From: Arthrobacter sp. S41
GTDB lineage: Bacteria > Actinomycetota > Actinomycetes > Actinomycetales > Micrococcaceae
Direction: 5' to 3'
DNA: 64,000 nt
NCBI RefSeq assembly: GCF_004320535.1
Contig: NZ_SIHY01000001.1
Location: 2,170,001 to 2,234,000 of the forward strand
Part shown: one piece after another, positions 1-64,000 of the stretch
Numbering within the stretch: the stretch's first letter is position 1
How the letters are laid out: each line of letters starts with the position of its first letter
Made by a program: the position numbers and the translations under genes
The notes under the pieces: generated by a model
Seen by the model: the letters and a program-made list of their open reading frames with translations, nothing else
Databases searched by the model: none
Told to the model about the DNA's origin: nothing

Positions 1-1
1 G

Positions 2-319
2 ATGGTGCTCTTTGCCAACCGGGTGGCCCATATGGTCGCGGTGACCAGGACCGTCACCGACGATCAGGTGTTGTACGAGGTCAACGGTGAACTGTTCTTC
101 GCTTCCTCCAACGACCTGTACACCCAGTTCCATTACGCCGAAGATCCTGCGCAGATCGTCATTGACCTCAGCTCGTCGCACCTCTGGGATGCTTCGACCA
201 TCGCGGCGATGGACTCGATCCGCACCAAGTACCAGAACTATGGCAAAACCGTGGAAATTCGTGGGCTTAATGAGGCCAGCCAAAAGATGCAGGACCGCCT
301 CGGCGGGAAACTAGGCTAG
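2..319 (+). CDS. SulP-family anion transporter, C-terminal STAS domain (partial)
   Basis: The reading frame is open at the left edge, so only the last 105 or so residues are in the window; the membrane permease part would lie to the left. The visible part fits a STAS domain, the cytoplasmic tail of SulP sulfate/bicarbonate-type transporters: a short strand region, then VNGELFFASSNDLYTQF, then the conserved IDLSSSHLWDAST with the Asp-x-Ser motif that anti-sigma-antagonist-like domains share, then an amphipathic helix with MDSI. The ATG at 2 is simply the first one visible and is not proposed as the true start. The 3' end overlaps the stop of the convergent acetyltransferase gene by 9 bases. 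Substrate cannot be told from this fragment. Confidence 0.75.
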   Translation: MVLFANRVAHMVAVTRTVTDDQVLYEVNGELFFASSNDLYTQFHYAEDPAQIVIDLSSSHLWDASTIAAMDSIRTKYQNYGKTVEIRGLNEASQKMQDRLGGKLG

Positions 320-775
320 TTCCAGCCGGTAGTACACGCTGTTCTCATCGAGCTGGTAGTCGCCAAACGGCGGGCACTGGGTGAAGCCAGCGGCCTCGTA
401 CATGGCCCGGGCGGCTGTGAAGTACTCATGCGTCCCGGTTTCCAGACATAAGAGCGAGAAACCTCGTTGCCCGGGGGTAATGATCAGCTCATCAAGCAAC
501 CGTCGTCCGATGCCGCGTCCGCGGAATTCCGGGGAAACACGCATGCTTTTCAGCTCCGCCACCTGCCCGCCCAGGTCCTTGAATGCGCCCATGCCGATTA
601 CCGTGTCGCCGGAGCAGACCTGGAACAGCGTGACGCCTTCCCCGGCCAGCGCACTGGCGTCCATGGCGTGCCGGCTCTCCTGTGGCGCGGTGGGCGCCAT
701 TTCGGCCAAATGCTCCCGCACCATGAGCTGCATCGATTCGGCGAGCGGATCGGCCTCGATCATCCTGATATCCAT
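311..775 (-). CDS. GNAT family N-acetyltransferase
   Basis: Predicted 154-residue acyl-CoA dependent N-acetyltransferase of unknown substrate. The middle of the protein shows the GNAT acetyl-CoA pyrophosphate-binding loop: ELKSMRVSPEFRGRGIGRRLL (residues about 74-94), with the R-G-x-G-I-G pattern, and a later AMYEAAGF segment typical of motif B. I chose the ATG at 775 (MDIRMIEADP) because everything upstream in the frame is low-complexity and Arg-rich and runs into the next gene. The gene converges on the SulP gene and lies 47 bases downstream of the GGDEF gene on the same strand. The family call is secure; the substrate is unknown. Confidence 0.8.
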   Translation of the reverse strand: MDIRMIEADPLAESMQLMVREHLAEMAPTAPQESRHAMDASALAGEGVTLFQVCSGDTVIGMGAFKDLGGQVAELKSMRVSPEFRGRGIGRRLLDELIITPGQRGFSLLCLETGTHEYFTAARAMYEAAGFTQCPPFGDYQLDENSVYYRLELA

Positions 776-822
776 GGCTCCAGCGTGCCACGGTTTTATT
801 TCACGCCGATGTCGCCCGGGTT

Positions 823-1857
823 TCAGCCTTCGCGCGCGGCCCGATCGCGTTTCGAGGCATACATGTCCCGATCCGCACGCAGGATCATCGTGCTCAGGTT
901 GTCGTCCTTGCGCGCCTGCGCAACCCCAAAGCTCCATGCCTGCGACGACGAGCCCTGCACGCGAGCCATCAGGAGCTGCGCCTGGGTGCGTGTGGTGCTG
1001 GGGAACAGGATCACGAACTCATCGCCGCCCAGGCGAGCCACCAGGTCGTTTCGGCGCGTGGTCGCCTCAAGATGCGCCACCAGGGCTTTCAGGGCCCGGT
1101 CGCCCGCCTCATGGCCGCCTTCATCATTGATCGCCTTGAACTTGTCCATGTCCAGCAGGGCCGCCGCCAGCGGCCGGCGGGAGCGCTGGAAGGAAGCGAG
1201 CAGGAGCTCCCCGCGCAGCTGCAGCCCCCGTCGATTGACCGCCCCGGTGAGTTCGTCCACTTCGGATTGGTAGTGGAAGCGGGCTTTCACATAGCTGCCG
1301 ATCACGGAGGCGCCGATGGTCAGCAGCAGCAGGCTGAGCACATTGAGCCATCCGCTGTGCAGCGCCATGCCTGACTGCGGCCCGTAGAAGTAGGCCAGGT
1401 ACAGGGTCCCAGCCAGCACCGGGTAGATGGTCCCCCGCACCAGCCTGGGGTCGAAGAGCCAGGCCAGATACAGGGTGATCAACGGGAACTCCTGGAGCCG
1501 GAACGCGATTTGCTCGAAATCCGAGGAGAGTCCCACGAAGTAGCCGAAGGCGACAAGTTCGGTCAGCGCCCCGAGGTAGCCGATCCACAGCGGGAAGCGG
1601 TCCATCTTGATGTAGATCAGCAAGAGCACCAGGATCGCCCCGGCAAAGCGGACATAGCCCAGGTACTCCCTGACCACCGACTCGAAGTCGTAGGTCAAGT
1701 TGATCAGGTAGAAGAGTATGAAGAAGCAGGCGATAAACCCGGTTACCGCTACTTCCGGGCGCTTGATGGCCCGAACCCTGGGCGGCAGCAGCCGGTACCA
1801 CCAGCCGACGGCCGCCCGGGCCCGCCGGTCCTTTTTCCCCTGAAACCGCGTATCCAT
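823..1857 (-). CDS. Membrane-bound diguanylate cyclase (GGDEF domain)
   Basis: Predicted synthesis of the second messenger c-di-GMP from two GTP. The 344-residue protein has a positively charged N-terminus, about five or six hydrophobic helices between residues 38 and 190, and a cytoplasmic GGDEF domain from about 198 (DELTGAVNRRG) to the end. The active-site loop is intact as GGDEF at 277-281, preceded at the right distance by RRND (268-271), matching the RxxD inhibitory I-site, so product feedback is plausible. The membrane part resembles no sensor family I can name (not MASE-like by eye). It is divergent from the EAL gene with 85 bases between them, so synthesis and breakdown enzymes probably share a promoter region. 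Confidence 0.88.
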   Translation of the reverse strand: MDTRFQGKKDRRARAAVGWWYRLLPPRVRAIKRPEVAVTGFIACFFILFYLINLTYDFESVVREYLGYVRFAGAILVLLLIYIKMDRFPLWIGYLGALTELVAFGYFVGLSSDFEQIAFRLQEFPLITLYLAWLFDPRLVRGTIYPVLAGTLYLAYFYGPQSGMALHSGWLNVLSLLLLTIGASVIGSYVKARFHYQSEVDELTGAVNRRGLQLRGELLLASFQRSRRPLAAALLDMDKFKAINDEGGHEAGDRALKALVAHLEATTRRNDLVARLGGDEFVILFPSTTRTQAQLLMARVQGSSSQAWSFGVAQARKDDNLSTMILRADRDMYASKRDRAAREG

Positions 1858-1942
1858 ATCCAGTCCATTGTAAGATTTCCACTAGCCAACCGCGCAACAC
1901 TGCAACGGCAAAGTCCTTCAATTTCGGCCTGATCGGCGCATC

Positions 1943-2638
1943 ATGAAATTCGTATTCCAGCCACTCATCGACTTGCAGCGCCATGCCCTGACAGGCTTCG
2001 AAGCGCTGGCCAGGTTCCGCGATGGCCGCACTGCCCAGGCGCATTTCGATGAAGCGCGCCTTGCAGGCAGCCTAGTTGGCCTCGAACTGCGCGCCCTGGA
2101 CCAGATCCTTGACGCCAGCCAGGCCATCCCCGATGGCCTGCTGCTCACCATGAACGCTTCAGGGCCGGCCATCGATGCTTTCGCCCAGCAGCACCCACAG
2201 CTGGATCCCCGGCTGGCCTGGGGCCTGGAACTGCATGAGCTCTCCGCACCGGAACTGTGCGGCAGGGCCCGGATCAGCGCCGATGAGCTCGGCTGCCTCT
2301 TGCTGGTTGACGATGCCGGAATCGGCTATGCAACCCGCGAACGCATCACCATGCTCAAGCCCCATATCGTGAAGCTGGACCGGTCGCTGTTCATCCGCTA
2401 CCAGTCATCGGCCGCAGCGCACGAGCATGTGGATCTGCTGCTGGCCGCAGCCCGCGAAATTAATGCGCAGACGCTGGTCGAAGGCGTGGAAACCGCGCAG
2501 CATCTGGCCCTGGCCCAGGATCTGGGCTTCGACTACGCCCAGGGCTTCTACTTCAGCCCCGGCCTCGACGCACAGCAGCTTCCTGAAGCGATGGCCGGGC
2601 TACGGCAACGCCTCGGGATCGATACTCCGGGTTTCTGA
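1943..2638 (+). CDS. Stand-alone EAL-domain c-di-GMP phosphodiesterase
   Basis: Predicted hydrolysis of c-di-GMP to pGpG. The 231 residues are almost exactly one EAL domain with no sensor or membrane part. All key positions look intact: EAL at 20-22, Asn71, Glu96, the DD pair at 123-124 (VDDAGIGYA), Lys144, Glu180 in VEGVET and Gln200 in the QGFYFSP loop, so I expect an active enzyme. The ATG at 1943 has no strong ribosome site. It is divergent from the GGDEF gene and convergent with the small membrane-protein gene, whose 3' end it overlaps by 39 bases. Its soluble, sensor-free design suggests control by expression level or by a partner. Confidence 0.87.
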   Translation: MKFVFQPLIDLQRHALTGFEALARFRDGRTAQAHFDEARLAGSLVGLELRALDQILDASQAIPDGLLLTMNASGPAIDAFAQQHPQLDPRLAWGLELHELSAPELCGRARISADELGCLLLVDDAGIGYATRERITMLKPHIVKLDRSLFIRYQSSAAAHEHVDLLLAAAREINAQTLVEGVETAQHLALAQDLGFDYAQGFYFSPGLDAQQLPEAMAGLRQRLGIDTPGF

Positions 2639-2821
2639 ACGCCGTTCGCGGCCCCGCGTGCTCTTCAGGCGGATCACCGGCAGCAGCTTCACCAGCCCGA
2701 GCACCAGGTATAGCACGGTGTTGATCGCGACGAATGAGGCCAGCACCGCGAACCAGTCGCTGAGCAGCACGCTCTCGGGCAGGATGATCCCGCGCGGCAC
2801 GTGCACCAGAAGTTCCACCAT
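2600..2821 (-). CDS. Small one-TM protein coupled to glycosyltransferase
   Basis: A 73-residue protein with one long hydrophobic segment (about 24-50) and a short, very basic tail with RLKSTRGRERR. Its ATG overlaps the stop of the glycosyltransferase gene (TGATG, one shared base), so it is almost surely translated by coupling and works with that enzyme. Its 3' end runs 39 bases into the end of the convergent EAL gene. I do not recognise a family. By position and size it resembles the small membrane partners of exopolysaccharide synthases, such as PgaD beside PgaC, but there is no sequence motif to prove it. The frame is supported by the coupling and by the clean membrane segment. Confidence 0.65.
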   Translation of the reverse strand: MVELLVHVPRGIILPESVLLSDWFAVLASFVAINTVLYLVLGLVKLLPVIRLKSTRGRERRSETRSIDPEALP

Positions 2822-4257
2822 CAGCCCAATTCCTTCCGTGCGGCACCTGCGTGCTCGACATGCTTCCAATCCGCGCTGCGGGCGAAGGCGATATCCGCCA
2901 CGCCCTTGAGGAAGGCCAGATCCAGGAACGCGTCGTAGACGAGCTCCGGGATTACCAGGGCCGCGACGATCCGCGCGCGCCATCCGCCATGCCAGACGGT
3001 GACGATGCGTTCCACCGCGAAGAGCGCCCCGAGCAGCATCCAGAACGGGAACCACACCCAGGTGTCCATCGAAACCATCATGATGAGCATCAGCGCGAAG
3101 TAGCTGAACAGGGCAATCACCCCGTAGCCGATGCCGATCTGCTGCGCCCAGTAGCGCGAGGTCTGCGCGCTCACCCCGTAGGCGCCCAGGTTTTCCAGCG
3201 CACCGCGCTGCCAGCGCAGGCGCTGGGCCCAGAGCATCTTCCAGCTGGGCATCAGCTCGGTGACCACCGTGCAGCTGGTCGGCGAGGTGGTCAGCGCGCC
3301 GAGGGTCTTCAGCGCAATGGTCAGCTCATTGTCCTCGGTCAGCGCGGCGGTGTCGTAGACTTCGCCCGGGTTGCCCGGCAGCGTGGTGCCGCGGGCCGCG
3401 GCCACTGTGCGCAGGGCCGCGGTGCGGAAGACCGAGGCAGTGCCGGTGAGCACGAAGACCCTGCCATTGCGGCGCTCGATCTCGCGCTGGTAGCGGGTGT
3501 ATTCGTTGCGCTGGAACTGGCCGAGCAGCCCATGTCCCTCTTCGCCGTGGAAGAGACCGCCCACCGCCATCAGCGCGCGGTCCCAGGTGAACCGGTCCTT
3601 CGCGGTTTCCAGGAATCCGGCGCCGATCTGCGAATCCGCATCCATCACCATGACGCAGTCGTTATCGCCCATCGCCGGCAAAATGGCCTGCAGCGCCTGG
3701 TTCAGCGCCCCGCCCTTCTTGTGCTTGTTCTCCACCGATTCGAAGACCTCGACACCGTGCTCGCGGGCCACCGCAACGGTGGCATCGGTGCAATTGTCGG
3801 CCACCACGATGATCCGCGATGGCTTGAAGCTCTGCTCCTCGAGGGCCTTGAGCGTAAAGGGCAGGGAAGCTTCCTCGTTGTGCGCAGGAATCAGCACCGT
3901 CACGGTGACTTCGCCTGCGTGGACACCGCGGGTGCGAGCCATCACGGCTTTCGGCGCCAGCGGTCGGCTCGATTTCTGGATTGGCGTACGGCGATAGCGC
4001 CAGGTCACGAAGCGCTCGCCAAGCACCACCAGCAGCACCAGCATCGCCGCGGCCGACACCGCGAATACCAGGATGGACAGATCGGGCAGCTCTGTGCTGT
4101 AGAACGTGGTCCAGAGCGCGCCGATCCGCAGCTCCACTGGGTTCCACATCGACACCGGCTTGCCGCTGAGGCTGATGGACCACAACAGCAGCGCGGCCGC
4201 GGCCACGACAATCAGGACGACAGCGATGCCCACCCATCGGCTGAAATGCTTTTGCAC
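2821..4257 (-). CDS. Family 2 membrane glycosyltransferase (exopolysaccharide synthase type)
   Basis: Predicted processive or single-step beta-glycosyltransferase at the membrane, of the cellulose/PNAG synthase-like GT2 group. The 478-residue protein has two N-terminal helices (about 10-30 and 58-82), a GT-A domain starting VTVLIPAHNEEASLP (118-132), ADNCTDAT, the DAD metal site (206-208), TED (307-309, probable catalytic base) and QRLRW (345-349), then C-terminal helices (about 375-455). QxxRW is typical of processive synthases. It is followed by a coupled small TM protein and lies beside GGDEF and EAL genes, so c-di-GMP control is a reasonable inference. No PilZ domain is visible. Sugar and product are not known. 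Confidence 0.82.
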   Translation of the reverse strand: MQKHFSRWVGIAVVLIVVAAAALLLWSISLSGKPVSMWNPVELRIGALWTTFYSTELPDLSILVFAVSAAAMLVLLVVLGERFVTWRYRRTPIQKSSRPLAPKAVMARTRGVHAGEVTVTVLIPAHNEEASLPFTLKALEEQSFKPSRIIVVADNCTDATVAVAREHGVEVFESVENKHKKGGALNQALQAILPAMGDNDCVMVMDADSQIGAGFLETAKDRFTWDRALMAVGGLFHGEEGHGLLGQFQRNEYTRYQREIERRNGRVFVLTGTASVFRTAALRTVAAARGTTLPGNPGEVYDTAALTEDNELTIALKTLGALTTSPTSCTVVTELMPSWKMLWAQRLRWQRGALENLGAYGVSAQTSRYWAQQIGIGYGVIALFSYFALMLIMMVSMDTWVWFPFWMLLGALFAVERIVTVWHGGWRARIVAALVIPELVYDAFLDLAFLKGVADIAFARSADWKHVEHAGAARKELG

Positions 4258-4352
4258 GTACGCGCTCCGTTCACGTTACGGGATCACCGTGCGGCACCGC
4301 ACGCACGGGCCTGTCGCAGGCGTCTCCGACGATTTTGCCCAAGAAAGTTACT

Positions 4353-4363
4353 TAGCAAAGCTA
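4353..4363. promoter_or_regulatory. Short inverted repeat upstream of the glycosyltransferase
   Basis: TAGC-AAA-GCTA is a perfect 4+3+4 inverted repeat, partly extended on the left (ACTTAGC). It lies about 95 bases upstream of the glycosyltransferase start in an AT-richer patch that could hold its promoter. The pattern resembles MarR-type operators, but no MarR gene is next to it. Confidence 0.35.
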
Positions 4364-4457
4364 GCATCTTTTTGCGTGGCTCGGCACCTGGCGGAGACGC
4401 AACTCACCTCCGGCAAAAGCACCGCGTTCCCCCAGCACCCGATGAACGGGGCACGCC

Positions 4458-6071
4458 CTAGAGCTGCAGCGATTTCGCGGCCACCTCACGCAACTGATTT
4501 TTGCGAATCTTGCCGGTGACCGTGGTGGGGAAATCTTCAACGATCTGCACATAGGCCGGAACCTTAAAGTGCGCCAATTGCCCCGCGCAGTATTCCCGCA
4601 GCGCATCAATATCCAGTGGTGCTCGTCCGGCTTTCATGCGCAGACAGGCGCACACTGCCTCGCCATACTTTTCATCGGGTACACCGATAACCTGAACGTC
4701 CTCGATATCCGGGTGCTGGTAGAGGAACTCCTCAATTTCTGCCGGGTAGATATTCTCGCCGCCACGGATGATCATGTCCTTAATTCGGCCCACGATGGTG
4801 CAGTAGCCATCCTCGCGCATCACCGCCAGATCGCCGGTATGCATCCAACCCTCATCGTCGATGGCCGCTTTGGTCTTTTCCTCATCCCGCCAGTAGCCGA
4901 GCATCACCGAATAACCTCGGGTGCAGTATTCGCCGGTTTCCCCGCGCTCAAGCGTTTCACTGCTCAGCGGATCGACCACCTTGATTTCCACGTGGGGGTG
5001 CACCCGGCCGATGGTGGCCGTGCGACGCTCAAAGTCATCGTCGCTGCGGGTCTGACAAGAAACCGGACTGGTTTCGGTCATGCCGTAGGCGATAGATACC
5101 GCGCCCATCCCCATATCCTCAACGCAGCGGCGCATCACTTCTACCGGACAGATGGAGCCGGCCATAATTCCGGTGCGCAGCGCAGAGAGATCGTAGTTGG
5201 CAAACTTGGGGTGGTTTTGCATGGCGATGAACATTGTGGGCACCCCGTACAGGCCGGTGCACTTTTCCTCTGCCACCACACGCAGGGTGGTTTCCGCGTC
5301 AAAGCCCGGGGCCGGAATGATCATCGTGACACCGCGCGAGGTACAGCCCAGATTGCCCATCACCATGCCGAAGCAGTGATAAAACGGCACCGGAATGCAC
5401 AGCCGGTCGTGCTCATCCAGATCGATCATGCCGGTGACCTGATGGCCATTATTCAGGATATTACGGTGGCTGAGCGTGGCACCTTTGGGGTATCCCGTGG
5501 TGCCCGAGGTGTACTGGATATTGATAGGGTCTTCGGGTTTGGTGGCGGCCAGTCGAGCCGCTAGTTGCGCGTCCTGGACGGATGAACCCTCATCAAGTAG
5601 CTGCTGCCAGTCATCGGTATCCAGGTACACCACGCGTTCTAGTCCCGGAGTATCGGTGCGCGTTTGCTCCACCATTGCTCGGTAGTTGCTGGTCTTAAAC
5701 TCGGTCGCGGCCATCAGCATCCGCAGCCCACTGTGGTTGACCGCGTAGGCGAATTCATGGGTGCCGTAGGCCGGGTTCACGTTCACCAAAATGACGCCAA
5801 TCTTTGCCGTGGCGTATTGGGTAAAAACCCATTCGGCGCAGTTTGGTGACCAGATTCCTACGCGATCCCCCGGATTGAGTCCCGCGGCGATCATGCCCTT
5901 GGCTAGAGAGTTGATTTGATCATCCAGCTGCTGCCAACTGAAGCGTCGCCCGCTACTAGATTCCACCAACGCCTCGGCAGTTCCCAGACGGGCCACCGTG
6001 CGCTCAAAATTAGCGCCAATCGTCTCATCTAGTAGCTTCGGTTCGCTCTCGCCCTTGGCATAGGACTTCAT
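4458..6071 (-). CDS. Acyl-CoA synthetase (AMP-binding, fatty-acid type)
   Basis: Predicted ATP-dependent activation of a medium/long-chain fatty or related carboxylic acid to its CoA thioester. The 537 residues carry the full ANL-family set: P-loop [13 protein letters not shown] (about 187-199), the YGMTETSP A5 motif, [16 protein letters not shown] with the adenylate-binding Asp, the hinge [20 protein letters not shown], and a C-terminal TVTGKIRK with the catalytic Lys. The order fits the ACSF2-like / FadD group. I chose the ATG at 6071 (MKSYAKG), which has AAAGGTG upstream; a TTG at 6086 is the alternative. An operator-like inverted repeat lies 21 bases upstream. Exact acyl chain is not readable. 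Confidence 0.87.
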
Positions 6072-6091
6072 CTGGACACCTTTCAACCTGT

Positions 6092-6121
6092 TCTAAATTG
6101 TGCACTGCGTCACATTTTAGA
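6092..6121. promoter_or_regulatory. Inverted repeat upstream of acyl-CoA synthetase
   Basis: TCTAAATTGTG and CACATTTTAGA form 11-base arms (one mismatch) around an 8-base spacer. The site lies 21 bases upstream of the ligase start, where a TetR- or GntR-like repressor of a fatty-acid gene would bind. No regulator gene is adjacent. Confidence 0.5.
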
Positions 6122-6152
6122 CAATAGTCCGGGGCCATCAACCTGCCAACTA

Positions 6153-6494
6153 TCAGCCGGCAGCCTTCTGGAGCAACGCGCGAATCTTCTCTTCGGTGGC
6201 ATCGTCAAGTGAGGTGATCGTCCAAGCCACAGGGTGCATGTGCGCACCTTCTTCAAACGCCGGGTTCACTACTTCACCAAAACCAAAGACCACATATTCC
6301 TTGCCTGGCTTGATGTAGCAGACATCCTTTCCGTCTTTAACGTAGAACGGCAGGCCCCAGCGAACGATTGGTTCAAGCGAAGGAGCGCTCTGGCTAATCA
6401 GCTCGTGCAAGCGCAGCGCAATCTGGCCATAAGGTGCTGGCGCCGAACCGAGTTTGTTGCGAACTGCCTCATCGCCCTTTTTGCCAAAAATCAT
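6153..6494 (-). CDS. DUF1801-family protein
   Basis: A 113-residue soluble protein. The order YGQIALRLHELI - PSLEPIVRWGLPFYVKDGKDVCYIKPGKEYVVFGFG fits the DUF1801 (YdhG-like) fold, a small domain of unknown biochemical function, often described as iron- or stress-related without firm proof. The ATG has a good ribosome site (GAGGAGA, about 8 bases upstream). A short GC-rich inverted repeat (6526-6540) lies in its leader. It is on the same strand as the acyl-CoA synthetase but upstream of that gene's own operator, so probably a separate unit. A second, different DUF1801 protein is encoded at 10016-10441. Confidence 0.7.
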   Translation of the reverse strand: MIFGKKGDEAVRNKLGSAPAPYGQIALRLHELISQSAPSLEPIVRWGLPFYVKDGKDVCYIKPGKEYVVFGFGEVVNPAFEEGAHMHPVAWTITSLDDATEEKIRALLQKAAG

Positions 6495-6666
6495 CGTCGT
6501 ATCTCCTCTAAAGTCTTACCGAAAAGCGCAGATTTTGCGCCGTCATCGTGTGGCCAAACCGTGACTTTCTGGCCACTACCTAACAATCCCATAACCATCG
6601 GCCCCAAGGCCATAAAACCGCGCAAATTCAGTCCAAACCGTCGGTGGGCAGCAGGAAAATTTAAGC

Positions 6667-8253
6667 ATGACACATCCATATTTTGAACCCGATGACGATG
6701 ATGAACATCGCCTACCGCTGGACCCGCCTGCCACACGCAGCGAGTCACAGTCAGACTCCTTCTTCACCGACCACCTAGAGCACCAGATGTTCTACGGACC
6801 AATGAAGGAACTAGTTGATGAGCTCTTCAACGCCGGTCCGCTCAACGGCCCTGGTGATGGTCTGGCTCGACTAGAGAAAGTTCAGAAGCTGGACAGCATG
6901 CTCTCCGCGGTCAGCGCCGCGATCATGGCCGACAGTGTGGAACAGGTTGCTCAAGCTTTCGCCGAGGACACCGTCACCAAACCCCACTTTGAAACCGAGC
7001 AGGAACGACGCGAACGGCTCTGCGCGAACTACTACCGCGTTGATCCAACTAGTGACCAGGTCATCACCTCCAACTTTGTCGCTGAAGCTGCGATCGCGCT
7101 TCGAGAAACAACCGAAAAGGCTCGCGGACGCATGTTCACGGCCAAAGGGCTGCGCCACGTTTGCCCAGAAACCCTTCAGGCCTTGGCCGCTGGACAGATC
7201 ACTGCGGCCGCAGCGCGGGCCATGGTGAAGTATTCGCAGGACCTGACGCAGGAACAGATCAACCTGATGCAGGAGAATCTGTTGCCCATTGCGGCTACCG
7301 CTAGTGATGAGACCATCACGCAGCGCATCCGTCGCTTCCATGATCAGGTCCGCCCGGAGTCCGCGGACGCTCGCCACAAGAAAGCCGCGGATGCTAGAAA
7401 GGTAAGTAGCTGGGATTTGCAGGATGGGATGTCCGCGTTGAAGCTCGTGGCACCAAGCGTCAATGTGAAGTCCATAGTGAACACGCTCAAGTACGAGGCC
7501 ACCTTGCATAACGATCCCGAAGACACCCGCACTCAAGCACAGCTAGAAGCAGACATCTTCTGTGATGCGCTGATCAATGGATGGCCCACCACCAATGGCA
7601 CACCGCTCAAGCCTCGGGTAGTCGTCACGATCCCTGCCCTGCAGATGATTGCCAATCCAGACCGTGCCCTGGCGGACTTGGAAGGGTACGGGCCGATCCC
7701 CATGGGTGCGGCATTACAAATTGCCAAGGATGCTCCATCCATCATTCCGATGCTCACCGATCCATTCAGCGGAGCCGTGATGGATGTTGGCCGCAAACGC
7801 TACAAGCCCACTCGGGTGCTCAAGGAATTCCTCCGCGCTCGCGACCAGCACTGCTGCTACCCCGGATGCCGACGCACCGCAGATAACTCCGAAGTTGATC
7901 ACGTCGACGCCTGGGAAACCGGCGGACACACCAACCGTGCCAACACCGAATTACTGTGCAAGCAGCACCAGATGTTCAAGCACGCTTTGGGCTGGAAGGT
8001 CATCAACCGCCCCGACGGTTCTAAGTGCTGGCGCACACCGCACGGCCTAAATTCCCTCGTCGTTCCCGGCAGCGTAGACAATGTTCAGCACTTTGAGCAC
8101 GCCAATGATCGCTGCCCCGAACGCAAGGTCCATTTGACCCCGGCAACGCTACGCGTGCTGGGCCACCCCACCACGGTTAGCGGTGGCGACGTAAGAATCA
8201 CGATTGACGACCCCAACAATGATCCGCCCGGACAGCATCCGGACGCGGCCTAG
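6667..8253 (+). CDS. DUF222 / HNH endonuclease domain protein (13E12-like)
   Basis: A 528-residue protein of the actinobacterial DUF222-HNH group (13E12 repeat family in mycobacteria). The long N-terminal region is helical and charged; the HNH module lies at about 390-440: a CxxxC-type zinc pair (CCYPGC), SEVDHVDAW, then NTELLCKQHQMFKH with the second Cys-His pair. The HNH core is intact, so nuclease activity is possible, but the family's role is not established; these genes occur in many copies in actinobacteria and may be selfish or defence-linked. It starts at 6667 (MTHPYFEPDDDDEHR), divergent from the DUF1801 gene. Three copies of one palindrome lie right after its stop. Confidence 0.85.
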   Translation: MTHPYFEPDDDDEHRLPLDPPATRSESQSDSFFTDHLEHQMFYGPMKELVDELFNAGPLNGPGDGLARLEKVQKLDSMLSAVSAAIMADSVEQVAQAFAEDTVTKPHFETEQERRERLCANYYRVDPTSDQVITSNFVAEAAIALRETTEKARGRMFTAKGLRHVCPETLQALAAGQITAAAARAMVKYSQDLTQEQINLMQENLLPIAATASDETITQRIRRFHDQVRPESADARHKKAADARKVSSWDLQDGMSALKLVAPSVNVKSIVNTLKYEATLHNDPEDTRTQAQLEADIFCDALINGWPTTNGTPLKPRVVVTIPALQMIANPDRALADLEGYGPIPMGAALQIAKDAPSIIPMLTDPFSGAVMDVGRKRYKPTRVLKEFLRARDQHCCYPGCRRTADNSEVDHVDAWETGGHTNRANTELLCKQHQMFKHALGWKVINRPDGSKCWRTPHGLNSLVVPGSVDNVQHFEHANDRCPERKVHLTPATLRVLGHPTTVSGGDVRITIDDPNNDPPGQHPDAA

Positions 8254-8281
8254 GCGTCAAGCCCCATCGAGGGGTGTGCAG

Positions 8282-8300
8282 TGACGGAAGTTTTCCGTCA
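8282..8300. repeat. 19-bp palindrome, copy 1
   Basis: TGACGGAAGTTTTCCGTCA: 8-base arms TGACGGAA / TTCCGTCA around GTT. Starts 29 bases after the DUF222-HNH stop codon. Confidence 0.8.
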
Positions 8301-8431
8301 TCACGATTGACCCAGATCTCCCATACGACCCGAGAATGCAGCAGCATCAGGAAAGAAAACGGTGCTTGCTGCAAATTGTGCTGTGCCCAACGCCTTCACT
8401 CGTTGAGTCCATTGAGTGCGCCGAGCACGGA

Positions 8432-8450
8432 TGACGTAAATTTTCCGTCA
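8432..8450. repeat. 19-bp palindrome, copy 2
   Basis: TGACGTAAATTTTCCGTCA: same element with one arm mismatch (T for G at the sixth base), centre ATT. It lies 150 bases after copy 1. Confidence 0.8.
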
Positions 8451-8505
8451 GTATCGTCCCCACTTCATCCCACCCTTTACTGCGGACTTTTCTCGTTGCC
8501 CGGCA

Positions 8506-8524
8506 TGACGGAAATTTTCCGTCA
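8506..8524. repeat. 19-bp palindrome, copy 3
   Basis: TGACGGAAATTTTCCGTCA: perfect 8-base arms, centre ATT. It lies 74 bases after copy 2 and about 105 bases before the MFS start, so it could overlap that promoter. Confidence 0.8.
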
Positions 8525-8628
8525 GTGAACGAGAGCTAGAGGATCCACATTAAACAGCTATCGCTGTCCTGACCGGCCAGAGTATCCTGTTGCTACAACC
8601 ACTGGCACCAACTAGAGCAGGTCACCTC

Positions 8629-10053
8629 ATGAGTGACGAGCAAACTGACAATTCGACACCGCCCGACAACGCGACGCGCGTGGTGCCGGCCGATGGTCAG
8701 CGTAGTTTTATGCATATTCTGATCAACACCGCGATCGCCAACTTCAGCACAAGCTTCCTGTGGTTTGCACTGACCTTCTGGGTTTATCTCGAAACTCAAA
8801 ACGTGATGGCTACCGGCATTATTGGCGGTGCGTTCATGTTGCTGATTGCCGTGTTCTCCATGGTTTTTGGCACCATCGTGGACAACCACCGCAAGAAGTC
8901 CGTGTTTGTATTCTCGGCAATGATCACCGCAGTCACGTTCAGCTTGGCCGGACTGATCTATCTTTGGTTACCTACAAAGGACATCCTGAATGTCGGCGGA
9001 TGGCAGTTCTGGCTCTTTTGCCTGGTGATCCTCTTTGGGGCCATCGTTGAACAGATGCGTGGAATCGCTCTGTCCACAACGGTCACGCTGCTAATACCCC
9101 AAGAACGTCATGCCAACGCCAATGGTCTGGTTGGCACGGTGCAGGGCATCGCGTTTATCATCACCAGCGTTTTTAGTGGTCTTGCCATCGGCTGGTTGGG
9201 GATGGGGTGGACGTTGGTCATTTCCATCGCGATGGTGGTGCTGACCATGCTGCACTTGGTGGGGATTTCGATTCCGGAAGAGGAACCTGAAAAGGAAGAA
9301 GGCCGCACCAAAACCAGCGATCTGCGTCTCGGATTCACCACGGTAATGGCCATCCCAGGACTGTTCGCGCTGATCATCTTCTCGATGTTTAACAACTTCA
9401 TCGGTGGCACATACATGGCGTTGATGGATCCCTACGGGTTGACCATCATGTCCGTCCAGTCGTGGGGATTGACCTTTGGATTAGCTTCCACCGGGTTCAT
9501 TGTTGGCGGTTTGTTGATTGCCAAATTCGGATTGGGCAAAAACCCGATTCGCACCATGCTCTGGCTGGTAGCAGCGATGGGTCTACTGGGCGCAACATTC
9601 ACGATTCGCGAATGGACGTGGCTCTACATCGTGGGAATCTGGCTGTACATGATGCTCATTCCAGCCGTTGAAGCCTCGGAACAAACAGTGATACAAAAAG
9701 TGGTGACTTTCCGCAGGCAGGGTCGAGTCTTCGGCTTTGCCCAGATGATGGAGGCCGCGGCCGCGCCGATTACCGCATTCCTCATTGCACCGCTGGCGCA
9801 GTATTGGATCATCCCGTACATGCGTAGCGACGAGGGAACTACGCAACTGGGGTGGTTGCTCGGCGACGGTCAGGCCCGTGGCATTGCCTTGATCTTCCTT
9901 GTCGGAGGGCTGATCATGATCTTGGTGGCATTCTTAGCTATGGGCACCAAGCAGTACCGCAAGCTCTCCACAATTTTCCAAGCAGAGGAGCCCACAACAC
10001 TTCAGGAGCAAGAACTTGGCAACAACCCAGAAGACCCTTCCCACCGACGTTGA
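8629..10053 (+). CDS. MFS transporter (exporter-like)
   Basis: A 474-residue inner-membrane carrier with about twelve hydrophobic helices in two halves. The loop between helices 2 and 3 reads IVDNHRKKSV, a degenerate MFS motif A (normally GxLaDrxGrrr). The overall look fits the MFS group of macrolide/siderophore-type exporters; the substrate is not readable. I chose the ATG at 8629 (MSDEQTDNSTPPD) rather than the one at 8590, whose extra residues look unstructured. The gene runs 38 bases into the next gene, so the two are co-transcribed. The upstream region carries three palindromes, possible operator sites. Confidence 0.8.
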   Translation: MSDEQTDNSTPPDNATRVVPADGQRSFMHILINTAIANFSTSFLWFALTFWVYLETQNVMATGIIGGAFMLLIAVFSMVFGTIVDNHRKKSVFVFSAMITAVTFSLAGLIYLWLPTKDILNVGGWQFWLFCLVILFGAIVEQMRGIALSTTVTLLIPQERHANANGLVGTVQGIAFIITSVFSGLAIGWLGMGWTLVISIAMVVLTMLHLVGISIPEEEPEKEEGRTKTSDLRLGFTTVMAIPGLFALIIFSMFNNFIGGTYMALMDPYGLTIMSVQSWGLTFGLASTGFIVGGLLIAKFGLGKNPIRTMLWLVAAMGLLGATFTIREWTWLYIVGIWLYMMLIPAVEASEQTVIQKVVTFRRQGRVFGFAQMMEAAAAPITAFLIAPLAQYWIIPYMRSDEGTTQLGWLLGDGQARGIALIFLVGGLIMILVAFLAMGTKQYRKLSTIFQAEEPTTLQEQELGNNPEDPSHRR

Positions 10054-10441
10054 TGTCCACGATTTCATCGCGGCAGCCACCCCAGCAAAGCGTCGGGTAG
10101 ATGGTGAAGAGCTGGAGCGAATTTTCAGTGAGGTCACCGGCGAGACTCCGGTGATGTGGGGGCCGAGCATTGTTGGTTACGGAACCTATACCTACGTTTC
10201 GCCGTCCAACCCAAAAAATACTGGCCTCTGGCCTAAAACCGGGTTCTCTCCACGCAAGGCACAGCTGTCCATTTATGGGCTAAAAGATATGCCCGAAGGG
10301 GCCGCGCTCCTGGAACAACTGGGTAAATACACCGAAGGTATGGGGTGTGTGTACGTGCGCAAACTAGAGGATATCGACCTTGAGGTGCTTAAAAAACTGA
10401 TCGCCATCGCCGCTTCACGCCCGGATCAAACTGCGGGCTAA
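10016..10441 (+). CDS. DUF1801-family protein (TTG start)
   Basis: A 141-residue soluble protein with the DUF1801 pattern: PVMWGPSIVGYGTYTYVSPS, GFSPRKAQLSIYGL, and a C-terminal KYTEGMGCVYVRKLEDIDLEVL typical of this domain. It starts at a TTG with AGGAG 8 bases upstream, inside the end of the MFS gene (38-base overlap), so it is probably translationally coupled to that transporter. Function unknown. It is a distant relative, not a copy, of the 113-residue DUF1801 protein at 6153-6494. It converges on the next gene with 20 bases between the stops. Confidence 0.78.
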   Translation: MATTQKTLPTDVDVHDFIAAATPAKRRVDGEELERIFSEVTGETPVMWGPSIVGYGTYTYVSPSNPKNTGLWPKTGFSPRKAQLSIYGLKDMPEGAALLEQLGKYTEGMGCVYVRKLEDIDLEVLKKLIAIAASRPDQTAG

Positions 10442-10461
10442 AGCGGGGACGGCGACCGGTG

Positions 10462-11571
10462 TTATTCGGCTTCTTCGAAGAAGGTTTCCACCTCGGTAAT
10501 ACCGGCGGAGATTACTGGCACCAGGCGTTCGTCGATGCTGTAGTTATCACCATCCTTGGTCAGTAGTCCATAGTTAGCCAGTGATTCCATGGCAGCCTGG
10601 GCTTCGGGCAGAACCGCGTCGTAAATCTTCGGTCCCACATTGCGGCGCAGGCCTTCAAGGTCGCCATCGCGTCCGGTAGAGGCGGTAACCAGCAGGTTGC
10701 GCAGCACCAGGTAGTGGGCCTCATCGCGCAGGGTGACGTCGAAGGCGGGGTTCAGGTGGGCCTGGACTGCGCCGACGGCCATCTCGAAGAGCAGCTGAGC
10801 GCTGCCGGCTTCAGCACCGTCCACCACCAGGTCGTAGGACTCTTCATCCAAGGTCATGACCGGGCCGTCGTAGGTGACGACGGACAGACGAGCTGCGCCC
10901 CAAACGTAGGTGAAGGCCAGCGGTGCTGGCTCATCATTGTCAAAGGATTCCGGGTCCACGCCAACTGCGCGCAGTACGCGGGTGCGTGCCGCGGTGGACT
11001 CTTCGCTGCTATCACTCATGTCCACCCCGTCACCCAGGGCCAGCGCGAAGGCTTTAACCTGCTTAAACAGTTCGGTGGCACGCAGCAGTTCGCAGATTTC
11101 CGCGTCGCTTTCGGCAAAGCCATCAAGGGTGTCCTCGAGCATTTCGCGCAGAGCCTGGAAGTCCTCGGATTCGCCCTCCCAGAGCTTGTTCTCTTCAACA
11201 AAGCTGAGGTAATCCAGCCAGGCGCTGAAGATCGGCTCCGGCGCCACTGCGTCGTCCAGGGATACCAGGTACTCGGCCAGGGTCTCGCCAAAGAGGTCAA
11301 CGTCGATGTTGTGCAGGTTGGAACTGTTGGCGCGCTGCGCGTATTCGCCGCCTACTGCTCCAACAACGTTGAGCTGGATGGACGCGGCGGTGGCGGCATC
11401 TTCTGGGGAGAAGGCCGGGACCGCGGTGGTGACCCAAGCGGTGTATGGCGCACGCAAGGATTCCAGATACTGCTCTACCTGAATGCGGTAAACGCTACGT
11501 CCTCGTGGTGCGGATTTTGCAGGGTTTCCTGCGCCGGAGTTCTTCTTACCTTGACGCTTTTTGCTGCCCAT
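10462..11571 (-). CDS. Hypothetical acidic protein with basic tail (paralogue of the 26540-28303 protein's N-terminal part)
   Basis: A 369-residue, soluble, strongly acidic protein with a Lys/Arg-rich first 20 residues (MGSKKRQGKK). I do not recognise a named domain. Residues 114-133 (IFSAWLDYLSFVEENKLWEG) line up, at nearly the same residue number, with VFTAWTVYLDFLLDSDLWAG in the pRiA4b-domain protein at 26540-28303; both share a basic start and a C-terminal LL/GL-x-x-G-x-x-Y-x-I pattern. It therefore looks like a version of that protein without the pRiA4b domain. The ATG has AAGGA 8 bases upstream. No partner gene is evident: the neighbours are convergent DUF1801 and divergent etfB. Confidence 0.7.
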   Translation of the reverse strand: MGSKKRQGKKNSGAGNPAKSAPRGRSVYRIQVEQYLESLRAPYTAWVTTAVPAFSPEDAATAASIQLNVVGAVGGEYAQRANSSNLHNIDVDLFGETLAEYLVSLDDAVAPEPIFSAWLDYLSFVEENKLWEGESEDFQALREMLEDTLDGFAESDAEICELLRATELFKQVKAFALALGDGVDMSDSSEESTAARTRVLRAVGVDPESFDNDEPAPLAFTYVWGAARLSVVTYDGPVMTLDEESYDLVVDGAEAGSAQLLFEMAVGAVQAHLNPAFDVTLRDEAHYLVLRNLLVTASTGRDGDLEGLRRNVGPKIYDAVLPEAQAAMESLANYGLLTKDGDNYSIDERLVPVISAGITEVETFFEEAE

Positions 11572-11737
11572 GAGTGATCCTTCGAGTTAGCGATACTGGT
11601 CTCGGTCTCAAGACTACGGTGCACCCACGATTTGCGGTAACCCACGCGCCACCATTGACCTGCCTGCGGTAATCGGACATGATGATCAACAGAGAAACTT
11701 GGAAGTCCTAGCATTTGCGGTACGAGGGAGAATCCGA

Positions 11738-12514
11738 ATGAAGATCGCCGTTCTAATCAAGGAAGTTCCGGACACCGGAGCGGACCGGGAACTGAACATG
11801 TACACCGGGCTGGCGCAACGTTCCGCCTCCGAGTCGGTGCTTGATGAAATCGGCGAGCGCACCTTGGAAGTGGCGCTCAAGGTGTTGGATGCAGATCCGG
11901 CAACTCAGATCACCGTGCTGAGCATGGGTCCAGAGTCCATTCAAGCCACGGTGCGCAAATCTCTGGCCATGGGTGCGGCCGCCGCCGTGCAGATCAGCGA
12001 CGAACAACTTCTTGGCGCGGACCTGGTTCTGACCGCGCAGGTCTTGGCTGCCGCGCTACGCCGGGAAGACTACGATCTGATCCTCACCGGGAACATGTCC
12101 ACCGATGGTTCGGCCGGGATGCTGCCGGTGATGCTCGCTGAACTGCTCAACCTGCCTGCGGCTACCTCACTGTCCGCGATATCAATCGCCGAGGGCCAGA
12201 TCACCGGAACCCGCGAGCTTCAGGGGGCTACCGCGCAGATTAGCGCCAAGCTTCCGGCCATCGCTTCGATCACCGAGGCCTTGCCCGATGCAAGATTCCC
12301 CAACTTTAAAGGCATTATGGCCGCCAAGAAAAAGCCGATCGAGGTGCTAACGCTTGCGGATCTTGGCGTTGAAGCACTGCCTACGGATACGGCTCGGTCC
12401 ATCATGCTTGCCGTTGAGCAACGACCACCGCGTGAGGCTGGCACGATCATGAATGACGACGGAGCGGCAGCGGCTGCGCTGGTTGAGTACCTGGCCAAGA
12501 ACAACCTGGTGTGA
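11738..12514 (+). CDS. etfB: Electron transfer flavoprotein beta subunit
   Basis: Small subunit of the EtfAB heterodimer, which carries electrons from acyl-CoA and other flavin dehydrogenases to the membrane. The 258 residues begin [14 protein letters not shown] and contain the family's [19 protein letters not shown] region, [20 protein letters not shown], and a C-terminal [14 protein letters not shown], all as expected for EtfB/FixA, and a usual length. I chose the ATG at 11738, with GAGGGAGAA upstream. It ends 14 bases before etfA and, with the cytochrome b gene, forms a three-gene unit. Confidence 0.92.
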
Positions 12515-12528
12515 GCGGAGAAAAAATC

Positions 12529-13512
12529 ATGACAACTTTTGCCCCGGATTCCATTCTGGTGTTCCTCGAAACCACGTCCAACGGTGAGCTGGCCAGCAAC
12601 TACGCCGAACTACTTGGTGCTGCCAGCAGCATTGGCACACCGGTTGCGCTGGTGGCCGGAACTGAGGAAAAACTTCAGTCCTTCGCCACTCAGGCAGCTC
12701 AAGGTGGTGCCGCATCGGTACTGACCGCCAGTACCGGCTCCACCATCCTCAGCGCTCCATTGACCGACGCCTTGCAGAATGGTTATGACCTAGTCCAGCC
12801 CCAAGCGGTATTGTTGGGCCACACACTCACCTCGCGTGAGGTCGCAGCCCGTTTTGCGGTACGCAACAAGCTAGCGGTAAGCGTGGACGCGCTGGGTGTA
12901 CAACGCGATGAGCAAGGCATCATGGCCAGCCACTCAATTTATGGTGGCGCCTATTCAACTTTCAGTGCGCCCACCTTTGGTGCCCCGGTGATCACCCTCC
13001 GGGTGGGCAGTAGCGAGCTTCGTGCATCAAGCCAAGAAGCGAACATTACCGCCCTTGAACTGACCGCTGGTGATAGCCCAGAAATCGAAGTGCACGAGAT
13101 CCAACAAGCTACGAGCGACTCCGCTCGTCCCGAGCTGCGTACCGCCACCCGTGTTGTCTCCGGCGGTCGAGGTCTGGGTAGTGCCGAGCAGTTTGAATTG
13201 GTTTACCAGCTGGCCGATGCGCTGGGCGCCGGTGTAGGTGCCTCACGCGCAGCCGTTGATGCTGGCTACATTGAGCACGCAGCCCAGGTGGGTCAGACCG
13301 GTGTGGCCGTGGCGCCGCAGCTCTACGTTGCCCTCGGCATCTCCGGAGCCATCCAGCATAAGGCTGGGATGCAGACGGCAAAAACCATTGTGGCGATCAA
13401 CAAAGACAGCGATGCACCAATCTTTGAAATTGCTGACTTTGGCATTGTTGGCGATGTGTTCAAAGTTGTTCCGCAGTTGATCTCCGCGCTGGAAGCACGC
13501 AAGGCGCAGTAA
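12529..13512 (+). CDS. etfA: Electron transfer flavoprotein alpha subunit
   Basis: FAD-binding large subunit of EtfAB. The 327 residues show the C-terminal FAD domain clearly: [37 protein letters not shown], then [20 protein letters not shown] and [20 protein letters not shown], the standard EtfA signature. A GTG at 12511 overlaps etfB, but the ATG at 12529 with GGAG upstream is the better start. The stop is 2 bases before the next gene, which strongly suggests co-translation with the membrane cytochrome b protein. Confidence 0.93.
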
Positions 13513-13514
13513 TC

Positions 13515-15236
13515 ATGAGCCCAACATCTAGTACCTTTCGCCAGGGTTTGCCCCGTGTAGCCGGTGGAGATCCGTGGCCGCCGGTTACCGAGGTAGTGCC
13601 TCAAGTCGAACCCGTTGCGCCGCCGGTAGCGGTTGAAAGCGATGTCGCGCCACAGGCCCCAGAAGTCACTTCCGAGGTTGTTGCTGACCTTGCTCCTGCG
13701 GTTATTTCTGATGTTGCTCCTGCGTCGGCAACACCTGCCAAGTCGCTACGCCAAGGATTACCCCGGATCGTTGATGGGCAACCCTGGCCTCCGGCACAAA
13801 CACTGGTTACTACCTCTGCCGCGGCGCCTGCTCGGTCGGAGCCAGTTGTTGCGGCACCGGTAGCCGATTCTGCTGCACCTGCTGAAGCTGAAGTCGAGCC
13901 TGACGCCGCTGCTGCAGAAGTTGCACCCGCGAGTACCACTGCCCTTGCCAGCCCAATTGCAACAGGTGGGGAAAGCGCAACAATCAGACGAGGGCTGCCT
14001 CGGGTAGCCGACGGTGAAGCTTGGCCACCAAGTAGTTTCATCGCTTCTGCTCCGTCGTCTCCTGCGTCGCCCGCTCCAATCCAGCCTCCGGTTGAAGAGA
14101 CGAAGACTATTGCTACGCCACCGGCACAGGTTGTGGATACCTCCGCGGCCCCGGTTCTGGAACCCCAAGCGCAGCCGGAAGTTATTGCGGCAACTACCGC
14201 ACCAGCACCAAGCCCAACAGAACAACCAGTCAAGGCGCCGGCAAAGCCAGCTGCACAAGCACCGGCTGCCGCGCCTTCAAAGCCAACTGCAACGCCAGCG
14301 CCAACGAAAACAGAGCCAAAACGCCATGGTCCATGGACCACCAAACAATGGGTTTTGGCTTCGGTGCTCGGTGCGTTCTGTGCCTTGGGCATGGCCACCG
14401 CGGTGGTCCTGGTGGCTCGCGGCATTGCCAGCATCGATGCAGTTGCCGCGTTCATCGATCGCTACCCGGGCGAATACCACCTGCCTGAGTCGGCTCCTGT
14501 TGGCGTTCCCGCATGGCTTGCATGGAACCACTTCTTCAACTTCTTCCTGATGGTGCTGATCATCCGTTCAGGAATGCTGGTCCGACACCAGAAAAAGCCG
14601 CCAGCCTATTGGTCATCTAAGCGCAGCCCTAAGGTCAGCATCAACTTGTGGTTGCATCAAAGCCTGGATTTGCTCTGGATTATCAACGGTTTGGTCTTTG
14701 TCATCGTGCTGTTCGCAACAGGACATTGGATGAGAATCATCCCTACGTCTTGGGAAGTTTTCCCGAACGCACTCTCGGCGGCTCTGCAGTATCTGAGCTT
14801 GGATTGGCCAACTGAAAATGGTTGGGTCAATTACAACTCGTTGCAGCAGCTGGCCTACTTCATCACCGTATTCATCGCTGCACCGTTGGCTGCAATCACC
14901 GGATTCCGGTTGAGTGCGTTCTGGCCTAAAAACCCAGCACTGAGCAAGCGGTACCCTATCGAGTGGGCACGTGCACTGCACTTCCCCACCATGCTCTATT
15001 TTGTCTTGTTCATACTTGTCCATGTGATCTTGGTGTTCTCCACCGGCGCTTTGCGCAATCTGAACCATATGTACGCTGCGCAAGGTTCGACCGATCCCAC
15101 TGCGTACGCGGACAACTGGGCAGGATTGCTCTACTTTGCACTGTCTTTGCTGGCCATCATCGGCGCATGGATTGCCTGCAGGCCGATGGTCCTTGCCTCC
15201 ATCGCACGGTTCTTCGGAAAGGTCAGTTCTCGCTAA
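13515..15236 (+). CDS. Cytochrome b-type membrane protein with repeat-bearing Pro/Ala-rich N-terminus
   Basis: 573 residues in two parts. Residues 1-270 are Pro/Ala-rich, likely disordered, and hold three copies of a 15-residue motif, RQGLPRV-x-x-G-x-x-WPP, at 9-23, 79-93 and 158-172. Residues 275-573 hold about six hydrophobic helices with histidines in helix contexts (H339 in WNHFF, H381 in LWLHQ, H489 in ALHF, H503 in LVHV), resembling cytochrome b561 / formate-dehydrogenase-gamma haem-b proteins. It starts 2 bases after etfA, so the simplest reading is a membrane acceptor for EtfAB electrons, replacing an ETF-quinone oxidoreductase. That role is inference; no iron-sulfur domain is present. 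Confidence 0.75.
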   Translation: MSPTSSTFRQGLPRVAGGDPWPPVTEVVPQVEPVAPPVAVESDVAPQAPEVTSEVVADLAPAVISDVAPASATPAKSLRQGLPRIVDGQPWPPAQTLVTTSAAAPARSEPVVAAPVADSAAPAEAEVEPDAAAAEVAPASTTALASPIATGGESATIRRGLPRVADGEAWPPSSFIASAPSSPASPAPIQPPVEETKTIATPPAQVVDTSAAPVLEPQAQPEVIAATTAPAPSPTEQPVKAPAKPAAQAPAAAPSKPTATPAPTKTEPKRHGPWTTKQWVLASVLGAFCALGMATAVVLVARGIASIDAVAAFIDRYPGEYHLPESAPVGVPAWLAWNHFFNFFLMVLIIRSGMLVRHQKKPPAYWSSKRSPKVSINLWLHQSLDLLWIINGLVFVIVLFATGHWMRIIPTSWEVFPNALSAALQYLSLDWPTENGWVNYNSLQQLAYFITVFIAAPLAAITGFRLSAFWPKNPALSKRYPIEWARALHFPTMLYFVLFILVHVILVFSTGALRNLNHMYAAQGSTDPTAYADNWAGLLYFALSLLAIIGAWIACRPMVLASIARFFGKVSSR

Positions 15237-15339
15237 CTTTGCCAATTCTTGCCGCTGACGCAAATTACCTCGCGTGCTTCACTCCCCTGCCGGTACGGTC
15301 GGTTAATAGAGACTGACGAATCAGAACAGGACGGCACTA

Positions 15340-15990
15340 ATGAGCCACCAGCACAATACCGAAGAACTTGAAGGCGTTGCCTTCTGGGAAAAGCACTACG
15401 GGCAATCGGAACGAGTATGGTCGGGCAAGGTTAATAAGGTCATTGAAGATCTGGTGGCTCCATTAACCCCAGGGACCTCCTTGGATATTGGCTGCGGAGA
15501 AGGCGGCGATGTTTTGTGGCTGGCGTCCAATGGCTGGCAGGCCACCGGGCTGGACATCTCCCCGACCGCGATCTCTCGCGCTGTTGAGGAAGCGAAAAAG
15601 CATGGAATTGATCCCAGCGCAGCACAGTTTGTGGCTTCGGATCTGGATGCGTGGGATACAAAGCAGAGCTTTGATCTGGTGACCCTGAGTTTCTTCCAGG
15701 CGCCATTCCAGTTCCCTCGCGCTGAATTCTTGCGCAAGGCTGCAAGCTTTGTTGCACCCGGCGGTCACCTGCTGGCCTTATCGCATGCGTCCTTGCCATC
15801 CTTCGCGCAGATTCCGGAGCATGAGCTGCCCATCTTCCCCAGCCCCGAGCAGGAACTTGAGGCGTTGGACCTGGACCCGGTGCAGTGGAGCATTCACACC
15901 GCTGAGCTTCGCGAACGCACCATCACCGCACCCAACGGGGAACCGGCGGTTATGGAAGATTCCGTGGTGTTTGTTCAGCGAAACAAATAA
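15340..15990 (+). CDS. Class I SAM-dependent methyltransferase
   Basis: A 216-residue soluble Rossmann-fold methyltransferase. The SAM-binding motif I is SLDIGCGEGGDVLWLA, followed by the acidic GLDISPTAI strand and then SFDLVTLSFF (motif IV region); the early FWEKHYGQSERVWSGKVN matches the N-terminal helix of the TehB / thiopurine-methyltransferase-like group. Substrate unknown; detoxification or small-molecule methylation is a guess. The ATG has AGGACG about 8 bases upstream. It ends at a strong hairpin shared with the rhamnose operon. Confidence 0.85.
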   Translation: MSHQHNTEELEGVAFWEKHYGQSERVWSGKVNKVIEDLVAPLTPGTSLDIGCGEGGDVLWLASNGWQATGLDISPTAISRAVEEAKKHGIDPSAAQFVASDLDAWDTKQSFDLVTLSFFQAPFQFPRAEFLRKAASFVAPGGHLLALSHASLPSFAQIPEHELPIFPSPEQELEALDLDPVQWSIHTAELRERTITAPNGEPAVMEDSVVFVQRNK

Positions 15991-15998
15991 GCATGAAG

Positions 15999-16029
15999 TG
16001 ATCCTCCAGCCCGCGGGGCTGGAGGATCA
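15999..16029. terminator. Bidirectional hairpin between methyltransferase and rhaB
   Basis: Perfect 14-bp stem (TGATCCTCCAGCCC / GGGCTGGAGGATCA) with a GCG loop, between two convergent genes. Confidence 0.85.
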
Positions 16030-16055
16030 GTGATGGTTTAGATTCCCACACGGAT

Positions 16056-17540
16056 CTAAACCAGCTTGAGCGCACTATCTGGTTGATAGTGACGCAAATC
16101 TACGGAACGGCGAACGACCGTACGCAGGTCTTCGGCCTTGTTGGTACCTTGCGTTATCACGTTCAGCTGCACCATCACATTGCCCAGGGCAGTGCATTCA
16201 ACCGGCCCGGCGATCACCGGTACCTGAGCGTGATCAGCGGTGCGCTGGCACAACAATTCGCCTTGAGATCCGCCGCCAACAATGTGGATGTCTGCTAACT
16301 CGAATCCACCTAAGCGTGCGGCTTCTCGCGCTTGGCGGGCAAAACTGGCAGCGAGGGACTCGATGACCACGCGGATCAACTCCGCACGAGATTCCGGCGC
16401 CCTACCACCGGCAGCCACAATCGCCTCGTTGATGCGTACCGGCATCTGCCCGGGAGCGAGAAACATCTTATGTTGCGGATCAATCAGCACCCCAGCAGCG
16501 GGCAGGATTTCGGCCTCTGTAAGGAGGCCACTCAACTGAACTTCAGGCCCTGCGGCCAACTTGTCTTGCTGATTCCAATAGCTCACCGACTCACTAAGCA
16601 AGAATGTGCCGGTAACGTTTTTGAGGAACCGTACCGACCCGTCCAAACCGAGTTCATTGGTGAACCCCGCCTCTTGAGCCTCTTGGCTCAGCACCGGTTC
16701 GCCCAGTTCTACACCGACCAGACCCCATGTGCCACACGAGATGTAGGCTGATTTTTCGCTGGTCAGCGGGGTCGCTGCCACCGCACTTGCGGTGTCATGC
16801 GACGCAACCGCCACCACCGATACCGGGTTTGAGACCCCAAATTCGCGGGCCAACTCGGGCAGCAAGGAACCCACTTCCTGACCCGGATGAATAATTGGAG
16901 CCAGCAAGTCGCCAACCCCGAGGTGCTGCACCAAATCCTCATCCCAGCTTTCCGTTCGCTGGTTAAGCAGCCCGGTGGTGGAGGCATTGGTCCATTCGCA
17001 GCGTGCATGGCCGGTCAGTAGCCAGTTGACGTAGTCGGGTACCAACAGCAGTTGATCCGCCTGAGCCAACCGGGAATCGCTGTGTTCCGCCTGCAGTTGA
17101 TACACAGTATTAAACGGAAGGTACTGCAGTCCGTTGCGCTCAAATAGTTCCGCGCGACTGAACTTAGATTCAAGATCAGGAACCGCCTGCTCATTGCGTG
17201 GGTCCCGATAGTGGCGCACCTGGCCTAGACGCTGACCTTCTTTGAGCAGTGCATAGTCCACGGCCCAAGAGTCCACGCCAATACTGGCGATGTCCGGACG
17301 CAGCGCAAAGGCCTTTTTCAGGCCAATACGAATCTGCGCCCACACCCCGTCAATGTCCCAGGCCAAAGCCTGGGCTGATGCGCCGTCTTCAAGCTGGTCT
17401 AACGGCGCCGGCCCGTTGGCAAAACGGTGGCAAAGGGTCAGCTGAACTTTCCCGTCCACCAGTTCACCAATCATGACCCGACCGCTAGTTGCACCTAAAT
17501 CAATGGCCGCAACCGGCCTGAGCTTAATCTCTTCACTCAT
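16056..17540 (-). CDS. rhaB: L-rhamnulokinase
   Basis: Phosphorylates L-rhamnulose to L-rhamnulose 1-phosphate, the second step of rhamnose breakdown. The 494-residue FGGY-family kinase starts AAIDLGATSGRVMIGEL (phosphate-1 loop) and contains SIGVDSWAVDYALL, RHYRDPRN, LPFNTVYQLQAE and, at the C-terminal half, IHIVGGGSQGELLCQ (adenosine site), matching RhaB rather than xylulo- or glycerol kinase. It overlaps rhaEW by 4 bases and is the last gene of the operon. Confidence 0.93.
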   Translation of the reverse strand: MSEEIKLRPVAAIDLGATSGRVMIGELVDGKVQLTLCHRFANGPAPLDQLEDGASAQALAWDIDGVWAQIRIGLKKAFALRPDIASIGVDSWAVDYALLKEGQRLGQVRHYRDPRNEQAVPDLESKFSRAELFERNGLQYLPFNTVYQLQAEHSDSRLAQADQLLLVPDYVNWLLTGHARCEWTNASTTGLLNQRTESWDEDLVQHLGVGDLLAPIIHPGQEVGSLLPELAREFGVSNPVSVVAVASHDTASAVAATPLTSEKSAYISCGTWGLVGVELGEPVLSQEAQEAGFTNELGLDGSVRFLKNVTGTFLLSESVSYWNQQDKLAAGPEVQLSGLLTEAEILPAAGVLIDPQHKMFLAPGQMPVRINEAIVAAGGRAPESRAELIRVVIESLAASFARQAREAARLGGFELADIHIVGGGSQGELLCQRTADHAQVPVIAGPVECTALGNVMVQLNVITQGTNKAEDLRTVVRRSVDLRHYQPDSALKLV

Positions 17541-19594
17541 CGCAGGAAGGCTGCTGCAACCCCAGAATCCACTGGAATGTGCAACCCAGTAGTTCGGGTT
17601 AATTCTGGTCCGGTCAGTACATATACTGCGTCAGCAATGTTTTCAGGGATAACTTCTCGCTTCAAAATTGTGCGGTTTGCATAGTACTGGCCCAAGTCTT
17701 CTTCGGCCACACCATAGGTCGCAGCACGCTGAGCGCCCCAACCCGAGGAGAAGATTCCTGAACCTCGCACCACACCATCAGGGTTGATGCCGTTAACCCT
17801 GACTCCATGCTCGCCCAGCTCAACAGCAAGCAAACGAACCTGGTGAGCTTGGTCAGCTTTGGTGGCTGAATAAGCAATATTGTTGGGGCCAGCAAATACG
17901 GAATTCTTGGAGGAAATGTAGATGATGTCACCGCCAAGCTTTTGCTCAATCAGCACCTTAGCCGCAGCCTTGGACACCAAGAACGAACCTTTAGCCATCA
18001 CATCGTGCTGAAGATCCCAGTCTGCTTCCGTGGTTTCAAGCAGGGGCTTCGATAGCGAGAGCCCAGCGTTGTTGACCACCAAGTCCAGCCCACCAAAGGC
18101 CAGCACTGCGTCGTTGATGGCGGCCTGTACGGCGTCGGCATCCGCAACGTTGGCGGCTACACCCACGGCAACATCGCTGTTGCCCAGTTCGGCGGCTGCG
18201 TCCTGCGCCTTGGCCAGATCCAGATCGGCAATCACCACGCATGCACCTTCAGCAGCCAGCCGCTTGGCCACAGCTTTACCAATGCCCGAAGCTGCACCTG
18301 TCACCAAGGCAATACGGCCAGCGTGGGACTTGGGCTTGGGCATACGCTGCAGTTTGGCTTCTTCCAACGCCCAGTATTCGATGCGGAACTTCTCCGCGTC
18401 AGAAATTGGGGTGTAGGTAGAGAGTGCTTCGGCGCCACGCATCACGTTGATGGCGTTCAGGTAGAACTCACCGGCCACTCGTGCAGTCTGCTTGTTGGCT
18501 CCATAGGAGAACATGCCCACGCCGGGAACCAGGACAATCAAGGGGTCCGCTCCGCGCATGGCCGGGGAGTTTCCATCCTTGTGGCTCTCGTAGTAGCGCT
18601 GGTAGTCCTCGCGGTATTGCCCGTGCAATTCTTTGAGCCGCTCCAGCTGCTCCTCAATGCTTGCCGATGCCGGCAGGTCTAGAACCATCGGCTTGATCTT
18701 GGTGCGCAGGAAATGATCTGGGCAGCTGGTGCCGAGTGCAGCTAGCTGTGCCAGCTTTTGGCGTGAAAGGAACGCCAATACCCGCTCGTCATCGCTGAAG
18801 TGGCCGACCATTGGCTTGTCGGTGCTGACCAAACCGCGAATGGTTGGCGCCAATGCGGCGGCACGAGTACGACGCTCAGATTCGGGCAAGGCTTCAAAAC
18901 CTGCAACTATCGCACCAAAAGGTTCGGGTGCTCCGTGCTGCTGAATGTACGCGGCGGCAGTATCGATGATCCACAGTGAGTTCGCCTCCGATTCTTCACT
19001 GGTGTCTCCCCAAGCAGTGATTCCGTGACCGCCAAGGATGCAGCCCACCGCTTGTGGGTTTTCATCCTTGATTCGGGCAATGTCTAGTCCGAGCTGGAAG
19101 CCCGGACGACGCCAATCCACCCAGGCCACTTTGTCGCCAAAGATCTTGGCGGTCAGTTCGCGGCCGTCTTTGGCGGTGGCGATGGCGATGCCAGAGTCAG
19201 GGTGCAGATGGTCAACGTGATTGGCGTTGACCAGACCATGCATGGCCGTGTCGATGGATGGCGCTGCGCCACCCTTGCCGTGCAGGCAGTAGTCGAAGGC
19301 GGCCACCATTTCATCTTCACGTTCCACCCCGGGGTAGACCTGTACCAGTGAACGCATACGGTCCAAGCGCAGGGTGGATAGTCCCTGTTCGGTGAGCGTT
19401 CCCAAGTCGCCGCCGGAGCCTTTGACCCAGAGCAGTTCAAGATTCTCGCCGGTGACCGGGTCGATGGCGCTGCCCTTGGCTGAGGTGTTGCCACCGGCGT
19501 AGTTGGTGTTTTTCTTGTCTTGCCCTAGGCGGTTGGAGCGTTCGATGAGCTGCCCAGCTACGCTGGTGCTCGTTGATGTGATGCTTTGAGTCAT
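17537..19594 (-). CDS. rhaEW: Bifunctional L-rhamnulose-1-phosphate aldolase / lactaldehyde dehydrogenase
   Basis: A 685-residue fusion of two enzymes that act in sequence: cleavage of rhamnulose 1-phosphate to DHAP and L-lactaldehyde, then oxidation of lactaldehyde. The N-terminal class II aldolase part (to about residue 400) shows KGSGGDLGTL, GLVNANHVDHLHPDSG with the zinc histidines, and GGHGITAWG. The C-terminal short-chain dehydrogenase part begins GRIALVTGAASGIGKAVA (NAD site) with catalytic SSKNS and YSATKADQ. The fused form is known from Bacillus and many actinobacteria. It is usual length, and overlaps rhaB by 4 bases. Confidence 0.93.
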   Translation of the reverse strand: MTQSITSTSTSVAGQLIERSNRLGQDKKNTNYAGGNTSAKGSAIDPVTGENLELLWVKGSGGDLGTLTEQGLSTLRLDRMRSLVQVYPGVEREDEMVAAFDYCLHGKGGAAPSIDTAMHGLVNANHVDHLHPDSGIAIATAKDGRELTAKIFGDKVAWVDWRRPGFQLGLDIARIKDENPQAVGCILGGHGITAWGDTSEESEANSLWIIDTAAAYIQQHGAPEPFGAIVAGFEALPESERRTRAAALAPTIRGLVSTDKPMVGHFSDDERVLAFLSRQKLAQLAALGTSCPDHFLRTKIKPMVLDLPASASIEEQLERLKELHGQYREDYQRYYESHKDGNSPAMRGADPLIVLVPGVGMFSYGANKQTARVAGEFYLNAINVMRGAEALSTYTPISDAEKFRIEYWALEEAKLQRMPKPKSHAGRIALVTGAASGIGKAVAKRLAAEGACVVIADLDLAKAQDAAAELGNSDVAVGVAANVADADAVQAAINDAVLAFGGLDLVVNNAGLSLSKPLLETTEADWDLQHDVMAKGSFLVSKAAAKVLIEQKLGGDIIYISSKNSVFAGPNNIAYSATKADQAHQVRLLAVELGEHGVRVNGINPDGVVRGSGIFSSGWGAQRAATYGVAEEDLGQYYANRTILKREVIPENIADAVYVLTGPELTRTTGLHIPVDSGVAAAFLR

Positions 19595-19652
19595 GATTCT
19601 CTCAGTAGTTCGTCTCAGGGATCTGCGTTATGGTGATCAGGCGGTCTGGTGC

Positions 19653-20960
19653 TTAGGCGTCGATCTTGTCGGGTGCCACTAGCTTGCCGTAACGAGATAC
19701 TTCAATTTCTTCGAGGGACTTGCCGCGGGTTTCGGGAGCCCAGATGGTTCCAATTAGCAAGGCTGCAGCGAGCAGTCCAAGGATCAGCAGGCCGAGTTTC
19801 TCCAGTCCCATGTTGGTCAGCAGCACCGGGAAGACCAGCGACAGCAGACCGACCAGAACACGAGCCAGCATAAAAAGGACACCCTGGGCGCTGGCACGGT
19901 ATTTGGTGGCGAAGAGCTCAGCGGTCCACAAACCGTAGAACGCCTGCGCTCCGATACCAGCGGAGATGCCCCATGCCACTGCGTAAAACAGCAGTGAGAA
20001 GGTGCCAGGCGGTACAAAGATCAGCACTGCCCAGGCGGCAATGCCTAGCAAGGCGCCGGTGAAGTACAACCACCGCCGAGATACTAGATCCCCGTATTTC
20101 ATGAAGCCGAAGTACGTGGCGGCAGCGGTGAGCACCCAAACCAATACCTGCAGCAGGTTCTGCTGCGTGGCTGATACCACGCCGGCAGCTGCGTAGACTC
20201 GCGGCTGGAAAATTCCGGCCTGACCGGCCACGGTATTCCATAGTCCATACACACCGATCAGGAAGAACAGGGCGGACCAGTTTTTGCGTTCGGCCAGCAG
20301 GCCTCGGATGCCGGAGAAGAAGGATACCTTGGTACCGTTGGCCAGCTCCTGCGCCCGTTGCTCTTTCCACCGAGTAGATTCGGGCAGTCCGCGGCGCACC
20401 CACCAGGTCACGGCGGCCACAATAAACAGATGGAAGAAGATCAGGCGCGAACCGGCCACTCCCAGCGGTTCAACCATGATCGCCAATGCGAAGCCAACGG
20501 CCGGACCAAAGGACCAAGCCAACTGCGCGGTACCCACGTGGGCGGCGCGAGATTCTTGCGGAGCTTCCTCGGCGATATAGGTCCAGGAGGCCGGAACACC
20601 GGCGCCCACCGCGATGCCCATGAGGACTACGCCGATGACGAGCAGGGCGGTGTTGAAGGTGAAAGTGATCAGCAATGCGCCGAGCATAAAGACCATCAGG
20701 TCATAGGTGTAGATGAACTTACGACCCAAGCGGTCACAGAGCGGTCCACCAATCATCGCGCCAAGGGCCGCGCCGAAGGCATTGGCCGAGACTGCCGCGA
20801 TCACGCCAACGAGTGAGTCTTCAAATCCGAAGGCGTTCTGCCACAAGCTCAGGCTGGTGGCGAGCGCGATGATGGCGCCGGCTTCGATGTAGTTGCTCAT
20901 CGCCACCGCGATGGTGGCTTTCCATCCGGAGATGCCGCGCTTCGTTGCTACGGTACCCAT
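19653..20960 (-). CDS. MFS transporter, probable L-rhamnose uptake
   Basis: A 435-residue carrier of the sugar/metabolite MFS group with about twelve helices. It has DRLGRKFIY (motif A), LPESTRWKEQRA after helix 6, and PETRGKSLEEIEV near the C-terminus, as in sugar porters. It begins one base after the rhaI stop and sits inside the rhamnose operon, so L-rhamnose import is the natural inference. No RhaT-type transporter or ABC importer for rhamnose is in the window. Confidence 0.82.
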   Translation of the reverse strand: MGTVATKRGISGWKATIAVAMSNYIEAGAIIALATSLSLWQNAFGFEDSLVGVIAAVSANAFGAALGAMIGGPLCDRLGRKFIYTYDLMVFMLGALLITFTFNTALLVIGVVLMGIAVGAGVPASWTYIAEEAPQESRAAHVGTAQLAWSFGPAVGFALAIMVEPLGVAGSRLIFFHLFIVAAVTWWVRRGLPESTRWKEQRAQELANGTKVSFFSGIRGLLAERKNWSALFFLIGVYGLWNTVAGQAGIFQPRVYAAAGVVSATQQNLLQVLVWVLTAAATYFGFMKYGDLVSRRWLYFTGALLGIAAWAVLIFVPPGTFSLLFYAVAWGISAGIGAQAFYGLWTAELFATKYRASAQGVLFMLARVLVGLLSLVFPVLLTNMGLEKLGLLILGLLAAALLIGTIWAPETRGKSLEEIEVSRYGKLVAPDKIDA

Positions 20961-22133
20961 TTAGGCTCCCCATCCTGCTTGTACTCCGCCGGTGCGTTCG
21001 GCTTCTATACGTGTTTGGTAGTCCGATTCGCGGAAGGCCTGCATCGGGTCGGTTGGTAGTCCACGCTCGGCCCGCCAGGCTTCAAGCTGCGCGCGGACGT
21101 CGGTGTAAAAAGCGTTCATGAAGATCTCGTTGGCGACCAGCACATCTCCGGAGATCTGGGCTTCGGTCAACGCAACGCGGTCGATCAGTAGGGCACGAGC
21201 CGTCATTTCCTGAACGTTGAGTACGCTGCGAATTTGGCCTTGGATTTTGTTCTCCACATTGTGGCACTGGTCCAGCATGAAGGAAATGGTGCTTGTTTCT
21301 TCCAACCCGCCGCCGCGAATCACCTCAGCCATGATGCGGAAGAGCTGATAAGGATCTGCGGCGCCAACGATCAAGTCATCATCGGCGTAGAAGCGCGAGT
21401 TGAAGTCGAAGGAGCCGAGTTTGCCCAGACGCAGTAGCTGCATCACGATGAACTCGATGTTGGTGCCCGGGGCATGGTGTCCGGTGTCTAGGCACACCAT
21501 GGCGCGCTCGCCTAGGGCAGCCACCTGAGCATAGGAGGTACCCCAGTCAGGGACATCGGTGTGGTAAAAAGCTGGTTCGAAGAATTTGTATTCCAAGACC
21601 AGTCGTTGCTCGCCGTGTAGCCGTGCGTAAATTTCAGCCAGCGAGTCGGACAACCGATCCTGGCGCCCGCGCATGTCAGCTTGTCCTGGATAGTTGGAGC
21701 CTTCGGCAAGCCAGATCTTTAGGTCTTGGCTACCGGTGGAGTCCATGACATCGATGCATTCAAGGTGATGGTCAATGGCCTTGCGTCGGATCTTTGGATC
21801 CTCGTGGGTCAGTGCACCGAACTTGTAGTCATCATCTTGGAAGGTATTGGAGTTGATGGTTCCTAGGCGGACGCCGAGGTTTTCGGCATGGGTACGCAAT
21901 TCACCGAAGTCCTCAACTTTGTCCCATGGAATGTGCAATGCCACCGATGGAGCTAGGCCGGTCAGCCGATGAACTTCGGCAGCGTCGGCGATCTTCTCAA
22001 AAGGATCGCGTGGAGTGCCAGCGGTGGAGTACACCTTAAAGCGAGTGCCGGAATTTCCATAGGCCCATGAAGGGACTTCGATGGCTAGACGGTTCAGGGT
22101 TTGCAGGTTTTCGGGACTCAACGTTGTGCCCAT
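20961..22133 (-). CDS. rhaI: L-rhamnose isomerase
   Basis: Converts L-rhamnose to L-rhamnulose; a metal-dependent TIM barrel of the RhaI (Pseudomonas-type) family, not the E. coli RhaA family. The 390 residues show SVALHIPWDKVEDFGEL, LEYKFFEPAFYHTDVPDWG (metal ligands), MVCLDTGHHAPGTNIEF and LGSFDFNSRFYADDDLIVG, matching the family. I chose ATG 22133 (MGTTLSPEN) because GGAGAGG precedes it; the ATG at 22145 is an alternative. Second gene of the operon. Confidence 0.92.
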   Translation of the reverse strand: MGTTLSPENLQTLNRLAIEVPSWAYGNSGTRFKVYSTAGTPRDPFEKIADAAEVHRLTGLAPSVALHIPWDKVEDFGELRTHAENLGVRLGTINSNTFQDDDYKFGALTHEDPKIRRKAIDHHLECIDVMDSTGSQDLKIWLAEGSNYPGQADMRGRQDRLSDSLAEIYARLHGEQRLVLEYKFFEPAFYHTDVPDWGTSYAQVAALGERAMVCLDTGHHAPGTNIEFIVMQLLRLGKLGSFDFNSRFYADDDLIVGAADPYQLFRIMAEVIRGGGLEETSTISFMLDQCHNVENKIQGQIRSVLNVQEMTARALLIDRVALTEAQISGDVLVANEIFMNAFYTDVRAQLEAWRAERGLPTDPMQAFRESDYQTRIEAERTGGVQAGWGA

Positions 22134-22160
22134 TGACCTCTCCATTTCTAAAGCTTTGTA

Positions 22161-22508
22161 CTAGTGCGTGGTTGCTGGAAATTGCGCCAGTTGATCTTCC
22201 AAATTGAATACTTCGGTGAGCCGTTGGGCCCCTTGGTCTGCGCGGCCGTCGAGACTGACAAAAAATTCTGACATTTGCGCTTCCCACTTCGCGGTGCGCG
22301 GATCGGCGTCTAAGGCTGCTTGGGCTGCCTGGTCATCGTCTGTTTCGTAATAACCAATCAACAGCCCGTCTTCTCGAAGGAAGAGCGAGTAGTTGCGACG
22401 TCCCGCGTCCTTGATGGCTGTCAGCATCTCTGGCCACACCTGTTGATGGCGTTCGATGTACTGGTCCATGAGCTTCGGGACGACTTGAAGCTGGAAGCAG
22501 ACTCGCAC
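22161..22508 (-). CDS. rhaM: L-rhamnose mutarotase
   Basis: Interconverts the anomers of L-rhamnose to feed the isomerase. The 115-residue dimeric ferredoxin-like protein shows the family marks: RVCFQLQVVPKLMDQYIERHQQVWPEML with the active-site Tyr and His, GRRNYSLFLREDGLLIGYYETDD, and TAKWEAQMSEFF. It is the first gene of the operon, next to the operator region. Confidence 0.92.
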   Translation of the reverse strand: MRVCFQLQVVPKLMDQYIERHQQVWPEMLTAIKDAGRRNYSLFLREDGLLIGYYETDDDQAAQAALDADPRTAKWEAQMSEFFVSLDGRADQGAQRLTEVFNLEDQLAQFPATTH

Positions 22509-22573
22509 TCGTTTTCCCTTCGGTTACCAACGTCGTTGTAAGTGGATTCGGGTGAGTCTCATTTTTATGAAAA

Positions 22574-22585
22574 TGAATCGTTTCA
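22574..22585. promoter_or_regulatory. Rhamnose operator O1 (TGAA-N4-TTCA)
   Basis: TGAATCGTTTCA is a 12-base inverted repeat 66 bases upstream of rhaM. It shares its TGAA-N4-TTCA arms with the second site at 22662-22673. Confidence 0.6.
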
Positions 22586-22658
22586 ATCACCCGATTTATT
22601 GAGTGTAAGCTACTTCACTGAGTTAGATCAAGCCGGAATCGATCACTCAATGAAATAT

Positions 22659-22676
22659 TTTTGAAACCTTTCAAAA
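22659..22676. promoter_or_regulatory. Rhamnose operator O2 (18-bp palindrome)
   Basis: TTTTGAAACCTTTCAAAA: perfect 8-base arms around CC, with the core TGAA-N4-TTCA of O1. It lies 80 bases upstream of the divergent lacI-type gene, so it could give autoregulation as well as operon control. Confidence 0.65.
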
Positions 22677-22756
22677 TAAGGTTGTGTAAGCCTGTAAACG
22701 GGCTACTCGGGATATACTCGCAAGAAGACCATCATCAAAAAGAACAGGAATCCTCT

Positions 22757-23779
22757 GTGGCCGTCAGCGTTAAGGAAGTCGCCGCCGAAGCAGGAGTTTC
22801 CGTGGGCACAGTATCCAATGTGCTCAACCGCCCTCAGGTCGTTTCCGAACGCACCGTCGACAAGGTTGCCGCAGCAATTGAGAAGCTTGGCTTCGTCCGC
22901 AACGACGCGGCACGACAGCTGCGGGCCGGACACAGCCGAAATTTCGGACTTGTCGTCCTTGACGCGCGCAACCCGTTTTTCATGGACGTCACCCAGGGCG
23001 CACAACGCCGAGCTCTAGACAATGGCTACACCGTATTGATGGGATCCAGCGACAGCTCTCTAACCACCGAAGGCCAGCTACTAGATCTCTTCGAAGAGCA
23101 ACGAGTGGCCGGCGTACTCATCTCCCCCATGCATAGCGATCTGAGTCGCCTATGGAAAATTCGCGACTCCGGCACCCCAGTAGTTTTGGTAGACCGTGGA
23201 AGTGGGGACCGCAGCTTCTCCTCGGTTTCAGTTAATGACGTTGAAGGTGGCCGCATCGCGGCACAGCACCTGGTGGATCTGGGCCGTAAGCGCATCGCTT
23301 TTGTCGGCGGACCACAAAGCATCGAACAGGTCCAACATCGCCTCGAAGGCGCGCAGTCAATCATTGCCGGCACCGCCGACGCCGTACTGCAGTACCTGCC
23401 AACTGCGCAGCTAACTGTCCTTGAAGGCCGAGCCGTAGGCGAACGCATTCTCGCCATGGAACCAGAACAGCGTCCGGACGGTATCTTCGCCGCCAATGAC
23501 TTGTTGGCCTTAGGGATTTTGCAGGCCCTGGTGATGTCCGGTTCACTCTCGGTCCCGGAAGATATCGCGCTGGTGGGCTATGACAACATTGCCTTTGCTG
23601 AATCAGCGGTAGTCCCGATCACCACAGTGAGGCAGCCGGCCGAAGAAATTGGTCGCACCGCAGTTGATGTCCTATTGCGTGAAGCCGAAGCGGGCGAGGA
23701 CGCAGTTCGCGAACAGTTCGTTTTCACACCCAAACTGGTGATTCGTGAGTCGACTGTGGGAGCAGATAACGCAAGCTGA
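22757..23779 (+). CDS. LacI-family repressor of the rhamnose operon
   Basis: A 340-residue DNA-binding regulator. The HTH with hinge is VKEVAAEAGVSVGTVSNVLNRPQVV, then a periplasmic-binding-protein-like sensor domain (NFGLVVLDARNPFFMDV, PDGIFAANDLLALGIL, LVGYDNIAFAESAVVPITTVRQP). I chose the GTG at 22757 because it has AGGAA 6 bases upstream and begins directly before the HTH; longer upstream starts cross the operator. The gene is divergent from rhaM with two matching palindromes between, so it is most likely the rhamnose repressor, with rhamnose or rhamnulose as inducer (inference). Confidence 0.87.
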   Translation: MAVSVKEVAAEAGVSVGTVSNVLNRPQVVSERTVDKVAAAIEKLGFVRNDAARQLRAGHSRNFGLVVLDARNPFFMDVTQGAQRRALDNGYTVLMGSSDSSLTTEGQLLDLFEEQRVAGVLISPMHSDLSRLWKIRDSGTPVVLVDRGSGDRSFSSVSVNDVEGGRIAAQHLVDLGRKRIAFVGGPQSIEQVQHRLEGAQSIIAGTADAVLQYLPTAQLTVLEGRAVGERILAMEPEQRPDGIFAANDLLALGILQALVMSGSLSVPEDIALVGYDNIAFAESAVVPITTVRQPAEEIGRTAVDVLLREAEAGEDAVREQFVFTPKLVIRESTVGADNAS

Positions 23780-23878
23780 TCACTTGCTTATGAATCCCTG
23801 AAAACACTAGGTCTCGGGATGCATTCACCACCCAAATCTTGTTAGGTTGGCACTACAGCCTACGAAAGGGATGGAATT

Positions 23879-24037
23879 ATGACTGCAAATAATCCGGACG
23901 CCTTCTTGAACAAGAATGAAGCCGAACTGCCAGATACCGTTTCCGACCCTGCGCTGAACGACGAGGTCGGTCAAGACTGGACCGACGAGGGTGGCGCAAC
24001 GCCGTCCGGTGCGGCGATCGACGGTACCGAGAGCTAA
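23879..24037 (+). CDS. Small acidic protein, 52 residues
   Basis: The ATG at 23879 has GGGATGGA upstream and opens a 52-codon frame (MTANNPDAFLNKNEAELPD ... DGTES) ending TAA just before a strong terminator hairpin. The protein has about 12 Asp/Glu, one Lys pair of positions and no Cys, and seems disordered. I do not know a family. The ribosome site, clean stop and terminator make it a likely real, independently transcribed gene. Confidence 0.6.
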   Translation: MTANNPDAFLNKNEAELPDTVSDPALNDEVGQDWTDEGGATPSGAAIDGTES

Positions 24038-24059
24038 GCAAAACTAAGAAACTTTTCTC

Positions 24060-24096
24060 AACGGCGGGATGCACTCAACGAGTGCATCCCGCCGTT
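24060..24096 (+). terminator. Terminator of the small acidic-protein gene
   Basis: Perfect 17-bp stem (AACGGCGGGATGCACTC and its complement) with an AAC loop, followed by TGTT. It begins 23 bases after the TAA. Confidence 0.9.
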
Positions 24097-24154
24097 TGTT
24101 CACTGGCTAATCACTGCCCAGTCACGCTTTAGCGCCCATGTTAGCGTTGAATCC

Positions 24155-25042
24155 ATGACCAAGAATCTGGATATCAGCAGTATCTCGCTCGCTCAGATAT
24201 CAGCTGTTATCGCAGTTGTCGACTACGGATCCTTCACCGCAGCGGCTGACATTCTTGGAATTTCACAACCCTCACTTTCGCGCCGAATCCAGGCGCTTGA
24301 ACACAGTTTGGGCGTACCAATTTTCCGTGCAGCCGGGCGCACCATGCACCTGACAGATACTGGACGAAGCATCCTCCCGGCCGGCCGGCGCATCCTCGAT
24401 GAGCTCTCTTCCATCAACGCACTTGGTGCTTCCACTCGGGAGTTGACTACCGGTTCGCTCAAGGTGGCCGGACTGCCTTCCTTGATTGGCAGTGTCCTGC
24501 CTGAGTTCCTCGGCCCATTTCATCAACAGCATCCGGGAATCCACATCGAGATCCTCAGCGCCGAAGACCATGAGCAACTCATCGAGGTGGTCCGACTGGG
24601 TAGCGCGGACCTCGCTCTGGGAGTCAGCCACAGCGTTCCTGCGGATATGCACTCGCAGTTGCTCCACCACCAAGAATTCACCGCAATAGTTTCAGCTGAC
24701 CTTCCGGAGAATGTAGCGGTTGATGCGCAGCTGCTGAACAGTCTCACCCTTGTCAGCCTGCCGCAGGGCACCTCCATTCGAAAGATCACCGACGAGGTCT
24801 ACCGCGGGTTTGGATGCACCCCGCCCAGGGTCATCACCACCACTCAGCGCGATGCTTTAGTGCAGCTAAGCATTGCCACCGGCGCCATCACCATGGTTCC
24901 AAGCATCATGGCTAAGTCAGCCGAAGTTTACGGTGGGCGTCAACTTGCTCTGCCACAGGGTGCCGGGCGCATCATCGGGGCGATCTATCGTCGAGGCTCC
25001 TTCCAGAACCCCGCGCTCACCGAATTCCTTCGTTTCCTGTAA
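24155..25042 (+). CDS. LysR-family transcriptional regulator
   Basis: 295 residues with the LysR layout: N-terminal winged HTH (LAQISAVIAVVDYGSFTAAADILGISQPSLSRRIQALEHSLG, positions 12-54) and a C-terminal periplasmic-binding-like effector domain (VAGLPSLIGSVLPEFLGPFHQQHPGI, SADLALGVSHSV). The usual length is about 300. There is no divergent target gene on the left (only the short protein and its terminator), so the target is unclear. The ATG lacks a clear ribosome site. Confidence 0.85.
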   Translation: MTKNLDISSISLAQISAVIAVVDYGSFTAAADILGISQPSLSRRIQALEHSLGVPIFRAAGRTMHLTDTGRSILPAGRRILDELSSINALGASTRELTTGSLKVAGLPSLIGSVLPEFLGPFHQQHPGIHIEILSAEDHEQLIEVVRLGSADLALGVSHSVPADMHSQLLHHQEFTAIVSADLPENVAVDAQLLNSLTLVSLPQGTSIRKITDEVYRGFGCTPPRVITTTQRDALVQLSIATGAITMVPSIMAKSAEVYGGRQLALPQGAGRIIGAIYRRGSFQNPALTEFLRFL

Positions 25043-25203
25043 GCCTCCATTCCGCGAGCTGTTCACCCGATGAAGTAAGGGATTCTCAGCCTTTTATAGC
25101 CTGAATGCATAGGTGAGCTCGGACAAGGTATTGGAACGCACCGGTAGTTCTATGGTCCGCTGGAATTTGATCTAATCCAGCTGAAGATGCCCAGGAGAAA
25201 CCG

Positions 25204-26529
25204 ATGACCAAGTTTCGCATACAACTTCGCCACCGGCGCATCACGCTACTGGTCATCGCAGCCTTGGTGCTTTCATTAGTGGTCGCAGCCGGTGGACTCT
25301 GGTTCAAACTCCAAGGCAACATTTCCACCGCAGCCATGCGTGGTTCCGAGTCCGCACCTACAGACTCGCGTATGGATCTGAACATTCTCCTACTGGGATC
25401 CGATACCCGTCAGATGGAAAGTTCAGGTTTTGGTCAGGCCTCAGGAGCACGCAGTGATTCGATGGTTCTGGTGCATATTGCCGCCGGCAATAAGCGCATC
25501 GACGCAGTGCAGATCCCACGCGATACCCTGGTTGACATGCCTGCCTGCGCAGACACGGGTGCCGGAGAATTTGCTGGCGGACTTGCGATGATGAACTCTG
25601 CGTTGAACTATGGGCCCGCCTGCTCGGTGAGCGCTGTTGAATCTCTAACCTCAGTGCATTTGGATCACTTTATTGAGATCAACTTTGAGGGATTTATGTC
25701 CATCGTTGATGCCCTCGGTGGAATCAACGTCTGCCTGCCGGTAGCGATGAAAGATTCCAAAGCGAACTTGGATCTGCCAGCCGGAGAACAAACGGTCAAT
25801 GGCAGCGATGCACTGGCCTTGGCACGCACCCGTCACGCAGTGGGCGACGGTAGCGATATCGCACGTCTTGGCCATCAACAGATGGTGATGTCGGCAATCG
25901 TTCAGCAGGCCACCAGCAAGGAAACACTGGCCCACCCGGACCGGTTGTACTCGTTCTTGGATGCGGCAACATCCTCGTTGACGGTCGACCCTGGACTGAG
26001 TTCCCTGGCTGACCTGACCTCATTGGCAGTGCGGGCCCAAGCGGTGCCAACGGATCAAATCACCTTCATGACCATGCCTTGGCAGCCAGCACCACAGAAC
26101 AAAAATCGGGTGATTCCCTCCGCCGGCGCACAGAGCCTCTTTGCGAGTTTGAATGAGGATTCCCCGGTAGTCACACAAGCTCAAGACACCACACACGATG
26201 CACCGGTGCAGATCTTCAACGCCGCCCAGGTTCCTGGTCTTGCCGCCGAGTACTCCGCCAAGGCTGCAAAGCAGGGGTTTAACGTGACTTCGGTGACCAA
26301 CGCGAGTGCAGTGGCCGACAAATCCACACTGTTGACTGCCGATACCGAAGAGGCCCAACAGACAGCAAAAGCCCTGGCCAAGGCACTAAACCTAAGCATC
26401 AAGCCAACTACTGCTGACGTTAATGGGGTTCAGTTAAACCTCGGCCAGAACTATCAAAGCTTGACTCAACCGGAAAAGTCACCGGTGAAAACCACTAATC
26501 GCAAGGCTAGCCAGAGCCTTTGCGGTTAA
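25204..26529 (+). CDS. LCP (LytR-CpsA-Psr) family protein with LytR_C domain
   Basis: A 441-residue membrane-anchored enzyme that probably attaches phosphate-linked polymers (arabinogalactan- or teichoic-acid-like) to peptidoglycan. One TM helix (about 12-32) is followed by the LCP domain: LLLGSDTR, GARSDSMVLVHI, DAVQIPRDT with catalytic arginines and aspartates, INFEGFMSIVDALGGI, and LARTRHAV. Residues after about 335 form the C-terminal LytR_C domain (VQIFNAAQVPGLA). AGGAGA precedes the ATG. It converges on the pRiA4b gene with 10 bases between stops. Confidence 0.87.
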   Translation: MTKFRIQLRHRRITLLVIAALVLSLVVAAGGLWFKLQGNISTAAMRGSESAPTDSRMDLNILLLGSDTRQMESSGFGQASGARSDSMVLVHIAAGNKRIDAVQIPRDTLVDMPACADTGAGEFAGGLAMMNSALNYGPACSVSAVESLTSVHLDHFIEINFEGFMSIVDALGGINVCLPVAMKDSKANLDLPAGEQTVNGSDALALARTRHAVGDGSDIARLGHQQMVMSAIVQQATSKETLAHPDRLYSFLDAATSSLTVDPGLSSLADLTSLAVRAQAVPTDQITFMTMPWQPAPQNKNRVIPSAGAQSLFASLNEDSPVVTQAQDTTHDAPVQIFNAAQVPGLAAEYSAKAAKQGFNVTSVTNASAVADKSTLLTADTEEAQQTAKALAKALNLSIKPTTADVNGVQLNLGQNYQSLTQPEKSPVKTTNRKASQSLCG

Positions 26530-26539
26530 TGGTTTCTGC

Positions 26540-28303
26540 TTAGAACTCCAGATCCAGATTCTCGTTGATTTCCTCGATGCTAAATACGGCAGGGTCAAAA
26601 TCTTCACCCGGCTGCAGTGCCGCATCTTCGGGAATCACGTCTTGCATCATGGTCAAAGGCGCATCATTTTTTGGCCCTTGAACCATTTCGGACCAGTTCC
26701 CTGGTCCACCGCTGTCTTCCAACGGACCCATTCGGCGCCCGCCGATACACCGAGGCAACTGACCATCATCGGACTTAAGCACGTCCTCCACTTCAATGCC
26801 GATCCGCCAATCATCACCAAAGTCATAGGTGTAGCTTAGGCGGTCTTTAGGCTTTTTGAAGAGCTTGGAGAGTAGTACCGTCGACTCGTCGTGGTCACTT
26901 TCCATATAGGAGTTCTGCGGTCCATAGCTGATCTTATGGTTCTGCCCGTAGAACTGGTGCAGGTGAGAGTCGGACCAGTCGAAGCTGATCTGGATGATGT
27001 CGTGTAGGTCCCCGAGGTTCAAGTCAGCTGGAACCAGCACGCGACGCCAGATCGGTGGTTTTACATCGCGCAGAGAGAGCTTAAGCTGCAGCACTTTCCC
27101 GGTGTACGGTTCAGTCCGCTTTTCTCGCTTAGGCTCTTGCTCATCATCAAGCGAGAATCCAAAGGGATCAACCACCGCTTGGCTTGCAGGTTCTTCTTCC
27201 GGCTCTTCGTTATCCAGATCGGTCAGTGCGAGGCGAACAATTCCCGGAATGTCGTAGGTGCTTCCTTCGCTCACCAAGCCAAGAGCCCGAAGCAGTTCCA
27301 TGCGCTGATGCGCACCGGCCCAAGCAGCTTCCGAGAACATCTCATCACGGGCGACTGCGACCGAATGCGCTTCTGAGTCAATGGCTTCGAGCAGCCAAAG
27401 GTTTGCTAGGCCCCAGGATTCAAGAGATTCCTCGTCTTCTTGTTTCGGCTGTTCCAGAAGCAAATCAAGGATGGCCTTGAGGTAGGTGTAATTGCTTTCG
27501 AAGGCGGTCGCCTCGTCCGGAGCTATGAGGTCGCGCGAGGTTGAGCCCAGTTCCGGCAGCGCAGCCGTTTTGGTGTCCAGTGCCTCGGCGATTTCGAGGG
27601 CAGAAAGCACCACCGCAACAACGTAGTGACGACTTGTTGAGTCTAGGTCCTTCGGGAACAGCCCGCGTACCGCATGAGCGGCTTGAGAAACGTATTCAGG
27701 GCCCGGACCCGCAGCCCAATATTCGTGACCGCTGGTGGTGGCCCAAGTAAGAAGCTCCCGACCCATTTTGGAGACCGACATTTGGGCAATTTCAGCCACT
27801 GCAGCCTCTGCAGTTTCCGGAACATCCAACGGCTTTTTTGCATCTTCATCGTCGAAGGGGTCATCGGCATCGATGGCTGCCAGCAACCACTCGAGGCTGG
27901 CTGGATCTCCAGCCCACAGGTCACTGTCGAGCAAGAAGTCCAAGTAGACGGTCCACGCGGTGAAGACTAGATCGCGCAATTCTCCGGAGTCATCATCCGG
28001 GTCTTCGGCCTCTTCAAATTCGATGGTCGCAGTCAACACGGTGAATAGCTGTGGCGGATCAAAGTCGGTGACGCTGCGAAGTTCAATCGCCTCAGCGTAG
28101 GAGCTCAAAGTTTCGGTCACGACGGCCAGAACCATAGGCGCCAGTTCGTTATCCCCATGTCGCGCTTCAAGCCACCGGGTGAACTGAACGGCCAGCGCAT
28201 CTAATCCGCGCTTAACCTTTGCGCGCTCAATGGAGACGACATCTCCTTGCAGTCGCGCCGGGTGCCCTTGCTTGGGCTTCTGCTTCTTCTTTTTCTTGGC
28301 CAC
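26540..28303 (-). CDS. pRiA4b ORF-3-family protein with long acidic N-terminus
   Basis: A 587-residue soluble protein. The last 190 residues form a pRiA4b ORF-3-like domain: LQLKLSLRDVKPPIWRRVLV, DLHDIIQISFDWSDSHLHQF, LSYTYDFGDDWRIGIEVEDV and CIGGRRMGPLEDSGG, first described on Agrobacterium Ri plasmids; function unknown. Before it is a 390-residue acidic region with a Lys-rich start, whose FTAW-x-x-YL-x-F-...-LW-x-G segment (about 114-133) matches the unknown protein at 10462-11571. The two appear to be paralogues, this one having the extra domain. No operon partner is evident. Confidence 0.8.
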   Translation of the reverse strand: MAKKKKKQKPKQGHPARLQGDVVSIERAKVKRGLDALAVQFTRWLEARHGDNELAPMVLAVVTETLSSYAEAIELRSVTDFDPPQLFTVLTATIEFEEAEDPDDDSGELRDLVFTAWTVYLDFLLDSDLWAGDPASLEWLLAAIDADDPFDDEDAKKPLDVPETAEAAVAEIAQMSVSKMGRELLTWATTSGHEYWAAGPGPEYVSQAAHAVRGLFPKDLDSTSRHYVVAVVLSALEIAEALDTKTAALPELGSTSRDLIAPDEATAFESNYTYLKAILDLLLEQPKQEDEESLESWGLANLWLLEAIDSEAHSVAVARDEMFSEAAWAGAHQRMELLRALGLVSEGSTYDIPGIVRLALTDLDNEEPEEEPASQAVVDPFGFSLDDEQEPKREKRTEPYTGKVLQLKLSLRDVKPPIWRRVLVPADLNLGDLHDIIQISFDWSDSHLHQFYGQNHKISYGPQNSYMESDHDESTVLLSKLFKKPKDRLSYTYDFGDDWRIGIEVEDVLKSDDGQLPRCIGGRRMGPLEDSGGPGNWSEMVQGPKNDAPLTMMQDVIPEDAALQPGEDFDPAVFSIEEINENLDLEF

Positions 28304-28512
28304 TGAGCTGTTATCCCATCGTTGCTTTGCTTAGTTTCAAGGCTACGTTCCATTCCTAGCAGATAGCCAACATTTGAGCTGCCCGGGACTTCAGGCGTGC
28401 CATATCCAAGCCACAAAATTAGAAAGGAACGATAAAGGTCTGAGTCCAGACGACTTTGATATCTATGACATTTAACCGCCACGCTCAGCCGGGCCGTTGG
28501 TAGGGTGAAATC

Positions 28513-29211
28513 ATGATTGATACCGCACTGTTGCATTCAGATCTGTCCCGCCTGGGTCGCGAAACCGCGATGATGTCCGCCACGGTGCAGACCTTGTCCG
28601 CTGATGAGCTAGCCGCCGCATCCCTTTGCGAAGGGTGGAGTCGAGCACAGGTCATTGCGCACCTCACCTCCAATGGTCGCACGTTGGTTAAGCTCATAGA
28701 TTGGGTCACCAGCGGAGAACCGCAGCAGCTTTACGCTTCTCAGGAAGCCCGCAATTCGGAGATTGACCAGTTGTCCGCGTTGCCACGCGAAGAACTGTTG
28801 GCTGCCTTTGATGAGTCCGCTACCTATTTTGCCCAGCAGTCCGAACGCCTTAGCGGCGAGCTAGCTGCCCAAGAAGTGGACCTGCACGGCAAGATCATCC
28901 CTGCAACCTCGCTGGTTGCCCTGCGGATTTCTGAAATCGTCATCCACCACCATGATCTTGATACCGCTTGGACCATCGAGGAAGCCGATCCGGACTCCCA
29001 AGAAAACGCGGTGGAAGCCGCCGTGCGCACCATGCGCGTTAAGAATGCTCCGGGTATGACACTGCTTAGCGAAGAAGGTGATCAATGGGTGATCGGTGAT
29101 GGCTCGTTGACCGTGCGTGCCGACCGTGCAGCCTTAGTTCAATGGTTGGCCCGTGGTAACGCCCGGGATATTGAGGCCGACGGACCGATCCCACAACTGC
29201 CTACTTGGTAG
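28513..29211 (+). CDS. Maleylpyruvate isomerase family, mycothiol-dependent enzyme
   Basis: A 232-residue protein with the DinB-like four-helix fold of the MDMPI family: CEGWSRAQVIAHLTSNGRTLVKL near the N-terminus, ISEIVIHHHDLDTAW with the metal-binding H-x-x-x-D arrangement, and a C-terminal MDMPI_C-like domain (DQWVIGDGSLTVRADRAALVQWLARG). Members use mycothiol, the actinobacterial thiol, in place of glutathione, for detoxification or gentisate breakdown. No gentisate genes are near, so the substrate is unknown. The next gene starts 37 bases later on the same strand. Confidence 0.83.
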   Translation: MIDTALLHSDLSRLGRETAMMSATVQTLSADELAAASLCEGWSRAQVIAHLTSNGRTLVKLIDWVTSGEPQQLYASQEARNSEIDQLSALPREELLAAFDESATYFAQQSERLSGELAAQEVDLHGKIIPATSLVALRISEIVIHHHDLDTAWTIEEADPDSQENAVEAAVRTMRVKNAPGMTLLSEEGDQWVIGDGSLTVRADRAALVQWLARGNARDIEADGPIPQLPTW

Positions 29212-29248
29212 AAATTTCGGTCATCAATCTAGGAAGAAAGAACCAGCA

Positions 29249-30316
29249 GTGATCCCCGTTATTGTGCTCACCGGATACCTCGGCGCGGGAAAGACCAGTC
29301 TGCTCAACGGATTACTCACCCGGCCCGGTACCCGCGTTGGCGTGATCATCAACGATATCGGCAAGATCAACGTTGATACCGGGCTCATTACTGGACAGAT
29401 TGATGCCACCGAATCAATCGCCGGTGGCTGCGTCTGTTGCTTGCCCGACAGCGGCGGCCTTGATGAGTTACTAGAAAAGTTGGCTGCGCCAAAGCTTCGG
29501 TTGGATGCGATCATCGTAGAGGCCAGCGGCGCCGCAGACCCTATAAACGTGGACCGCTTATTGCGTTACGGCAATGTTCCCGGGGTACGCCCCGGAGGCA
29601 TTATTGATGTCATTGATGCGGTGCAGCACGAACATACGGTGGACACCGCAGCTATGGCTCCTGCCCGCTTCACTGCTGCCAGCCTCGTGGTCGTCAACAA
29701 GCTGGACATGATCGCTGAAGATGCTCGCGAGGAGACCTTAAAGCGGATCAGCAATAGGGTCCGGGATGCCAACCCGCAGGTAACCATCGTTCCGGCCAGT
29801 CATGCGGCGATTGATCCCGAACTAGTCTTTGACATTGCACGTTCCGAGGATCCGGTGGACGAACTTCCCTTAGCTGCCGCCTCGCGAGCTGAACATCACC
29901 ACGCCCATGCTCCGCATGCCCACGCAGTCACCGTGCCTTGCGGTGAAGCCACAGATCCGGGCGCGGTGCTAGACCTATTGGAGCATCCGCCGGAGGCAGC
30001 TTATCGCCTCAAGGGTCATGTGAAGATCCGAACCGACACTGGAACCCAGCGCTACCTGATCAATATGGTCGGCTGGCAGCCACATCTACAGTTGGCCACG
30101 CCAGGCTCTGACCCTGCCGATGATGCGCTCGTGGCAGTCGGTGTGGACTTGGACGAACAAGAGGTGGGTGAAGTTTTACGTGCTGCGTTGCAGGCGGCCA
30201 TGTCCGAACCAACCCCGCAAGATCTCACGCGCCTAGCACGTCGCTTGATACTGAGTTCACGGATTGCAGACACTGATAACGAACAGTCCGACGATGACGA
30301 TTCTGTAAGTAGCTGA
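29249..30316 (+). CDS. CobW/ZNG1-type GTPase, zinc metallochaperone family
   Basis: Predicted GTP-dependent metal (usually zinc) chaperone. Starting at the GTG at 29249 (VIPVIVLTGYLGAGKT), the 355 residues show Walker A GYLGAGKT (9-16), the metal-binding GGCVCC (CxCC, 61-64), VVNKLD for guanine and a His-rich stretch (HHHAHAPHAHAV, about 216-228) that could bind metal, then the CobW C-terminal domain. An ATG-like start at 29153 is unlikely because it overlaps the previous gene out of place. AGGAAG lies about 13 bases upstream of the GTG. Target protein unknown. Confidence 0.85.
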   Translation: MIPVIVLTGYLGAGKTSLLNGLLTRPGTRVGVIINDIGKINVDTGLITGQIDATESIAGGCVCCLPDSGGLDELLEKLAAPKLRLDAIIVEASGAADPINVDRLLRYGNVPGVRPGGIIDVIDAVQHEHTVDTAAMAPARFTAASLVVVNKLDMIAEDAREETLKRISNRVRDANPQVTIVPASHAAIDPELVFDIARSEDPVDELPLAAASRAEHHHAHAPHAHAVTVPCGEATDPGAVLDLLEHPPEAAYRLKGHVKIRTDTGTQRYLINMVGWQPHLQLATPGSDPADDALVAVGVDLDEQEVGEVLRAALQAAMSEPTPQDLTRLARRLILSSRIADTDNEQSDDDDSVSS

Positions 30317-30437
30317 GAAGCGATTTGTAAGTAATGCCCATCCGGACAATTTCAGAATCCGCGTGTTTATTGGGATCCAAGCGGGTTGGTTGTAATTGTT
30401 GGTTGAGGCTCGTGTAATTGTTGGTAGTTAAAATCCA

Positions 30438-30472
30438 GGCCGGCACCTGCCCAATATGGATAGGTGCCGGCC
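30438..30472. terminator. Bidirectional terminator between cobW-like gene and allE
   Basis: 11-bp GC-rich stem (GGCCGGCACCT / AGGTGCCGGCC) with a 13-base loop, between convergent genes. A 13-base direct repeat (TGTAATTGTTGGT at 30391 and 30413) precedes it. Confidence 0.8.
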
Positions 30473-30496
30473 AGTGAATTCGGTCGGTAGATCCGC

Positions 30497-31333
30497 TTAC
30501 AACGCGATCTGACGGTTCTGATCTTTGTAGAGCAGGTAACGGAAGTTATCTGGTCCGCCCGCATAACAAGCCTGTGGGCAGAAGGCACGTAGAGACATAT
30601 AGTCTCCGGCTTCAACCTCAACCCAGTCACCGTTCAGGCGATAAACGCCCTTACCCTCCAGTACGTACAGGCCGTGCTCCATCACATGAGTTTCCGCGAA
30701 CGGGATAGAGGCACCGGGTTCAAAGGTCACGATGTTCACGCCAAAGTCGAAGGCCACATCGTTAGGATCCAGCATGCGAGTGGTGCGCCATTTGCCGTCG
30801 GTACCCGGCATTTCGCCGGGTTCAACGTCGCGTTCGTTGCCAACTACCGCAGCTGGGGCATCCACGCCGGCCAATGGTTCATAACGCTTGCGCAGCCAGT
30901 GGAAGCTGGTGAGTTCTGCGCCATCGTTCCGTGCGGACCAGGTGCTACCAGCTGGCAGGTAGGCGTAACCGCCGTCTACCAACACGTGTTCCGTGCCCTC
31001 AATAACCAAGGTCAGCGCACCGGTGAGCACAAAGATGAACCCCTGGACCTCGGCCTGAGGTTCTGGCTTGCTGGCACCACCGCCGGGAGAGACCTCCACA
31101 ATGGACTGAGCGAACGTCGTCGCTCCGCCAGCCACCGGACGGTTTAATACCCAAGCGCGAGTATTGGTCCACTCGGGGAAAACGCTAGTGACGATGTCGC
31201 GCAGCACGCCCTTGGGGATAACAGTGTAGGCCTCGGTAACAATGGCGCGGTCGGTGAGCAGATCGCTTTGTGGCGGGTGACCGCCGAAGTTCGCGAAATA
31301 GGACGATGAGTTCTGAACAGCTGGAACAGTCAT
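30497..31333 (-). CDS. allE: (S)-ureidoglycine aminohydrolase
   Basis: Converts (S)-ureidoglycine, an allantoate product, to ureidoglycolate and ammonia. The 278-residue bicupin starts with SYFANFGGHPPQSDLLTDRAIVTEAYTVIPKG and holds two cupin halves: VQGFIFVLTGALTLVIEG, HVLVDGGYAYLPAGS in the first and ASIPFAETHVMEHGLYVLEGKGVYRLNGDWVEVEAGDYM with the metal-binding His residues in the second. The length is normal. It is the last gene of an operon with the aldolase-like gene and malate synthase, which would use the glyoxylate made from ureidoglycolate. Confidence 0.88.
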   Translation of the reverse strand: MTVPAVQNSSSYFANFGGHPPQSDLLTDRAIVTEAYTVIPKGVLRDIVTSVFPEWTNTRAWVLNRPVAGGATTFAQSIVEVSPGGGASKPEPQAEVQGFIFVLTGALTLVIEGTEHVLVDGGYAYLPAGSTWSARNDGAELTSFHWLRKRYEPLAGVDAPAAVVGNERDVEPGEMPGTDGKWRTTRMLDPNDVAFDFGVNIVTFEPGASIPFAETHVMEHGLYVLEGKGVYRLNGDWVEVEAGDYMSLRAFCPQACYAGGPDNFRYLLYKDQNRQIAL

Positions 31334-31343
31334 GATGTGATCC

Positions 31344-32597
31344 TTAGGCGTGAGTGCGATTCAGCGCGATCGCTTCGAGTTCGGGCAGGGAAATCTGGGC
31401 CAGCTCAGAAACTTCCTCGGCGCTCACCGCGCCGCAGGTAACCCCGCGGTGGATGTAGCGGGCCAAGGCGCGAGCGGTGGCAGGTTCATCCATGATGGTG
31501 GAGCTGATCTGGTGAACATAGTTGCGCAGCCGGGTGCCGGCCGCTTGCAACCCTTCGCGGAAGAACGCAAAGGTGGCAAGATAGCGGGTAGGTAATTGGT
31601 TTTCGTGCAGGTCCCAACCCTGATAAATACCGCGGGCCAGGTGACGGGAAACCAATCGCGCGTGTAGCGCCCAGGCTTCGGCCATATTTTCTGGGTCCCC
31701 GGCCGGGATGATGTTGGTTGAGCCGTCGGAAAGCTCTACCCCGGTGCCAGCTACGGCCACCTGCATCACGTCCTTGGCGAAGTCAGCCACCGGGTGTTCC
31801 ATGGACTGGTAACCGGCGGCCACACCCATGGAAGCCGAGTAGTCGTAAGTTCCGTAGTGCAGTGAGGAGACTCGACCTTGACCGGCGTGGATCAGCTGAG
31901 CCACCGGGTGGGTTCCGTCAGCGGCGATGATCACCTGTGGGGTTTCCACCTGGACTTCAAAGCGGATCCGGCCCGTTTCAAGGCCGTGGGTCTGCTCTAG
32001 CTTTTGTGCCAGCAACACCATGGCGTTGACCTGGTCTACGGTAGTGACCTTGGGAAGAGTCAGACGTAGTCCGGCAGGTAGCTCCGCGTGGGAAAGCAGC
32101 TGCGTAATGAATAGACCCAGGGTGCGAATGCCGCGTGCTCGGGTGGACGCTTCGAAACATTTAAAGCGGATGCCAATGAAGGATGGAGCCTTGCCGGCGG
32201 CCACGGCCGCAGCGAGTCGGTCGGCTGCGGCCAGTACGTCCGCGTCCTCCTGAGCATCACTGCGATTGCCGTAGCCGTCTTCAAAGTCAATGCGCAAATC
32301 TTCGATGGGTTCGCTGGCCAGCTTTTGTGCCACCAATTGAGCCAGCCGCTGTGGTTCAGCCAGGTTCAGCTTCGCCGCTAGGTCAGCCAATCCGGCTTCA
32401 CTGCCAGCAGCTTTCAGAGCGTTAGCTCCCCAAGCAACCGGCAGTTCAGCAGTGTATATATCTCCGGGGACATATACAGTGTGGACCGGTTGGCGGGCCC
32501 CGGAATCACCCGGGTAGGCATGTTCCAGTAGCTGATCGGTGGCGGCCAATTGCGTTTCTACGCTGGCCAGCGTGGACTCATCGAAGGGGTTGATCAT
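31344..32597 (-). CDS. DUF6986 / CitE-like aldolase family protein
   Basis: A 417-residue probable TIM-barrel lyase related to the HpcH/HpaI-CitE group. Motifs: DLRIDFEDGYGNRSDAQEDADV (metal-binding acidic strand), FIGIRFKCFEASTRARGIRTL, RIRFEVQVETPQVI (VETP-like substrate strand) and SSLHYGTYDYSASMGV. It overlaps malate synthase by 4 bases and lies 10 bases before allE. Family members are often found next to malate synthase in actinobacteria; the exact reaction is unknown, but a glyoxylate or C-C lyase step fits the setting. Confidence 0.72.
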   Translation of the reverse strand: MINPFDESTLASVETQLAATDQLLEHAYPGDSGARQPVHTVYVPGDIYTAELPVAWGANALKAAGSEAGLADLAAKLNLAEPQRLAQLVAQKLASEPIEDLRIDFEDGYGNRSDAQEDADVLAAADRLAAAVAAGKAPSFIGIRFKCFEASTRARGIRTLGLFITQLLSHAELPAGLRLTLPKVTTVDQVNAMVLLAQKLEQTHGLETGRIRFEVQVETPQVIIAADGTHPVAQLIHAGQGRVSSLHYGTYDYSASMGVAAGYQSMEHPVADFAKDVMQVAVAGTGVELSDGSTNIIPAGDPENMAEAWALHARLVSRHLARGIYQGWDLHENQLPTRYLATFAFFREGLQAAGTRLRNYVHQISSTIMDEPATARALARYIHRGVTCGAVSAEEVSELAQISLPELEAIALNRTHA

Positions 32598-34225
32598 GAC
32601 TTGCTCACGTACTCCTTTTCCAACAGTTCATAGGCACCGGTGGTGAGGAAGTCTGCGAAGTCCTCATCCTTGCCGCTGGTCAACGTTGCGATCAACCCGG
32701 CGGCCGGCTCGTAGTAGGTCTTGAAGTGCTCTTCATTATTAACTTCACCGCGCAGGCGTTCTACTTCTTCGCTCAGAATGGTTGATACCAATTGCGCGGT
32801 GATGGTGTTGCCGGTGTCAGTGGCTACCACTTCGTTGCGGATCTGCTGCCAGATCTGTGAACGCGAGATTTCAGCGGTAGCGGCATCTTCCATCAGGTTA
32901 TGGATGGCCACCGCACCGTTACCCGAAAGCCAGACGGCCACGTAGTTCACGGCCACGTAGAGGTTGGCGCGCACGCCGGCTTCAGTGACGCCACCTGGGG
33001 CACTAGCGATGTCCAGCAGCTGAGCGGCGGTAACTTCTACCTCTGGGCGCTGGCGGTCGATCTGGTTTGGCTTATCCCCTAGCTTGGCGTCGAAGATTTC
33101 CTTGCAGATATCCACCAGGTCAGGGTGGGCAACCCAGGAGCCGTCAAAGCCGTCGTTCACTTCGCGGGACTTGTCATCGCGGACCTTCTCGAAAGCTGCG
33201 GCGGTGACTTCTGGTTCGCGACGGTTCGGGATGAATGCTGCCATGCCACCCATGGCGAAGGCACCACGCTTATGGCAGGTCTTGACCAATAGTTCGGTGT
33301 AGGCGCGCATCATGGGTGCGGTCATCGAAACGGCCGAACGGTCCGGCATGATGAACGCTTCGCCGGCCTCGCGGAAGGTCTTGATGATGGAAAATAGGTA
33401 ATCCCAACGACCAGCGTTCAGACCCGAAGCGTGCTCACGCAGTTCGTAGAGGAATTCCTCCATCTGGAAAGCGGCTGGAATGGTTTCGATGAGCATCGTG
33501 GCGCGCACGGTGCCGTGGGCGATACCCAGTTCCGCCTGAGCGAAGGTGAAGATCTCATTCCACAGGCGCGCCTCGAGGTAGTGCTCCATCTTTGGCAGGT
33601 AGTAGAACGGTCCCTGCCCGGATTCAGCCAGGACCTTGGCGTTGTGGAAGAAATGCAGCCCGAAGTCCACCAGCGCACCGACGGCTGGTTCGCCGTTGAT
33701 CAGCACATTGTTTTCTGGCAGGTGCCAGCCGCGTGGGCGAACTACTACAACGGCGCGTGGTGCGTCGGTGCGCAGTGCATAGGACTTACCGGACTTGGCA
33801 TCGGTGAAGGCTAGGGTGCCGCGGGCGGCCGCCGAAAGGTTGGAGATGGCGTCAACCACGTTGAACCAGCTCGGGGTCGAGGCGTCTTCAAGGTCGGCAA
33901 GCCAGACCTTGGCGCCGGAGTTCAAAGCGTTGATGGCCATCTTGGCTGGGGACGCTGGGCCGGTGATTTCTACGCGGCGGTCACGCAATGCTTCAGGGGC
34001 TTCAGCGACCTTCCAGTCGCCGGTGCGCACCGACTCGGTCTGTGGATCGAAGTCGATGGCTCGTGCGTCGGAGAATTCCTGGCGGCGTACCGAACGGGCG
34101 GCCAGTAGTTCGTTGCGGGTTCCGGCGAACTTCTCATGCAATTTCTGGATGAACGCTAGGGCATCATCGGAGAGGATCTGCCCGGCATCTGCTACGTCGG
34201 GGATGCTGGTGATTGAAATACTCAT
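32594..34225 (-). CDS. aceB: Malate synthase A
   Basis: Condenses glyoxylate and acetyl-CoA to malate. The 543 residues are the A-type length (about 530-545) and show VEITGPASPAKMAINALNSGAKVWLADLEDAST, RPRGWHLPENNVLING, FYYLPKMEHYLEARLWNEIF and ATMLIETIPAAFQMEEFLYELREH, all standard for MSA. I chose the ATG at 34225 (MSISITSIPD), with AAGGA upstream; longer forms would extend into the promoter. No isocitrate lyase is here, so glyoxylate is probably fed by ureide (purine) breakdown. Confidence 0.93.
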   Translation of the reverse strand: MSISITSIPDVADAGQILSDDALAFIQKLHEKFAGTRNELLAARSVRRQEFSDARAIDFDPQTESVRTGDWKVAEAPEALRDRRVEITGPASPAKMAINALNSGAKVWLADLEDASTPSWFNVVDAISNLSAAARGTLAFTDAKSGKSYALRTDAPRAVVVVRPRGWHLPENNVLINGEPAVGALVDFGLHFFHNAKVLAESGQGPFYYLPKMEHYLEARLWNEIFTFAQAELGIAHGTVRATMLIETIPAAFQMEEFLYELREHASGLNAGRWDYLFSIIKTFREAGEAFIMPDRSAVSMTAPMMRAYTELLVKTCHKRGAFAMGGMAAFIPNRREPEVTAAAFEKVRDDKSREVNDGFDGSWVAHPDLVDICKEIFDAKLGDKPNQIDRQRPEVEVTAAQLLDIASAPGGVTEAGVRANLYVAVNYVAVWLSGNGAVAIHNLMEDAATAEISRSQIWQQIRNEVVATDTGNTITAQLVSTILSEEVERLRGEVNNEEHFKTYYEPAAGLIATLTSGKDEDFADFLTTGAYELLEKEYVSKS

Positions 34226-34568
34226 GAGTTGTTCCTTAACCTCTTGTGCTCTGTAGTACTGCTCTGTTCCATGCGCGGGTGCTTTGACGTGCACCTTGAT
34301 TTTCCACTGCAACCTGTTGCGCCGGTGGGTGTTCGGCGCTCCATCAACGATCACAGCTCTTCAAAAGATTTCCGTATAGTGGATACTATTATCCTCAAAA
34401 TGAAAAGGCAAGAGGGTTTTGTGGTCTTCGGCACGGATTTTTGACGGCGAAATATCGGATCGTGGAAGAAAAGCGAGTTTCTAGGCTATTGTTGGGACGA
34501 GGATTTCGCATCGTAGAACTTACGGACCACAATCTTCCAAAATCAGTGCCTTAACCAAAGGAGTAAAA
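34226..34568. other. Divergent promoter region aceB / iclR
   Basis: 343 bases with no gene. It should hold both promoters. An inverted repeat ATAGT-GGAT-ACTAT (34376-34389) is the only symmetrical site I can point to, and is listed separately. Confidence 0.65.
34376..34389. promoter_or_regulatory. Candidate IclR-family operator
   Basis: ATAGT and ACTAT form 5-base arms around GGAT. It lies about 150 bases upstream of aceB and about 180 upstream of iclR. IclR-family operators are diverse, so the assignment is weak. Confidence 0.35.
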
Positions 34569-35342
34569 ATGACGCAGGCTTCCAGCAAGTCCACCACCGG
34601 CGGAGTGCAGTCCGTTGAACGCGCATTTGAACTTCTTGAGGTCATCGCCCGCGCTGGTGGAGAAGCGGCACTAAGTGAACTCGCCGCTGACACTCCCCTA
34701 CCGTTGCCTACCATTCACCGGTTATTGCGCACTTTGGTCGGTGTTGGATACGTTCGCCAGCTACCTAACCGACGCTACTCATTAGGCCCACGCCTGATCC
34801 GTCTTGGCGAAGTCGCCAACCGACAGCTTGGGGCGCTAGCATCCCCGATGCTTAAGGAATTGGTCGCCAAGCTCGGCGAATCGGCAAATATTGCAGTCCT
34901 GGACGGCGACATGGTCACCTACATCGCCCAGGTGCAATCGGCTCACTCGATGCGCATGATCACCGAAGTTGGACGCCGCGCAATGCTGCACAACTCCGGT
35001 GTGGGAAAGGCAGTGCTCTCGGTACTCGATGACGAACGGGTGCAGCGCCTCGTTTCTCAGGCGGGTATGCCACCGAAGACCGCCAATACCATCACCACTT
35101 TGGGCAAGCTGTTCACCGATGTGGAGGCTACGCGCGAACGCGGCTACGCGATTGACGAAGAAGAGCAAGAGCTCGGTGTGCGTTGTATTGCCGTTCCGGT
35201 GCCTGGAGCCCCAACTCCCATGGCCATTTCGGTCTCCGGACCGGTTACTCGCGTCGACGAAGCCTTTATGCAGACCGCAATACCCGTACTGCAGGCCGCT
35301 GCCAAGGAACTTGGTGTGCAGCTGGTTGCTGCCGCCGACTAG
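34569..35342 (+). CDS. IclR-family regulator, probable ureide/glyoxylate repressor
   Basis: 257 residues in the normal IclR layout: N-terminal HTH (QSVERAFELLEVIARAGGEAALSELAADTPLPLPTIHRLLRTLVGVGYVRQ) and a C-terminal effector domain (MITEVGRRAMLHNSGVGKAVLS, GYAIDEEEQELGVRCIAVPV). AAGGAG precedes the ATG. It is divergent from the aceB operon, and resembles AllR, whose effectors are glyoxylate or allantoin; that link is inferred from position. It overlaps the next convergent gene by 4 bases. Confidence 0.86.
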   Translation: MTQASSKSTTGGVQSVERAFELLEVIARAGGEAALSELAADTPLPLPTIHRLLRTLVGVGYVRQLPNRRYSLGPRLIRLGEVANRQLGALASPMLKELVAKLGESANIAVLDGDMVTYIAQVQSAHSMRMITEVGRRAMLHNSGVGKAVLSVLDDERVQRLVSQAGMPPKTANTITTLGKLFTDVEATRERGYAIDEEEQELGVRCIAVPVPGAPTPMAISVSGPVTRVDEAFMQTAIPVLQAAAKELGVQLVAAAD

Positions 35343-36589
35343 CCTTTCAGCTCTTCAGCCTTTGGCGGCAGAACGGTCATCCACGCCAGAGGGATCAGCA
35401 CGATGCCAGCGATGATGGTCAGGACCGAGAAGGAACTGACCGCCATCAAGGGCCCAGCGGCAAAAGCAGCTGTGGCACCAGAGAGGTTCGACAGCGCATC
35501 AACGCCGCCCTGGACCGATGCGCGATCTTGTTTAGTGATGACCCTGGCAAATAACGCTGAGCCGGAAACGTTGATGAAAGACCAGCCCACGCCAAGCAAA
35601 ATCAGGCTGATCATAATCCACCCCATGTTCTGTGGATGAGCTCCGCCAGCTAAGAACGAGCCCGCAAAGATCACCAAGCCGATTGCGATAGAGAAGCGAT
35701 ATCCCCACCGGTCAGCCACGTACCCCACCACGGGTGCCAGCACATACATGCCCAAAATATGCAGCGAGATGGTCACCCCGACCAGAGACACCGATCCGCC
35801 GTGATGAGTCAGGTGAATAGGTGTCATCGTCATGATGGCCACCATCACCACCTGCGCGCTGAGGATCGCCACCACCGCATAACGGGCTCGCTTATTGGTG
35901 CGCAGCTCCGCAACAAATCGTTGAATGCCACCGCGCTGCCGTACAGGTACCGCCGCCTCGACGTCACGTTCGAGTTGCTGGGCCAGAAGTAATGGGTCGG
36001 GGCGCATCAAGCTGAACACCAGCACCCCGGCTAATACCATCGCGATCCCGGCGATAAGGAATGCTCCAGCGTACACATGTAAGCCCGTCGCGGCACCGAT
36101 TTGTTGGGCCGGAATGCCAAGGTTTGGGCCAAGTACGGTCCCGATAGTTCCCACCCAAACGATCAGTGAGAGACTGCGACCCTTTCGCTCATCGGTGGCT
36201 AAGTCGGTGGCAGCAAATCGTGCCTGCAGGCTAATGGCAGAGCCAGCGCCGATCAACAGCAGTCCGACAAAAAGCGGGATCACCAAGTGAAATTGAGCTG
36301 CGGGCACCAAAAGTAGGGCACCGACAGCTGCCAGCCACCAACCCGAGCTCAAGGCGATTCGACGTCCGTAGCGCGCGGCTAGATTGCCTAGCGGAAGACC
36401 GAGCAAGGCGGCGCCCAAGGTGCTTGCGGTGCGGGCAAGACCTGCCCAGGCCTGACTGGAAGTAACTTCCTCGGCCAGCAAAATACCGATGGACGGGGCC
36501 ACACCCACACCAATGGTTCCAAAGACTTGAGAGACAGCAAGGACCCACAGCGTTCTTTGCTGGACCTTGCTACGCGTCAGCTCATTCAT
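35339..36589 (-). CDS. MFS transporter, exporter-like
   Basis: A 416-residue protein with about twelve helices. Motif A is GLPLGNLAARYGRRIALS (about 60-77) and its second-half copy is PVVGYVADRWGYRFSIAIG. It matches the drug:H+ antiporter part of the MFS; no substrate can be read. It follows the ABC exporter gene on the same strand (22 bases between), so the two may form an efflux unit. Its stop overlaps the IclR stop region by 4 bases. Confidence 0.78.
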   Translation of the reverse strand: MNELTRSKVQQRTLWVLAVSQVFGTIGVGVAPSIGILLAEEVTSSQAWAGLARTASTLGAALLGLPLGNLAARYGRRIALSSGWWLAAVGALLLVPAAQFHLVIPLFVGLLLIGAGSAISLQARFAATDLATDERKGRSLSLIVWVGTIGTVLGPNLGIPAQQIGAATGLHVYAGAFLIAGIAMVLAGVLVFSLMRPDPLLLAQQLERDVEAAVPVRQRGGIQRFVAELRTNKRARYAVVAILSAQVVMVAIMTMTPIHLTHHGGSVSLVGVTISLHILGMYVLAPVVGYVADRWGYRFSIAIGLVIFAGSFLAGGAHPQNMGWIMISLILLGVGWSFINVSGSALFARVITKQDRASVQGGVDALSNLSGATAAFAAGPLMAVSSFSVLTIIAGIVLIPLAWMTVLPPKAEELKG

Positions 36590-36611
36590 AGTCTTTGTCT
36601 CGCATACCTAG

Positions 36612-38468
36612 CTATTGCGCGAACTGAGTTTCGTAAAGCTGCGTGTAACGCCCACCCAAGGCCAGCAATTCAGCGTGGGTTCCACGTTCGATAATTTGGC
36701 CACCTTCCACCACGAGAATCTGATCAGCTGAGCGAATCGTTGACAGACGGTGGGCAATGATCAGGGCGGTACGGTTTTCCAAGGCTTCAGCCAAAGCAGC
36801 TTGCACCGCAGCTTCATTGGAGGAATCCAGTGCGGCAGTTGCCTCGTCCAGAATTACTACCTGCGGGGCAGCCAGAAGCAATCGGGCAATGGTCATGCGC
36901 TGTCGTTCGCCACCAGAAAGTCGGTAACCGCGCTCACCCACCACAGTTTCTAATCCATCAGGCAGGGACTGGATCACCGGCAGAAGTCGGGCGCGCTCCA
37001 AGGCTTCCCAGATTTCTGCGTCGGTGGTTTCCGGGCGCGCCAGCGTCAGGTTGGCACGAATTGTTTCGTGGAACAGGTGCCCGTCCTGAGTCACCATCGA
37101 TACTGACTTGCGTAGTGAGTCCAGCTTAAGTTGGCGAATATCCTGCCCAGCAAGTTGAACGCTGCCCGAATCCACGTCGTAGAGGCGGGCTAACAGCGAG
37201 GCGACGGTGGATTTACCGGCACCGGATGAGCCGACCAGCGCAAAGGTCTGACCGGCAGGGATCTCAAAGTTGATGTCGTGCAAAACTTCCTCGCCGCCGC
37301 GCGTATCAAGCACTGCAACCTCTTCAAGCGAGGCCAACGAGACTTTGTCCGCGCTCGGGTAAGAGAATCTCACGTGATCAAACTTCACTGGAACCGGGGC
37401 GCCTATTTCTAGACGATGAGCATCTGGAGTATCGGTAATCAGTGGTTCAAGGTCTAACACCTCAAAGACGCGGTCAAAGCTCACCAGTGCACTGGTAATT
37501 TCCACCCGTGCGTTAGCCAAGGCTGTAAGCGGGGTGTACAGCCTGGTCAGCAACATACCGAGGGTCACCACATCACCTGCGGCCAAGTCACCGCGAACCG
37601 CATACATACCGCCCAAGCCGTACACCAGGGCCAATGCAAGTGCGGCAACCAGGGTCAGCGCGGTGACAAAGTAGAACTGACGCATGGTCATCTTTACGCC
37701 AATGTCGCGGACGCGCCCGGCATGCTGCGCGAACACCTTCGACTCATCTTTGGGACTGCCAAAAAGCTTGATCAGTGTGGCGCCCGGAGCGGAGAAGCGT
37801 TCGGTCATCTGGTTGCCCATGCTCGCGTTGAGCTCTGCGGATTCGCGGCGCAGCAATGCCACTGACTTACCAAAGCGACGAGCAGGCAGCAGGAACACTG
37901 GCAAGAGAATCAGCGCAATGAGCGTGACCTGCCACGAGGTGGTAAACATGACGGCTGCGGTCAGGATCAGTGCAACGGTGTTTGAGACCAAGCCTGAGAG
38001 CGTTCCGGCAAAAGCGGATTGTGCACCAATCACGTCGTTGTTCAAACGGCTAACCAATGCGCCGGTACGGGTGCGAGCAAAAAACGCCACTGGCATTTTT
38101 TGTACGTGATCAAAGACCGCGGTCCGCAAGTCGTAGATGATGCCTTCGCCTAGGCGTGAGGAGAACCAACGAACAATGACTGAGGTAATCGCGTCTAGAA
38201 CCGCGATTACCGCCATGATGATGGCCAGATTGGCAATGTTTCGCACTGGCGACTGCGCGACAATCGCATCGACTACTCGGCCAGCCAATACTGGCGTCAC
38301 CACTGCCAGAACTGCGGCGATGACGGAGAAGAACACAAAAATCAGCAGACGGGTCTTGTACGAGGCAGCAAATTTCAGCACTCGCTTTGGCGTTGTGGAG
38401 GCGTAGGCCTTGCCTTTGTCGCCGGAAAGTTTCCACAGCGAATGCCAAGCGGCAGTTTCCATGCTCAT
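36612..38468 (-). CDS. ABC exporter, fused membrane and ATPase domains
   Basis: A 618-residue half-transporter of the multidrug/lipid (MsbA-like) type. The six-helix membrane domain lies at about 30-330; the ATPase at about 350-600 with Walker A GSSGAGKST, Q-loop VTQDGHLF, signature LSGGERQRM, Walker B VVILDEATAALD and the H-loop IIAHRLST. All catalytic residues look intact. It probably works as a homodimer; substrate unknown. It precedes the MFS exporter on the same strand by 22 bases. Confidence 0.88.
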   Translation of the reverse strand: MSMETAAWHSLWKLSGDKGKAYASTTPKRVLKFAASYKTRLLIFVFFSVIAAVLAVVTPVLAGRVVDAIVAQSPVRNIANLAIIMAVIAVLDAITSVIVRWFSSRLGEGIIYDLRTAVFDHVQKMPVAFFARTRTGALVSRLNNDVIGAQSAFAGTLSGLVSNTVALILTAAVMFTTSWQVTLIALILLPVFLLPARRFGKSVALLRRESAELNASMGNQMTERFSAPGATLIKLFGSPKDESKVFAQHAGRVRDIGVKMTMRQFYFVTALTLVAALALALVYGLGGMYAVRGDLAAGDVVTLGMLLTRLYTPLTALANARVEITSALVSFDRVFEVLDLEPLITDTPDAHRLEIGAPVPVKFDHVRFSYPSADKVSLASLEEVAVLDTRGGEEVLHDINFEIPAGQTFALVGSSGAGKSTVASLLARLYDVDSGSVQLAGQDIRQLKLDSLRKSVSMVTQDGHLFHETIRANLTLARPETTDAEIWEALERARLLPVIQSLPDGLETVVGERGYRLSGGERQRMTIARLLLAAPQVVILDEATAALDSSNEAAVQAALAEALENRTALIIAHRLSTIRSADQILVVEGGQIIERGTHAELLALGGRYTQLYETQFAQ

Positions 38469-38962
38469 GAATATTTGCTCGCAATTCTGCTCAAGGTGTC
38501 AGCGATTTCCGCCTTACTTAGTTTCCCAGCAAGGCACCTGCAACTTCTAGCTAGGCTCAGCTTATCTAGCCAACCGGCTCAGTGAGGCGATTAAAAAATG
38601 ACGGCACCAACGGAAGAGATGACAAACCGGCCACTGACCGCCGGAAATTGAAACTTTGAATGACGCACCTTTGGATTAATCACCCCACTTACACATGCTG
38701 GTTCTCGTATTTTCTCTTATCACTGCTATTTTTCTCCCTTTCAGACAGCAGGACCGGATACGAAAAACGCAAGGTCGCGCTTCCACTACTAAAGACATAA
38801 AAGCACTTGTGAGACCGCGATATTTTCCACGATCCAGAATCAATTTATTCCGCATTGCGAAAGTTCTGTTTTTTTATTGCGGAAGTAAGTGGGCTGGCTT
38901 ACAGTTGACAACACCCAAGCCACAGGCACATATCTCGGAGCGAAAATTCCTCGGGAGCAGCC
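38469..38962. other. 494-base intergenic, dctA promoter region
   Basis: AT-richer than its neighbours and without a convincing gene. It holds a good promoter (TTGACA 38905-38910, 17-base gap, ACATAT 38928-38933), and an inverted repeat TTCCGCA / TGCGGAA with a 23-base gap (38848-38884) just upstream. I see nothing else of note. Confidence 0.6.
38905..38933 (+). promoter_or_regulatory. Candidate promoter of the dctA-type gene
   Basis: TTGACA and ACATAT at the ideal 17-base spacing, 29 bases before the start codon of the symporter gene. Confidence 0.55.
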
Positions 38963-40401
38963 ATGAAAATCAAGTCCGCAGACGCTTTTAAGGGCGCCGA
39001 ATTACCGCGCAAAAGACCCTTCTACACCTCCTTGTTCTTCCAGCTTGGAGTCGCCATTGTCGCCGGAGTATTGATCGGGCATTCCCTGCCAAGCATCGGA
39101 TCTCAGCTACGCCCGTTGGGCGACGGGTTCATCTCATTGATCAAGATGATCATCGCTCCACTGATATTCCTCGTCATCGTGACAGGAATTTCGACAGTAG
39201 GAGACGTCGAAGCAGTCGGGCGTCTAGGCGTCAAAGCATTGCTCTACTTCACCTGCGCAACACTATTCGCTCTAGTCTTTGGGCTACTGGTCGGAAACCT
39301 CATCCAGTCCGGTGCCGGGATGAACATCGACCCATCCACGTTGGACGCGGGTGCTGTCGAAGCGAAGACCGGCGAAGCAAAAAGCGCCTCAGAATTCATT
39401 TTAGGAATCATCCCGGTCAGCGTCTTTGGCGCTTTCTCGGATAACAACCTGCTTCAGGTTCTGTTCTTCTCAGTCTTCTTTGGAGCAGCCATTGTCGTAG
39501 TGGGCAAGGAACGCTGTGCTCCACTACTAGGCATTTTCGATAATGTTCTCGAACTGATTTTTAAGATCATGGGCTGGGTTATGCGCGTCGCTCCATTAGG
39601 CGCGTTTGGCGCAATGGGCTTCATCATTGGCCAGTACGGAATTGAAACACTCGGCACCTACGCAAAGCTGATCTTGGCCTGTTATGCCGCGGCCTTGCTG
39701 TTCATTGGCGTTCTATTCATCGTCGCCTGGGCGTTTGCTCGCGTTCCATTCGGGGCAGTTCATCAAATACACCCGAGAAGAGTTCTTACTGGCCTTGGGT
39801 ACTGCCTCAACCGAATCGGTCATGCCACGAATCATGACCAAGCTGACCAATGCAGGTTGCTCAAGGGCTACCACCGGCCTAGTAGTTCCCACCGGTTACT
39901 CGTTCAACCTCGACGGGGCAGCCATCTACTTGTCGATCGCCTTGCTCTTCCTCGCCCAAGCATTTGGACATGCGTTGAGCTTCGGCCAACAGCTAGCGGC
40001 GTTGGGGGGTCCTGCTCCTTACCTCCAAGGGCATGGCAGGCGTTCCAGGTTCATAGTTCTTGGCATTATCCGCGACCGCAGCCGCGCTGGGAATCTTCCC
40101 GGTTGCCGGAGTGGCATTGCTGTTAGGTGCAGATCGCATCATGGATTCCATGCGCGTAGTAGTCAACCTACTGGGCAACTGCGTGGCAACCTCCGTGGTT
40201 GCCAAATGGGACGGACAGTTTGATCGCGAAGCCATGAAACGGGCTTTTGCTGGAGAAGTCACTGAAAAAAATGAAGCTGAACTGCCAGTGGGTGAGAACG
40301 AGCCTGTCACCAATACTCCCAAATGCTCACAGTGCGGAGCGGAAAGCACACATGCGGTGGGAGCACTCCTTGGATCCCACCATTCAATCCCACAGCACTA
40401 A
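38963..40401 (+). pseudogene. dctA: C4-dicarboxylate/H+ (Na+) symporter DctA, frameshifted
   Basis: Related to DAACS-family symporters (succinate, fumarate, malate uptake). The first frame (MKIKSADAFKGAELPRK to FARVPFG, about 265 codons) fits the first part of DctA. A fourth G in the run at 39752-39755 then shifts frame: [26 protein letters not shown] follows in the next frame with [17 protein letters not shown]. Further shifts occur at 40004-40009 (six G), around 40047-40055 (about 7 bases missing next to TTC) and at 40062-40063 (extra G). The third frame ends [21 protein letters not shown] as expected. All conserved blocks remain, so decay is recent, or the shifts are sequencing errors: three are single extra G. 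Confidence 0.8.
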
Positions 40402-40445
40402 GACAATAACCAAAGCGCAACAATAATTCAGATCAACCCGGTGTT

Positions 40446-40485
40446 CGGCCAGAACAAAGTGGAGTTATCCAGTGTGTTCTGGCCG
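40446..40485. terminator. Bidirectional terminator between dctA and tetR
   Basis: 11-bp stem CGGCCAGAACA / TGTTCTGGCCG with an 18-base loop, between two convergent genes. Confidence 0.7.
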
Positions 40486-40511
40486 CTCGGCCTTTAACGT
40501 GCCTGAGGCGT

Positions 40512-41120
40512 TTAGCGCGAGTTTCGGGCCTCAGAAGTCCACTTGTTGTCAATCATGGACGCGAAGTCAAAAGCTTCATCCAGAATTTCGCGCAACGACT
40601 GCTTAGGCGACTCGATCCACCTAACCAACGCGTGATCATAAAGGGTCAGCGCGAGTAAGGCAGAGGTTTCGGCTAGCCGCGGGTTAGCGCAGAAAACTGA
40701 AAGCGCTTGGGCCAGAGCAACCTGCTGTTCCCTGCGAGATTCTTGCCAACTAGCGCGAAGTGCTGGGGTACTCCAAACGAGCTCAATGTGAGAACGCATA
40801 ACCGTCGGGTCCTGCTCCGCTGCAACCACCGTTGGCTCGAAGCTTCGACGCAACAGTTCCAGCAAACTCTCGCTTGGATTCGAGGACATGGATTCAAGCA
40901 TCTGCGAAAAATGCATATTCATGGACAGCAATGCGGTCACCACAGCGTCCTCTTTAGAAGAGAAATATCTAAAGAACGTTGCCCGCGAAATTCCGACAGC
41001 CTGGGCGGCCTGCTGCGCTGTGACGTTTTCTAATCCGCGTTCGGCAAAGACGGTATACACCTGCTGCGCAAGCTCGGTTTTCATCTTCTCGCGCACCCGA
41101 TCACGCACCACGCTACCCAT
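40512..41120 (-). CDS. TetR-family regulator
   Basis: 202 residues. The N-terminal HTH is ENVTAQQAAQAVGISRATFFRYFSSKEDAV (residues about 32-60), the typical TetR pattern with the FFRYF recognition helix, followed by an all-helical ligand domain without a recognisable pocket motif. It is divergent from the aldo-keto reductase gene and has an inverted repeat (41157-41169) between them, so it probably represses that operon; the effector is unknown. Confidence 0.85.
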   Translation of the reverse strand: MGSVVRDRVREKMKTELAQQVYTVFAERGLENVTAQQAAQAVGISRATFFRYFSSKEDAVVTALLSMNMHFSQMLESMSSNPSESLLELLRRSFEPTVVAAEQDPTVMRSHIELVWSTPALRASWQESRREQQVALAQALSVFCANPRLAETSALLALTLYDHALVRWIESPKQSLREILDEAFDFASMIDNKWTSEARNSR

Positions 41121-41156
41121 AACAATAATTTTACTCTGAGCTAACCACTCGCGCTT

Positions 41157-41169
41157 GAGACTCTGTCTC
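41157..41169. promoter_or_regulatory. Candidate TetR operator
   Basis: GAGAC-TCT-GTCTC is a perfect 5+3+5 inverted repeat, 37 bases upstream of the tetR start and about 145 bases before the aldo-keto reductase. Confidence 0.45.
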
Positions 41170-41313
41170 TTTTTACTGATCAGATAGCGATTATGACAGG
41201 TGTGTCGCGTGATCGAGAGTTCATGATACTCAACAAATCCCTAATGTTGATGCCTCGGGCACGAAGCTTCGATAGGCTCAAGAACAGACATCAATTCTCG
41301 ACGAAGGACTGGC

Positions 41314-42354
41314 ATGGGACAAACCAACAACATTGGCACCATCGAACTGGGCCAGGGACTAGAAGTCACTGGGCAGGGCTTTGGTTGCATGTCCCTGAGC
41401 AGCGCTTACGGCTCGGCAGATGACACCGAATCACTGCGCACGCTCAACCACGTCATCGACTCTGGCGTGACCTTCTTGGACACCGCGAACATCTACGGCG
41501 CAGGACACAATGAGACCCTGCTGTCTCAGGTTCTCAAGGCCCGTCGCGACGAGGTCACCCTGGCAAGCAAGGCTGGAATCGTACGCCCGAAGAACCCGGG
41601 TGACCCACGGGTTAGTGGCGATCCAGCATTCATCACGAAGTGCTTTGATGAGAGCCTGCAACGTTTGGGCGTGGATCATATCGACCTGTATTACTACCAC
41701 CGGGTTGACCCGCTGATCCCCATCGAGGAAACGATGGGCGCCTACAAAGAATTAGTTGAGGCAGGAAAAATCAGCCACATTGGCCTCTCTGAAGTAACGG
41801 CTAACGAACTACGTCGTGCTCACGCGGTGCATCCGATTACCGCAATCCAGATGGAGTACTCGATTTTCAGTCGCGATATTGAGCGTTGGCTCCTGCCCGC
41901 GGCCAGCGAACTCGGTGTTGGGTTGGTCAGCTACGCCTCCTTGGGCCGAGGTTACTTCACCGGGGAGGTGGACTCATTAGCTGGGCTGGAGGCCAATGAC
42001 GTGCGCCGGAATTTCCCACGCTTTGAAGATGCGCGGATGGAACACAATCTTCCTTTGCGCACCATTATTGAACAGGTTGCCCAGCGTGAAGGGGTCACCA
42101 CCGCACAAGTCAGCCTGGCTTGGGTGTACGAACAGGCGCGCAGCCAAAACGTTGCCCTCTCCCCTATCCCAGGCACTCGCTACGCACACCACTTTGACGA
42201 CAATCTGGAATCGATGAATGTGAAACTTTCAGCGGAATCGATGGCAGCACTGGATACCTTGGCAGCTCGGGTCGACGGCGAGCGCCAGTCGGACATCATG
42301 TCGGTATCCAAGGGTCGCGAAGAGGCACAGCTGATCAATGGAGGCAACGACTAA
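41314..42354 (+). CDS. Aldo/keto reductase
   Basis: 346-residue NADPH-dependent oxidoreductase. The AKR catalytic tetrad is intact: Asp56 and Tyr61 in FLDTANIYGAG, Lys86 in LASKAG, His129 in YYYHRV. NADPH-binding residues are in the C-terminal SPIPGTRYAHHFDDNL. AAGGA lies just before the ATG. Its last base overlaps the next gene's start (TAATGA), so it is co-translated with a nitrilase. Substrate unknown. Confidence 0.88.
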   Translation: MGQTNNIGTIELGQGLEVTGQGFGCMSLSSAYGSADDTESLRTLNHVIDSGVTFLDTANIYGAGHNETLLSQVLKARRDEVTLASKAGIVRPKNPGDPRVSGDPAFITKCFDESLQRLGVDHIDLYYYHRVDPLIPIEETMGAYKELVEAGKISHIGLSEVTANELRRAHAVHPITAIQMEYSIFSRDIERWLLPAASELGVGLVSYASLGRGYFTGEVDSLAGLEANDVRRNFPRFEDARMEHNLPLRTIIEQVAQREGVTTAQVSLAWVYEQARSQNVALSPIPGTRYAHHFDDNLESMNVKLSAESMAALDTLAARVDGERQSDIMSVSKGREEAQLINGGND

Positions 42355-43148
42355 TGAAGATTGCCCTCGCTCAAGTACTGAGCACCGCAAATCCACAACG
42401 CAATCTGGTGATCATTCGAGACCAGGCAAAAAAGGCCAAAGCTGCCGGGGCTTCATTGGTGATTTTCCCCGAAGCCATGCAAGTGGCTTTTGGTAATGAT
42501 CTGGCCGCGACTGCTGAAGCCATCGATGGCCCATGGCCTGCTTTGGTTCGCCAGCAAGCACGCGAAATCGGGATCACCATCATCGCCGGAATGTTCACAC
42601 CCGGAGAATCCGGCAGGGTTCGCAATACCCTCTTGGTTGCCGGCGACGAGGTAGATACGCACTACGACAAGATCCACCTCTACGACGCTTTTGGCTATGC
42701 CGAGTCTGACTCGGTCACCCCAGGAACTACCCCCGTGCAGTTCACCCATGAGGGTCAGAGCATCGGTATTGCTACCTGCTACGACCTTCGGTTCCCCCAG
42801 TTGTTCATCCATCATGCCAATGCAGGGGCCATAGTGAACATCGTCTGTGCTTCATGGGGACAAGGTGAAGGCAAGGTTGAGCAGTGGACCACTCTAGCCA
42901 AGGCCCGCGCTTTGGACTCGACCACCTTTGTTGTGGCCGTTGACCAGGCTGATCCGGTAAGCGTCGGCGAGAGACTCTCGGGTACCGCACCGCTTGGCGT
43001 GGGGCATTCAGTGGTTGTCGATCCGCTTGGCCGTGTCATCGCGCAGGCCGGGGCCCAGCCCGAATTGCTCGTGGTGGATCTAGAGCTGTCGTTGGTTAGA
43101 CAGGCGCGTGAACAATTGCCGGTGTTGGCCAACACCGTAGCGCTGTAG
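42354..43148 (+). CDS. Carbon-nitrogen hydrolase (nitrilase family)
   Basis: 264 residues with the catalytic triad in place: Glu40 (LVIFPEAM), Lys105 (DKIHLYDAF), Cys141 (TCYDLRFP). The length and the DKIHLYDAFGYAESD loop fit the omega-amidase/deaminated-glutathione amidase (Nit1/Nit2-like) branch rather than a true nitrilase. Coupled to the aldo-keto reductase (one-base overlap). A repair or detoxification amidase is a reasonable inference. Confidence 0.86.
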   Translation: MKIALAQVLSTANPQRNLVIIRDQAKKAKAAGASLVIFPEAMQVAFGNDLAATAEAIDGPWPALVRQQAREIGITIIAGMFTPGESGRVRNTLLVAGDEVDTHYDKIHLYDAFGYAESDSVTPGTTPVQFTHEGQSIGIATCYDLRFPQLFIHHANAGAIVNIVCASWGQGEGKVEQWTTLAKARALDSTTFVVAVDQADPVSVGERLSGTAPLGVGHSVVVDPLGRVIAQAGAQPELLVVDLELSLVRQAREQLPVLANTVAL

Positions 43149-43182
43149 CTGCTCGTCGACTTAGCAGCATTACCTTATCTTG

Positions 43183-44094
43183 TTAACTCGTGGCTTTCTC
43201 TTGAGCTGAAGCGTCGCTCGATTTTGGGGGCCGCAGTTCGCTGATCAGTGAGCCAATGACAATGAATAGCGCGCCAAGAATGGCAATGGGAGGCAGCCTG
43301 TCTCCGGCAATGCGTCCAATAATCGCAGCCCATACGGGTTCACCAGCGTAGATGATGGTGGCTCTTGTTGGAGAAACGGATTTCTGAGCCCAATTCATTG
43401 CGAGTTGAATCATGCAGCTAGCCAAGCCCAAGGCAACGGAAGCTATGACCCACACCCACGAGAATTCAGGGATCTGCTCGCCAACGATAGGCACGGTGAG
43501 GAATCCAAGCAGACCTGCCACCAGCAGTTGCACCACGGTAACCCGTCCCAGATGCACCTTCCCGGCGAACCAGCCGATGAGGATGATCTCGCCTGCTATT
43601 GGCAAGGTACTGATAATGGTTACGATTTCCCCTGAGCCGAAGGTGAAGCCGACACTTCCGGGATCTGCCAGAAGAATCAGTCCGAAGAAGGCGAGCGCCA
43701 CACCAATCCAGGTGAGCAACCCTGGCCTCTTGCGGAAAACGACCCACTGTAGCAACGGCACCAACGGAACGTAGAGCGCGGAGATAAAAGCTGACGTGCT
43801 GCTATTAAGCGTCTGTAGACCGGCAGTTTGCAGACCGTAGCCGAAGAAGATCATCACTCCGATAGCTACGCCTGCCCCGATTTCCTTTAGCGTTAGCCCC
43901 TTAAGGACGCGGGCAAATAGCAAGGCACTGAAAAGACCCGCAGTAATAAATCGCATTCCAACGAAGAACCACGGACCGGTGTATTGAACCGCTACGTGGA
44001 TGATCAGAAAAGTAGCGCCCCATACGCACGTAGCGAGCATGAGTACCGCTTCTTGACGGGAGAGTAAACGCCGCCGCGACCTAGTGTGCAACAT
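43183..44094 (-). CDS. EamA-domain (DMT) transporter
   Basis: A protein of about 303 residues with ten predicted helices in two EamA repeats: RQEAVLMLATCVWGATFLIIHVAV at the N-terminus and GEPVWAAIIGRIAGDRLPPIAILGALFIVIGSLI near the end, as in drug/metabolite exporters such as YddG. I chose the ATG at 44094; a TTG at 44103 is also in frame. The promoter region is shared with the XRE-cupin regulator, only 32 bases away, so exporter expression is probably controlled by it. Confidence 0.8.
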   Translation of the reverse strand: MLHTRSRRRLLSRQEAVLMLATCVWGATFLIIHVAVQYTGPWFFVGMRFITAGLFSALLFARVLKGLTLKEIGAGVAIGVMIFFGYGLQTAGLQTLNSSTSAFISALYVPLVPLLQWVVFRKRPGLLTWIGVALAFFGLILLADPGSVGFTFGSGEIVTIISTLPIAGEIILIGWFAGKVHLGRVTVVQLLVAGLLGFLTVPIVGEQIPEFSWVWVIASVALGLASCMIQLAMNWAQKSVSPTRATIIYAGEPVWAAIIGRIAGDRLPPIAILGALFIVIGSLISELRPPKSSDASAQEKATS

Positions 44095-44130
44095 AATGCA
44101 CAACTATATGGTGAATAATAGTGCACATGC
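44091..44130. promoter_or_regulatory. Overlapping divergent promoters, exporter / XRE-cupin
   Basis: Only 32 bases separate the two start codons. On the minus strand TATAGT ends 8 bases before the exporter ATG; on the plus strand AATAAT ends 7 bases before the regulator ATG. Both fit leaderless transcripts. ATGCAC and GTGCAT flank the gap symmetrically, and may be part of the operator. Confidence 0.55.
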
Positions 44131-44681
44131 AAACTGATGAGAGTTCCGAGGTACTCGCACACGTGAGTAGAAATGTCCGCCGCCTTCGACTGGATGCCGG
44201 ACTCAGTCAGGCAGCACTCGCAGATGCGTCGGGAGTAAGCCGACGCACCGTGATCAAGCTTGAAGCGGGCGAAGCGAACATTAGCCTCACCGGACTCGAC
44301 CGCCTGGCAGAATCCTTGGGCGTGACATTTGTCGACTTGGTCGCGGAGCCCTCGGCTCCGCGCTCCTCAATCAACGAAGTTGTGTGGAGAGGACAGCATC
44401 CTGGAAGCGTGGCGACACTGATGGCCTCCGTTCCAGCCAATAAGGAAGCACAGCTTCTGAGCTGGTGCCTGGAACCTACAGAGCGTTATGTCGGTGAGCC
44501 GGACCCCGCAGGTTGGTCGGAAATGATTTTAGTTCTCGAAGGAGAACTGCTGATCAAAACCACAGAAGAAACCGTCCTGCGCAGTGCTGGTGAGCATTAC
44601 GCGTTTGCCACGTCCCAAGATTTCTCGTACATCAACGAGAGCCGGCAAGTGACGCGTTTTGCCCGGATAGTTGTGAGTTAG
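44127..44681 (+). CDS. XRE-cupin transcriptional regulator
   Basis: 184 residues. The N-terminal XRE HTH is VRRLRLDAGLSQAALADASGVSRRTVIKLEAGEANISLTGLDRLAESLG; the C-terminal half is a single cupin (EMILVLEGELLIKTTEETVLRSAGEHYAFATSQDF) that likely binds a small ligand. Such proteins often control an adjacent exporter, and here the divergent EamA gene is the obvious target. The ATG at 44127 (MQTDESSE) fits a leaderless start; a GTG two codons upstream is the alternative. Confidence 0.84.
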   Translation: MQTDESSEVLAHVSRNVRRLRLDAGLSQAALADASGVSRRTVIKLEAGEANISLTGLDRLAESLGVTFVDLVAEPSAPRSSINEVVWRGQHPGSVATLMASVPANKEAQLLSWCLEPTERYVGEPDPAGWSEMILVLEGELLIKTTEETVLRSAGEHYAFATSQDFSYINESRQVTRFARIVVS

Positions 44682-44781
44682 TTTTCCTAAACAGCTATCA
44701 ACACCACTCCGCTCTTCCGCTAACAGCTACAGGCCACTAGGGTGATTATCAGCCACCCAACCACTTGCCGATGGAGCTTTC

Positions 44782-45813
44782 GTGTCCCTAGTACTGCCCA
44801 AGTCAACTCTACTGAATCCCTCAACGGCGCCAGCGTTGAATTGGGGAATTTTGGGCCCCGGGTGGATTGCTGAACAATTCGCCATCTCGCTGAATACTTT
44901 GACCAAGAGCCGGATCGCCGCTGTTGGTTCACGCAGTCTAGAACGCTCCGCTAAATTCGCCCGGACCCACGGGGACGATGATACTCGCGCCTACGATTCC
45001 TATGATCAGGTACTTAGCGACCCAACCGTGGATGTGCTCTACATAGCGGTCCCCCATAGTGGCCACGCAGAACTCGCGCTGAAAGCAATTGCCGCCGGAA
45101 AACATGTTCTCGTGGAAAAGCCGATGACTCTGAACGCTGAGCAAACCCGGCAAGTAATCACCGCTGCCAGATCGACCGGGGTGTTTGTTATGGAAGCTAT
45201 GTGGTCGCGTCTTTTGCCCATTGGCAACGTGATTGCGCAGGTACTTCAGTCCCGTCTTCTCGGCGACGTTCTGGCGGTGAACGCGGACTTCGGCGCAAAG
45301 TTTGCCGTAGATCCCAGGTCACGGATCTATGATCCTGCGCTGGGTGGCGGCGCCCTGCTAGACGTCGGCATCTACCCCATCGCATTCAGTGCCATGGTTT
45401 CCTCTGCCAAAGAATTACTGCATGCTTCCGGTCGAATGGCCGAGACCGGGGTGGATGCGACATTTACTGCGGTACTTGCCAATCAGGATGGATCCACCAC
45501 AAGCGTGTTCAGCAGCATTGAAACGGATTCACCGCAGGCTGCCTGGATTGCAGGTACAGAAGCGACCTTAGAGGTAGAGCGCCCTATTTTTGCTGGATCG
45601 CGACTCGTGCTGCGCCATCACGATGGCAGCATTGCGGACAGCCAAAAATTTAGTGAGCATTCTGCTGCGACAGGTCTGGGTTGGGAAGCTGCCCACGTTG
45701 CCCGGTGCATCGGCGAAGGCCTACTTGAATCTCCCGTGATGCCACTCGATGAGTCCTTGGCCATTGCACAGACCATGGACCAAATCGCTGGAGAACTTCG
45801 CAAGAGGAACTAA
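44782..45813 (+). CDS. Gfo/Idh/MocA-family oxidoreductase
   Basis: 343 residues. The NAD(P)-binding Rossmann fold starts NWGILGPGWIAEQFA, with AVPHSGHAELALKAIAAGKHVLVEKPMTLN, the family's EKP motif with catalytic Lys, and then GGGALLDVGIYPIAF in the C-terminal domain. It probably oxidises a sugar or inositol derivative. GTG start at 44782 with GGAGC upstream. No sugar operon is directly attached. Confidence 0.88.
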   Translation: MSLVLPKSTLLNPSTAPALNWGILGPGWIAEQFAISLNTLTKSRIAAVGSRSLERSAKFARTHGDDDTRAYDSYDQVLSDPTVDVLYIAVPHSGHAELALKAIAAGKHVLVEKPMTLNAEQTRQVITAARSTGVFVMEAMWSRLLPIGNVIAQVLQSRLLGDVLAVNADFGAKFAVDPRSRIYDPALGGGALLDVGIYPIAFSAMVSSAKELLHASGRMAETGVDATFTAVLANQDGSTTSVFSSIETDSPQAAWIAGTEATLEVERPIFAGSRLVLRHHDGSIADSQKFSEHSAATGLGWEAAHVARCIGEGLLESPVMPLDESLAIAQTMDQIAGELRKRN

Positions 45814-45865
45814 TACACCGGAAGATGCAGTCAACGCGGATCCGTAACTGCTAAGTTGGGCACCA

Positions 45866-46285
45866 ATGAAAAGACTGAGTACTCACCAGAGGTCCTTACT
45901 GGGGCTCTATCTGGCCCTCGTGACCTTAGCATCAGGCTTGCCAATACTCCTAGGTTTTTTCACTCCGCTCTGGATCGCGCACTACGGCACCCCTAGACCC
46001 GGAGTCCTTCCGTGGTCACCACTGTTGACCATTATTTTTGTTTTGCTCGTGCTGGCCCTCGGTGAAATCAGCGATCGAATCGTGCTGAGAGTCTTCAACA
46101 CAGCGCACAAACTCCCCGTGCACATCCTGCAGGCACTCATGACCTTTATCGTGATGCTCGCCTGCTACCGCTTGGTCATGACCACGTATGAGGCTGCCGT
46201 CATTGCAGCTTTGACTGCGGTGTTGGGGTACTTGCTTCTAGCTCCGCTGATTAATCACCTGTATAAGAAAGCTCCGAAGGATTAG
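45866..46285 (+). CDS. Small four-TM membrane protein
   Basis: 139 residues with about four helices (12-34, 52-70, 83-103, 107-128) and a short basic tail. I do not recognise a family. It overlaps the convergent hydrolase by 4 bases. Confidence 0.6.
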   Translation: MKRLSTHQRSLLGLYLALVTLASGLPILLGFFTPLWIAHYGTPRPGVLPWSPLLTIIFVLLVLALGEISDRIVLRVFNTAHKLPVHILQALMTFIVMLACYRLVMTTYEAAVIAALTAVLGYLLLAPLINHLYKKAPKD

Positions 46286-47088
46286 TGAACTGGCTCCGCC
46301 GAGTGCGGGGCACCATGCTTAGCCACGTTGTCCATGAGGATCTGTGGCCAGGCGTTGACTTCGTCGCGGGTGCTCGCCACTTGCAACGTAGCTTGGGGCA
46401 ATGCATACAACAATGCCTGCGCGGTAGCCACCGGATGGGACGGATCCTCAGTCCACGCAAGAATATGTGTGGGAACGGTGACGCGCGCCAGATCTGCGAG
46501 CTGAGGCAGATCGCTGGCAGCAGCACCTCTAAAAATCGTGGGCAACAATTCCAGTGAATTATCCGGCACAGTCACCGGATTACCGATAGTGGCCGGTGGG
46601 ACTGGCATATCAATGTCGGCCTGGATAAAAGCATCCCAACCTTCAGCTTCTAGCAGCTCAGCGTTGTGTATATAGGCAAGGGACTTTGCTTTGCGCGATT
46701 CCCAGGCAGTAGGCGGAAGCAATAGAGTCAGCCCGCAAAAGCGTTCAGGTTCCTTAATTGCGGCGTACAGCAAGGTGGCGCAACCCATTGATGGCCCAAC
46801 ACCGTACACTTTTTCATTCGGAAAATACCCGTGCAACAAGGCCAGCAAGTCATCGGCGAGGTTCTTCCACTCGTAGTCCTCAACCACCTTGCGGCCACTG
46901 GACTGACCGTGCCCGCGGGCATCGTAACGAAGCAGTCTCGTCCCACTCAGGCCACGACCCAGATCCATATTTAGCACCCGGTCGCGTGCCCGACTGGAGG
47001 TCAATCCATGCAGCTGAACTACCGGATGACCACCCTCATCGCTCAGTTCTACGTCAAGGTCAGCCCCGGTAACACTAAATTTCGCCAT
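46282..47088 (-). CDS. Alpha/beta hydrolase
   Basis: 268 residues with the fold's main elements: oxyanion strand VVQLHGLTSS, GHGQSSG, nucleophile elbow GPSMGCATLL (Ser in the G-x-S-x-G variant), acid region ILAWTEDPSHPV. The C-terminal His is not obvious (near DEVNAWPQ). Substrate unknown. Divergent from the condensation-GNAT gene with 50 bases between them. Confidence 0.8.
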   Translation of the reverse strand: MAKFSVTGADLDVELSDEGGHPVVQLHGLTSSRARDRVLNMDLGRGLSGTRLLRYDARGHGQSSGRKVVEDYEWKNLADDLLALLHGYFPNEKVYGVGPSMGCATLLYAAIKEPERFCGLTLLLPPTAWESRKAKSLAYIHNAELLEAEGWDAFIQADIDMPVPPATIGNPVTVPDNSLELLPTIFRGAAASDLPQLADLARVTVPTHILAWTEDPSHPVATAQALLYALPQATLQVASTRDEVNAWPQILMDNVAKHGAPHSAEPVH

Positions 47089-47138
47089 ATTCCGAGTTCG
47101 CTTCCGTCATAGTCAGTCTTGGGTAATAGGATAACGCC

Positions 47139-48905
47139 ATGAGACTGACGAACGTTGCACAGTTACGGCTGCCCTTTGGAAAGTTGCATGGATACGACGT
47201 TTCGATCCAGCGCACCGGAGCCGCACTCCCAATTTCTTTTGACCAGCGCCGGCACGTGTCGGCCGGAGAACGTCCGGGATCGTGGATGGCCATCAGTTTC
47301 AGGCTGCCCACCAAAGTTGAACTTGATGAGCTAGCTACAGCTTGGTTAGAGGTCATTAACCGCCACGGAACACTGCGCTCTGCATTCAGCCGTGATGCGA
47401 ACGGTGAGCTGCTGTTGCAGGAAATCAATGTGACACCCGGAGCCTGGGTGCAGCACCCGGTAGCCAGCGGTCAGTCGATGAACGACGCGCTGCGCGATGT
47501 GTTTGATCAAGCCTGTTCCCCTTTTAACGCACCATCACATCGCCTGTGCCTACTAGAGACCGCCTTAGAGTCAACAATCGTCATTGCTTCGGATCACTCA
47601 CACGTAGACATGTGGTCAATGCTGGTCATCGTGCGTGACTTGCTACGGGCGCTAGGCCTGTCCGATGACGAAGTTGATCCTCAGCTACTACCCGCAGCCA
47701 GCTTCACCGAGCACACCCGTGCCATGGTCGAAAGGCCACGAGCCCCACAAGAGGTTCACCAACGCTGGGCGCAGGTGCTGGAAGCTAGCGGATCGGTCAT
47801 GCCTCGCTTCCCGCTGCCGTTGGGTGAACCAGTACCGCATGCGGAGCGGGTAGAGGTCCGTGATGTGCTCAATGTGGATGACAGTGCTGCCTTTGCAGCC
47901 CAAGCCAAGGAAGATTCTGTTTCCACTTTGACCGCGGTGATCTCTGCGATGACCTCGGTGACGTTGGACTTCGCCGATGCTCCGCTGCGCGCGGTCTTCC
48001 CCGTGCACAGTCGCTACGATCACCAATGGGATGATTCTGTTGGCTGGTTTATCACCAACTCGGTCATTGAATCCGCAGATCCAGCACCGCTGGCGTGCGC
48101 TGCCGCGGTTAAAGAGGCGGTCCGGCTCGGCTCGTGGCCATTGGAAGACATCCTCGAACCCTGGGGCGGGATGCCCGAAGAACCGGGCATGTTCGCCATC
48201 TCCTGGTTGGATCTGCGCCGACTGCCGGTACGAGTGGACTCCATCGGCCTTGAAGCCCAGTACATTGGTGCGACCATCCGCACCGACGGGGTCATGCTGT
48301 GGTTCATTTTGGATGATGCCGGACTGCACTTACGGTGCCGTTACCCAGATACCCCTGAGGGCCGTGAGCACGTAGGTGGCTGGCTGGATGCGCTGATCCT
48401 TAAGCTTCGTGCGCAGGCGCGCGCTTCAGTGGGTGGCTTGCTTCGCCTCGGCGAGCGCCGTTACCGTGTGCAACGTGCCGAACGCTCCGATGTACCAGCC
48501 ATTGTTGCATTGCTTTCGGATGATGAGTTGGGTGCTTCGCGCGAAGGCAATGACCTAATAACTTACGAGCGGGCTTTTGACAAGATCAGCCGCGACTCCA
48601 CCCACTATCTTGCGGTGGTGCGTGACGAGCAGGACGCTGTGATCGGCACGATGCAGCTATCGATCATTCCCGGCCTCTCTCGCAAGGGCACCACACGTTT
48701 ACAGATCGAAGGTGTGCGTGTGGCCGCCAGTGAAAGGTCCCAAGGTGTGGGCCGGTCAATGCTCGAATGGGCGCACGCGCACGGCCGGGCCCGAGGCGCC
48801 CGACTTGCTCAGCTGACCACCGATTCCTCAAGGCTCAAGGCGCACCAGTTTTATGCACGCTTGGGCTACGAAAAGAGCCATGTGGGTCTAAAACTGGAAC
48901 TCTAA
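47139..48905 (+). CDS. Condensation-domain / GNAT fusion protein
   Basis: 588 residues in two domains. Residues 1-430 resemble a non-ribosomal peptide condensation / PapA-type acyltransferase domain: the motif DHSHVDMWS (152-160) aligns with HHxxxDGWS, keeping the catalytic second His (H153), Asp157 and WS but with Asp for the first His; VGWFITNSV (301-309) fits the later conserved block. Residues 440-588 are a GNAT acetyltransferase with RVAASERSQGVGRSMLEWAHAHGR. No adenylation, carrier or thioesterase domain is present. I know no such two-domain protein by name. Possible dual acylation of a small molecule. ATG with AGGATAACGCC upstream. Confidence 0.75.
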   Translation: MRLTNVAQLRLPFGKLHGYDVSIQRTGAALPISFDQRRHVSAGERPGSWMAISFRLPTKVELDELATAWLEVINRHGTLRSAFSRDANGELLLQEINVTPGAWVQHPVASGQSMNDALRDVFDQACSPFNAPSHRLCLLETALESTIVIASDHSHVDMWSMLVIVRDLLRALGLSDDEVDPQLLPAASFTEHTRAMVERPRAPQEVHQRWAQVLEASGSVMPRFPLPLGEPVPHAERVEVRDVLNVDDSAAFAAQAKEDSVSTLTAVISAMTSVTLDFADAPLRAVFPVHSRYDHQWDDSVGWFITNSVIESADPAPLACAAAVKEAVRLGSWPLEDILEPWGGMPEEPGMFAISWLDLRRLPVRVDSIGLEAQYIGATIRTDGVMLWFILDDAGLHLRCRYPDTPEGREHVGGWLDALILKLRAQARASVGGLLRLGERRYRVQRAERSDVPAIVALLSDDELGASREGNDLITYERAFDKISRDSTHYLAVVRDEQDAVIGTMQLSIIPGLSRKGTTRLQIEGVRVAASERSQGVGRSMLEWAHAHGRARGARLAQLTTDSSRLKAHQFYARLGYEKSHVGLKLEL

Positions 48906-48933
48906 GCTGCGCCCGAGGGCGCGGCCAGCTTAG
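48902..48933. terminator. Nested hairpin across two convergent stop codons
   Basis: CTAAGCTG / CAGCTTAG outer arms with an inner CGCCC-GAG-GGGCG-type stem. It covers the stop codons of the fusion gene and of galK. Confidence 0.65.
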
Positions 48934-50126
48934 GCTCGTCCCGCGCCCTCGTCAGCAACCACGGTGAAGATATTCGGTTGCACATAACCAGCCTGCTCAA
49001 AGGCGGTCAACACCGCTTGGCTGACCGACTGAACCTGGTCCCGCTTGACCAAGGCAATAGCGCTGCCACCAAAACCTCCACCGGTCATCCGTGCACCAAT
49101 GGCGCCGGCACCCATGGCTGCTTCTACTGCAGTATCAAGCTCTTCGCTGGAGATTTCATAGTCATCTCGCATGGATATGTGGGACTGATACAGCAGCTGC
49201 CCTACAGCAGCCAGATCTGCCTCGTTTAAGACCTTCACCGTATCGAGCACCCGCTGGTTTTCGGTGACAATATGCTTTGCCCGGCGCCTGATGACTGGAT
49301 CGTCAATGGCAACAAGGTCATCCACCCTAGCCACATCGCGAAGCGCGTCAACGCCCAAAACTTCACAGGCCTGTTCGCAGCCGCGCCGACGTGCCGCATA
49401 ACCACCGTCAACATGCGAATGCTCCACGCGCGTATCCATGACCAAGATGACCGCGTCTTCCTGCGCCAATGGCAACGGTACATTTTGGGCATCCATGGAA
49501 CGGCAATCCAAGAACAACGCGTGCTGCGCCTGTGACATCAACGAGGCACTTTGATCCATGATGCCTGTCGGTGCACCAACAAACTCATTTTCTGCCCGCT
49601 GGGTCAGCAGGGCCATCTGGGTATGTGAAAGCCCCAAGGCATAGAGATCGTTGAGGGCAACGATAGTTCCGACTTCCATCGCATGAGAAGAGGACAGGCC
49701 AGAACCCACAGGCACATCCGAGTCCACCAACAGTTCAAACCCGGACAGCTCAACGCCCTGGATCTGGTTCAGCGCCCACACCACGGCCGCCGGATAGGCC
49801 GCCCAGCCGGGCACAGCCCGAGGCACCAGCTCGTCGACGGTGATTGAGGTGACGGGAAGTGTTTCACCGCCCCCGTACGTGGATGCGAAGTCCAAACTCT
49901 GACTTTCCGGTTCCAGTTGGGACTTTCGGCGGATCGCCACCAGAGCGTTTTTGTCGATGGCGAAGGGCAGAACATAACCCATGTTGTAGTCGGTGTGCTC
50001 ACCGATCAGGTTCACCCGTCCTGGTGCACGCCAGATACCTTCGGGGTGATGCCCAAAAGTCTTGGTGAACTTCTCACGCAGGGCGGCTACGCGTGCAGCG
50101 TGATCTTTGCTTCCGCTAATGCTCAC
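48930..50126 (-). CDS. galK: Galactokinase
   Basis: Phosphorylates D-galactose at C1 (Leloir pathway). The 398-residue GHMP kinase shows GRVNLIGEHTDYNMGYVLPFAI (galactose site), SGLSSSHAMEVG (ATP loop, GLSSSHA) and TGGGFGGSAIAL near the C-terminus. Length is normal. The start overlaps the galT stop by 4 bases (ATGA), so translation is coupled. Third gene of galM-galT-galK. Confidence 0.94.
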   Translation of the reverse strand: MSISGSKDHAARVAALREKFTKTFGHHPEGIWRAPGRVNLIGEHTDYNMGYVLPFAIDKNALVAIRRKSQLEPESQSLDFASTYGGGETLPVTSITVDELVPRAVPGWAAYPAAVVWALNQIQGVELSGFELLVDSDVPVGSGLSSSHAMEVGTIVALNDLYALGLSHTQMALLTQRAENEFVGAPTGIMDQSASLMSQAQHALFLDCRSMDAQNVPLPLAQEDAVILVMDTRVEHSHVDGGYAARRRGCEQACEVLGVDALRDVARVDDLVAIDDPVIRRRAKHIVTENQRVLDTVKVLNEADLAAVGQLLYQSHISMRDDYEISSEELDTAVEAAMGAGAIGARMTGGGFGGSAIALVKRDQVQSVSQAVLTAFEQAGYVQPNIFTVVADEGAGRA

Positions 50127-51232
50127 AGGGTGACCTCACGCAATCTTGCGGCCGTCGTTTCGGCTGGAATGTCATTGATAAATGCGCCCATGGCCGCTTC
50201 TGAACCGGCCAGGAACTTCAATTTGTCCACGTCCCTGCGTGGGCTGGTCAGCTGCAAGTGCAACCGGGAGGCTGCGCGTTCCTTGGGAGCTAGCGGAGCC
50301 TGATGCCAAGCGGCGATATACGGAGTTGGGGTGTCATACAGGGCATCAAAACGACGTAAAAGATCGCGATACATGATCGCTAATTCGTCTTTTTCTTCCT
50401 CGTTTAGTGCCGCAAAATCCGGTACGTGACGGTGTGGAACTAAGTGCGCTTCCACCGGCCAGCGTGCAGCATAAGGAACAAACACAGAGAAATGTTTACC
50501 TTGCACCACCATGCGCGTGCCTTCGGCCTGCTCAAATTCCAGGATGTTACCCATTAGCGTTCGGCCGGTGGTTTCTAGGTGCTTGACGGCTTGATCTGCC
50601 ATCTTGCGGGCCGTGGGAGTTAGGTACGGGTAGGCATAGATCTGACCGTGCGGGTGGTGCAGGGTCACGCCGATATCTTGCCCGCGGTTCTCAAAGGGGA
50701 ACACCTGGGCAATGCCTTCCATCGCCGAAAGCTCTTTGGTGCGTTGCGCCCAAGCTTGAACCACCGTGCGTGCACGCTCGTCATTTAACGATGCGAAAGA
50801 TCCTGCGTGATCAGGAGTGAAAACCACAACTTCACAGCGTCCGTAGGCCGGTTGCGGCACTTGTTCGGTCGGCACTTCTGGAATTTGGCCAAGCGCAGGG
50901 CCCAAGGAGGGGAAGCGGTTTTCAAAGACCACTACGTCAAAATCTTCGGCCGGGATTTCGCTCTGGCGTCCATCAACGCTCGGGCACAATGGGCACTGGT
51001 CTTTGGGTGGCAGGTAGGTGCGTGTCTGGCGGTGAGCCGCCACCGCGACCCAGTCGCCGGTCAACCGGTCATAGCGCAGTTCCCCGGGTTCACCACGCGG
51101 ATCTAAGGCGCGGGCGTCATGCACCCATTCGGGCACGATGCCCGAGGCGTCGGCAAAGAAGATCGCTTGACGTCCGTCAGCTAGGTGATGAACTCGGTGG
51201 GTTGCTACATGTGCTGCGTTGCCCTGCGGCAT
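50123..51232 (-). CDS. galT: Galactose-1-phosphate uridylyltransferase
   Basis: Transfers UMP from UDP-glucose to galactose 1-phosphate. The 369 residues show [16 protein letters not shown] (zinc site), [23 protein letters not shown] with the nucleophilic His of HPH, and [20 protein letters not shown]. Length normal. TGGAGA precedes the ATG. It overlaps galK by 4 bases and follows galM by 54 bases. Confidence 0.93.
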
Positions 51233-51286
51233 GGAAATTTCTCCAGATAATTCTTGAATGTGGTGCTGTTGGTTATCGGGCGGCGC

Positions 51287-52231
51287 TTAGCCGGCCTGTA
51301 CTGGACCGATCAGCCAACTAGCTTGGTGTGTGGCCGCTGGTTGAAGCCGGACGACGTTTTCACCGGAATTAAAGGCACCCGGTGGGCAAGTCATGGGTTC
51401 AATGGCAAGCCCGGTGCGATCCAGCTGGGGATCATCACGATCCGCGGTGTGCACCTGAACCCAGGGGCAGGTTTCATCCCAGATAATTTGCGAACCCACA
51501 CCATGGGCGTCGGTGAGAATTGCCCGGGTCTGCTTCTGGCCATCAAATTCCAGCGACGTATAGGCATGGTCGATGAAGGTGGTGCCCAGTGTCTTAGGTG
51601 CACGGAAATCTAGTTCGGTGTCGGCCACGTTGACGACCTCTGTGGGCAGCAGGCGCTGGCCTTGGGTCAGCTGCACCTGTTGGGCCGGCAGGCTCAGCGT
51701 CCACTGGTTCACCCGTTCGCCGGGGGCCACCAGGTAAGCGTGCGAACCCCAACCGAAGGGGGCTGCGGCGTCGCCGAGGTTGGTGGCGGTAGCCGTGGTG
51801 CGCAGGCCTTCGGCTTCCAGTTGGTAGCTGATGACCAGCTCTATGTGGAAGGGGTAGCCTTCGCTCGGGGTGATGATTGTGCGCAGCTGTGCGCTCTGCT
51901 CACTGTGGTCGGTGAGGCTGAAGTTGGTGTCGGCCACCAGCCCGTGCAGGGCATGCCCGCGCTCGGGTTCGGTGATCGGTAGCTGGTATTCGGTCCCGTC
52001 CCAGCGGTAGCTTCCGTCGGTCACCCGGTTGGGCCACGGGGCGAGGATGGCGCCGGAAAATGCAGGGCGAGGTAACTGTGGGTCAAAGGCCCGGACCAGC
52101 GGCTGGCCTTGATATTCGAGGCTAACCAAGGTGGCGCCAACGGCGGCCAGTTGGGCACTAAAGCCGTGAGCCACCAGGTTCACCACCTGACCATTAAAGT
52201 CGGTCACTTGAGGTTCGTTCGTGCGGTGCAT
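51287..52231 (-). CDS. galM: Aldose 1-epimerase (mutarotase)
   Basis: Interconverts the anomers of galactose and similar sugars. The 314 residues show GAILAPWPNRVTDGSYRWDGTEYQL, GHALHGLVAD with a key His, and GWGSHAYLVAP, typical of the galactose mutarotase fold. AGAGGAATC before the ATG. First gene of the gal unit, downstream of a hairpin that ends the sugar ABC operon. Confidence 0.88.
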   Translation of the reverse strand: MHRTNEPQVTDFNGQVVNLVAHGFSAQLAAVGATLVSLEYQGQPLVRAFDPQLPRPAFSGAILAPWPNRVTDGSYRWDGTEYQLPITEPERGHALHGLVADTNFSLTDHSEQSAQLRTIITPSEGYPFHIELVISYQLEAEGLRTTATATNLGDAAAPFGWGSHAYLVAPGERVNQWTLSLPAQQVQLTQGQRLLPTEVVNVADTELDFRAPKTLGTTFIDHAYTSLEFDGQKQTRAILTDAHGVGSQIIWDETCPWVQVHTADRDDPQLDRTGLAIEPMTCPPGAFNSGENVVRLQPAATHQASWLIGPVQAG

Positions 52232-52293
52232 GATTCCTCTTTCTCTGCTGGTCAGGTTTCTCTACTAGTCCGGGACAACGTCGTGACACACGC

Positions 52294-52325
52294 TGGGCCC
52301 CTCCACACCGATGCGGAAGGGCCCA
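52294..52325 (-). terminator. Hairpin between permease and galM
   Basis: 11-base arms TGGGCCCCTCC / GGAAGGGCCCA (one G-U in the minus-strand RNA) with a 10-base loop, 27 bases after the permease stop. Confidence 0.7.
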
Positions 52326-52351
52326 ACGAGCACTTACTTGGTCTGCGTGGC

Positions 52352-53533
52352 TTAGCTACCTGCGCCAGCGCGACGCTTGTTGTAGATATCGAAGGCTACT
52401 GCCAGCAGCAGCACGATACCCTTGACGATCTGCTGGCTGGAAGCACCAACACCCATCAGCTGCATACCGTTGGACAGTACCGCCATGACCAGGCCACCGA
52501 CGATGGCGCCGGTAACTCGGCCTACACCACCGGTGGTTGATGCTCCACCGATGAAGCAGGCGGCGATGGCGTCCAGCTCAAACATGTTGCCAGCACCAGG
52601 CTGTGCACCGTTGGAACGCGAGGAGAAGACCACGCCAGCCACACCGGCGAGCAGACCCATGTTGATGAAGATCCATAGGTTGATCTTCTTGACGTTCACA
52701 CCCGAAAGCTTAGCTGCCGAAAGGTTGCCACCAATGGCGTAAACGTGACGACCAAAGACGGTTCGTGTGGTCAGTACGTTGTAGCCCAGGATCAGAATGG
52801 CCAAGATGATCAGCACAATCGGCATGCCACGGCTGGTAGCGATCTGCCAGAAGAACCAGAGGATGATGATGGCGGTGATCGCGTTTTTGCCCAAGAACAT
52901 GGCCATGGACTCAACACTCTGGCCGTACTTCATCCGGCCCTGACGGTTGCGCCACTGCGAGTAGACCAGACCGGCCACGGCAATTACGCCGATCACCAAG
53001 GTGAAGGTATCAAAACCGTAGCCGCCGAGCAGTCCGTTCAGGAAGCCACCGGCGATCTGTCCGTACTCGCCTGGGAATGGCGAGAGCGAAACGTTGTTGA
53101 GCACTTCGTAGGTCAAGCCGCGGAAGAGCAACATGCCTGCCAGTGTCACGATGAAGGCCGGGATGCCCACATAGGCCACCCAGAATCCTTGCCACAGACC
53201 ACAGATGGCGCCCACGGCGATGCCGGCAAGCATGCCAACCCACCAAGGCATGTCGTGCTTGATGATCAGTACCGCAGAGACCGCGCCGGTCAGTGCCACC
53301 AGTGAGCCCACCGAGAGGTCGATGTGCCCGGCGACAATCACGATGATCATGCCCAAGGCCAGGATCAGCACGTAGGAGTACTGCAGGACAATGTTGGTGA
53401 TGTTGGTTGGGCTCAGTAGCAGCCCGTTGGTCAGAATGCTGAAGAGCACCACGATGAGCACGAAGGCAATGTAAATGCCCGAGGTGCGCAGGTTCTTGGT
53501 GAAGATATCCTTCAACTCGGTTGTGAGTGTCAT
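52352..53533 (-). CDS. mmsB: Sugar ABC transporter permease (MmsB/XylH-like)
   Basis: A 393-residue inner-membrane subunit with about ten helices, of the multiple-monosaccharide importer. Typical pieces: [78 protein letters not shown] (EAA-like loop) and [30 protein letters not shown]. Its start overlaps the ATPase stop (ATGA). It forms one channel half with the SBP and ATPase genes. Confidence 0.88.
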
Positions 53534-55068
53534 CGGGTGCTTTCCTTCTCGATGGTCATGAGTTCCATGAGGCGTTCCTGAGTGGCTTCGGCTGCCGGTA
53601 GCTGCCCGGTCATTCGTCCGTAGGCCAGAGTGTAGATACGGTCGCAGATGCCCAGCAGTTCGGGCAATTCGGAGGAGATCACCAGAACTGCCTTACCGGC
53701 GGCAGCCAGCTCGTTGATGATGGTGTAAATCTCGTATTTGGCGCCAACGTCGATACCGCGGGTGGGTTCGTCGAGGATCAGTAGCTCTGGTGCGGTGTGC
53801 AACCACTTGCCCAGCACCACTTTCTGCTGGTTACCGCCCGAAAGGTTTCCGACCTTGGCCATTACGTTGGGGGTTTTGATCCGCATGGACTGGCGGTAAT
53901 GCTCAGCGATCTGAATTTCCTTGTTGCCGTTCACAAAGCCGTTGGAGGAGATCTTTCCTAGACCGGCGGCGGTGGTGTTAACGCGGATATCTTCGATCAG
54001 GTTCAGCCCGAACTTCTTGCGGTCCTCAGAGACGTAGGCGATGCCCGCCTTGATGGCCTTGCCTACCGTAGAGGTGTCGACCGGCTTGCCGTCCATCAGC
54101 ACACTGCCGCTGATATTGCGGCCGTAGCTGTGGCCAAAAACGCTCATCGCCAGCTCGGTTCGTCCGGCACCCATCAGTCCTGCGATGCCCACGATTTCGC
54201 CGGCACGCACGTTCAGTGAGGCGTGGTCTACCACGGTGCGCTCTTGCTGCACTGGGTGCTGTACCGACCAGTCACGGACTTCAAAGACCACTTCGCCGAT
54301 ATTCGGTTCGCGCTCTGGGTAGCGTGAGGACAGTTCGCGTCCCACCATGCCGCGGATAATGCGGTTCTGGTTAGATGCCGGGTCGGCCATGTCCAAGGCT
54401 TCAATGGACTGGCCATCACGGATGATCGTGGTGGTATTGGCAATGTCTTCGATTTCGCCCAGCTTGTGCGAAATGATGATCGAGGTGATGCCCTGATCGC
54501 GCAGTCCGCGCAAAAGGTTCAACAGGTGCTCGGAATCATCGTCGTTCAGTGCCGCCGTTGGCTCATCCAAGATCAGCAGCTTCACGTTTTTGCTTAGCGC
54601 CTTGGCGATTTCTACCAGCTGCTGCTTGCCAACGCCCAGCTGACCTACCTGGGTGATGGGCAGTTCATTCAGGCCAACCCGCTTGAGTAGATCGGCGGCT
54701 CGGTGATTGGTTTCGTTCCAGTCGATGAAGCCACCGCGGGAGGTTTCATTGCCGAGGAAAATATTCTCTGCCACCGACAGGTAAGGCACGAGCGCCAGTT
54801 CCTGGTGGATAATCACGATGCCCTTGGCTTCGGAATCCTTGATGCTCGCGGCTTTGAGCTCTTCGCCTTCAAAAATGATCTGGCCCTCGTAGCTACCGTG
54901 CGGGTAAACCCCGGACAGTACCTTCATGAGGGTGGATTTGCCGGCGCCGTTTTCGCCGCAGATGGCGTGAATCTCGCCGGTGCGGACCGAGAGGTTGACG
55001 CCGTCTAGCGCCTTGACCCCGGGGAAAGTCTTGGTGATCTCCTGCATTTGCAGGATGGTGGTGTCCAT
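53530..55068 (-). CDS. mmsA: Sugar ABC transporter ATPase (MmsA/GguA-like, two ABC domains)
   Basis: A 512-residue duplicated ATPase that powers sugar import. The N-half has Walker [17 protein letters not shown] signature, [11 protein letters not shown] Walker B; the C-half has a degenerate Walker A ([10 protein letters not shown]), LSGGNQQKV signature and [13 protein letters not shown] chose the ATG at 55068 ([10 protein letters not shown]), with AGGAC upstream; the longer frame to 55125 runs into a hairpin. Start codons and spacing fit a stalled downstream unit after the SBP gene. Confidence 0.87.
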
Positions 55069-55111
55069 AGTGCAGACGTCCTTGGTGTGTGCTGTGAGCA
55101 CCCTGCCCGTT

Positions 55112-55144
55112 GCTGGCCGCAACACCTAGGGTGTTGCGGCCAGC
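55112..55144 (-). terminator. Hairpin between SBP and ATPase genes
   Basis: Perfect 15-bp stem GCTGGCCGCAACACC / GGTGTTGCGGCCAGC with a TAG loop, no U run. It lies 16 bases after the SBP stop, and may attenuate or protect the upstream message, giving more SBP than ATPase. Confidence 0.75.
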
Positions 55145-55159
55145 GCGGGGCGTGGGAGA

Positions 55160-56332
55160 CTACTTGCTGCGGCCGGCCTTAACTTCTTCTGCCGTGTAGT
55201 ACTTGGAGTCAACGAGCAAGGACTTGATGTTGTCCTTAACCACGATGTCCGAATCCAGCAGGAAGGATGGAACGACCTTCTTGCCGTTGTCGTAGCTCTT
55301 GGTGTCGTTGGCCTGTGGTTCGTTGCCCGAACCGTAAGCCTTGACGGCCTCTACTGCCTGGGTAGCCAGCTTGCGGGTGTCCTTGAAGATGGTGGCGTAC
55401 TGAACGCCGTCTTCAATGAGCTTTACCGAAGCGATTTCTGCGTCCTGGCCACTGATGATTGGCAGGCCGCCCTTGATGGACTTGCCGTAACCAGCGTTGG
55501 ACAGTGCGGTGATGATACCGCGCGAGATGCCATCAAATGGTGAGAGCACACCGTCGATCTTGGTCTTGCCACCGGCGTAGTGAGCGGTGATCAAGTCCTC
55601 CATGCGCGACTGAGCCTCTTCCTGGCTCCAACGCAAGGTGGCTGCCTGCTGGATGTCGGTCTGACCGGACTTAACCACTAGGGTCTTGTCATCCAGGTAT
55701 GGCTTGAGCGTATCCATTGCACCCTTCCAGAAGAAGTGTGCGTTGTTGTCATCAATGGAACCGGCGAAGAGCTCGATGTTCATCGGGCCCTTCTTGTCGG
55801 TCTTCTTGCCGTCCTTGTCCAACAGGCCTAGGCCGGTGAGCAGCGAGGTTGCCTGCTGTACACCCACCTTGTAGTTATCGAAGGTGACGTAGAAGTCAAC
55901 GTTTTCGGTGCCGTTGATCAAACGGTCGTAGGAGATGATCGGGATATTCGCATCCGCTGCTGCCTGCAGCTGGGTGGAAAGTGCGGTGCCATCAATCGAG
56001 GCCACCACCAGAATGTCATCACCCTTGGTGATCATCTGGTCGATCTGCTGCTGCTGGGTAGGGATGTCATCGTTTGCGAACTGCAGGTCTACTTCGTAGC
56101 CCGCTGCTTCCAGCTGTGACTTGACGGCCTTGCCGTCAGCGATCCAGCGCTCGGAAGTTTCGGTTGGCATTGCTACGCCGACCTTCATGTCCTCAGGTGC
56201 TTTGGTTTCTTCGCCGCCACCTGCTCCTGCGCCTCCACCTGCACCGCTACCGCCGCAAGCTGCCAGCGAACCGATCAGTGCGAGGGAACCAATGGTCGCC
56301 GCAGCTTTGCGGGTCCAGTTATTCCATGCCAT
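55160..56332 (-). CDS. chvE: Sugar ABC substrate-binding lipoprotein (ChvE-like)
   Basis: Binds monosaccharides outside the membrane and delivers them to the MmsA/B channel. The 390 residues begin with a signal peptide (hydrophobic 12-23) and lipobox LAACG with the lipidated Cys at 26, followed by a Gly-rich linker, then a type I periplasmic fold (KVGVAMPTETSERWIADGKAVKSQLEAAGYEVD). The family includes ChvE, which binds arabinose, galactose and xylose; location between ara and gal genes agrees. AGGAGG lies 5 bases before ATG 56332. Confidence 0.88.
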   Translation of the reverse strand: MAWNNWTRKAAATIGSLALIGSLAACGGSGAGGGAGAGGGEETKAPEDMKVGVAMPTETSERWIADGKAVKSQLEAAGYEVDLQFANDDIPTQQQQIDQMITKGDDILVVASIDGTALSTQLQAAADANIPIISYDRLINGTENVDFYVTFDNYKVGVQQATSLLTGLGLLDKDGKKTDKKGPMNIELFAGSIDDNNAHFFWKGAMDTLKPYLDDKTLVVKSGQTDIQQAATLRWSQEEAQSRMEDLITAHYAGGKTKIDGVLSPFDGISRGIITALSNAGYGKSIKGGLPIISGQDAEIASVKLIEDGVQYATIFKDTRKLATQAVEAVKAYGSGNEPQANDTKSYDNGKKVVPSFLLDSDIVVKDNIKSLLVDSKYYTAEEVKAGRSK

Positions 56333-56385
56333 CTTTTCCTCCTTGAAAATGTGCCACACTCTGCGAGTGAGACGGGGCTCACACC

Positions 56386-56401
56386 ATGTTAGCGCTAACA
56401 T
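56386..56401. promoter_or_regulatory. AraR-type operator before the SBP gene
   Basis: ATGTTAGCGCTAACAT is a perfect 16-base palindrome 54 bases upstream of the SBP start. The same core, TGTTAGCGCTAACA, occurs upstream of araB. Confidence 0.8.
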
Positions 56402-56516
56402 AGCGGGTTAGGCCAGCCCTAATTGAAGATAAATTAAGAATCCTTACTCATTGCGTTTTTCAGGCCCACAGAATGCGCCTGAAAGGCACAAAAAACCCTG
56501 AAAAATCAGCTAAGAA

Positions 56517-58028
56517 CTAGAAACCCTGGGCCAGACGGTAGTAGCTCTGGTTCACTCGAATCTGCGCAGCGAAGTTTCGTCGTGTCGTTTCTTCGTCAAT
56601 GACCAGCAGTTCAGTTCCTGCGATTTCCGCAAAAATTTCAAAAGCTTCGATGCCGGCAGCGGTGGACATCACCGTATGGTGCGCTCCACCGGCAGCCAAC
56701 CACGACTCTGCCGACACGTTGAAGTTTGGTCGTGGGCTCCATACCGCACGGGCTACCGGCAGGTGCGGTAGATCAGCCGGTGGGGTCACTACATCCACCA
56801 CGTTGGCGGTGAGGCGGAAACGCTCTCGCATATCTGCCATCGACACCACCACGGCCCCCTGAGTGGCATCTGCATTGAACACCATGCGGACCGGATCTTC
56901 GCGGCCACCAATGCCCAGCGGGTGGATTTCCACACGTGGCTTGCTGGTAGTCAGCGAGGGGCAAACCTCGAGCATGTGAGCACCGAGGATCAATTCCTTA
57001 CCCTCGGTTAGATCGTAGGTGTAGTCCTCCATGAGCGAGGCACCACCGGGCAGGCCTTCGCCCATCACCTTGGCGGCACGGACCAGAACCGCGGTCTTCC
57101 AGTCGCCCTCGGCGCCAAAGCCGTAACCCTTGCCCATCAGTCGCTGTACTGCCAGACCGGGTAGCTGCTTCAGTCCACCGAGATCCTCAAAGTTGGTAGT
57201 GAACGCCATGGCATTGGCTTCGCCGAGGAATTTTTCCAATGCGATTTCCTGACGCGCTGCGTAGCGCAGCGACTCGTGACGATCCCCGCCGGCACGAAGT
57301 TCTTCAACGACGTCATACTCGCGTTCGTACTCGGCCACCAGTGCATCAATCTCGGAATCAGCCACAGCCTCAACGGCCTGAACCAGGTCGTTGACAGCCC
57401 AGGTGTTCACCGAAACACCAAAGCGAATTTCAGCCTCAGTCTTATCCCCCTCGGTGACCGCAACGTTGCGCATGTTATCGCCAAAGCGGACCAGATTCAG
57501 GTTCTGCATGGCATTAAAGCCTGCTGCACCGCGAACCCAGGTGCCCACGCGGCGGGCAACTGCAGGGTTGGATACGTGACCCACCACAGTGGTTCGTGCT
57601 GCACCCAACCGGGTAGCCAAGTAGGCGTATTCACGGTCGCCGTGCGCTGCCTGGTTCAGGTTCATGAAGTCAAAATCAATGGAATCCCAAGGCAGTTCAA
57701 CATTGGCCTGGGTGTGCAGGTGCAACAATGGCTTCTGCAAAGCCTTAAGCCCATTGATCCACATCTTGGCCGGGCTGAAGGTGTGCATCCAGGTGATGAC
57801 ACCAAGCACCTGGTCATCCGAATTGGCCTCCAACATGGCACGACGGATCGATTCGGAATCTTTAAGAACCGGCTTCCAGATGATCTTTGCTGGAACCTCG
57901 CTGGAAGCATCCAACACGCGGGCCACCTCGGTGGACTGCTCGGCCACCTGGCGTAGGGTTTCCTCGCCGTAGAGGTCCTGACTTCCAGTGAAGAACCAGA
58001 TTTCTTTGTTGTTATATGCCTTAGTCAT
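56517..58028 (-). CDS. araA: L-arabinose isomerase
   Basis: Converts L-arabinose to L-ribulose. The 503 residues (usual about 500) show [23 protein letters not shown] at the start and the conserved [50 protein letters not shown] and [31 protein letters not shown] blocks, with metal ligands in the E and H positions. I chose ATG 58028 (MTKAYNNKE) with AAGGACATC before it. It starts 7 bases after the araD stop. Confidence 0.95.
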
Positions 58029-58035
58029 GATGTCC

Positions 58036-58752
58036 TTACTGTCCGTAAACGTTCTGGTAGCGCTCATAGAGCGAGTCAATTTGTGCGGGATCGATGGGCT
58101 GCGGATCCCCAAGTTGTTGCGCGATATGCACGGTGCGAGCCACTTCTTCACACATCACTGCCGCCTTGACGGCAGCTCGGGCATCTTTGCCGATGGTGAA
58201 GGGTCCATGGCTGGCCATCAGTACCGCGGGGCTCCGTGATTCGCGCAGCGTGGAGACAATGCCTCGGCCGATGGAGTCATCCCCGATGATCGCAAACGGT
58301 CCGACGGGAATGGGCCCACCAAACTCGTCAGCCATCATGGTTAGCACGCAGGGAATCTCTTCTCCACGGGCCGCCCACGCGGTGGCATAGGTGGAGTGGG
58401 TGTGCACCACACCGCCGACTTCAGGCATGTGTTCGTAGGTGTAGGCGTGCGCTGCGGTGTCCGAGGACGGCGCGTGTTTACCCTCAAGAAGCTGACCGTC
58501 CAGGGTGCAGACCACCATAGATTCAGCGGTCAGGTCATCGTAGGCAACACCGGACGGCTTGATGACAAATAGGTCCTGGCTGCCGTCGCTCACTTCTGGA
58601 TGGCGTACTCGTTGGGAGACGTTGCCCGCGGTCCACACCACCAGCTCATAACGCGGGAGTTCGGCGTGCAGATCTGCAACAACCTGACGTACCCGTTGCA
58701 CTTCATCGCGCATGGATTGCGGGTAGCGTTCCAGGGAAAGTTGTTGATTCAT
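58036..58752 (-). CDS. araD: L-ribulose-5-phosphate 4-epimerase
   Basis: Converts L-ribulose 5-phosphate to D-xylulose 5-phosphate. 238 residues of the class II aldolase/epimerase fold: [42 protein letters not shown] with zinc His residues, and [17 protein letters not shown]. Usual length 230-240. Follows araB by 35 bases and precedes araA by 7. Confidence 0.93.
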
Positions 58753-58787
58753 TGATTACTCATTTCGTTCAAAAACTGAGGCAAAAG

Positions 58788-60401
58788 TTAGATGACGGTG
58801 ATGGCGGTTCGTTGAATTTCTAGGCCGGCTTCATAGGTATTCAGATAGCTAGCGAAGCCAGCTTGATCCGCTTCTTGCGGTTCGGCCAGGGACAAACGCG
58901 CATCAGCAAAGACCTCGGAATCTAAGAATTCCGGCAGAGTTGAATCCACGCCGTCCAGCACTCGGCGGCGGTAAGCCGCGAGCACCGCAATGCCCCACGC
59001 TCCCCCGTGGCCTGCACTCTCGCCGACCAGTACCGGGGTGTTGATCGCGGCTGCCAATAGTCGTTGGGCCACACCTTGGGTGCGGAAGATGCCGCCGTGG
59101 GCAAACATCTGTTTGACCTCAACCCCTTCGGCGGCCAAGACACGCATGCCAAGGCTGAGGGTGGCAAACATGGAGTAGACCTGAACGCGCATGAGGTTGG
59201 CCAGATTCAGCGTTGAATCCGGTGTTCGCAGAATCGCTGGGCGACCTTCTGCCAAGTTCGCCACCGGTTCGCCGGATAGGTTGTTGTAGGCCAAAAGTCC
59301 GCCGCCATCTGCGGCTCCGTCGAGGGCTGAACCCAAGAGGGTTTCGAAGACCGTGTTCTCATCGGCCTTGTGTCCTAAGGCTTGGGCGAACTGTCCGAAA
59401 ACTTGGGCCCAGGCAGCAAATTCGCTGGCCCCGTTGTTGCAGTGGACCATGGCCACTGAGCTTCCGTCCGGGGTGGCGACTACATCGATTTCGTGGTGCA
59501 CTTCGGTCAATGGAGCATCAAGAACCACCATGGCAAAAATGGAGGTGCCGGCCGAGATGTTGCCGGTGCGCACTGCCACGGAATTGGTGGCGACCATGCC
59601 TGTTCCGGCATCCCCTTCCGGAGGGCACAATGCGGTTCCTGGCTTGAGCTGTCCGGTGGGATCAAGCAGTAATGCCCCGGCCTCGGTGAGTGATCCAGCA
59701 TCGCCGCCAGCAGGCAAGACCTGAGGCAATAGACCAAGAAGTGAACCGGTAGCACCTTGCTGTTGCGCTAGGGCGTCGAAGCTGGCCAGCATGCTGGCGT
59801 CGTAGCTACCGGTAGCTGAGTCGATGGGGAACATTCCTGCTGCATCGCCCACGCCAAGCACAAATTTTCCGGTCAATTGCTCGTGAACGAACCCGGCCAG
59901 AGTGTTCAGGTGAGCTACCTGTGGGACATGTTCTTCGTGGTCAAGCAGTGCTTGGAAGTAGTGGGCTACGGACCAGCGCTGCGGGATGTTGAAGTTCAGT
60001 TCTTCGCTGAGCTTGGCGGCAGCCTCGGCGGTCGAGGTGTTGCGCCAGGTGCGGAAGTCGACAAGCAATTCACCTTCGGAATCAAAGGCTAGGTAGCCAT
60101 GCATCATGGCAGATATTCCGATGGATCCAAGCTGCGTTGGGCGTACCCCGTGACGCGCTTGGGCATCGGTAAGCACCCGTGCCATGCAATCTTGAAGTCC
60201 GGCAATGATCGCTTCGCGGGAGTAGGTCCAGTTTTTGTTTTGGTACTGGTTTTCCCACGCGTGGCTGCCGCTGGCTAGCTGCTGGTGATCAGGACCAATC
60301 AGGCTGGCTTTGATATTCGTTGAACCGAACTCGATGCCCAGCACGGCCTGACCGTTGGTGATGATCTCTCGGGCCGTTGACCCGTTGAGCTGTGTTGCCA
60401 T
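58788..60401 (-). CDS. araB: FGGY-family kinase, probable L-ribulokinase
   Basis: Phosphorylates L-ribulose (by context). 537 residues; N-terminal phosphate loop IEFGSTNIKASLIGPDHQQLASGSHAWENQYQNKNW and C-terminal GESAGHGGAWGIAVLAAYRR. It lacks the typical AraB N-terminus (FGSDSVRALAV-type), and is closer to the xylulokinase-like kinase found in Bifidobacterium and Clostridium arabinose operons. Place in an araB-araD-araA operon, and an operator in front, support ribulokinase; a wider ketose range is possible. AACGGAGAA precedes the ATG. Confidence 0.8.
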   Translation of the reverse strand: MATQLNGSTAREIITNGQAVLGIEFGSTNIKASLIGPDHQQLASGSHAWENQYQNKNWTYSREAIIAGLQDCMARVLTDAQARHGVRPTQLGSIGISAMMHGYLAFDSEGELLVDFRTWRNTSTAEAAAKLSEELNFNIPQRWSVAHYFQALLDHEEHVPQVAHLNTLAGFVHEQLTGKFVLGVGDAAGMFPIDSATGSYDASMLASFDALAQQQGATGSLLGLLPQVLPAGGDAGSLTEAGALLLDPTGQLKPGTALCPPEGDAGTGMVATNSVAVRTGNISAGTSIFAMVVLDAPLTEVHHEIDVVATPDGSSVAMVHCNNGASEFAAWAQVFGQFAQALGHKADENTVFETLLGSALDGAADGGGLLAYNNLSGEPVANLAEGRPAILRTPDSTLNLANLMRVQVYSMFATLSLGMRVLAAEGVEVKQMFAHGGIFRTQGVAQRLLAAAINTPVLVGESAGHGGAWGIAVLAAYRRRVLDGVDSTLPEFLDSEVFADARLSLAEPQEADQAGFASYLNTYEAGLEIQRTAITVI

Positions 60402-60501
60402 GAATTCTCCGTTCGCACAGCTCGTTGAGCAGCGCCATTGCCATCGTCCGCTGCTCGATGCGTGAAAAAACAGCGTCGAGCAGAACAGAACCTCGATGCA
60501 A

Positions 60502-60515
60502 TGTTAGCGCTAACA
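60502..60515. promoter_or_regulatory. AraR-type operator before araB
   Basis: TGTTAGCGCTAACA, a perfect 14-base palindrome, the same as the core at 56387-56400. It lies about 100 bases upstream of araB, just past the end of the regulator gene. Confidence 0.8.
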
Positions 60516-60564
60516 ATTTGTGATGCGCAACACCGATTTCAAAATACTGGCAACTAGAAGACGA

Positions 60565-61626
60565 TTACTGAGACTTTGGAGGTGCCGTGCTTGCGCGAAT
60601 GACCAGCGTTGGAGCGATCACCTTTGGGGTTTTATCGGCGGTGACACCTTCGAGCAATTCCGTGAGTGCTGCATGGCCGACATCCCTAAAAGGCTGACGA
60701 ACAGTGGTCAGCGATGGGATAAGGAAATTAGAAATCTGCAGATCGTCAAAACCAATCACCGAAACGTCCGTTGGCACCTCCACTCCGGCTTCCCAGAAGG
60801 CGCGCAAGATGCCAGTGGCCAGATAATCATTGGCGGCAAACACGGCGGTCACTTCCCCAGCGCGCACCGAATCGACCAGCCTCTTGCCCGCCTCATAACC
60901 GCTCGGTGCCAACCAAGATTCGGCAGGCACTTCGATGACCGGAGCTTGAGCTTCCAGCATTTTTTCTTGCCAGCCGATTTGGCGTTCAGTGGCGTCAAAC
61001 CAGCCGGTTGGTCCAGAAACATGGGCGATTTTGCGGTGACCTAAAGCCAAGAGATGGCCAGTAGCTATGCGCGCGCCTTCACGCTGGTCAACATAGACGT
61101 AATGGGCCGGATCTGATTCGGGCACCGTGGTGCGAGCTGCGACAACCACCACCGGAATTTTGAGCGCCGCATCGTCCAAGGCGTCAATCACCTTTTCGAA
61201 CGGCGCAACCATCACCACGCCATCCACACCTTGGTCAACCAAGTGATTCAAAGCTTCGGTTGAGCTGTGGGCGTCGTAGCGATCCAGGGCGGTCACGGTC
61301 ACGAAGTAGCCTTGCGCGCGGGCAGCAGCTTCGATGGCTAGGACGGTGGATTGCGGTCCGAAAAACTCACTACCGATGGTCAAAATACCAATGGTGCTGG
61401 AGTGCGATGTGGCAAGTGCGCGGGCAGCTCGATTGCGACGATATCCAAGTTGACGGATTGCTTCCATCACCTGATCACGCGTTCCGGCTCTGACGTTTGG
61501 GTGGTCGTTGAGCACGCGTGAGACAGTCTGGTGCGACACCCCTGCCAGGGCCGCCACATCCGCCATTGACGGGGGCCTGTTACTTGGGTGGCCTTCACCG
61601 GGCTGAGCAATGTTCACAACGGTCAT
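60565..61626 (-). CDS. LacI-family regulator, probable arabinose/galactose repressor
   Basis: 353 residues from ATG 61626. HTH: SMADVAALAGVSHQTVSRVLNDHPNVRAGTRDQVMEAI, then a sugar-binding domain (TIGILTIGSEFFGPQSTVLAIEAAARAQGY, AVFAANDYLATGILRAFWEAG, VIGFDDLQISNFLIPSLTTVRQP). Its gene lies upstream of araB and has the same palindrome in front of araB and of the SBP, so I infer it represses both. The start is uncertain: other starts at 61668 and nearer the HTH exist, with no clear ribosome site. Confidence 0.85.
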   Translation of the reverse strand: MTVVNIAQPGEGHPSNRPPSMADVAALAGVSHQTVSRVLNDHPNVRAGTRDQVMEAIRQLGYRRNRAARALATSHSSTIGILTIGSEFFGPQSTVLAIEAAARAQGYFVTVTALDRYDAHSSTEALNHLVDQGVDGVVMVAPFEKVIDALDDAALKIPVVVVAARTTVPESDPAHYVYVDQREGARIATGHLLALGHRKIAHVSGPTGWFDATERQIGWQEKMLEAQAPVIEVPAESWLAPSGYEAGKRLVDSVRAGEVTAVFAANDYLATGILRAFWEAGVEVPTDVSVIGFDDLQISNFLIPSLTTVRQPFRDVGHAALTELLEGVTADKTPKVIAPTLVIRASTAPPKSQ

Positions 61627-61710
61627 TATTGCAAAGACCAGCGCTTTGACTACTGTCGAGCAGGGCAACCCTGACCTCTATAACCCGGCATAGAACTATA
61701 TACCTCGTCA

Positions 61711-61732
61711 GGCATATGTATATTTACATGCC
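61711..61732. promoter_or_regulatory. Imperfect palindrome upstream of the regulator gene
   Basis: GGCAT...ATGCC with 22 bases and three mismatched pairs inside. It lies about 85 bases upstream of the regulator start, and might be its own operator or promoter. Confidence 0.35.
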
Positions 61733-61852
61733 AATATCCTCTAGATCGCGGTTATTTTCCCTGATTTGCCTGAACTCTGCGTCTGGATAGAAGTCTTGAT
61801 TCTCGGGACGCATTAATAAGTCCGGATCTGCACATTCGGCCGTGTTGAGAAC

Positions 61853-63328
61853 TTACCGAACCTGGTAAATCGCTCCGTTGGAGACATCTTCTTCGAGTGC
61901 TTCGAGGGTGCGTCCACGTGTCTCTGGAACCTGGGTAGCCACGAACCACAGCGCCAGTGCGCCAACACCTGCAAAGATAAAGAAGGAGCCAGTGATCCCA
62001 ACACCGGATACCAACGATGGGAAAAAGAGCGTCAACACACCATTGGTGCCCCACCCAAAGAACACCGAGATACCGATGCCTAAACCACGCATGTGCAGCG
62101 GGAAGATTTCAGCTAGCCAAACCCACACGGCAACGCTCAGAAAAGTTTGCATTGAGGCCACAAAAGCTACGACCAGAATCAAAATGACAATTGGGCGTAG
62201 CGCGTTTCCCACGGGCAGCACCATGCTGGCGAAGGCTACTAACAAGTGGCACGTGGTGGTCAAGGACAGACCAATAATGAAGGTCTTGCGGCGATCAAGA
62301 CGGTCCATATTGCGCAGGGCAATCACGCCACCAATCACAGCAACGACGCCAAAAGCGATATTGGCCAAGACCGCCTGTTGCGCGGTCATGCCCGCTTCTT
62401 CCAGCACTCGTGTTCCGTAGTACATGATCGAGTTAATGCCGGTGAGCTGCTGCATCGTTGCAACGCCGATACCAACACAAACAATGCGCATCAGCCATTT
62501 GTTGGTCAACACCGCCTTGATACCTACGGGCTTATTTTTCAGATGTTCCCTTTCGGCTACGATCTGAATTTCTTGCACCTCGGCGAGCGCTCGATCAGGT
62601 GAACGGACAGTATTAAGCACACCGAGTGCCTTGTCGTAGTGCCCCTTCTCGACTAGCCATCGAGGAGATTCTGGCATGCGCAACATTCCGAAGAACAGAA
62701 CCAGGGCTGGCAACGCACAGATAGAGAACATGATGCGCCAGACACCGTCCATACTTCCGCCAAGCCAGGTGCCCAAAATAGCGTTCATCACGAAGGCAGC
62801 AAGCTGACCAGCAACGATAGCTAGCTCGTTACGACCGGTAATGGAACCACGAATCTCGTAGGGAGCCAGTTCTGCCAGGTAAACAGGCACCACGGTGGAT
62901 GCGCCACCCACGGCCAGGCCAAGCATGATGCGTCCGGCGACCAGAACGCTGAACCCCGCTAGAGAGAAGGTTCCTGATTCTGGGCCCGCCGGAGAGAAGA
63001 CCACAAAAAGAGTTCCAATGAAGAACAAGATGGCCAGTGCGACGATGGTTTTGCGCCGGCCCCACGAATCAGCGATCTGACCCGAGATGAGCGCTCCGAG
63101 TGCGGCGGCGAAGACCAAAGAGCTAATCACAACGCCAACTTGCAAGAGGTTTAGGCCAAGCTCCGCGGCCATGGGACCTTCAGCACCGTTGGCAACACCC
63201 GTGTCATAGCCAAAGAGCAGTCCACCAAAGCAAGCAACAATCGAGATGAGTCCCAAACGCTTGGAATGCGGGCCCTTAGTCAGCCGCGGCAGACTCGATT
63301 CGGCAGCAAGATTCTGCGCACTGGACAT
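61853..63328 (-). CDS. Sugar porter family MFS transporter (arabinose/galactose:H+ symporter type)
   Basis: 491 residues with about twelve helices and the full sugar-porter marks: GGLLFGYDTGVANG in helix 1, GQIADSWGRRKTIV (motif A), PESPRWLVEKG after helix 6, QQLTGINSIMYYGTRVLEEAG (QQxTG), DRLDRRKTF and PETRGRTLEALEE at the end. It resembles GalP/AraE/XylE. It lies upstream of the araR-like gene on the same strand; L-arabinose or galactose is a good guess. AAGGAG precedes the ATG. Confidence 0.86.
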   Translation of the reverse strand: MSSAQNLAAESSLPRLTKGPHSKRLGLISIVACFGGLLFGYDTGVANGAEGPMAAELGLNLLQVGVVISSLVFAAALGALISGQIADSWGRRKTIVALAILFFIGTLFVVFSPAGPESGTFSLAGFSVLVAGRIMLGLAVGGASTVVPVYLAELAPYEIRGSITGRNELAIVAGQLAAFVMNAILGTWLGGSMDGVWRIMFSICALPALVLFFGMLRMPESPRWLVEKGHYDKALGVLNTVRSPDRALAEVQEIQIVAEREHLKNKPVGIKAVLTNKWLMRIVCVGIGVATMQQLTGINSIMYYGTRVLEEAGMTAQQAVLANIAFGVVAVIGGVIALRNMDRLDRRKTFIIGLSLTTTCHLLVAFASMVLPVGNALRPIVILILVVAFVASMQTFLSVAVWVWLAEIFPLHMRGLGIGISVFFGWGTNGVLTLFFPSLVSGVGITGSFFIFAGVGALALWFVATQVPETRGRTLEALEEDVSNGAIYQVR

Positions 63329-63841
63329 AAAACTCCTTCGGACGGCCCGGAGAAAAGCGTGGTCGGCCTGTGTCGTTCACTGGATCCTCTGCGATCCAGT
63401 CGTTTTCTCTCGGTGCAACAAGGGCGGGAAGGATTGACCTTTTCGTCTGAATACCCTGTTATGCAACATTCAGCATGACCCTGATCTTCACCGACGATTG
63501 GTTTTCCCAGTCTCGCCCAACCCTAATAGTTTCATCGAACGCAGGCCCGTCCAAACTCACTGCCCTGCCTTGATCACGCGGAGATCGAGATGACTAGATT
63601 TCACTTCGGCGAAACCGGAACAAAGATCTAACTGCTGCGCTCCTCGGGTGCAAACTCGTCCTTCAGATACCCGATCGCATGAATTATCTGTCACCGCGTG
63701 TATTCACTCAGTTCCAGCAAAAGATTGCTCATCAGTGTCTATCTTTCCGGTGGCATCTGGGCATAAGATTCATAATAATCTTTGTACTGACAACTGTACA
63801 TATGATCCTCAAGTAATCGCTGCCAAAGTCAAGGAGGACCC
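63329..63841. other. 513-base divergent intergenic region
   Basis: No convincing gene. It includes a hairpin ACTGGATC / GATCCAGT (63379-63400) in the leader of the sugar porter, two neighbouring inverted repeats at 63765-63800 near the right gene, and a good ribosome site (AAGGAGG) at 63829-63835. Confidence 0.65.
63765..63800. promoter_or_regulatory. Two adjoining inverted repeats upstream of the isomerase-like gene
   Basis: AAGATT-CATAAT-AATCTT (63765-63782, perfect arms) is directly followed by TGTAC-N8-GTACA (63783-63800). Both lie about 40-75 bases upstream of the last gene's start. Confidence 0.5.
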
Positions 63842-64000
63842 ATGGCAAAACTGTCCATGAACGTCACCACAAGTTTTTATGGAAACGTGGCCACCGATAT
63901 CGCCACAGCTAAGTCAGCAGGATTCGGCGGTATCGAACTACAGAGCCCAAAGCTCTACCGCTACCTCGATGCTGGCTACTCGGTACACACGCTCCCAGAC
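63842..64000 (+). CDS. Sugar phosphate isomerase/epimerase family protein (partial)
   Basis: The right edge cuts the gene after 53 codons. MAKLSMNVTTSFYGNVATDIATAKSAGFGGIELQSPKLYRYL has the start of a xylose-isomerase-like TIM barrel (first strand, then the GFGGIELQ second strand) as in IolE/hydroxypyruvate isomerase-like proteins. AAGGAGG precedes the ATG at 63842. Confidence 0.65.
   Translation, partial: MAKLSMNVTTSFYGNVATDIATAKSAGFGGIELQSPKLYRYLDAGYSVHTLPD

Follow-up and report, generated by a model that had tools for sequence, protein, structure and literature searches.

The window, the 64,000-nucleotide stretch of DNA analyzed here, contains a gene for a DUF222-HNH protein followed by an MFS transporter gene that starts at about position 8629. 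Three copies of a short palindrome sit between the two genes. The genome comprises 3.47 Mb on 7 contigs. Its genus label, Glutamicibacter, is inferred from the eight named relatives of the gene, whose records are under Glutamicibacter or Arthrobacter. The features discussed below are as follows.

6667..8253, plus strand: DUF222-HNH gene, 528 aa (Pfam DUF222, E 9.8e-18)
6901..7356, plus strand: candidate ParB/Noc-like helical domain, residues 79-230 (fold taken from a predicted model)
7852..7983, plus strand: HNH nuclease motif, residues 396-439 (Pfam and PHROGs HNH matches)
8282-8300, no strand assigned: site 1, TGACGGAAGTTTTCCGTCA, 0 mismatches; a comparable near-stop site lies behind 22 other clade genes
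8432-8450, no strand assigned: site 2, TGACGTAAATTTTCCGTCA, 1 mismatch in the pattern search
8506-8524, no strand assigned: site 3, TGACGGAAATTTTCCGTCA, 0 mismatches in the pattern search

The original prediction described TGACGGAA-N3-TTCCGTCA as occurring three times downstream of the DUF222-HNH gene. The pattern is found at 8282, at 8432 (with one mismatch), and at 8506. Its copies start 150 and 74 nt apart, as described. An alternative fit has nine-base arms and one central base, TGACGGAAA-T-TTTCCGTCA, in which case copy 1 is mismatched once, at the center. The stop codon of the gene is 8251-8253, and site 1 begins 31 nt past its first base. A promoter-like site was not found between the gene and the MFS gene. 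A fourth match in the 64-kb window, at 61451-61469, has two mismatches and is consistent with chance at that level. In 100 dinucleotide shuffles, the mean was 0.35 matches at up to three mismatches and the maximum was 3; four matches were reached in none. A chance origin of the triplet was rejected on the basis of these shuffles and of the genome counts, gene-end controls, and motif-free search given below.

The palindrome had also been noticed nowhere else in the window. This holds at up to one mismatch, but the 3.47-Mb genome has 12 places at up to two mismatches. Seven of these match at up to one mismatch, including the window triplet, and a reversed control pattern gave no place in the same genome at up to two. 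The dispersed copies, termed A-type after the gene, are located directly past the stop codon of an FAD oxidase gene, between convergent GH32 and DUF6350 genes, inside the intergenic gap of a divergent MFS/epimerase pair, and 5' of a glycosyltransferase gene.

Across the genus, the A-type motif is present at up to one mismatch in 7 of 18 genomes, which are exactly those with an A-type gene (at least 73% identity), and in none of the remaining 11. A genome-wide count and a link to HNH genes had been proposed as a check; the copies are few, and 11 of the 23 in the genus stand behind the A-type HNH gene. Many scattered copies without a tie to HNH genes, or a lack of conservation in strains that keep the HNH gene, had been named as outcomes against the idea. 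Neither appeared, and all seven genomes with an A-type gene have the motif. Four of the other copies are one common place within a reading frame in four species, which is taken for a coincidence. In G012, this common place is the sole match at up to one mismatch; copies at its own locus have two to three mismatches, and one further copy there, a base shorter, was seen in the sequence. The reversed control of the genus scan matched one place in one genome (G008), and a closely similar pattern was found in none of 40 genomes outside the genus. The A-type gene of G001 is cut at contig ends (L084) and was left out, and G007 and G009 have only a C-type gene at E values up to 1e-50. In another genome, a perfect A-type palindrome with 12-bp arms falls within a 105-aa reading frame that has no Pfam match (L014, G006:C11:590344).

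The window gene belongs to a clade of DUF222-HNH genes in Glutamicibacter. All 26 examined loci of this clade have AT-centered TGA-n13-TCA palindromes 3' of the gene, whatever gene comes next. Orthologs and paralogs share one palindrome design: TGA, three variable bases, an AT-rich center, three variable bases, and TCA. In 23 of the 26 loci the first site lies no more than 36 nt from the stop codon, and in the other three it starts from about +157 or +204; in a 700-nt scan, the three D genes have 3-4 sites each, the first at +157, +157, and +204. In the gene tree, the 26 genes form one group with support of 99/96, and the C genes (two groups) and the outgroup from genus g44 fall outside it. 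The simplest reading is that the array trait arose once.

A fixed test was devised after the arrays had been read. It calls for TGA-n13-TCA, no more than 70 nt from the stop codon, in which A/T fills five or more of the 7 central positions and five or more of the 8 arm pairs are matched. It was passed by 23 of the 26 clade genes and by 0 of the 15 remaining C genes. As controls, 0 of 12 C-type genes of genus g44 and 0 of 179 other gene ends passed, and the background was 1 of 1780 windows. Two of 30 wider DUF222 loci passed, both of which are the G003 and G017 loci again. In 700-nt stretches, there are 58 matches in 16,100 nt downstream of A, B, and E genes (a few being overlapping registers), 11 in 2,100 nt downstream of D genes, and 1 in 28,210 nt upstream of all. 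A motif-free search for repeated palindromes was positive downstream in 21 of 25 clade loci. It was negative for all 25 shuffled stretches and all 25 clade upstream stretches, as well as downstream of 16 C genes (with the locus of G008 counted among them) and 27 other DUF222 genes. Upstream, the same search gave a repeated family in 2 of 16 C stretches and in 3 of 27 stretches of the wider DUF222 set, where upstream was taken as the DNA ahead of the domain match.

The E genes of G003 and G017 occupy the C-gene position, ahead of the same RNA gene, whose first 30 bases were sought and found in five loci. The gap from the stop codon to the RNA gene is about 720 nt in these two genomes, with the palindromes inside it, and about 100-130 nt in the three C loci that were checked. 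Judged by genome comparison, the palindromes belong to the DUF222-HNH gene and not to the MFS gene, because the arrays persist throughout the clade whichever gene follows.

The C-type DUF222-HNH gene adjoins the RNA gene, which we take to be the 4.5S RNA gene ffs, in both Glutamicibacter and g44 (L070-L081, the C clade of L033-L036, L098, L099, and L182-L193). For a family regarded as mobile, this is a stable position. Five of the 15 C loci (G000, G006, G011, G013, and G015) have one TGA-n13-TCA site at +653 to +671. This site is of the TGAAC type, is at a near-constant place, and is apparently inside the gene past the RNA gene, presumably a glutamyl-tRNA synthetase-like gene. It may be either an old site or a chance product of the coding sequence.

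The site sequence varies between paralogs, and copies within one locus are mostly alike. Locus by locus, the prevailing bases at positions 4-6 are CGG in A loci (AGG in G012); CAR/CTG in G011, G013, G015, and most B loci; NTG in G005 and G010; and TCA in the E loci of G003 and G017. In G006B they are ACR; four copies changed together there, and three of them are identical. Many copies are imperfect, with 41 of 69 array sites having six or fewer of the 8 arm pairs. In the arrays of several loci, sites are repeatedly spaced by about 135-140 and 72-84 nt though the intervening DNA has diverged, possibly reflecting the geometry of a complex.

B-type sites at up to one mismatch are located at A2/B loci in 18 of 19 cases, the other being at a contig end. 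E-type sites are found at 17 distinct places in G003 and 18 in G017 (own count), with 5 and 3, respectively, at the E locus, and some fall within long reading frames. These counts may include sites of the D gene, since the search at two mismatches also takes in TGAAC sites similar to the D-type arrays of G003 and G017. Against the paralog rule, an exact E-type palindrome occurs once in G016, which has no E gene, and an E-type match at two mismatches occurs once in each of G004, G005, and G012. Reversed controls for the B-type, E-type, and G006B-type searches gave no match in all 18 genomes. One E-type site (L141/L148) is near TCGAACATGTGTTCGA, which in our judgment resembles a LexA box, 5' of a DUF6504 gene; AlkA and SNF2 genes are found close to other E-type sites.

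Conservation is higher in the sites than in the surrounding DNA. Pairwise identity is 70% in site columns and 34% in other columns of the A-clade loci, and 63% and 42% in the B loci, in alignments partly guided by the sites, which favors the site columns. Between sister species, dispersed sites keep 15-19 of 19 bases and their flanks are 40-79% identical, in seven regions picked since both species had a dispersed site. Because they are better conserved than spacers and flanks, the sites look to be in use rather than decaying. At the FAD oxidase, the palindrome of G000 and G006 stands where about 11 of 18 species have another gene (by eye). A small gene between the FAD oxidase and an aldehyde dehydrogenase (L194-L211) seems, also by eye, to be absent in G000, G006, G004, G012, G003, G017, and G009, with the palindrome at the junction in G000 and G006.

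The DUF222-HNH protein has two recognizable parts. Credible Pfam matches are limited to DUF222 and HNH. The HNH match of the window protein scores 20.4 bits, slightly below the cut-off of 21.4, and residues C396, C401, H412, N426, C431, H434, and H439 are invariant in 35 of 35 aligned relatives. A sequence search of the PDB yielded only two matches, a weak one of the HNH part to a Cas9 (E 0.097) and another at E 1.5. For three proteins, PADLOC gave no defense-system match and NCBIfam no match. In a search for viral relatives, none of 77 pattern-matching stretches encodes one.

The N-terminal part is predicted to be helical. The full-length model is of low quality, with a mean pLDDT of 57 and the helical region better, and a domain-only model (residues 28-245) is good, with a pLDDT of 81 and a pTM of 0.72. 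For the whole protein, the top row in Foldseek is a designed cage and ParB appears first at rank 7; in VIA, ranks 1-9 are Noc, ParB, and Spo0J domains, some of them site-bound (Z 6.8-8.9, next 6.3). For the domain, ParB, Noc, and Spo0J take all of VIA ranks 1-9, over 94-110 residues (Z 6.7-9.0, next 5.8). VIA re-ranks the list of Foldseek only; with helical models, its Z scores below about 13 may carry no meaning, and by its own notes such models may score this high from arrangement alone. The first seven Foldseek rows for the domain are ParB or Spo0J, with a best probability of 0.94; the best ParB E-value is 0.26, not significant, and ParB-family rows have TM-scores of about 0.24-0.38 and rmsd values of 5-16 Å.

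Sequence profiles were also compared. The full-length A1 protein against 18 actinobacterial ParB domains gave only a three-column match, which is not significant. The trimmed domain aligns end to end with the ParB profile at P 0.042 (probability under 1%), likewise not significant, and other regions give P 0.42-0.65. No ParB family, whether CTPase or HTH, is among the 25 of 26 families listed by Pfam for 35 members at E values up to 10. Overall, the N-terminal DUF222 domain is consistent with a ParB/Noc-like fold in the predicted models. The fold receives more trust because the site arrays were found before it and independently of it. In the excerpted text of PMC7383237, ParB and Noc proteins read short palindromes and switch specificity by few changes.

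Protein columns were correlated with site class, and the putative recognition helix was not singled out; its best column (154) ranked 25th, behind many columns elsewhere in the protein. Residue 154 is K in CAR/CTG loci, G, A, or S in CGG loci, and H only in G006B. Its role as specificity determinant was dropped, as clade history confounds the correlation and other columns correlate better.

The favored explanation is that the palindromes are probably cognate, parS-like sites of the adjacent protein, in which a ParB/Noc-like domain would be fused to an HNH nuclease. Binding of the palindromes by this protein is itself rated somewhat above an even chance. The N-terminal DUF222 half of the protein would form a helix-turn-helix domain of the ParB/Noc kind, which as a dimer would grip the TGAnnn-AT-nnnTCA palindrome, read as DNA. 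The C-terminal HNH domain may then cut or nick at or near the bound DNA. Each paralog would retain its own version of the site, clustered 3' of its gene, and in some lineages sites would also be kept at scattered, mostly intergenic places. The array may serve as a platform for loading, titration, or self-regulation, or as a source of the scattered copies. Comparison of loci and species establishes three parts of this picture at the sequence level: the clade-wide association, the paralog-specific sequences that are mostly alike within a locus, and conservation above the intervening DNA. Recognition sites of the HNH protein, one of three ideas in the original prediction, are the best supported of them, as the array tracks the HNH clade through paralogs and species.

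An unlikely alternative is a selfish system of the REP/RAYT kind. The palindromes would be tiny non-autonomous elements, nicked or cut by the HNH nuclease and copied by repair or replication. The array behind the gene may be the source and the scattered copies the offspring, which is compatible with the cognate-site explanation. Scattered copies do occur in gene-bearing lineages. They make up 4 of the 7 A-type sites of G000 and, outside the E locus, 12 of 17 E-type places in G003 and 15 of 18 in G017 (own count of distinct places). Copies in one locus are alike, and the array of G011 expanded by apparent tandem duplication. In the portions of PMC2817692 cited here, RAYT genes likewise co-vary with their repeats, and the REPs of some species are not genome-wide. 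However, copy number is low, a palindrome of the gene's own type is found upstream in only 1 of 23 loci, and B-type sites were not seen dispersed beyond the A2/B loci and the one contig end. In the seven regions, dispersed sites hold matching positions in sister species and are conserved above their flanks, as for used sites. The empty-site comparison, made at the oxidase site alone, gave a related imperfect sequence in G004 and G012 and no clean insertion. The earlier idea of intergenic elements moved with the genes fits in part: A-type and E-type copies are dispersed, but several stand at the same place in sister species.

RNA hairpins are a less probable account still. As terminators or message-end stabilizers, they would be unconnected to the activity of the HNH protein. 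Sites directly past stop codons suit this role, as do some dispersed copies in longer inverted repeats between convergent genes (L004/L018 and L132/L135). As RNA, 8250-8640 folds better than most shuffles (z -2.21, with 2 of 100 equally good). Against hairpins, neither a gene-strand terminator-like match nor an Rfam match was found between the gene and the MFS gene, and mismatched arm positions do not favor G-U on the gene strand (18 G-U, 31 A-C, and 87 other). The sequence itself is conserved, beyond pairing, and the palindrome test was passed by none of the 179 other gene ends.

Operators for the MFS gene had also been proposed, and it is very improbable that an unrelated regulator uses the sites to govern this gene and a small regulon. 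Palindromes in clusters are a typical operator layout, and the array, as read from the sequence, is upstream of the MFS gene in the seven A-clade genomes; nevertheless, arrays of the same type are kept behind paralogs with other neighbors, dispersed copies stand by unrelated genes, and some sites are between convergent genes. A common regulon of the dispersed sites was rejected, since the Pfam matches of the scanned neighbors show no theme. Least probable is an inert hitchhiking repeat, kept alike within loci solely by duplication and gene conversion: the array of G011 looks expanded by duplication and the G006B copies changed in concert, but distant copies have the same sequence and sites are conserved above spacers across species, which is unexpected if they are inert.

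DUF222 is still labeled by Pfam as a domain of unknown function. Genes with this domain are common in this branch of the Actinobacteria. A DUF222 match is found in 63 of 80 genomes drawn from the family of the window, with up to 32 matches per genome. G021 and G025 have 32 each, a strong expansion of the family. If the favored explanation is true, a large family without known function gains a fold and a DNA target. A fold proposal together with a defined, paralog-specific DNA target makes the DUF222 family testable. In the open-access literature, palindromes with DUF222-HNH genes were not found among the matches listed, in a search with subscription papers mostly outside it.

The known systems most like this one are ParB-parS and Noc-NBS. 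The parS sites cluster near parB, and clustered palindromic sites near the gene, a trait of the ParB family, are likewise seen in the sequences of the clade loci. Other likenesses are short palindromic sites and related proteins with switched sites (sections of PMC7383237). The candidate DNA-binding domain has a predicted shape that is similar by structural ranking, though not by E-value. In contrast to ParB and Noc, the protein here has no ParB profile match and has an HNH nuclease instead, and the sequence relationship is not significant. The sites are also 3' of the gene and paralog-specific.

REP-RAYT systems, as outlined in parts of PMC2817692 and PMC3733652, share a chromosomal nuclease-type gene, co-varying cognate palindromes, and scattered copies. 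Co-variation of palindrome and protein is found here by inspection; shared descent may also account for it. By the same parts of these sources, the differences are an HNH domain in place of a tyrosine transposase, one-sided sites, the lack of a GTAG head, and an AT center. Copy number is about 3-18 here, whereas REPs often number tens to hundreds; G000 has 7 A-type sites, and the highest counts are the 17 and 18 E-type sites of G003 and G017. RAYT genes are flanked by two inverted REPs, one per side; here a palindrome of the gene's own type stands upstream in 1 of 23 loci in a 600-nt scan (210 nt in one). Because Pfam ParB profiles, a tyrosine (IS200/IS605-type) transposase, and two-sided flanking are all absent, the array was filed neither as parS nor as REP-RAYT.

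The 13E12/REP13E12 repeats of mycobacteria are long and contain the gene. Their proteins likewise combine DUF222 and HNH and are classed among repetitive elements in the excerpt of PMC10589994. Fusions of a ParB-CTPase fold to HNH also join a ParB-related module to a bacterial HNH domain, according to portions of PMC12704722. That survey covers the CTPase fold, and its main text is without the word DUF222; the resemblance here is to the HTH part.

A broader reading is held tentatively, at slightly less than even confidence, from sequence comparison and predicted models. DUF222 would be a ParB/Noc-like sequence-reading domain, and DUF222-HNH proteins would be site-specific nucleases. One Glutamicibacter clade would have a fast-diverging, centromere-like target array 3' of the gene, and the recognition code of DUF222 could be read from genomes. 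Such an arrangement would be a third solution beside ParB-parS and RAYT-REP.
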